From the IMG/VR virus record IMGVR_UViG_3300023115_000113, positions 1-22,135 of that record: 22,135 nt of DNA; one strand, given 5' to 3'. This document shows, one piece after another, positions 1 to 22,135 of this stretch (its first letter is position 1; each line of letters begins with the position of its first letter). A program made the position numbers and the translations under genes. Source of the stretch: a virus. A model generated the notes under the pieces. It did no database searches. It was given only the letters and a program-made list of their open reading frames with translations, and had not been told where the DNA came from.

Positions 1-200
1 ACGACATTCCAAAATACATCAAACACCAGCCAGACATCTTTTACATATCCGCCAGCTTTACCAATCAATAGAGACAGGATAGTTGGCGGGGTAAATAAGA
101 TCATAAACGTGCTAGTAAATGCAGCCAGAAAGATCACACCGGAACCCAGCCAGAATACAGACCAGATTCTACGGGTTAACCAAAATAGTTTTTCCATCAT
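1..200 (-). CDS. Partial membrane protein, runs off the window's left edge
   Basis: The open frame starts at an ATG ATG pair (200-195) and stays open to position 1, so only about the first 66 residues are visible. The ATG overlaps the stop of the upstream gene as ATGA, which indicates translational coupling at the end of the virion operon. The visible part begins with a basic, aromatic segment (MEKLFWLTRR), then a long hydrophobic stretch (residues about 12-35) and a second less hydrophobic stretch (about 38-65). It is therefore probably an inner-membrane protein. No motif identifies it. Its position after the virion genes would fit a lysis, superinfection or accessory gene, but that is a guess. 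Confidence 0.6.
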   Translation of the reverse strand, partial: MMEKLFWLTRRIWSVFWLGSGVIFLAAFTSTFMILFTPPTILSLLIGKAGGYVKDVWLVFDVFWNV

Positions 201-643
201 AGGTTTATACTCGGTATTCCCGCCTCAAATTCTTCTAATGTGATTGATTCGCCTGACTCAATGCGGGCTAGCTGCTCATAGCCATAGGCGTACACTAAAG
301 AGCGCCACTTTCTAAACTCAATGCCTTCTAACTGGAATTTCTCCACTATAGGCTCATCAGCATAGGTAACAGCGGTTTTAATATTGTCATAGCCGTATTC
401 TTTAGCTTTATTGTCTAAAGTGCTTTCTAGTATTGCACTGGCTTGATCCATTAACTGCTGCTCTTCGTGCGCGTCTTTGTCGGATTGGTCGCAGGGTTTA
501 ATATCGGGCCAGTCGCTTTCTTCGTGTAGCTCGTACTCGAAAGTAGGGTCTTGTGTGTGCGCTACCCACTCATAACCTAACTGGATTAGACAATTAATTG
601 AGCCGTTTGCGTTTTCTTGTGCGTTTTTATAAATATGTTTCAT
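197..643 (-). CDS. Phage tail-fibre-assembly-like protein (148 aa)
   Basis: I place the start at ATG 643 (MKHIYKNAQ), with AAGGA about 10 bases upstream. A TTG at 652 is possible but sits almost on top of that Shine-Dalgarno sequence. The C-terminal half (residues about 75-148) has the pattern KEYGYDNI...YADEP...FQLEGIEF..WRSLVYAYGYEQL...ESGE...EEFEAGIPSI. This resembles the C-terminal domain of many small phage proteins encoded directly after tail-fibre or tail-tip genes, often annotated as fibre assembly proteins. The N-terminal half is acidic and not recognised. The gene follows the 203-aa gene with a one-base gap and overlaps the next membrane gene by ATGA. A chaperone role for the upstream protein is inferred from position and pattern only. 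Confidence 0.55.
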   Translation of the reverse strand: MKHIYKNAQENANGSINCLIQLGYEWVAHTQDPTFEYELHEESDWPDIKPCDQSDKDAHEEQQLMDQASAILESTLDNKAKEYGYDNIKTAVTYADEPIVEKFQLEGIEFRKWRSLVYAYGYEQLARIESGESITLEEFEAGIPSINL

Positions 644-644
644 G

Positions 645-1256
645 TTATGCAATCCTTACATATAGTCCGTAGTCTTGATCTTGGTTTGTAAATCGGCCGA
701 CGTATTTCCAAGTACCTGAAACTGACAGTGAAGAGCTGCCCCAAAGACCAGTGTCGCTAAGTCCACGGGCGTATTTTAGATCAGATCCCGAGATGCCGCT
801 TGTTCCACTCGAATGCGCCCCGCCAGAATTGTTTTGCATAAACTGCGGTACGTTAACCCCTTGCACATCTTGCGGCTGATAATTCGCCCCCGTGTAGTTT
901 ACATTTCCGCCTATGTGAGTCGTTTCGTTATTAAGCAACCTCCCCGCCGTAGCATCTGTAGGACTGGTTTGCACTTTGGCATAGGCCGCCGTACCTTGGA
1001 CCAGCCAAGGTGAAAACCCGAACGCAGTGGTAAATGACCTGCATGCCGTGTCACCAGAAATGTCTACCGCTTTCTGCTCGTAGTTATCTTTTGTTCCCGT
1101 AGTACTGATTGTAAGTGGGGGGGTTAGATCATCTGGAGCATTCAACAGCCCAGATGATGGGGTAACCACTCCACTCGTGTTAAGCGGGTATAGGTCAAGA
1201 TCAACCTCAGATGAATCCACTCCGCCGCTTTTATAGTTTCTTGATATTGTTGGCAT
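645..1256 (-). CDS. Probable virion/tail-associated protein of unknown function (203 aa)
   Basis: The ATG (1256) follows directly on the TAA of the gp16-like gene (TAAATG), so it is translated in the same operon. The protein is rich in Gly, Ser, Thr and Asn, has no hydrophobic segment, and looks like an extended beta-structured or fibre-like protein. A late segment reads SGSDLKYARGLSDTGLWGS, then SLSVSGTWKYVGRF, ending in YGLYVRIA. This is typical of a C-terminal beta domain in phage structural proteins. It is followed at once by a fibre-assembly-like gene, which suggests a small tail appendage or fibre protein. It is much shorter than a P22-type tailspike, and no enzymatic motif is seen. Confidence 0.5.
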   Translation of the reverse strand: MPTISRNYKSGGVDSSEVDLDLYPLNTSGVVTPSSGLLNAPDDLTPPLTISTTGTKDNYEQKAVDISGDTACRSFTTAFGFSPWLVQGTAAYAKVQTSPTDATAGRLLNNETTHIGGNVNYTGANYQPQDVQGVNVPQFMQNNSGGAHSSGTSGISGSDLKYARGLSDTGLWGSSSLSVSGTWKYVGRFTNQDQDYGLYVRIA

Positions 1257-3311
1257 TTATAGTTCCTCACCTTGCGCAGATGCCGCGGCCGCCCCTGCTG
1301 TTAAAGCTGCGGCTCGACTTGCCTGATCTAGCGGTGTAATGTCTTTAATTTTTGGTGGCTCAAGTGCAATTCGACCTTGGCGGCTAACTTGGAATTTACC
1401 CCAAGCATCCTTAATTAAATCCACAAAAGGGACACTACTCTTTTCCATTCGGTTCATTAGCTTGTTTATAGCCAATGCGCTTGGCCCTTCGCCTATACCG
1501 GTGCCACCAACAGGATGTCTAATCCGCCCAATCTTAATCAGATCATCAAGAAACTTAATTTCCTTAGGGTCGAACACTTCTTTGAGCTTTCCGTATCCAA
1601 TGTTTTTAAGGGTTTTATCAAGCTGATCAACCTTTAGAGTTGGTAAGCCTGTCACATCATCCGCGCCGGTAAAGGATTTATCTTTAATCACTTCTAGTAT
1701 CTGCGCCTTGAAATCATTAATTGCCTGATCACCATTAGGCGCGTCTTTCACATATCGCACAAGCTGCCCAATATCTTCCTTACGCCAATTTTTTGAAAGT
1801 ATTGTTTTTTGAATAAATTGATCTGGGTCTACTTTGTTTTCCAGTACGTCCCTTACTAGGTTTTTCTTGTTTTGGTCGAATTTATTTATTTTCGCCTTGC
1901 TTAAACCGCGCTCAAAATCCGCCTTTGCCTTTCTTGCTTGCTCGTAGACATCACCGCCCGCGCTTCTAAAAACATCCTCGTCAAGTGAATCCTTAAGCTC
2001 CCTTAGTGCAATATTTCTTTGCGGGTTTTTTTCATCATAAAGAGAGTTGATCTTTTTTCTAATCTCTTCGGCTGTATCAACATCAACCTTACCAACTGCA
2101 TCCCATTTGTTGAACGCCCCTCGCTGATTAAGCGTGCCGCGAATAGATTTGATTGCCCCGCCTGTTACTTCATTGTCAGGCGCAAGCTCTCTAAGCTTTT
2201 TCTCTAGAGCGACAAACTTAACATTCTTTTCATCGGGAGATGAATCTCTGGCCATCTTGTATAAATTAGAAATCTCATTATCTAGCTTTAGCGCCTTGTC
2301 CGACACGGCATCAATCATTGTGTTTGTTTCGGTTCCAAGGTCGCCAGTAGTGCCTTTGATGACATCATCAAATCGAGTCGAGAGCACTTTATTCTGCTCT
2401 GATAACACGTCCGATATTTTTGATGATACTTTCCCCGCTTCTTGCTGGGCGATAAAGTCAGACTTCTCACGAGTGATCTGTGCCCGTGTAGGCTCGATAC
2501 CTTGCGAGCGCATAAACGCCTGCCTAGCTGCTTGGTCTGGGGTCAAGCCCTCACTTACAACTCTCGCTTCGTTAATTAAATCATCATAAGATACACCCAG
2601 ATCATCAAGCGCATTCTGTAATTCAGGCGTTGGCAAACCCTCTTTAGTAACCAAGGCCCCTTTTGGCTGCTGGCCAGTGACCTTTCTGACTAACTTACCG
2701 CCAATGCGACCAATGACAGGCAGGCCCAATTCCAAAGCAGTAGCAACACTGCCCCCAATACCCGCCGCCATAGCTGTTTCAGTAGCATCCCTACCTTCTC
2801 CCCTTGCAATAATTCCACCCTCAGTAGCCCCTAATCCACCAGCTAAAGCCGCTCGACCTGCCGTGCTTGCTACTGGCACCATGCCTGCCGCAACTCCTAC
2901 AGGAACGAAAGGCGCAGACTGGCCTAGTATCTCACCTCCACCAACTGCGGAAGGGGCGTATTCTTTTAATTGTTCATAGGATTGTCTTTCAATCTCACTA
3001 GGCTGGTCTGCTAATCCAATGCCTCGGCCTATGTCGGTAAACCCCTTGCCCATCCCCACGGCAAAAGCCTCTAACGGACTCATGCTAGATATTAGATCTG
3101 CCTGCTCCGGTGGTAGCGACTCTAAAAAAGCTTGCTTTCTCGCCTCTTCCTGCTGCCTTAGCTGCTGAGCTTTTGCCATTCTTGGTGATGCCGTAGATCT
3201 CTGGGCTACATTAGGCTCAGGCTCAGTCATCGGCTTGGCTGTTGATAAATCAAACCCAGATGACGCGGGTGCTTGATTAATTGGTTTTGCCGTAGAAAGA
3301 TCAAAAGCCAT
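1257..3311 (-). CDS. Internal virion / DNA ejection protein, P22 gp16-like (684 aa)
   Basis: This is the third of three consecutive genes at the place where P22 encodes its gp7, gp20 and gp16 ejection proteins. It starts with two copies of FDLSTAKP (residues about 3-10 and 20-27), an N-terminal repeat common in large phage internal proteins. Next come a charged helical stretch, a Gly/Ala-rich hydrophobic region (about 115-215) with glycine-zipper character that could insert in membranes, and a long charged helical part (about 240-620). The C terminus is Ala-rich. P22 gp16 is about 610 aa, so the length fits. It overlaps the upstream gene by TAATG. The role in carrying DNA across the host envelope is inferred from position and composition. 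No lytic transglycosylase motif was recognised. Confidence 0.7.
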   Translation of the reverse strand: MAFDLSTAKPINQAPASSGFDLSTAKPMTEPEPNVAQRSTASPRMAKAQQLRQQEEARKQAFLESLPPEQADLISSMSPLEAFAVGMGKGFTDIGRGIGLADQPSEIERQSYEQLKEYAPSAVGGGEILGQSAPFVPVGVAAGMVPVASTAGRAALAGGLGATEGGIIARGEGRDATETAMAAGIGGSVATALELGLPVIGRIGGKLVRKVTGQQPKGALVTKEGLPTPELQNALDDLGVSYDDLINEARVVSEGLTPDQAARQAFMRSQGIEPTRAQITREKSDFIAQQEAGKVSSKISDVLSEQNKVLSTRFDDVIKGTTGDLGTETNTMIDAVSDKALKLDNEISNLYKMARDSSPDEKNVKFVALEKKLRELAPDNEVTGGAIKSIRGTLNQRGAFNKWDAVGKVDVDTAEEIRKKINSLYDEKNPQRNIALRELKDSLDEDVFRSAGGDVYEQARKAKADFERGLSKAKINKFDQNKKNLVRDVLENKVDPDQFIQKTILSKNWRKEDIGQLVRYVKDAPNGDQAINDFKAQILEVIKDKSFTGADDVTGLPTLKVDQLDKTLKNIGYGKLKEVFDPKEIKFLDDLIKIGRIRHPVGGTGIGEGPSALAINKLMNRMEKSSVPFVDLIKDAWGKFQVSRQGRIALEPPKIKDITPLDQASRAAALTAGAAAASAQGEEL

Positions 3312-4339
3312 TATAACTCCCTGATTTCACCAGTATTAGGATTAACCATTGCCCGATTGCCGTTGGCATCCTCCATCATTACAAAGCCATCCATACCTTG
3401 GTCTGTCGCTTTGGTTTGTTCACTGTCACCTAGCACCTTTTTATTTTCATTGAATAGCTTCTTGTATGCTGATCCAATTACATCGGATACACCATAACCC
3501 TCTGCGTCTATCTCAATTCCATCGGCGATCTGCTTGGCTGATTTTAATTTTGCGTCATAGAGCAACTCAGCTTGGTCAATAATCTGAGTTCGCGTTGCAT
3601 CATTAAGACTACCACCCCCAATAATTCGGTTAAGAAGTCCTTGAAACGAATCCGCAACGCCACTTGATTGAGCCACTTGATCAAAGTCAGAGTCCGTAAC
3701 AATTCCGCTATCAATCATCTTGTTGATAGTTTTCATTAATGCAACATCGCCAATACCAGTTTTCTTAGCATTGCGTATCTTTTGGATTTGCTCTTTTGAT
3801 TCAAGCAGCCCCTTACCCGCCTGAGTGGCAAACTCTTTCCTAAAATCCATTCGGACCTTATCTTTGTCTTTTCGGCTTAACTGACCTTCTGCCAAAAGCT
3901 TTCGCTCTGCTTCTTGTTTTGGCGTGTAGTATCCGAGTCGGTTTGCTTCTTGCAGCTCAAGATTGAGTATTTCGTCTATCTGAGGGTTTGCTAATCCACC
4001 TTCTAATTGATCTGCCTGCTCTAGCAAAGCCACTGAATCCGACATGTCACGGCCAAGCTCTCGGCCTTTTTGGATGCGGTTTAAAAGGATTTGCTCGCGC
4101 TGCTCTGCCGGTGCTTCAAGGATTTGCTCCGCCCCTGTTGCAATAGACTGTAATTGCCGTTGCTGCTCTGCCTGATCAATTTGCATTTGTTGCAATTGTA
4201 TTTTTTGCTCATTGACATCTCTAGCTTGAGATAAATTCGCCAGTTGCATTCCTTGCTGTAATCCGCCAAGTAATCCGCCCGCACCTTGCGGGGTTGGGTA
4301 GGCAATTTGAGCTGGTCTATTGATATTGTAATAACTCAT
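3311..4339 (-). CDS. Ejection protein, P22 gp20-like (342 aa)
   Basis: This is the middle gene of the ejection trio. The N-terminal region (about 20-40) is Gly-rich (GAGGLLGGLQQG), and is followed by a glutamine-rich coiled-coil segment (about 40-75, with QLQQMQIDQAEQQRQL). The remainder is a mostly helical, highly charged body with no enzymatic motif. A Gly-rich start plus a Q-rich helix is typical of P22 gp20-type and related podovirus internal proteins, though sequence similarity in this class is weak. It overlaps both neighbours by TAATG, which fits stoichiometric co-translation with the gp7-like and gp16-like proteins. The function is inferred mainly from gene order. Confidence 0.65.
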   Translation of the reverse strand: MSYYNINRPAQIAYPTPQGAGGLLGGLQQGMQLANLSQARDVNEQKIQLQQMQIDQAEQQRQLQSIATGAEQILEAPAEQREQILLNRIQKGRELGRDMSDSVALLEQADQLEGGLANPQIDEILNLELQEANRLGYYTPKQEAERKLLAEGQLSRKDKDKVRMDFRKEFATQAGKGLLESKEQIQKIRNAKKTGIGDVALMKTINKMIDSGIVTDSDFDQVAQSSGVADSFQGLLNRIIGGGSLNDATRTQIIDQAELLYDAKLKSAKQIADGIEIDAEGYGVSDVIGSAYKKLFNENKKVLGDSEQTKATDQGMDGFVMMEDANGNRAMVNPNTGEIREL

Positions 4340-5244
4340 TATAACGCTCCGAAATCTACGCCCATGTAATCACCAAACATTACAATCGCATCTGGGTTTT
4401 TCTCTTTAACCTCTTGAGCCATCGGGCCTAGTCGCTCGACATCATCCCAAATATAATTAAACGAATAAATGTTGTGGCCTTTTAGCTCACCGACTTTTTT
4501 TATGTTTTCTTTTAATCGCGCGTCACAAAGTGCTGCACCCAGCCCAACACCAAGCAAGTTTGTTAGGCCTTGGTTGTATGCCATATTGGCGGCGGCGGCG
4601 TTAGATAGCCCCTGCGCCTGAGCTTGTGCGGCACCAGTTAGCGCCTGCGCTGCGCTCTGTCCGACTCCCTGTTGTATCCCTGCGGTCTGACCTAGTGCTG
4701 TGATTGATGGCGCTGCATAACGCTCCAGTTGGCCCAATTGATTCTGGATAGCCTGACCAGCTAATATTTGATTCTGCTCGTTTAATCCTGACAGTGTTGA
4801 ACCAGATACAAGATTCCCATACGCACTGGCTCGGCGCTCTAACTGTCGATTTGCTACCGCTTGCTGGGCTTTAAATTGAGGACTTTCAAGAATGGCATTG
4901 TATGCTGACTGAGAATCACCACCTAAACCAAGTAGTGCCGCTTGCTGCTCTCTGGCTGGCATCGCCTGCTGTGTTAAAGGGCTTAGTGTTTCCGTGGCTT
5001 GTGCGCCCGCTGCTTTAATAGCATCCAGTGCTTCCATTTGAGCTTTAGCTTGAAGGTCTGCGCCCTCTTTTGCCGCTGCCTCCGCCTCAAGTGAAGCCTC
5101 CCCGCCTAGCAACTTACCTCCGACTAGGCCCTTTCGATATGTCGGGTCTAGGTCGCTCATTTCGGCTTGGCCTAATGTGGCTGCGTAAACTGGGTCTTTA
5201 ACAGCCTTTCCTAATTTATCGCCTGCTCTTTTAACGGCTCCCAT
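4339..5244 (-). CDS. Ejection protein (gp7 position) with short S74-type C-terminal domain (301 aa)
   Basis: This is the first gene of the ejection trio. The ATG (5244) has AAGGGG about 7 bases upstream. Residues about 40-235 are Ala/Gln/Gly-rich and helical (AQAQAQGLSNAAAAN). From residue 240 the protein switches to CDARLKENIKKVGEL...IYSFNYIWDD...GPMAQEV. This is the signature of the intramolecular chaperone / peptidase S74 family found at the C terminus of phage fibres and of some podovirus virion proteins. The domain is short (about 60 residues against 100 or more in fibre proteins), and the usual first Ser of S-D-x-R-L-K is Cys240, with Lys245 kept. The domain may serve in trimer assembly or may be a non-cleaving remnant. 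Confidence 0.7.
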   Translation of the reverse strand: MGAVKRAGDKLGKAVKDPVYAATLGQAEMSDLDPTYRKGLVGGKLLGGEASLEAEAAAKEGADLQAKAQMEALDAIKAAGAQATETLSPLTQQAMPAREQQAALLGLGGDSQSAYNAILESPQFKAQQAVANRQLERRASAYGNLVSGSTLSGLNEQNQILAGQAIQNQLGQLERYAAPSITALGQTAGIQQGVGQSAAQALTGAAQAQAQGLSNAAAANMAYNQGLTNLLGVGLGAALCDARLKENIKKVGELKGHNIYSFNYIWDDVERLGPMAQEVKEKNPDAIVMFGDYMGVDFGAL

Positions 5245-5698
5245 ATTCGCCCCTTGTCATTCCTAAAATGTAGCAATCAGTAAAATGGCCGTTTTTTAGG
5301 ATATGCTCCTTTAAAAGACCTTCTTTTTTTAATCCGTTGTTTTCGCAGTATTTTATCACTTCTGGGTATATTATGGGCACCTCTGCAATAACTTTATTAA
5401 CCCACTCAAAACCGAAAATAAACCGCAAAAAATCACGCCCGCAATATTTGTTGTTCACCCTATCGCCAGCATTCATGTTGATATGAATATTTACTGTCGA
5501 GCTATTAACCTGCTCAACAATCCAAAAGCCTATCAGGTCATCATCTTTATAAATTCCAATGTAATGGGAATCAGGAAAGCTAGACTCAATAAAAGGCGCG
5601 CCATCCTCGGCAATGCGAGAAAAAAGCTCTTCTTCACAATATCGAAATGCTTCCCGCTTCTCTATTTTAACTAGCTTTGTGTTCCGACTTTCACCCAT
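5231..5698 (-). CDS. GNAT-fold protein, P22 gp14-like (155 aa)
   Basis: The C-terminal half shows the acetyltransferase (GNAT) layout: a beta strand ending EVPIIYPEVIKYCENNGLKKEG, then a strand with FTDCYILGMTR. The phosphopantetheine loop region (about residues 85-95, CGRDFLRFIF) is degenerate. In P22-like phages the gene after the tail needle, gp14, belongs to DUF2824, which as far as I recall shares this fold and is linked to head assembly. Here it sits in that position, between gp10 and the ejection genes, and overlaps both neighbours. Whether it has acetyltransferase activity or only uses the fold structurally cannot be told from sequence. I favour an assembly role from context. Confidence 0.65.
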   Translation of the reverse strand: MGESRNTKLVKIEKREAFRYCEEELFSRIAEDGAPFIESSFPDSHYIGIYKDDDLIGFWIVEQVNSSTVNIHINMNAGDRVNNKYCGRDFLRFIFGFEWVNKVIAEVPIIYPEVIKYCENNGLKKEGLLKEHILKNGHFTDCYILGMTRGEYGSR

Positions 5699-5946
5699 CC
5701 GGTATTTGTCCCATCTGTAGTCTTAATCCATAAATCCCCATCTAATGTGCTTTGCGCCTGCTTCCCTATATCTGCGGTTAGTATGGTATTAGGGTTTACC
5801 GAATCAAATAGCTCAATTTGATTAAAGTTTATCCTTTGCACTAATTCAGATAAGAACTGATTAAATTCACGACCCGTTAGACCATCCTGCTCAATTGCTT
5901 TGGAAAGCAATGGCCACTCTGTCTGAACACCTTCCAATCTAACCAC
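5671..5946 (-). CDS. Small virion-associated protein at the tail-needle position (91 aa)
   Basis: The start is a GTG (5946) preceded by GGAGGT with 8 bases spacing and overlapping the gp10 stop. The first half is a charged helix (LSKAIEQDGLTGREFNQFL). The second half reads LDGDLWIKTTDGTNTGWVKV, a small beta motif that is frequent in phage fibre and tail proteins. P22 places the 233-aa trimeric tail needle gp26 here. A helix followed by a small beta tip is formally the same plan at less than half the length, so a short plug or needle is possible. No direct similarity to gp26 is recognisable to me. It overlaps the gp14-like gene by 28 bases. Confidence 0.6.
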   Translation of the reverse strand: MVRLEGVQTEWPLLSKAIEQDGLTGREFNQFLSELVQRINFNQIELFDSVNPNTILTADIGKQAQSTLDGDLWIKTTDGTNTGWVKVGTQS

Positions 5947-7597
5947 GGCTTTTTACCTCCGCAAAAGGCTTAACAATCTGATAGGGTGAAAATGGCGGTA
6001 AAACCTTTCCATCTCCAATGCCTGCATTTCTGCCATTCAGGGAAAAGCGATACAATCTATATGCATCCGTATTGCCAAGCCTACGCCACTCGGTTCTGGT
6101 TTGATCTGTGGTTGGCTCTGAGTCTAGTTGAACCTCCCCTACCGATAAAAAATCACCTTTATCATCAGTGTATTGCAGCTCTACTTTTGCCCCGTTCATG
6201 CCATTGGAATAAATACCAATCTTAGAGAAGCGGATGTCTTCACCACTGTTTTCTAAAACCTGAGTGGTCACATAATAATAATTAGGGTCATACGAAAGAA
6301 GACCAAAATCCCCCTTATAATCATCACTGAATCTAGCAATGTATTGCTGCTTGTAGTCATTTTTATCAGTAAAATAATGGCCTACCAAGAATTGCTCAAT
6401 ATTTCCGTTTTCGTCTTTCTGGTTATAGCTTGCTCTCACCCAATATAAATAAGATTCACCTGTGTCAGGGGAGCCATTTTCAACAGGTCTAGTGCTTCGC
6501 TTGTGCCAAGTTGAGTTAAACGTGTTATACACATACGTAACCCCAAGCAAAAATTCAGGATCACCATCTTGGGTAAAGGTGCTTACTCCCGCAAATACCT
6601 GCCCCTTATCAGAAAAGGAAAAACAATATAAATTCCTCGAATTCTGGGAATATTTACCCAAAAGATAATCAATAGATTCAGATGATATTTTCCCTTTTTT
6701 AATTGAATATACACCCACCAAACCCTCGCGAGTGTTTCCTGCAAATACTACATCCACACCTGTTGAGCACCAGCTTAAGCGATTGAATACACCAATATTC
6801 AACTCCTGCCCTTTAAGCCTTTGGAAGGCGAAATTAACACCACCTACATTTTGAAAGAAATCAATGTGATGACTGGAAGCTACGCACAATTGGCCGCCAA
6901 TATCAAAAATGGCCGTCACCTCATCCTCTCTACGGCTAATCTGTGTAAAATCCTCTACTCGCATATCTCGGCCAGCCGTCACCGTTGTTAAAGAGCCATG
7001 AAAGCATCGGTTATTTGCCTTGGATATATAAACAAAGTAATCATCAAAAAAGTGCACATCATCCGCGCCGCCTTGGCTTAACGTGTCATACACACCGCCC
7101 GTAGCCCAATTAATTGGTGATGCTGTTGCACTTAGTCCGCCTCCGCCACTGGTGACGGAAATATAATAATCACCATCAACTCCGGGCTCGACATCAATAG
7201 CAACTATAGTTATTCCGTTGGACGCCATTTTTACAGAATTAAGGAAATTAGGAGGCGGGCCAGTTGGGCTTCCTGAGCTGTCAATCCATTGAATAGGGAC
7301 ATTTTCAAGATCATCCCCGTCCCAATGAAACAATTCCACTCCGGCAAAAATATAAATACCTCTAATCGAATCCGTTGCCGATGGGTGATACAGGTGGCCC
7401 CTTAAGTCTTCAGACCCTACAATAGGGTCAATAAAAGCAACGTCTAGGCTAGATGGCTGCCTCATATAAACAGGGTCAATAGCCGGTCCTTTTGACTGAA
7501 TATCAATCATATTTTCTGGCATTGATTGGCCTTCAATGGTTTCAGTATCATTGAGGCCGTATGCCACCTGTAAGGGTATCTTAGGCACTGAATACAA
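5939..7597 (-). CDS. Packaged-DNA stabilisation / tail hub protein, P22 gp10-like (552 aa)
   Basis: The length is close to P22 gp10 (472 aa) and the N terminus carries the family start pattern MYSVPKIPLQVAYG...SMPENMIDIQS. The protein is rich in beta strands with repeated Trp/Tyr/Gly turns (FHWDGDDLENVP, LYWVRASYNQ), which suits a propeller-like hub. In P22, gp10 binds below gp4 after packaging and gives a platform for the tailspike and needle. The gene lies just after the gp4-like and decoration-like genes and overlaps the next gene by a GTG start. Assignment rests on the recognisable N terminus, composition and gene order. Confidence 0.8.
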   Translation of the reverse strand: MYSVPKIPLQVAYGLNDTETIEGQSMPENMIDIQSKGPAIDPVYMRQPSSLDVAFIDPIVGSEDLRGHLYHPSATDSIRGIYIFAGVELFHWDGDDLENVPIQWIDSSGSPTGPPPNFLNSVKMASNGITIVAIDVEPGVDGDYYISVTSGGGGLSATASPINWATGGVYDTLSQGGADDVHFFDDYFVYISKANNRCFHGSLTTVTAGRDMRVEDFTQISRREDEVTAIFDIGGQLCVASSHHIDFFQNVGGVNFAFQRLKGQELNIGVFNRLSWCSTGVDVVFAGNTREGLVGVYSIKKGKISSESIDYLLGKYSQNSRNLYCFSFSDKGQVFAGVSTFTQDGDPEFLLGVTYVYNTFNSTWHKRSTRPVENGSPDTGESYLYWVRASYNQKDENGNIEQFLVGHYFTDKNDYKQQYIARFSDDYKGDFGLLSYDPNYYYVTTQVLENSGEDIRFSKIGIYSNGMNGAKVELQYTDDKGDFLSVGEVQLDSEPTTDQTRTEWRRLGNTDAYRLYRFSLNGRNAGIGDGKVLPPFSPYQIVKPFAEVKSRG

Positions 7598-8051
7598 ACC
7601 ACGCTACGCCATTGTAAACAAGCTGGGCACTAGGCAATGTAGTGCCACTAAGCACTAAGCTAGCATCACCATCTATAGTCTCAGCCGCTTCAGCTAAAAT
7701 AGTTACGTCATTATCAACTGCAGTACTTTTCTTAAAAGAGATAGCAGTGCCTATTGGAAGCGCTGTGTAGCTAGGCAATTGAACTGTAAACGCCGTACTT
7801 GTTGAATCACAAAAAACAATGTCCGTGTCTTGTACTTGCTGGATTGTTAGGGTTGCGTTGTTGTTTAAATTAATAATATTTGGGCCTGTACCTGTATTAG
7901 TCAGCAAGCCAAGATCGCTAATAATTCGTTCCCATGTCACCTTGCGAGTAGCTGAATTAACACTTGACCAAATAGGCACAAGATCAGTACGCGCCACATT
8001 AGACGCTGACGCCAAACGGTTGATAGGTGTAGCGGGTCTACTATTCGACAT
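7581..8051 (-). CDS. Virion protein with C-terminal beta domain, between gp4 and gp10 (156 aa)
   Basis: The N-terminal part (about 1-55) is polar. The rest repeats a pattern widespread in phage fibre, spike and decoration proteins: DTDIVFCDSTSTAFTVQLPS, then GTAISFKKSTA, VTILAEAAETIDG, and a last strand QLVYNGVAWFVFS. This is the usual beta-prism or beta-helix-like repeat ending with 'Gly-x-x-Trp'. P22 has no gene between gp4 and gp10, so this is an insertion into the P22-type module. It may form a head or neck decoration or a small fibre. It overlaps gp4 by 11 bases and gp10 by 17 bases. Confidence 0.6.
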   Translation of the reverse strand: MSNSRPATPINRLASASNVARTDLVPIWSSVNSATRKVTWERIISDLGLLTNTGTGPNIINLNNNATLTIQQVQDTDIVFCDSTSTAFTVQLPSYTALPIGTAISFKKSTAVDNDVTILAEAAETIDGDASLVLSGTTLPSAQLVYNGVAWFVFSA

Positions 8052-8859
8052 AGCGAGTATCCTCTCTTAAAGAAATATCGACATTTTCACCTGTGTCGAT
8101 CGAATCCACATCAGTCCCAAGTAATTCTGGGCTTTCGTCATAGTGATGCGTTTGATATGTGTATTTTTCATTGCCCGATCCAATAGGTAGAATGGATGGC
8201 ATTGAAGAAACTGGTGTTCTGGCAGTTTTGGAGTAAAAGTTTTTGCGCGCGTTTCGATTGGTTCTGACCAATTCCGCACTGGCTTGCTTTTCGGTTAATG
8301 GAGCCATTCGAATAGCTAGCGAGCTTCGTATGTAAGGTATTGACCAATCGGGTAGGCCGGTCTCCTCGTTTATATCTTGAGGATTTAAGTAGCCCAATCG
8401 AGTGCCTTTTGCGTCCAACTCCAAGCAAAGGCCATTTAATACATCTAGGCCGTCTGCCAGCAATACCGGCCCAGTGCGCTCTCGTACCAGAGTTATGCTT
8501 GATTGCGCTGTTAATTGGAGTGAGTTAGATATATCTGCGCCATACTCAGTAGCCAATCGAATGGCCAACCCAGACTTAACCGCCGTAAGCGCCCATGTCG
8601 GAATGTCTGTAGCACCAAGTGAGACACTGCTAACGCCAAGATCGACGCCATCGTAAAACCACTCAGATAGCATGTCATTCAAAACCTCCAGACCGTCATC
8701 CAATTCGTCACTGGTCAAAGGTGTATTGCTGGCTTTAATCTCTATCTTACGAAAGGCCGATTCAATAATTCCCTGTCCACTCTCACCCGAGCTGTTCAGG
8801 TCAGCAATGCGAATGCCTAAATCTTTTAAGGCATTAGTTATCAGCGTTTTGGCTATCAT
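8041..8859 (-). CDS. Head-completion / tail adaptor protein, P22 gp4-like with duplicated domain (272 aa)
   Basis: P22 gp4 (166 aa) forms the ring below the portal after packaging. This protein starts in family style (MIAKTLITNALKDLGI) and has its conserved helical unit twice. Copy one is at about residues 51-127 (DGLEVLNDMLSEW, then IPTWALTAVKSGLAIRLA). Copy two is at about 132-213 (DGLDVLNGLCLEL, then LPDWSIPYIRSSLAIRMA, then ARKNFYSKTAR). The length beyond P22 gp4 is largely explained by this duplication. The C-terminal tail (about 215-272) is polar. It overlaps the small gene upstream by 26 bases. A lytic activity has been reported for P22 gp4, but I see no catalytic motif to test that here. 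Confidence 0.75.
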   Translation of the reverse strand: MIAKTLITNALKDLGIRIADLNSSGESGQGIIESAFRKIEIKASNTPLTSDELDDGLEVLNDMLSEWFYDGVDLGVSSVSLGATDIPTWALTAVKSGLAIRLATEYGADISNSLQLTAQSSITLVRERTGPVLLADGLDVLNGLCLELDAKGTRLGYLNPQDINEETGLPDWSIPYIRSSLAIRMAPLTEKQASAELVRTNRNARKNFYSKTARTPVSSMPSILPIGSGNEKYTYQTHHYDESPELLGTDVDSIDTGENVDISLREDTRYVE

Positions 8860-9103
8860 TGATCGCCTTCTCTAAGTCTGATTCGATATGGATTAGCTTT
8901 CGCTTGCCCTTAATATTCCAATTAATGGAATCATACACGCCATTTTCTCTGGCTTTTTCTTTTAATGAATCAAGCTCGTCATTACTAGCAACTGGCTTGC
9001 TACCTTCTTTTACCCATCCAAGCTCTTTGGCAAGCTTTAAAGAAGCTTTGTTTTCATTGATGGCAATCTCTTTGCCATTTGGCTTTATATAGGTTGTTAG
9101 CAT
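8834..9103 (-). CDS. Small head-region protein of unknown function (89 aa)
   Basis: I choose the ATG at 9103 (MLTTYIKPNGKEIAINENK) because GAGGA lies 4 bases upstream. The longer frame to 9130 would put its start inside the coat terminator. The protein is charged and mostly helical, with ASLKLAKELGWVKEG, a type of short segment found in small phage proteins encoded between coat and neck genes. It has no membrane segment. It is the first gene after the coat terminator and overlaps gp4 by 26 bases, so it may be a head-tail joining or accessory factor. The function is unknown. Confidence 0.6.
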   Translation of the reverse strand: MLTTYIKPNGKEIAINENKASLKLAKELGWVKEGSKPVASNDELDSLKEKARENGVYDSINWNIKGKRKLIHIESDLEKAINDSQNADN

Positions 9104-9112
9104 TCTGTCCTC

Positions 9113-9146
9113 ATTAAAGAAAAGGCGCACCCCAAAGAGTGCGCCT
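9113..9146 (-). terminator. Intrinsic terminator after the coat gene
   Basis: On the minus strand an 8-bp stem AGGCGCAC / GTGCGCCT encloses an 8-base loop (TCTTTGGG) and is followed by TTTCTTTAAT. It begins 8 bases after the coat stop codon. It would partly end transcription after the coat gene, raising coat output relative to the neck and tail genes. Because genes on both sides are co-oriented, it is likely leaky or read through. Confidence 0.8.
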
Positions 9147-9153
9147 ATTTTGG

Positions 9154-10425
9154 TTATGGCAGACCGTAACCTTGACCAGCCATGAATGGGTTCATAACAC
9201 CGAAAGCAGGATGCAAATCAATGCGAAGTTTGTTTACGTTGCCTTCAAAGTTAGAGCCTTTCGATACACGAAGCTGTAAACCATCTTCAGTCATACCCAT
9301 ACTATCCTGCGCGTCTAGTTTCTCCATTGGTACAGACGCGATAGTGAACGCATCACGATGGAAGAATAGGTTTGGCTGGTTAACGGTATCTTCGCTACCT
9401 AGTAGCGTCACAACATCGCCAGCAATCGGCGCACGAGTCACTGTGTTGTAAGCTCCGCCTACTTCATAGATTGCAGGGCCGGTAACAGTAAGAGTGACTG
9501 CACCTGCACCGTCAGCAGTTGCATCTTCGGTTACTACTGCTGTGTACTCAACCTGCGAGCCAGTGGCATCAATGAAAGGCTTGCGAGTGGATAGGTTTAA
9601 GCGATTAACGCCAGTAATTTGAATAGGCTGACCCGCTTTAATTTCTAAGTTAGCAGTCAGACCACTAATAGAAAGCACTTGAGTCATTGTATCCTTGGCG
9701 TTTAAGTAAGTTACGATTGGGTTAGCCGCTAGAGCGCCCACGCGATCAGCGCCAGTTGGGATGGAATAGGTATCCAAGCCAGTAGCCGTCATAACTTTAC
9801 CAAATCCCGCAAAATTCTCCGCCACTGTCGCTTTAGTGTTTGCATCGCCAGCTTGAGGGTTTACACCTAGAGAACGCTGCTCATTAGCTAAAGCTGTTTG
9901 AGAGAATGGGTTCAATAGGTAGCACCAGTTACCATCCATAGGAACGCCAGTAGACTCCATCAGCGCGCCCGCTCCTGCAACCTCAGACCATGAATCCACC
10001 GCCTGACCTACAGAACCATAAGTTAAGCCGGTATTCTTCATACAGAACGAGGCGAAGCTTGTTTCTAGCTCAGTCTTAATGCGGCGTGCAATGTCTGACA
10101 CAAAGCGATCAGAGTTATTACCCATCTCAAGGGCTTGTTCTGCCTCTGAATAATCAACCAATACAGTGATGTAATCTTGAACCACTGCACTAGCCTTGCC
10201 AGTCACAATATCCTGAGCCTGACCCGTCACATCACCTTTTGCGGTGCGCAAAGCTTGATAATCAGTAGGACGCTGAACGTCGATAGTGTCGCCAGTGCTA
10301 GGGTTAAACTTACCCTGAAAAAGTTGCGTGTTTACTTCTTTTGAAACTACTCGCTCAGTGTCAAAGGCTGGGACCACCTTCTCAATTAGCTTTCGCGTAA
10401 TGTTACTTTCAAAGTTATTAGCCAT
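9154..10425 (-). CDS. Major capsid (coat) protein, P22 gp5-like (423 aa)
   Basis: The length (423 aa; P22 coat is 430), the position directly after scaffold, and the N-terminal pattern (MANNFESNITRKLIEKV...FNPSTGDTIDVQRP...QALRT) point to the P22 coat family, an HK97 fold. The segment AAGALMESTGVP-like (actual GAGALMESTGVPMDG) followed by YLLNPFSQTALAN matches the helix and 'F-N-P' loop of the family. Residues about 230-330 form a beta-rich insertion (IQITGVNRLN, VTLTVTGPAIYEVGG), like the extra domain that P22-type coats carry. A strong terminator lies right behind the gene. Upstream, AAGGAA about 6-7 bases before the ATG is the ribosome binding site. Confidence 0.88.
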   Translation of the reverse strand: MANNFESNITRKLIEKVVPAFDTERVVSKEVNTQLFQGKFNPSTGDTIDVQRPTDYQALRTAKGDVTGQAQDIVTGKASAVVQDYITVLVDYSEAEQALEMGNNSDRFVSDIARRIKTELETSFASFCMKNTGLTYGSVGQAVDSWSEVAGAGALMESTGVPMDGNWCYLLNPFSQTALANEQRSLGVNPQAGDANTKATVAENFAGFGKVMTATGLDTYSIPTGADRVGALAANPIVTYLNAKDTMTQVLSISGLTANLEIKAGQPIQITGVNRLNLSTRKPFIDATGSQVEYTAVVTEDATADGAGAVTLTVTGPAIYEVGGAYNTVTRAPIAGDVVTLLGSEDTVNQPNLFFHRDAFTIASVPMEKLDAQDSMGMTEDGLQLRVSKGSNFEGNVNKLRIDLHPAFGVMNPFMAGQGYGLP

Positions 10426-10450
10426 GTGACCATTCCTTATTTATTTTGAT

Positions 10451-11221
10451 TTACCAAAATTTATACTTTGAGTCCCCAGTGCCAATATTCGACCCGCCGT
10501 TAAGCGTATCAACTGGCTCAGGTGCACTCGTTACTTTAGGTTTTAACGCTGAGGCCGATTCCTTTACTTTGGCGTAAACTAATGCACCATTTTGCCAAGT
10601 GGTTTCATTTAATTCCTGAACCTTTTGTGGATTGCTTGCTAGGTATTTTGCGATCAATGGTCCCTCTTCATCCCCTAGAATTGCCTCAGCAATATCTTGA
10701 CGGATGTCGTAGACCTCCAATCGCTCACCTATTTGAGCCATCTCACTAGGTTCAATCTTAAACTCAGCCGCTCGGCTTGAATAAACCTCTAATTTTTCTC
10801 TAAGCTCTCGATTCTTGTTTTCTTGCTCAGCTTCCAATGATTTTTTCTTTTCATCTTCAGCCTGCTGCTTTGAAAACTCGTAACGATTCCGCTCAATCAA
10901 TGCCTGATCACGTTTATTAATCGCCTCTTTGTATTCTTCATCTGTATCAAAATCATAACGATCTGGTACATCTGGAACACTTGGCAATTCTGGCTCTTTT
11001 TGCTGCTCAAGGGATTTAAGCCTCTCTTCAAGCTCTTTCTTTTCCCTTTTAGCTTTGCGGGCCTCGAACGCCTTTTCGGCAATAATCTTCTCGTAATCTA
11101 GACTAGGCTTCTCAACTTCTTGATCTGCCTCTTTTGCAGTTCCCGCTTCTGCATTTTGTTCGGGGTTTGTGCTTTCATCCTTTACGGACTCTAGCGCCTC
11201 AGCGTTAGGCTGGTCTGTCAT
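10451..11221 (-). CDS. Scaffolding protein, P22 gp8-like (256 aa)
   Basis: The protein is extremely charged and helical: an acidic disordered N terminus (residues 1-40), then a coiled coil (about 40-150, with KIIAEKAFEARKAKREKKEL), and a short basic C terminus ending TGDSKYKFW. Phage scaffolds of the P22 type bind coat through a small basic C-terminal helix-turn-helix, though here that helix is not clearly visible. The position between portal and coat is the usual one for scaffold. The start ATG has TAGGAGA about 5 bases upstream. Assignment comes from composition and gene order, since scaffolds diverge fast. Confidence 0.8.
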   Translation of the reverse strand: MTDQPNAEALESVKDESTNPEQNAEAGTAKEADQEVEKPSLDYEKIIAEKAFEARKAKREKKELEERLKSLEQQKEPELPSVPDVPDRYDFDTDEEYKEAINKRDQALIERNRYEFSKQQAEDEKKKSLEAEQENKNRELREKLEVYSSRAAEFKIEPSEMAQIGERLEVYDIRQDIAEAILGDEEGPLIAKYLASNPQKVQELNETTWQNGALVYAKVKESASALKPKVTSAPEPVDTLNGGSNIGTGDSKYKFW

Positions 11222-11302
11222 GGTATCTCCTAAGAGTTAAACCGCGAATACGTCGCGTACATTATCATTTTTAATTATAAGGCTTTATCTAATAGCGTAC
11301 AA

Positions 11303-13474
11303 CTATTGAGCGGATTCACTCTCCGCTAGGTTTTCCGCTGATTCTTCATAGGCAACGGCAGCAGTAGGGCTGACTATCGCATCCGCCCCCATAGACTCCC
11401 TAATCAGCTTCATTGTCTCTGCGTTGGTCTTTTGCATAACCTCGACTGCCTGCGCCATATCCATTGCTAGCTTCTGGTTTGCTCTCTGGTTCTCTTCCAT
11501 TGCCAATGCCATAGACTGCTGCATCTTGGCAATTTCTAGCTCAAACTTCTGCTGGCCTTGCACCGCTTTTATTTCTTGGTCCTGCTGCTTGAGCTGGCTA
11601 TCAATCATTAGTTTTTGTTGGTCATTCTGAGCAGATAACAGCTTGGCTTGTGCGTCCATCTGTTGGATTTGCAATCCGATCTCTTCCATGCTTGGCTGCT
11701 GAGGTTGTTGAGCGGCCAATGCTTGCGCTTCCTCCATAGCCTGACGCTCTTCATCTGTCCACTGGTCTTCAGGGATTAATCCGCTATTCATAAGCTGCAA
11801 ACGCTTACGCTGCGCAATTAAGTCTAAGCTTGGGCCGTTGGCATTATTTAGAAGGATGTCAGAACCCATTTCAACGACTGTCGGATCAATGCTGGCCATT
11901 TCTAGAATTGCAGCTATTGATTCTTGTTGGCGTGATTTAAACGATTTACCAATATCCATGGTCACATCGTAGCGACCTGTGGATAAGTCATTCACAATCT
12001 TGGGTTGTCCATTCTCATCAATGACGGTTTTATTTAGATCAATCTGATCTGGTACGCCATCCTCGCCAAGAATGCGAACCTGTCTAGTTGCGTCATAAAC
12101 CTTAGGGATAGCATCAACCAATATTCTCGCAGTATGCGTGAGTGCAACTTCCATAGAGTCAAAATAATGCACCATGGAAACATCGCCACGCTCTTGTAGC
12201 TGCTCAATTGCAACACCTGACTGCAAAGAGGGGTTATCCCCCATACTCGCTGCAAATACGCCTGAACTTTGAATGATGGCCTGACGCGTACTGTTGGCAA
12301 TTACCGCTAGGTTAGGATTAGTCTGCGCTGTACCCATTCGATATGGGTTTGGCTGGTCTTCGACGTGATTGTAATATTGAACCGAATCACTCGATTGATT
12401 CATTCGCTCAAGCTGGTCTTCATGATCTACTGCCTGCTCTGGTGTAATCCACACCTTGTCGATTGGACTTAATGCAGTTTGAAGTACTTCTGCTGAGTGT
12501 GCATAATTGTGCACCCTTTGCTGGTCAAGTAGCTTTTCAGTCTCACCTCTAAATGTAATTTTATTTTCAGAGATTCGGAAATAGCCATAAAGCGGAATCA
12601 AAGGTATCCAGTTAAAAACCGTCTCCTTTTCATCACTAAGCCAGTCAGCGCCATCATAGTGACGTATTTTAACAACTCGTTCAAAGCGTTTTCGGCGGCG
12701 CTGCTCAGTAATTCCGCGCATCGCAAGTTGATCAGAATAGCGCTCGAGTTCTGACTCTTTATAAACTGAGCCATCAGACATCTGAATCAAAGTGACTGGC
12801 TTTTCTTCTATCCAGTAAAACTCCCCAACAACAACTTGGTCGGCTTTATCGTAGTAACCTGAGCGCGTTCTATCTTCTGCTACGCTTTGCCCCGAACCTT
12901 CTGGGAATCGCTCTTTATATGCGTTCTTTGACATCGCAGTTAGCTTCGTTGCCCATCGAGCATCAGAACGATCTTGGCGCATTGAATTAGGGTCCCAATA
13001 CACTGTATCAATAGCTGAGTTAATAGGCCTAACATATAAATCTTGGTCAAAAGATTCAGAATCAGAATATTCCTGAGTCACCATCCAAGCATCAAAGCCA
13101 GTTCCGACCATGGAAGTTGCGGCATTGTTATAGATATTTTGAGCGTTAGATATAGATTCAATATTGCGAATCATACCCGCCAGCAAATCTGCCTTGTCTT
13201 CATCTGCCTCACCATTAGCAGGGCGAACCTTAATACCAAAGTTGGCCATTCTTATCGCACCAGACAAGGTATTAATAACAGGGTTACACAAATCAAACGT
13301 GTACCTAGGTCGTCCATTCTGGCTAAATCTATGTGCTATTTCTGGTTCCCATTGCCCGTCACGCTTGTTAAGAAACAGGTCGCACTCTCGTGAATGCTCT
13401 CGCTGGTCCTTCTCTGCATCTTGAGCTTGCCTAAGCCCATTAACCACATCTGTATGATTGCTAAAATCTATCAT
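11303..13474 (-). CDS. Portal protein, P22 gp1-like (723 aa)
   Basis: The length is nearly identical to the P22 portal (725 aa). The N terminus reads RQAQDAEKDQREHSRECD-like (actual LRQAQDAEKDQREHSRECDL) and then FTFDLC-like RYTFDLCNPVINTLSGAIR, both typical of the P22 portal family. The middle part contains YWDPNSMRQDRSDARWA, another hallmark. Residues about 575-695 form a long glutamine-rich coiled coil (MDAQAKLLSAQNDQQKLM), the counterpart of the helical barrel that reaches into the P22 capsid. The dodecameric portal is the packaging motor dock and DNA exit. Upstream AAGG lies 8 bases before ATG 13474. Confidence 0.92.
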   Translation of the reverse strand: MIDFSNHTDVVNGLRQAQDAEKDQREHSRECDLFLNKRDGQWEPEIAHRFSQNGRPRYTFDLCNPVINTLSGAIRMANFGIKVRPANGEADEDKADLLAGMIRNIESISNAQNIYNNAATSMVGTGFDAWMVTQEYSDSESFDQDLYVRPINSAIDTVYWDPNSMRQDRSDARWATKLTAMSKNAYKERFPEGSGQSVAEDRTRSGYYDKADQVVVGEFYWIEEKPVTLIQMSDGSVYKESELERYSDQLAMRGITEQRRRKRFERVVKIRHYDGADWLSDEKETVFNWIPLIPLYGYFRISENKITFRGETEKLLDQQRVHNYAHSAEVLQTALSPIDKVWITPEQAVDHEDQLERMNQSSDSVQYYNHVEDQPNPYRMGTAQTNPNLAVIANSTRQAIIQSSGVFAASMGDNPSLQSGVAIEQLQERGDVSMVHYFDSMEVALTHTARILVDAIPKVYDATRQVRILGEDGVPDQIDLNKTVIDENGQPKIVNDLSTGRYDVTMDIGKSFKSRQQESIAAILEMASIDPTVVEMGSDILLNNANGPSLDLIAQRKRLQLMNSGLIPEDQWTDEERQAMEEAQALAAQQPQQPSMEEIGLQIQQMDAQAKLLSAQNDQQKLMIDSQLKQQDQEIKAVQGQQKFELEIAKMQQSMALAMEENQRANQKLAMDMAQAVEVMQKTNAETMKLIRESMGADAIVSPTAAVAYEESAENLAESESAQ

Positions 13475-13519
13475 TGTTATGACCTTGATATTTTTTGTTT
13501 ATTATATAGCCATTACGAT

Positions 13520-14767
13520 CTATGACCAACCTTGTTGGTTTAACGCCCTGCCTTTGCGCTTAGGTTCTTTAATTACCGCCTCGGCCGCATAGCGCAACGA
13601 GTCTATGAAGTGGTTAAAATCGTCGCACGGTTTGTTGAGAGGCTTTCCATTCTTATCCTTGGCCCATGCGTAATTATCAAACTCAGTCTTGAACTCTACC
13701 AAATGAGCATTAACGATAATTTCAAACTCTAATAGAAAGTCTATCCCGCTATTGATTGAGTCATTACCCTTTCTAGCGCCAACAATAGATACCCCTTTGC
13801 CTTTGATGTAATCAATAGACTTAGGTTCTGAACTGTCTGCTATCGTCTTGTGCTTATGCGCCTGCTTGTTTTTTATCTTGAGCGCTATCTGGGCGTTGCT
13901 TAAGCCTTTCTCGTAAAAACCATCGAATACAAATAACCGCTTGTTCTTTAAGTCGACATATGACTGATTAAACGCGCTGGGGTCGTTGGTATACCCAAAG
14001 TCCAACCCCTGTATGCACTCCAATCCCTGTATTTCATGTTCTTTGATTAGCCTTTGCTGTACATTATTAAACACTAACCCCTCGGCGGTACCCCAATTAC
14101 CTAGAGCATATATATTGTAATACCTTGGATTGGTTTGCTTTTTGTTCTCCATTACCATCTTGTACTCATCATCAATGAATGAGTTATCAAGGTAGGTGGT
14201 TTTAAGAGTGAAACACCCCGCTATTGGATCATCAAAGAATACCTTCTTTATCCAGTGCTGATCGCTAATAGGGTTTAGTGTGAGTATGATTTGCTTTAGT
14301 GCACCGGTATTGCCACGTAGACGTAAATCAAGCTGCTCAAAGTCTTCCTGTGTAAGCTCTGTGGCTTCTTCTACCCATATACTGGTAACACCCTCGATGG
14401 ACTTAAGCTTTTCCACATCATCCAGACCGCTAAACATAATCTGGGCACCTGTGGGGCGGTAGATCATTGTTTTATCTGTCTGGTTAATATCGAATTCAGA
14501 TAACAGCCCCCACTTAGATATGATGTTTTTCATCAAAGCAAATACAGATCGTTTAATCGTTCTATCTACTTTACGAATAATGAGGAAGTTATGTTTACAG
14601 TGAGACTCAGATAGCAGCCTATAAAGAATCTTGCGAGCCACTATGTGAGATTTGCCACTACCCGCCCCGCCCCATGCAACTTGGTAGCGGGATTGGTCTT
14701 TAAATAGGGGGACGAAAGCTGGGGATTTGTCTTGTACGTGCTTTCTAAATAGAGCGAGGTTTACCAT
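13520..14767 (-). CDS. terL: Terminase large subunit (ATPase/nuclease), 415 aa
   Basis: Packaging motor with an N-terminal ATPase and a C-terminal nuclease. Walker A is GGAGSGKS (residues 33-40), Walker B is SIWVEEATEL (about 129-138, catalytic Glu pair), and the coupling motif is LTLNP (about 162-166). The nuclease begins with QGLDFGYTNDPSAF (Asp256), continues with IADSSEPKSID, and ends with the late acidic pattern FNHFIDSLRYA. At 415 aa it is shorter than P22 gp2 (499 aa) and reads like the PBSX-type Terminase_3 family. The DNA-packaging gene set may therefore be of mixed origin. The ATG overlaps the terS stop by 7 bases (ATGGTAA). Confidence 0.93.
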   Translation of the reverse strand: MVNLALFRKHVQDKSPAFVPLFKDQSRYQVAWGGAGSGKSHIVARKILYRLLSESHCKHNFLIIRKVDRTIKRSVFALMKNIISKWGLLSEFDINQTDKTMIYRPTGAQIMFSGLDDVEKLKSIEGVTSIWVEEATELTQEDFEQLDLRLRGNTGALKQIILTLNPISDQHWIKKVFFDDPIAGCFTLKTTYLDNSFIDDEYKMVMENKKQTNPRYYNIYALGNWGTAEGLVFNNVQQRLIKEHEIQGLECIQGLDFGYTNDPSAFNQSYVDLKNKRLFVFDGFYEKGLSNAQIALKIKNKQAHKHKTIADSSEPKSIDYIKGKGVSIVGARKGNDSINSGIDFLLEFEIIVNAHLVEFKTEFDNYAWAKDKNGKPLNKPCDDFNHFIDSLRYAAEAVIKEPKRKGRALNQQGWS

Positions 14768-15147
14768 TCATGAGAGCCGTCATCGACTATTTTAATATTG
14801 TGATCAACAACCTGTTTATCTAATCCCAGTAGCTTAGCCTTCCCCATTGTCGCGTTAATGGCCGCAGAGCTTTGAGGCGTCTCTGTGGTCATTGCCATGG
14901 TGCGCGCTTCTTCTAGCTCCCTTAGCAAGTCTTCTAGGGTGATATTAAGGGCTTTTACCGCTGGCTCCCTTAATTCCTTTATCCGTGAGGCTATCTTGGG
15001 GTTATCCACAACCTCTTTGGCTTCCCTGTGGATAGATTCAGGTTTCATGTTTTCACAGTCATATGCAATGCGATAGGCCTCGGATGCATTACCCTTGGCC
15101 TCCCCGCAATAAGCTATGCAAAACCTCTCTTGCTTCTCTGTTAGCAT
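14761..15147 (-). CDS. terS: Terminase small subunit (128 aa)
   Basis: The N terminus MLTEKQERFCIAYC...GNASEAYRIAYD is the characteristic helix-turn-helix start of the Terminase_2 small-subunit family. It is followed by SIHREAKEVVDNPKIASRI and a central coiled-coil helix (LEDLLRELEEARTMA). The protein recognises the phage packaging site and recruits TerL. It lies directly upstream of and overlapping terL. The stop of the preceding gene and this ATG form TAAATG, with AGGGGGA as ribosome binding site. The family is commonly paired with PBSX-type TerL, consistent with the neighbour. Confidence 0.9.
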   Translation of the reverse strand: MLTEKQERFCIAYCGEAKGNASEAYRIAYDCENMKPESIHREAKEVVDNPKIASRIKELREPAVKALNITLEDLLRELEEARTMAMTTETPQSSAAINATMGKAKLLGLDKQVVDHNIKIVDDGSHEW

Positions 15148-15657
15148 TTATCCCCCTAATACAGTGCTCGACTCTGGTGAATATACTACAGCACTAAAGT
15201 CTAAGGTAGCAGCTTGAGAAGAGTTGTTCTTAAATTCGATGACGTACTTTCTATTTGAGGACAGCACTATGCCTGTGTCATTTGTCTGGCTTTCGTTTAT
15301 CGCCTCGAATCTGCCCGACTTAAGACTGGTTCTTATTAGAATGTTCTCAGATAGCAATGGGTCGCTAGTTACACCACTGTATGTCACGAAGGTGGGCTTC
15401 TTTCTGCCTCTGAATACGTCATTACGATTTACTTCTGGAACTGGGTTAGATAGACCTGTAAACCCTGTATTGCTGTAGATAGTAATTAGCAGATCATCAG
15501 AGTCGGTACTAATACTTGTCCTCACAAGCGAAACTGGGGAGCCACCAATATCAATTCCAATAAAATGGCTAGAACTACCACCTAAAGATATTCCACCCGT
15601 ACCTACGGACCATCCCTGCCCTTTTGCGATGAAGTCTTGGATTGCTGAGCTTGACAT
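15148..15657 (-). CDS. Probable beta-sandwich virion protein (169 aa), unknown
   Basis: The protein is rich in Ser, Gly, Thr and Asn with alternating hydrophobic residues, and has no membrane segment. Notable stretches are SHFIGIDIGGSPVSLVRT, ENILIRTSLKSGRFEAI and a last part KYVIEFKNNSSQAATLDFSA. The latter resembles beta-sandwich proteins found near phage head genes. It is directly followed by terS (TAAATG), so it belongs to the virion operon. A head decoration or capsid-stabilising role is possible but unproven. The first 55 bases overlap the end of a tiny upstream frame. Confidence 0.55.
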   Translation of the reverse strand: MSSSAIQDFIAKGQGWSVGTGGISLGGSSSHFIGIDIGGSPVSLVRTSISTDSDDLLITIYSNTGFTGLSNPVPEVNRNDVFRGRKKPTFVTYSGVTSDPLLSENILIRTSLKSGRFEAINESQTNDTGIVLSSNRKYVIEFKNNSSQAATLDFSAVVYSPESSTVLGG

Positions 15658-15758
15658 TTTTTATTCTCCTTTATGGCCTTTTCTATTTCAGCCACAAACT
15701 CCTTGCTTAATAAATGCTTTCTTTCTCTGTATTGCCTTAACCACGTATCAGTAAACAT
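15603..15758 (-). CDS. Tiny charged ORF, translationally coupled (51 aa)
   Basis: The ATG at 15758 shares its A with the TAA of the 46-aa gene (TAATG), and the only Shine-Dalgarno-like sequence is a weak GGTGA, so translation would depend on coupling. The sequence begins MFTDTWLRQYRERKHLL and is helical and basic. The last 17 codons lie inside the 5' end of the next gene in another frame. It may instead be a leader that positions ribosomes for the 169-aa gene. The protein is not recognised. Confidence 0.4.
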   Translation of the reverse strand: MFTDTWLRQYRERKHLLSKEFVAEIEKAIKENKKCQAQQSKTSSQKGRDGP

Positions 15759-15898
15759 TATTGATTCACCCACATGAAAGCCTGTGAACCAAGCGCAAAC
15801 CCTAAATACTGAGCTATTAGCATTATATCGACATTTGCAGTCATACCTGCGACAACAATAGTTATCCCTGTTGCCGCCATTACTTTTGCGTTCTTCAT
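15758..15898 (-). CDS. Small hydrophobic protein (46 aa)
   Basis: The ATG (15898) follows a very strong Shine-Dalgarno sequence, GAGGTGA, 5 bases upstream. That sequence lies in the 3' arm of a hairpin (15900-15927). The protein starts with a basic patch (MKNAKV), then a hydrophobic segment (about 7-22, ATGITIVVAGMTAN) and a second one (about 24-42, IMLIAQYLGFALGS). It may be a two-helix hairpin membrane peptide. It lies between the holin-like gene and the packaging genes and ends in TAATG. It could be a small lysis accessory protein. No family was recognised. Confidence 0.55.
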   Translation of the reverse strand: MKNAKVMAATGITIVVAGMTANVDIMLIAQYLGFALGSQAFMWVNQ

Positions 15899-15899
15899 T

Positions 15900-15927
15900 T
15901 GATCACCTCAAGTATAAGGTTAGATCA
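15900..15927 (-). promoter_or_regulatory. Hairpin occluding the ribosome binding site of the 46-aa gene
   Basis: On the minus strand, TGATC (15927-15923) pairs with GATCA (15904-15900), and ACCT (15920-15917) pairs with AGGT (15908-15905). There is a two-base TA bulge and an 8-base loop. The Shine-Dalgarno GAGGTGA lies mostly in the 3' arm and the structure ends one base before ATG. As RNA it would restrict initiation. The surrounding gap (15899-16066) shows no other clear signal. Confidence 0.55.
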
Positions 15928-16066
15928 TTTATTTGATATTGCGCCCTGCGATATGCGCTCCACATCACAATTTACACCTAGACTTATTATCATCATTCTT
16001 ACAGTATAGGAATGAATCGCACGGGAGCTAGGGAGAGTATTTTGCCGCCCCGTCGTGCAGCATTTA

Positions 16067-16303
16067 TCAGCCTTGTTTGATCTCTTTTACGTCTTTATAA
16101 ATCAATACAATTCGATGAATAATAAAGGAAAACGTCAAAACGCATCCTAGCCCCATAGATACAATACTCATCACCTCAGGCAGCCACTTAGCCACTTGGA
16201 AATCAACACTAACCGCCATTGCACTTGCGGCGATAGCGCCCTGAACCTTTGGATTACTTAGGGCCTGCTCTGTTAGCTGCATTTTTACGTCTGAAATAGA
16301 CAT
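16067..16303 (-). CDS. Holin-like membrane protein (78 aa)
   Basis: Size, charge and layout fit a small phage holin: a polar N terminus (1-18), a moderately hydrophobic segment (about 19-36, QGAIAASAMAVSV), a strong membrane segment (about 44-68, VMSIVSMGLGCVLTFSFII), and a short charged tail (YKDVKEIKQG). A charged C-terminal tail is typical of holins. It is coupled to the upstream four-helix membrane gene by TAATG. Two adjacent membrane genes before the packaging genes suggest a lysis cassette, but no endolysin is visible in the window. The assignment is by layout, not by a specific family match. Confidence 0.6.
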   Translation of the reverse strand: MSISDVKMQLTEQALSNPKVQGAIAASAMAVSVDFQVAKWLPEVMSIVSMGLGCVLTFSFIIHRIVLIYKDVKEIKQG

Positions 16304-16755
16304 TAGCGATGACCACCCAGCTTGCGGAAACGAATAAACTTGCCAATAAAATCAAAGCCGCCAGCAAGTCCATATTCCTTTTTATCCATTCTAGTGACCG
16401 CTAATAGTCGTGTGAACTCGATCACACCTAGTACTAGGATTATATCACTATAAATGCTTAAAGATAATTCATTATAAGCAAGGGCGGCACCTATTCCATG
16501 AGCGAATATAGCCAGTAGATTTATGATTTGGATGTGTATATTTAGTTGGGTTTGACGGGGAATCAATAAAAGAGCTATAACCATCGCTGAAAAAGTGCCG
16601 GACACAACATAATATTGAAGCCCATTAAGGTATGGTTCTGACCAGTAAGAAACAAAAGCCATTAGTGCAACTGGAATGCAAACAGCTATGCGCCCAAAAG
16701 AGTGGCCAGCATTAACAATAAGCGCAATAGCTGCAAAAAATATCAGACTAAGCAT
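16303..16755 (-). CDS. Polytopic membrane protein (150 aa), lysis-region
   Basis: The protein has four or five hydrophobic segments, at about 1-18, 24-40, 46-66, 73-95 and 98-117. A basic, cytoplasm-like C terminus follows (GKFIRFRKLGGHR). It starts inside the end of the 30-aa lysine-rich ORF (ATG at 16755, stop of the other at 16748-16750). It ends in TAATG with the holin-like gene, so the three are likely co-translated. It may be an antiholin, a holin partner or a superinfection-exclusion protein. No motif discriminates between these. Confidence 0.6.
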   Translation of the reverse strand: MLSLIFFAAIALIVNAGHSFGRIAVCIPVALMAFVSYWSEPYLNGLQYYVVSGTFSAMVIALLLIPRQTQLNIHIQIINLLAIFAHGIGAALAYNELSLSIYSDIILVLGVIEFTRLLAVTRMDKKEYGLAGGFDFIGKFIRFRKLGGHR

Positions 16756-16840
16756 ATTTGTTTTTTTTCTTAACCTTTTTTTCCTTGCCGCCGACCATTG
16801 CGATTGCCTTCTTCTTTGCTGGTTTCTTTTTAGCTGCCAT
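16748..16840 (-). CDS. Lysine-rich 30-aa peptide
   Basis: This short frame starts at ATG 16840 (MAAKKKPAKKKAIAMVGG) with AAGG about 9 bases upstream, and ends 8 bases into the next gene. Thirteen of thirty residues are lysine and there is one glutamate. The KKKPAKKK pattern resembles histone-H1-like or nucleic-acid-binding tails. The tight coupling to the membrane gene suggests it is translated. It may bind DNA, RNA or membranes, or may only couple translation. Confidence 0.5.
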   Translation of the reverse strand: MAAKKKPAKKKAIAMVGGKEKKVKKKNKYA

Positions 16841-16877
16841 GTTTATGCCTTAATTTAAGTTAATTAATGCCGGTATT

Positions 16878-17249
16878 TTAACACGTCCCGCACAAATGTT
16901 TATAGTCAATACCCAAAACGTCCAACCTGTGACGCTCGGTATCTGTTAAATCGTCAGAATCTTCATACTCTTGACCTAGTATCAGCTCGCACTGTTCAAT
17001 AACCAGTCGTTCAATAATTCGAATCTCACTAATCATGTTCAATAGATGCTCTTTTGAGTATTCAACACTGAGATAGCGCCCACAGGTCAGCTCTTTATCT
17101 TCTGGTGTTCCGGTAATCGGATTATCGTAGAAGTAGTGCCAGCTCAAAGTATCAATACTAAAAATGATACTCGAATTCATTAGCTGGCCATAATCCGCTA
17201 TCCAGTGCAAAACATCGCACTGAACAGCCTTGTATAATTGTTTATTCAA
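16878..17249 (-). CDS. Unknown protein (123 aa)
   Basis: I place the start at TTG 17249 (translated MNKQLYKAVQ), with GGGAG 7 bases upstream and an 8-base overlap with the previous gene. An upstream in-frame start would lie deep within the previous gene. The protein is acidic, with segments WHYFYDNPITGTPEDKEL and EHLLNMISEIRIIERLVIEQ, and a C terminus DIDYKHLCGTC-like (actual GIDYKHLCGTC) containing a CxxC-type pair. It has no signal peptide. It belongs to a two-gene unit with the 88-aa gene. No family was recognised. Confidence 0.5.
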   Translation of the reverse strand: MNKQLYKAVQCDVLHWIADYGQLMNSSIIFSIDTLSWHYFYDNPITGTPEDKELTCGRYLSVEYSKEHLLNMISEIRIIERLVIEQCELILGQEYEDSDDLTDTERHRLDVLGIDYKHLCGTC

Positions 17250-17508
17250 TATCAACTCCCATAATCTTATATTCAAACCACTCCTTAAAGCGATCAAAAT
17301 CCATAAATTCATCAATCACGCTATGCTCGTCAATATAGACTGTCATAAGATGTGGCGCGTAGCTTCTCTCTAGCTTGCCAGCCATCTTGATCGCAGCTTG
17401 AACGCAATCATAGATGCACTCTAATTCGAATTCGCTTTCTGGGTATTTCTCCCATAAAACAACGCTGTTTTCGTTGTCTTGATGCAGGATTACTTTTAAT
17501 TCACTCAT
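17242..17508 (-). CDS. Unknown small protein (88 aa)
   Basis: The ATG (17508) has AAGGAGA about 6 bases upstream in an A/T-rich leader. The protein is acidic with predicted alternating helices and strands (MSELKVILHQDNENSVVLW, CIYDCVQAAIKMAGKL, HLMTVYIDEHSVIDEF). It contains two Cys close together but no metal-binding pattern. Its leader carries a sequence motif that recurs in two other early gaps. No family was recognised. It overlaps the 123-aa gene by 8 bases. Confidence 0.6.
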   Translation of the reverse strand: MSELKVILHQDNENSVVLWEKYPESEFELECIYDCVQAAIKMAGKLERSYAPHLMTVYIDEHSVIDEFMDFDRFKEWFEYKIMGVDIE

Positions 17509-17570
17509 GGCTATCTCCTTAGTTGATATAGCCTATTATCCGGATTTACCGGCTTTAATCAGTGGCAAAA
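17509..17570 (-). promoter_or_regulatory. Early-region leader with recurrent TTTGCCACTG motif
   Basis: The minus strand carries TTTTGCCACTG (17570-17560), then 28 bases after TTGCCA the box AGGC (17534-17531), then the ribosome binding site AAGGAG. A GATAAT box sits directly before AGGC. A CCGG-TAAAT-CCGG short hairpin lies between. The same TTGCCA, 28 bases, AGGC spacing occurs at 20768-20807. Promoter or operator function is inferred from recurrence only. Confidence 0.35.
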
Positions 17571-17589
17571 ACTACCAACTTTCCTAGCA

Positions 17590-17637
17590 ATAACGCTTAG
17601 ATCAGACGGACGCAAGCGCCGTCTATCGGGGTGTTAT
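17590..17637. repeat. 48-base imperfect palindrome, copy 1
   Basis: The plus strand begins ATAACG and ends TGTTAT. It folds as follows (positions within the element): 1-6 with 43-48; partly wobble-paired 7-10 with 39-42; 11-13 with 36-38; a one-base bulge at 14; 15-20 with 30-35; a bulged A21; 22-23 with 28-29; and a CAAG tetraloop. The apical stem is AGACGG / CCGTCT on the minus strand. The stop codon of the small membrane gene (17634-17636) lies inside its right arm. It matches copy 2 at 33 of 48 positions. No T-run follows, so a simple terminator is unlikely. Confidence 0.75.
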
Positions 17638-17834
17638 CTACCCCAATCACCATGATTTGCATAGCACTGATTACTACCAGCGCACGCCTTTTCAAGTAAT
17701 CCCATCGTTCTAGGGTTGTCCCTTGGGTCTACTATTACACCCTCCAAAACCTTTTCAGGGGCACTTGGAAATAACATCAACACAATGCAAGCTAGCAACA
17801 TAAAAGCCGCAACTATCGCCTTAGCATTACCCAT
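17634..17834 (-). CDS. Small single-pass membrane or exported protein (66 aa)
   Basis: I prefer ATG 17834 (MGNAKAIVAAFMLL), which has GGGGG about 8 bases upstream and overlaps the previous stop as ATGGGTAA. A TTG five codons earlier is less likely. Residues 4-25 form one hydrophobic segment, which could be a signal anchor or an uncleaved signal (LACIVLMLFPSAP). The remaining 40 residues are polar and hold two Cys (ACAGSNQC), possibly disulphide-bonded in the periplasm. The size and topology fit small lysis or exclusion proteins, but no family was recognised. Its stop lies inside the 48-base palindrome. Confidence 0.55.
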   Translation of the reverse strand: MGNAKAIVAAFMLLACIVLMLFPSAPEKVLEGVIVDPRDNPRTMGLLEKACAGSNQCYANHGDWGR

Positions 17835-18012
17835 ATTGCACCCCCGCAAGCTCTTTAAGGTCTGCTAGTAGCGCTAGTATCTCCTCAGCCCGCATTCCCT
17901 CATCATCTTGAACCAAACTGGTCTGAGTGCTCGGGTTTTCCATTCGAGAGTAATTCTCTCTATTAGCGTAAAACTTAACCGCCTGCTCTATTTCTGCTAT
18001 CAAGTCTTCCAT
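17827..18012 (-). CDS. Unknown small protein (61 aa)
   Basis: The ATG (18012) follows AAGGA with 6 bases spacing. The protein is acidic and helical (MEDLIAEIEQAVKFYANREN ... AEEILALLADLKELAG), with a central polar stretch. Many phages encode such short proteins near replication and ninG genes. It is followed by the small membrane gene with an 8-base overlap. The function is unknown. Confidence 0.6.
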   Translation of the reverse strand: MEDLIAEIEQAVKFYANRENYSRMENPSTQTSLVQDDEGMRAEEILALLADLKELAGVQYG

Positions 18013-18060
18013 GTCGCATCCTTCTTTTTGTTGTTTTGCGTAGATTAACAGCTTCTTTAT

Positions 18061-18076
18061 TTTATACAGTGGTAAA
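18061..18076 (-). promoter_or_regulatory. Recurrent 16-base motif upstream of the 61-aa gene
   Basis: The minus strand reads TTTACCACTGTATAAA, which matches TTTGCCACTGATTAAA at 17569-17554 in 13 of 16 positions. A related TTTTGCCAATGTAAA is at 20807-20793. It lies 48 bases before the start codon, after the ninG stop. It could be an operator or part of a promoter. A -10-like TATAAA is included but no good -35 is seen. Confidence 0.35.
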
Positions 18077-18087
18077 TTCTTACAAGA

Positions 18088-18714
18088 TTATTGGCTTATT
18101 AGATCAATTTCATTTTTTAGCTCATTGGCCTTTTTTCTGTATTTGGCCTTAATCTCTTTCAGGTCTTCAATCGTGTAATTCTTCGCATCGTGTGGCCCTT
18201 CTAGCCATTCAACTTGCTTTAGCCCAATTCTATCTATTAGTTTTTCTCTATATCTGGTGGCAACTGATCTTGCCTTATGTGCGAATTTCTTTGATCCAGC
18301 ATTGCATGACTTGCACTGTCTATGGGCGTTATCTTCCTCAAACCTTAGCTCATAGTGACTGCCTACACTAAGATAGTGCCCGCAATCCCATGCCCCGCCT
18401 ACCTTCCAACCCTGATTCGACTCTATTTCTTCTATTGGCGTATCGCAGCTAATACAAGGCTTTCCCCAATCCCTAAATCTAATAAACCTATTAAATTCTG
18501 GCTGAGCTTCCTTTACCCAATCCCTTTTTGTCTTTAACCTCTCTTTTCTAGCTTTTAGCTCTTTTCTTTCCTGCCTCTCTTTTGCCTGCTGAGCCTTTTG
18601 CAATCCATACTTGGCGGCATGATCAAAAGTACAGAATCCCTTAGCTTGTATTGGGTCTACGCAGTCTTTTACCTTAGGCAATTCAGCTTTACAGTATCGG
18701 CATTTACGCGCCAT
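18088..18714 (-). CDS. ninG: NinG / Rap recombination nuclease (208 aa)
   Basis: NinG (lambda Rap, about 200 aa) acts on branched DNA, targeting recombination intermediates in Red-type pathways. Visible features are an N-terminal zinc-ribbon-like CRYC (Cys5, Cys8) with Cys18; a long basic coiled coil (about 38-70); and the family's HNH-like core PCISCD (Cys87, Cys90), AWDCGHYLS (Cys111, His113), NAHRQCKSCNAG (His131, Cys134, Cys137). A basic helical C terminus ends the protein. The length is normal. The ATG overlaps the upstream gene by 11 bases. The presence of an annealing protein and an SSB in the same region fits a phage homologous-recombination set. Confidence 0.92.
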   Translation of the reverse strand: MARKCRYCKAELPKVKDCVDPIQAKGFCTFDHAAKYGLQKAQQAKERQERKELKARKERLKTKRDWVKEAQPEFNRFIRFRDWGKPCISCDTPIEEIESNQGWKVGGAWDCGHYLSVGSHYELRFEEDNAHRQCKSCNAGSKKFAHKARSVATRYREKLIDRIGLKQVEWLEGPHDAKNYTIEDLKEIKAKYRKKANELKNEIDLISQ

Positions 18715-19042
18715 ATGAACTCTGCTCTTTTCTTCCGTTAGCTTGCTTTGTTCGCCAAATGCCTACCCTTTCCTCAGCTATCTTCATTCTGTATCTCAGT
18801 TCCTCCGACTTCTCAGTCGCTTCTCTAAGCCCTTTTAGCAGCTCGATATACTCAGGATGTGAATAGGCGTAAGACTCCCGCTCTTGTCCGGTTTTAAGGC
18901 CTTTCTCCTGCCCTTCTGCAATCTTTATTGCCTTTAGGCTTTTGCGGTACTCAGTCAAATAGACCTTTTCCGCATTAGCCTTAGCATATTCAGATACACT
19001 AGAGCGCCATTCATGTATTAGCTTTTCTATTTGTTCTGACAT
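18704..19042 (-). CDS. Conserved-looking phage helical protein upstream of ninG (112 aa)
   Basis: The protein is almost entirely helical and charged (EWRSSVSEYAKANAEKVYL, EYRKSLKAIKIAEGQEKG, HPEYIELLKGLREATEK, RMKIAEERVGIWRTKQANGR). I recall the pattern YLTEYRKSLKA...KT..ERE..AY..PEY...L.GL..A......LR..+..AE.RV..WRT.QAN.R from unnamed small phage proteins encoded near recombination genes. No enzymatic motif is present. It ends inside ninG by 11 bases, so co-translation and a supporting role in DNA recombination are plausible. This is inference from position only. Confidence 0.65.
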   Translation of the reverse strand: MSEQIEKLIHEWRSSVSEYAKANAEKVYLTEYRKSLKAIKIAEGQEKGLKTGQERESYAYSHPEYIELLKGLREATEKSEELRYRMKIAEERVGIWRTKQANGRKEQSSYGA

Positions 19043-19076
19043 ATAGCTTCTTCTAGGGTTGACTGGCTATTTATAA

Positions 19077-19250
19077 TCAAGAGAAAGCCCAATAGATAAC
19101 GAAATAAGGCCATGCCACAAAAAGTACAAAAGGCATTGTATTTTTGACTGAATTACTAGGATATTTAACATTGTGCTTACCCATTTTTGCCTGAACATAC
19201 ACATAGCTGACAAACCAGCAAACAACCCAAATTATTGAAAGCTCTTTCAC
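19077..19250 (-). CDS. Small two-helix membrane protein (57 aa)
   Basis: A GTG start (19250) follows AAAGGAGA with about 5 bases spacing, a strong ribosome binding site that decides the start. The protein has two hydrophobic segments, about 4-20 (LSIIWVVCWFVSYVYV) and 39-57 (MPFVLFVAWPYFVIYWAF), with a basic loop between (KMGKHNVKYP). Small two-helix proteins of this kind occur in phage early regions, sometimes as superinfection-exclusion or host-inhibitory factors. Nothing here is specific. The 48-base palindrome copy 2 lies directly upstream. Confidence 0.6.
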   Translation of the reverse strand: MKELSIIWVVCWFVSYVYVQAKMGKHNVKYPSNSVKNTMPFVLFVAWPYFVIYWAFS

Positions 19251-19267
19251 ACCTTTCTCCTTTATCT

Positions 19268-19315
19268 ATAACACTGTAATACCAAGGACGCTAGCGCCTT
19301 GGATTGTGTTGTTAT
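19268..19315. repeat. 48-base imperfect palindrome, copy 2
   Basis: The plus strand begins ATAACA and ends TGTTAT, a perfect 6-bp outer stem. Inside are the 3-bp stem AAT / ATT with one bulged base, the 6-bp stem CCAAGG / CCTTGG, a bulged A, a CG / CG step and a CTAG loop. It is 69 percent identical to copy 1 (17590-17637), and the differences at pairs 11-38, 15-35, 16-34 and 18-32 all keep base pairing. It lies between the SSB gene and the 57-aa membrane gene, ending 18 bases before that start. Confidence 0.75.
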
Positions 19316-19373
19316 GCCCTGCCACCCACCCACGGGCCATGGGTCAACTATGCCTGAGTAGCTAGGCTCTGAG

Positions 19374-19445
19374 TTAAAACGGGATGTCGTCGTCGAAATC
19401 CCCAAACTTATTTTCTTTTGCTACCCCTGAAACGGGGCTTGCTGA
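19374..19445 (-). CDS. -1 frame extension of SSB carrying the acidic C-terminal tip
   Basis: This is the 23-codon stretch read after a -1 shift at the slippery site. It starts with SASPVSGVAKENK and ends FGDFDDDIPF followed by TAA at 19374-19376. DFDDDIPF is the near-universal SSB tip that recruits replication and repair partners. In frame with the shift, the whole protein is 169 aa. It has no plausible start of its own, so it is only meaningful as part of the SSB. Confidence 0.7.
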   Translation of the reverse strand, partial: SASPVSGVAKENKFGDFDDDIPF

Positions 19446-19882
19446 AAATTTGGCTGCTGCCCTCCTTGGTGAACACCCATTGGCTGGCCTTGTGGTGGTG
19501 CTGGTGGTTGGTTTGGATTGCATTGTGGTGCTTGCTGGGGTGCTTGCTGATACTGCTGGGGCTGACTGCCTGAATTAACATAACCAAGTTTGCAGTCGAT
19601 CAACTCAATAGACAATGACAATCCATTCGGTCCTTGAAATTGCTTAACCTTCTCCGCTTCCGCCGTTACTTCAATTACCGCACCTTCAATCAGATTTTGA
19701 CGATAAAACTCAATCTGCTGGGTATTATTAGTGAATACGGCCGCCTCGTAATTAGTCCATTCTCTTTGCTTGGTTTCTCGGTCGTAATACTGCTTACCTA
19801 GCCGGATACCAAAACCAGTATAAGCGCCTGCTTGGAACTCATTTGCAGCTTTATTAAGCTTGCCCGTGATTGTTGTAGCCAT
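19421..19882 (-). CDS. ssb: Single-stranded-DNA-binding protein, zero-frame product (153 aa)
   Basis: The N-terminal part (about 1-100) looks like an OB-fold SSB: MATTITGKLNKAANEF...FGIRLGKQYYDRETK...TNYEAAVFTNN...EGAVIEVTAEAEKVKQF. A Gln/Pro-rich linker (about 103-150) follows. The zero frame stops at TAG 19423-19421 after QQAPFQG, without the acidic tip. The tip is encoded in the -1 frame immediately downstream (19374-19445). SD AGGAGA stands about 4 bases before the ATG. SSB with the preceding annealing protein and downstream NinG makes a recombination/replication unit. Confidence 0.85.
   Translation of the reverse strand: MATTITGKLNKAANEFQAGAYTGFGIRLGKQYYDRETKQREWTNYEAAVFTNNTQQIEFYRQNLIEGAVIEVTAEAEKVKQFQGPNGLSLSIELIDCKLGYVNSGSQPQQYQQAPQQAPQCNPNQPPAPPQGQPMGVHQGGQQPNFQQAPFQG
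19424..19467 (-). promoter_or_regulatory. Candidate programmed -1 ribosomal frameshift signal in ssb
   Basis: In translation order there are three parts. AAGGAGGG (19467-19460) is a Shine-Dalgarno-like sequence. Eight bases later comes the slippery heptamer A AAT TTT (19451-19445) in the zero frame. After a 7-base spacer there is a hairpin, CCCC (19437-19434) and GGGG (19427-19424) around a six-base loop, next to the zero-frame TAG. The layout matches the known dnaX signal. The shift would restore the SSB tip. Confidence 0.6.
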
Positions 19883-19890
19883 CTTATCTC

Positions 19891-20562
19891 CTAACGATAT
19901 TTACTAGCTTCTTCTGTTAAAAATTTACGTGCTTTAGTTGAGTATATTTCTGGTATACCCATTTCTTTACAAGTCTTTGGTGCAACCCACATCTTATTAT
20001 TGTCTTCTTGACTTATTTCGTCATAGCATTGCACTGCATAAGCAAAATCGCCCGATTCGACCGCTTGATTGATTGCCTTTACACTTTCATTGTTCCTGCG
20101 CACTGCATCAATTAAGCCATCTGGAATCTCTTTTTTCTGGAACTCCTGTTGAACTTGCTGCACATACTTATTGTCATCAAACTTACCTAGGAACACATCA
20201 GCATTAAACCCAAGCATTGACAGGCATTTGGTTATACCGTCCGTTGTGGCTTTCTTCATGCAATCCGTGTCTTTCTTGCTCTCGGCTTTATCAATATATA
20301 ATGAAGCCTGCCCCCACTGCTCTACACGCCCCCTTGATTCACCATGCCAAAGTGAAATCAACACACAGACCTCATTTGTTGGAAGATGGTCAACTCGCTT
20401 AACCTCCCAACCCCAGCCATTACCAGCCGCTCCCAATTCGCGTGTAGCGTTTTCAATTTGACGATACGGGTCTATAGCTGTAATGGCGCGGCCAAAAGTA
20501 ACCTTTTTGGTATGCGCTGGATTTGTCGTACAAACCGAATCCCATAACTTCATATTACTCAT
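19891..20562 (-). CDS. Putative single-strand annealing protein, Sak/DUF1071-type (223 aa)
   Basis: The first half matches a pattern I associate with the Sak3/DUF1071 group of Rad52-like phage annealing proteins: KLWDSVCTTNPAHTKKVTFG...ITAIDPYRQIENATRELG...GWGWEVKRVDHL, then a Trp/His motif LISLWHGESRGRVEQWG. Near residues 95-130 lies DTDCMKKATTDGITKCLSML followed by GFNADVFLGKFDDNKYV, a very typical feature (K-A-x-T-D-x-x-x-K-x-L-S-x-L-G-F-x-A-D-V). The C-terminal third is a helical tail. The product would anneal ssDNA during recombination with the following SSB. The start overlaps the upstream stop as TAATG. Confidence 0.7.
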   Translation of the reverse strand: MSNMKLWDSVCTTNPAHTKKVTFGRAITAIDPYRQIENATRELGAAGNGWGWEVKRVDHLPTNEVCVLISLWHGESRGRVEQWGQASLYIDKAESKKDTDCMKKATTDGITKCLSMLGFNADVFLGKFDDNKYVQQVQQEFQKKEIPDGLIDAVRRNNESVKAINQAVESGDFAYAVQCYDEISQEDNNKMWVAPKTCKEMGIPEIYSTKARKFLTEEASKYR

Positions 20563-20747
20563 TAGTTAAACAACCCCGCTGATCTAACCTCATCCATTGT
20601 GTATTCAAAGTTATACCCCTGATTGTATGACTCGCTTGCATTGTTTTGAGCTGGCTTGCCCTTCCGTGCGTCTTCTTGACCTTCGGCAAACTCAAACACA
20701 TTGGAACAATTATTTAATTCCTTCTCTAAAGCTTCTTGTGGATTCAT
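20562..20747 (-). CDS. Small unknown protein (61 aa)
   Basis: The ATG (20747) has TAGGAGA about 6-7 bases upstream. The centre has the pattern FAEGQEDARKGKPAQN...SESYNQGYNFEY. A G-Q-x-D-A-x-x-G-x-P then S-Y-x-x-G-Y signature is shared by several small phage proteins, but I know no function. It is co-translated with the annealing protein by a TAATG overlap. The upstream leader carries a recurring motif. Confidence 0.6.
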   Translation of the reverse strand: MNPQEALEKELNNCSNVFEFAEGQEDARKGKPAQNNASESYNQGYNFEYTMDEVRSAGLFN

Positions 20748-20807
20748 AATTTCTCTCCTATTGAGCTGCCTATACTACCTATATTAGATGGGTTTACATT
20801 GGCAAAA
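20748..20807 (-). promoter_or_regulatory. Early-region leader with recurrent TTGCCA-28-AGGC layout
   Basis: On the minus strand TTTTGCCAATG (20807-20797) is followed 28 bases after TTGCCA by AGGC (20771-20768), then the ribosome binding site. This spacing equals that before the 88-aa gene at 17508. Just upstream, CATTGAGC and GCCAATG (20814-20794) form a small hairpin. The segment ATAGGCAGC also appears at 21072-21064. It may be a shared promoter or operator, inferred from recurrence. Confidence 0.35.
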
Positions 20808-20824
20808 CCGCTCAATGTTTTGGG

Positions 20825-21046
20825 TTATTTGGTAGTTTTGGTCAATCTTCTTTCTAGTTCTTTTCTCAATATTTCCTTAACCTCATATTGATTCAAAAAG
20901 TCATAATCACCAGACCCATACCAGCTAAAAGAAAGTCCACTCATAAACTCTATAGTGTTTTTAAGTTTGATGTTTGACCCCTCCTGCATCTTCTCACGTC
21001 TTTGTTTTTGACCTTCTTTAATTCTTTTAAACAATTCATCTAGCAT
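20825..21046 (-). CDS. Small charged unknown protein (73 aa)
   Basis: I favour ATG 21046 (MLDELFKRIKEGQKQRREKM), which lies 7 bases after AGGAGG. A GTG one codon earlier is only 4 bases after it. The protein is strongly charged and helical, with a central SFSWYGSGDYDFL and a basic end (RKELERRLTKTTK). The proteins before and after are small early genes with no known function. It is not recognised. Confidence 0.55.
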   Translation of the reverse strand: MLDELFKRIKEGQKQRREKMQEGSNIKLKNTIEFMSGLSFSWYGSGDYDFLNQYEVKEILRKELERRLTKTTK

Positions 21047-21084
21047 CACTTAACCTCCTTTGCGCTGCCTATCATTTATTCACC

Positions 21085-21432
21085 TTAATCGTCCAATGGG
21101 TGCCAATCCGCCTTAATTCCATGCTTTGCCAGCTCTGCAACGTATGCCTGTCTTGCCTCTTTTTCAGTATTGCATCTTGGCAAACAGTGCTTTTCCCCAT
21201 TCACAAAGACTTGCGGGCGGTATCTTACAATGCCGCTTTTGGATGTCTCCTTCGAGAACCCCTTGCCTCTCCCTAGTCGCGCTTGCAATACGCTTTTCCT
21301 GAATTCGCTTTCACACTCTTCATTATCCTTATTCTCAATTACTTTGCTGGGCTTTGACTTAATACTAACCAGCGCACCCAGTGCCATTTTTGCGCTTAAG
21401 CTTGGGTCTGGCTCCATTCCGAAATAAATCAT
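21085..21432 (-). CDS. AP2-like domain protein, paralogue B (115 aa)
   Basis: The N terminus MIYFGMEPDPSLSAKMAL is shared with the next gene upstream. The C-terminal half (residues about 70-108) reads SGIVRYRPQVFVNGEKHC, then CNTEKEARQAYVAELAKHG. This is the strand-strand-strand-helix layout of AP2-like DNA-binding domains, often part of phage-borne homing endonucleases. No HNH catalytic motif is visible. A DNA-binding function is inferred. The start overlaps the stop of paralogue A by ATGA. Confidence 0.6.
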   Translation of the reverse strand: MIYFGMEPDPSLSAKMALGALVSIKSKPSKVIENKDNEECESEFRKSVLQARLGRGKGFSKETSKSGIVRYRPQVFVNGEKHCLPRCNTEKEARQAYVAELAKHGIKADWHPLDD

Positions 21433-21845
21433 AGCATCCCCTTTATTTGACTCTCGATCCCTGAGACATTCGCTTGAATCATCAACTCATAGGCCGCTCT
21501 AGCTTCCTTATCGCAATCGAATTGCTTCCAGCCATCGGCCAGCTTCACTGAATGCTTAACTATCCCATTGGGGTACTTCTTTGATTGATAGCCTTTGTGT
21601 TTTAATCGCGCTCTCTGTGCGTATAGCTCTTTTGCCAAGTCCCATGCTTTATTGCAGTCTTCAATTGAGTCAAACGAACCAATGCGAACCTTATTGCCCT
21701 TTACGCGAAAATAGCAAACAAACTTCCTACCACCCTCTACGCAGTCGCTCCTCAGCTTTCCTCTATTTAATCGTCTAAGCTCTAGTTCAGTCAGTACCAT
21801 CTTTGCGCTTAATGCTGGATTGGGTGTCATTCCGTAGTAGATCAT
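21429..21845 (-). CDS. AP2-like domain protein, paralogue A (138 aa)
   Basis: It begins MIYYGMTPNPALSAKMVL, almost the same as its neighbour. One AP2-like unit spans about 38-76 (GRKFVCYFRVKGNKVRIGSF, then SIEDCNKAWDLAKELYAQ). A second, weaker one spans about 90-125 (NGIVKHSVKLADGWKQF, then CDKEARAAYELMIQ) and resembles the unit in the neighbouring protein. The start overlaps the upstream stop as ATGA. It may bind DNA as a regulator or be a remnant of a homing nuclease, since no HNH residues are visible. No function is established. Confidence 0.65.
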   Translation of the reverse strand: MIYYGMTPNPALSAKMVLTELELRRLNRGKLRSDCVEGGRKFVCYFRVKGNKVRIGSFDSIEDCNKAWDLAKELYAQRARLKHKGYQSKKYPNGIVKHSVKLADGWKQFDCDKEARAAYELMIQANVSGIESQIKGML

Positions 21846-22102
21846 TTACATACCTTTACTAAGCTTATGTCATCGCCAATATTGTCTAAAACCTCTTGAT
21901 CTGTATTTAGCGCCCAATCCCATAACCCCTGCTTTCCGTTTGTGCAAATAACCCACTTCCAGCTATCTCCAAAAGGAACCCTCCTAGCAATTCTTTCTAC
22001 CTCAATATCATGCTCTGTAACACCAAGATTTAAAGATAATGAACATCGCAGACTCCAAAATTCAATTTTCACCGCTCTGTAAAGCTTTGGAATATCACTC
22101 AC
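21842..22102 (-). CDS. Unknown small protein (86 aa), first gene in the window
   Basis: A GTG start (22102) follows GGGAG about 9 bases upstream. The frame (MSDIPKLYRAVKIEFWSLR) is mixed helical/beta with an internal segment GDSWKWVICTNGKQGLWDWA and an acidic end. No membrane segment or known motif is seen. The gene runs into paralogue A by ATGA. The window begins to the right of it, so the true operon start is not visible. Confidence 0.5.
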   Translation of the reverse strand: MSDIPKLYRAVKIEFWSLRCSLSLNLGVTEHDIEVERIARRVPFGDSWKWVICTNGKQGLWDWALNTDQEVLDNIGDDISLVKVCK

Positions 22103-22135
22103 TTCAAACTCTCCCTTATCTTCTTTAATTCATTG

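Follow-up and report, generated by a model that had tools for sequence, protein, structure and literature searches.

Programmed -1 ribosomal frameshifting as the very likely source of the acidic tip in a phage single-stranded DNA-binding protein

How can a phage single-stranded DNA-binding protein (SSB) obtain its acidic C-terminal tip when its gene stops before the tip is reached? This question is raised by the ssb locus of IMG/VR record IMGVR_UViG_3300023115_000113, of which the whole 22,135-nucleotide stretch analyzed here is called the window. The acidic tip of SSB is a hub that recruits bacterial replication, recombination and repair proteins to single-stranded DNA. The zero-frame product of the window ssb, 153 amino acids long, ends with GGQQPNFQQAPFQG followed by the stop and lacks the tip. 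The -1 frame passes through the zero-frame TAG and encodes KFSASPVSGVAKENKFGDFDDDIPF before its own stop, that is, a C-terminus ...GDFDDDIPF; the acidic tip ending in PF is present only in the -1 product. A preliminary description, made from the sequence alone, had reported the zero-frame stop at 19421, the -1 frame with DFDDDIPF and a stop, the heptamer A AAT TTT, an SD-like element 8 nt upstream of it and a hairpin 7 nt downstream, beside the TAG, and had interpreted this arrangement as -1 frameshifting. All these features held, positions included, when the sequence was re-read, and the interpretation is supported by comparative evidence. The layout itself is shown (Table 1); that ssb uses -1 programmed ribosomal frameshifting to yield a tipless and a tipped SSB from one mRNA is very likely, there being no protein or reporter data.

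Table 1. Features of the ssb locus, in window coordinates
Feature	Position	Strand	Remarks
Adjacent upstream recombination gene	19891..20562	minus	223 aa, PHROG 7838 'exonuclease'
ssb, zero frame	19421..19882	minus	153 aa + TAG; ATG at 19882, stop 19423-19421
SD-like element AAGGAGGG	19460..19467	minus	8 nt upstream of heptamer
Slippery heptamer A AAT TTT	19445..19451	minus	zero-frame Asn-Phe; re-pairing AAA TTT in -1
Hairpin GCCCC-GUUUCA-GGGGU	19423..19438	minus	directly downstream of heptamer
Zero-frame stop TAG	19421..19423	minus	
-1 frame extension SASPVSGVAKENKFGDFDDDIPF	19377..19445	minus	23 codons
Acidic SSB-Ct tip DFDDDIPF	19377..19400	minus	in -1 frame
-1 frame stop TAA	19374..19376	minus	

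The zero-frame product comprises an OB-fold core (approximately residues 1-103) followed by a Q/P/G-rich linker. It matches PHROG 44 'single strand DNA binding protein' (E=1.2e-10), and no match was found in Pfam and PDB sequence searches. The AlphaFold model of residues 1-110, for which 32 relatives were used, is a confident beta-barrel (pLDDT 91), and the best PDB matches of this model in a Foldseek search are bacterial SSBs (E ~2e-5, TM ~0.5). On this evidence, the protein is an OB-fold SSB, with single-stranded DNA binding and the oligomer state inferred. In the relatives, ssb is accompanied by genes for Erf, Rad52 or Sak4 annealing proteins, or for YqaJ exonuclease. The PHROG exonuclease label of the gene preceding ssb in the window may be wrong because the same position in relatives is occupied by annealing proteins. 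Elsewhere in the window (21085-21845), two neighboring ORFs on the minus strand both have MIY(Y/F)GM.P.P.LSAKM as N-terminal motif, and starts resembling this motif are also found upstream of ssb in the relatives L002 and L003.

The heptamer fits the X XXY YYZ pattern in the zero-frame phase and lies inside the -1 overlap, the hairpin falls within the 5-8 nt after the heptamer expected of a downstream structure, and the SD-like element lies within the range of dnaX-type elements (~8-14 nt upstream). The CCCC (19437-19434) and GGGG (19427-19424) segments of the hairpin start 7 nt 3' of the heptamer, with the TAG immediately after; RNAfold pairs GCCCC with GGGGU, with a modest z of about -1.7, and the hairpin resembles stem 1 of the pseudoknot in L002 and L003. 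The predicted fusion consists of SSB residues 1-146 plus 23 residues, 169 amino acids in total. The preliminary description held the co-occurrence of the three signals against a sequencing indel. This argument is weak as far as the heptamer alone is concerned, which is not significant against codon shuffles of the window (P=0.36 for any in-frame heptamer in the 50-codon overlap); a heptamer is thus expected by chance in about one-third of the cases, and therefore, the relatives decide the matter and the case is a comparative one. The SD-like element, in contrast, is strong and unusual: it forms an anti-SD duplex of -11.9 kcal/mol, which is equaled in only 0.7% of the codon shuffles. Searching Rfam produced no matches.

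Three designs of the split gene, denoted A, B and C, were recognized among loci collected by similarity of the OB domain, without use of the frameshift signal. In all split relatives found in this manner, the tip is in the -1 frame, and in none is it in the +1 frame. Design A is that of the window, and L001 and L005 keep its heptamer (in phase and position), hairpin, stop and -1 tip; at 99% and 96% protein identity to the window SSB, respectively, these are close relatives, which lessens their weight as evidence. Design B includes five loci with A AAT TTC (L002, L003, L006, L106 and L010) and one with G GGT TTT (L037), among which L010 and L106 were added by DNA pattern searches rather than by OB similarity. 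In all six, the heptamer is followed, after 5 nt in L002, L003, L006 and L037, by GCCCC-A-GCGNTA-GGGG(C/U) and then by the downstream partner of GCGNTA, so that the element is an H-type pseudoknot enclosing the zero-frame TAG. In the six sequences, 98.5% of the cells of this pseudoknot are paired, compared with 35-52% when it is slid, and one stem-2 pair covaries (G-C / A-U / C-G), a covariation that is confined to a single pair in only six sequences. The SSB of L010, which carries the design B element, is a bacterial-type PF00436 protein, and hence the frameshift and pseudoknot element seems to move between SSB backbones. Side by side, the ~40-nt element at the L010 locus (8979-9530) is nearly identical to those of L002, L003, L006 and L106; its presence on different OB domains suggests that recombination may swap a tail module between phage SSB genes.

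In design C, G GGA AAG is located immediately 5' of the zero-frame stop in L061, L065 and two cultured phages of a Vibrio collection, 1.076.O (MG592452) and 1.210.O (MG592580), the listed host of the former being Shewanella. The records of both phages annotate ssb only as far as the zero-frame stop. In several members with G GGA AAG, the downstream structure is weak or missing. Among relatives at a greater distance, the tip is mostly in frame, which makes the split trait patchy, and others have a degenerate PF ending; L004, L073 and L088 are tipless in every frame although their genes look intact. In gammaproteobacterial genomes, the ten loci of the family show either an ordinary tip in frame or a PF ending that resembles one. 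On the OB-domain tree, the split trait requires ~10 changes, at least 8 of which are forced by well supported branches; the exact number is unsure because of the few columns and recombination. At L060 (2001-2447), a tip-like sequence out of frame and without a heptamer resembles a plain indel, providing a contrast case.

It had been stated in advance that frameshifting would be refuted by relatives whose frame is uninterrupted and that lack a slippery site. The outcome of this check is that close relatives retain the split together with a canonical heptamer and a stimulator, and that distant ones mostly have the tip in frame. Enrichment of SD-like pairing is seen over 14 members (Fisher P 1.7e-4, and 0.0013 without the window), even though the element is missing in several members and thus not conserved in all relatives; in some, the pseudoknot is found in its place. 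The recurrence of the heptamer across the five lineages that were identified without using it is only moderate evidence (Fisher 0.006). Taken together, the comparative data go far beyond the chance expectation, and the conservation of the layout is shown.

Beyond the zero-frame stop, purifying selection acts on the -1 frame, with a pooled pN/pS of 0.16. In this region, the window and L001 differ by 3 synonymous and 0 nonsynonymous changes in the -1 frame, and 1.076.O and 1.210.O by 6.5 and 1.5, respectively; the tip is retained in widely diverged members. Thus, the tip frame evolves as protein-coding, which is shown for selection and which we read as translation, the product itself being inferred. 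Conservation of the split frame and its signal combined with coding selection in the shifted frame, the criterion for such cases, is met.

The alternatives can be weighed against this evidence. That an ordinary continuous ssb was split by a sequencing or assembly indel, or by a recent frameshift mutation, is suggested by the many relatives with an in-frame tip and by L060, which lacks the heptamer and looks like a plain indel. However, independent contigs and two cultured phages share the same -1 split at canonical heptamers, and coding selection persists beyond the zero-frame stop. This reading is very unlikely for the window, and for the group it is refuted, being ruled out by the relatives. 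Equally hard to sustain is the possibility that the -1 tip is a relic and the tipless SSB the only functional product: L004, L073 and L088 look intact without a tip in any frame, but the pN/pS of the -1 extension and the retention of the tip in widely diverged members argue strongly against it.

Transcriptional slippage, whereby RNA polymerase would yield mRNAs with the tip in frame, predicts the same two proteins, and there is a short T run in the window. Nevertheless, the homopolymer runs are just 3-4 nt (AAATTTT, AAATTTC, GGGAAAG), and the heptamers, SD-like elements and pseudoknot point to the ribosome, so this alternative is very improbable. Somewhat less remote, albeit still unlikely, is the possibility that frameshifting is real but regulatory rather than fixed in ratio, for example, if the levels of SSB or single-stranded DNA alter the efficiency via occupancy of the mRNA. 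Structured elements overlapping the stop would suit such regulation, and the stimulators vary between lineages; against it, no conserved binding site is seen apart from the frameshift signal, and several G GGA AAG members have no obvious downstream structure.

Under the preferred reading, programmed -1 ribosomal frameshifting, most ribosomes would read A AAT TTT in frame and halt at the TAG, releasing the tipless 153-residue protein with its OB-fold and linker. A minority, which the hairpin ahead would stall and the pairing of the SD-like element with 16S rRNA would pull, would re-pair on AAA TTT and read 23 more codons, yielding the 169-residue SSB that ends in DFDDDIPF. The slippage itself and its efficiency are inferred. 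In E. coli, G_GG.A_AA.G is one of the three heptamers that shift most readily, and the tetramers U_UU.[U,C] likewise stand among the most shift-prone of their length (PMC4066793); the heptamers of the window type and of the pseudoknot type have such a tetramer at their 3' end. The number of tips on an SSB oligomer would then be set below saturation, which would restrict how much of the phage annealing protein and of the host SSB partners is recruited. Without its last six residues (NDYPPF), the SSB of phage HK620 no longer allows Sak4 to bind the DNA that it coats, and it inhibits annealing instead of stimulating it (PMC5928155), from which it is inferred that a mix of tipped and tipless SSB would set the recruitment of annealing proteins and host partners. 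The preliminary description had claimed two SSB forms in a set ratio; the production of both, the ratio and its importance remain inferred.

Frameshifting is already well known from dnaX, lambda G/GT and Ig-like appendages (PMC5009743). The likeness to E. coli dnaX (tau/gamma), claimed in the preliminary description, holds for the window, which shares the set of three parts (a heptamer, an SD-like element 5' of it and a hairpin 3' of it) in a replication gene that would likewise give a long and a short form. The heptamers differ (A AAT TTT in the window, A AAA AAG in dnaX), and the dnaX shift shortens the protein whereas the predicted shift in ssb adds the functional tip; the relatives of the window differ in the stimulator and, unlike dnaX, have either a pseudoknot or G GGA AAG and lack a consistent SD element. 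The lambda G/GT tail-chaperone gene, also a phage gene, has the G GGA AAG of the design C SSBs and gives a minor, C-terminally extended product, and as in the SSB group, the arrangement is conserved despite sequence divergence. However, G/GT functions in tail morphogenesis and adds a chaperone domain, whereas SSB belongs to DNA metabolism and would gain a ~15-40-residue tail with a protein-docking motif. The Ig-like domains of phage structural proteins (T3, A2 and others) are also C-terminal interaction modules added by frameshifting that, as is inferred for the SSB tips, arose independently in different proteins (PMC5009743), but they are virion modules, whereas the SSB-Ct motif resides on DNA-binding proteins. 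The HK620 SSB, another phage SSB adjoining an annealing protein (Sak4), acts via a six-residue tip that, unlike that of the window SSB, is an ordinary C-terminus with no frameshift described (PMC5928155).

As the preliminary description had supposed, no account of SSB frameshifting was found in the open-access literature searched, subscription papers, preprints and supplements being outside the search. SSB is not mentioned in the main text of the 2013 and 2024 frameshift surveys, whose supplements were not covered, or in the first 300,000 characters of a 2016 frameshift review. What would be new, then, is a known mechanism making the partner-binding tip of SSB conditional, apparently recurrently. 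Should frameshifting be the means by which phages set the share of tipped SSB, the density of tips would be a regulated quantity, directly testable; DNA-metabolism proteins would be another recurrent target of programmed frameshifting in phages, annotation would miss the tips of such SSBs, as it does for 1.076.O and 1.210.O, and a natural experiment on the role of tipless SSB would be available.

The recurrence extends to other families of single-stranded DNA-binding proteins. IMG/VR was scanned completely for GGGAAAGTA followed by tip codons, so that these loci were chosen by the heptamer and controls matter. Among the 11 loci found, 8 have the tip in the -1 frame, and all of these combine a zero frame that ends 0-3 nt past the heptamer with a -1 frame that is closed 2-16 codons 5' of it. 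Two of the eight are the contigs of L061 and L065, already included in design C; the others encode a PF00436 SSB (L121), a PHROG 44 protein (L120), a relative of L007 and L106 (L115), a Gp2.5-like protein (L122), an uncharacterized protein within a Sak4 locus (L118) and a 70-aa protein of unknown family (L123). By comparison, in partial control scans, only 1 of at least 66 non-GGG NNNAAAGTAR tip sites is split, the others being ordinary continuous ORFs or otherwise unsplit, and none of at least 57 CCCAAAG tip sites; the difference between GGGAAAG loci and control sites is highly significant (Fisher P below 1e-9). The combination of GGGAAAGTA and a tip was not found in 369 gammaproteobacterial genomes. 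In the phage collection searched, the L118 and L123 proteins have no cultured relatives; the nearest record to L121, Vibrio phage 41E34.2, has the tip in frame without a split, and that to L122, a Thiohalocapsa phage, is tipless without a split. Because unrelated phage DNA-binding proteins share the arrangement, the switch seems to have evolved repeatedly in phages. A conditional SSB-Ct tip produced by -1 frameshifting is thus likely to be a recurrent phage strategy that was reached independently in several unrelated families, namely, PHROG 44-like OB SSBs, PF00436 SSBs, Gp2.5-like proteins and the L118 and L123 proteins, with frameshifting setting the number of docking tips that coat phage single-stranded DNA.

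The lone split control, L205 (near 2101), is unexplained: its zero frame is open for 618 codons and ends in ...RKRESK, an SDDDIPF tip is in the -1 frame, and the site, GTCAAAG, is not a canonical heptamer. In the predicted frameshift products of L006, L106, L037, L002 and L010, the tails run beyond DDDIPF with related extensions, and those of the in-frame SSBs L025, L026, L050 and L052 likewise continue past this motif. The extensions include SNYQL(K/R)GYWI, MRI.NEYIY and APIGL....L.HC(I/M), so the Phe of the tip is not C-terminal in these SSBs.
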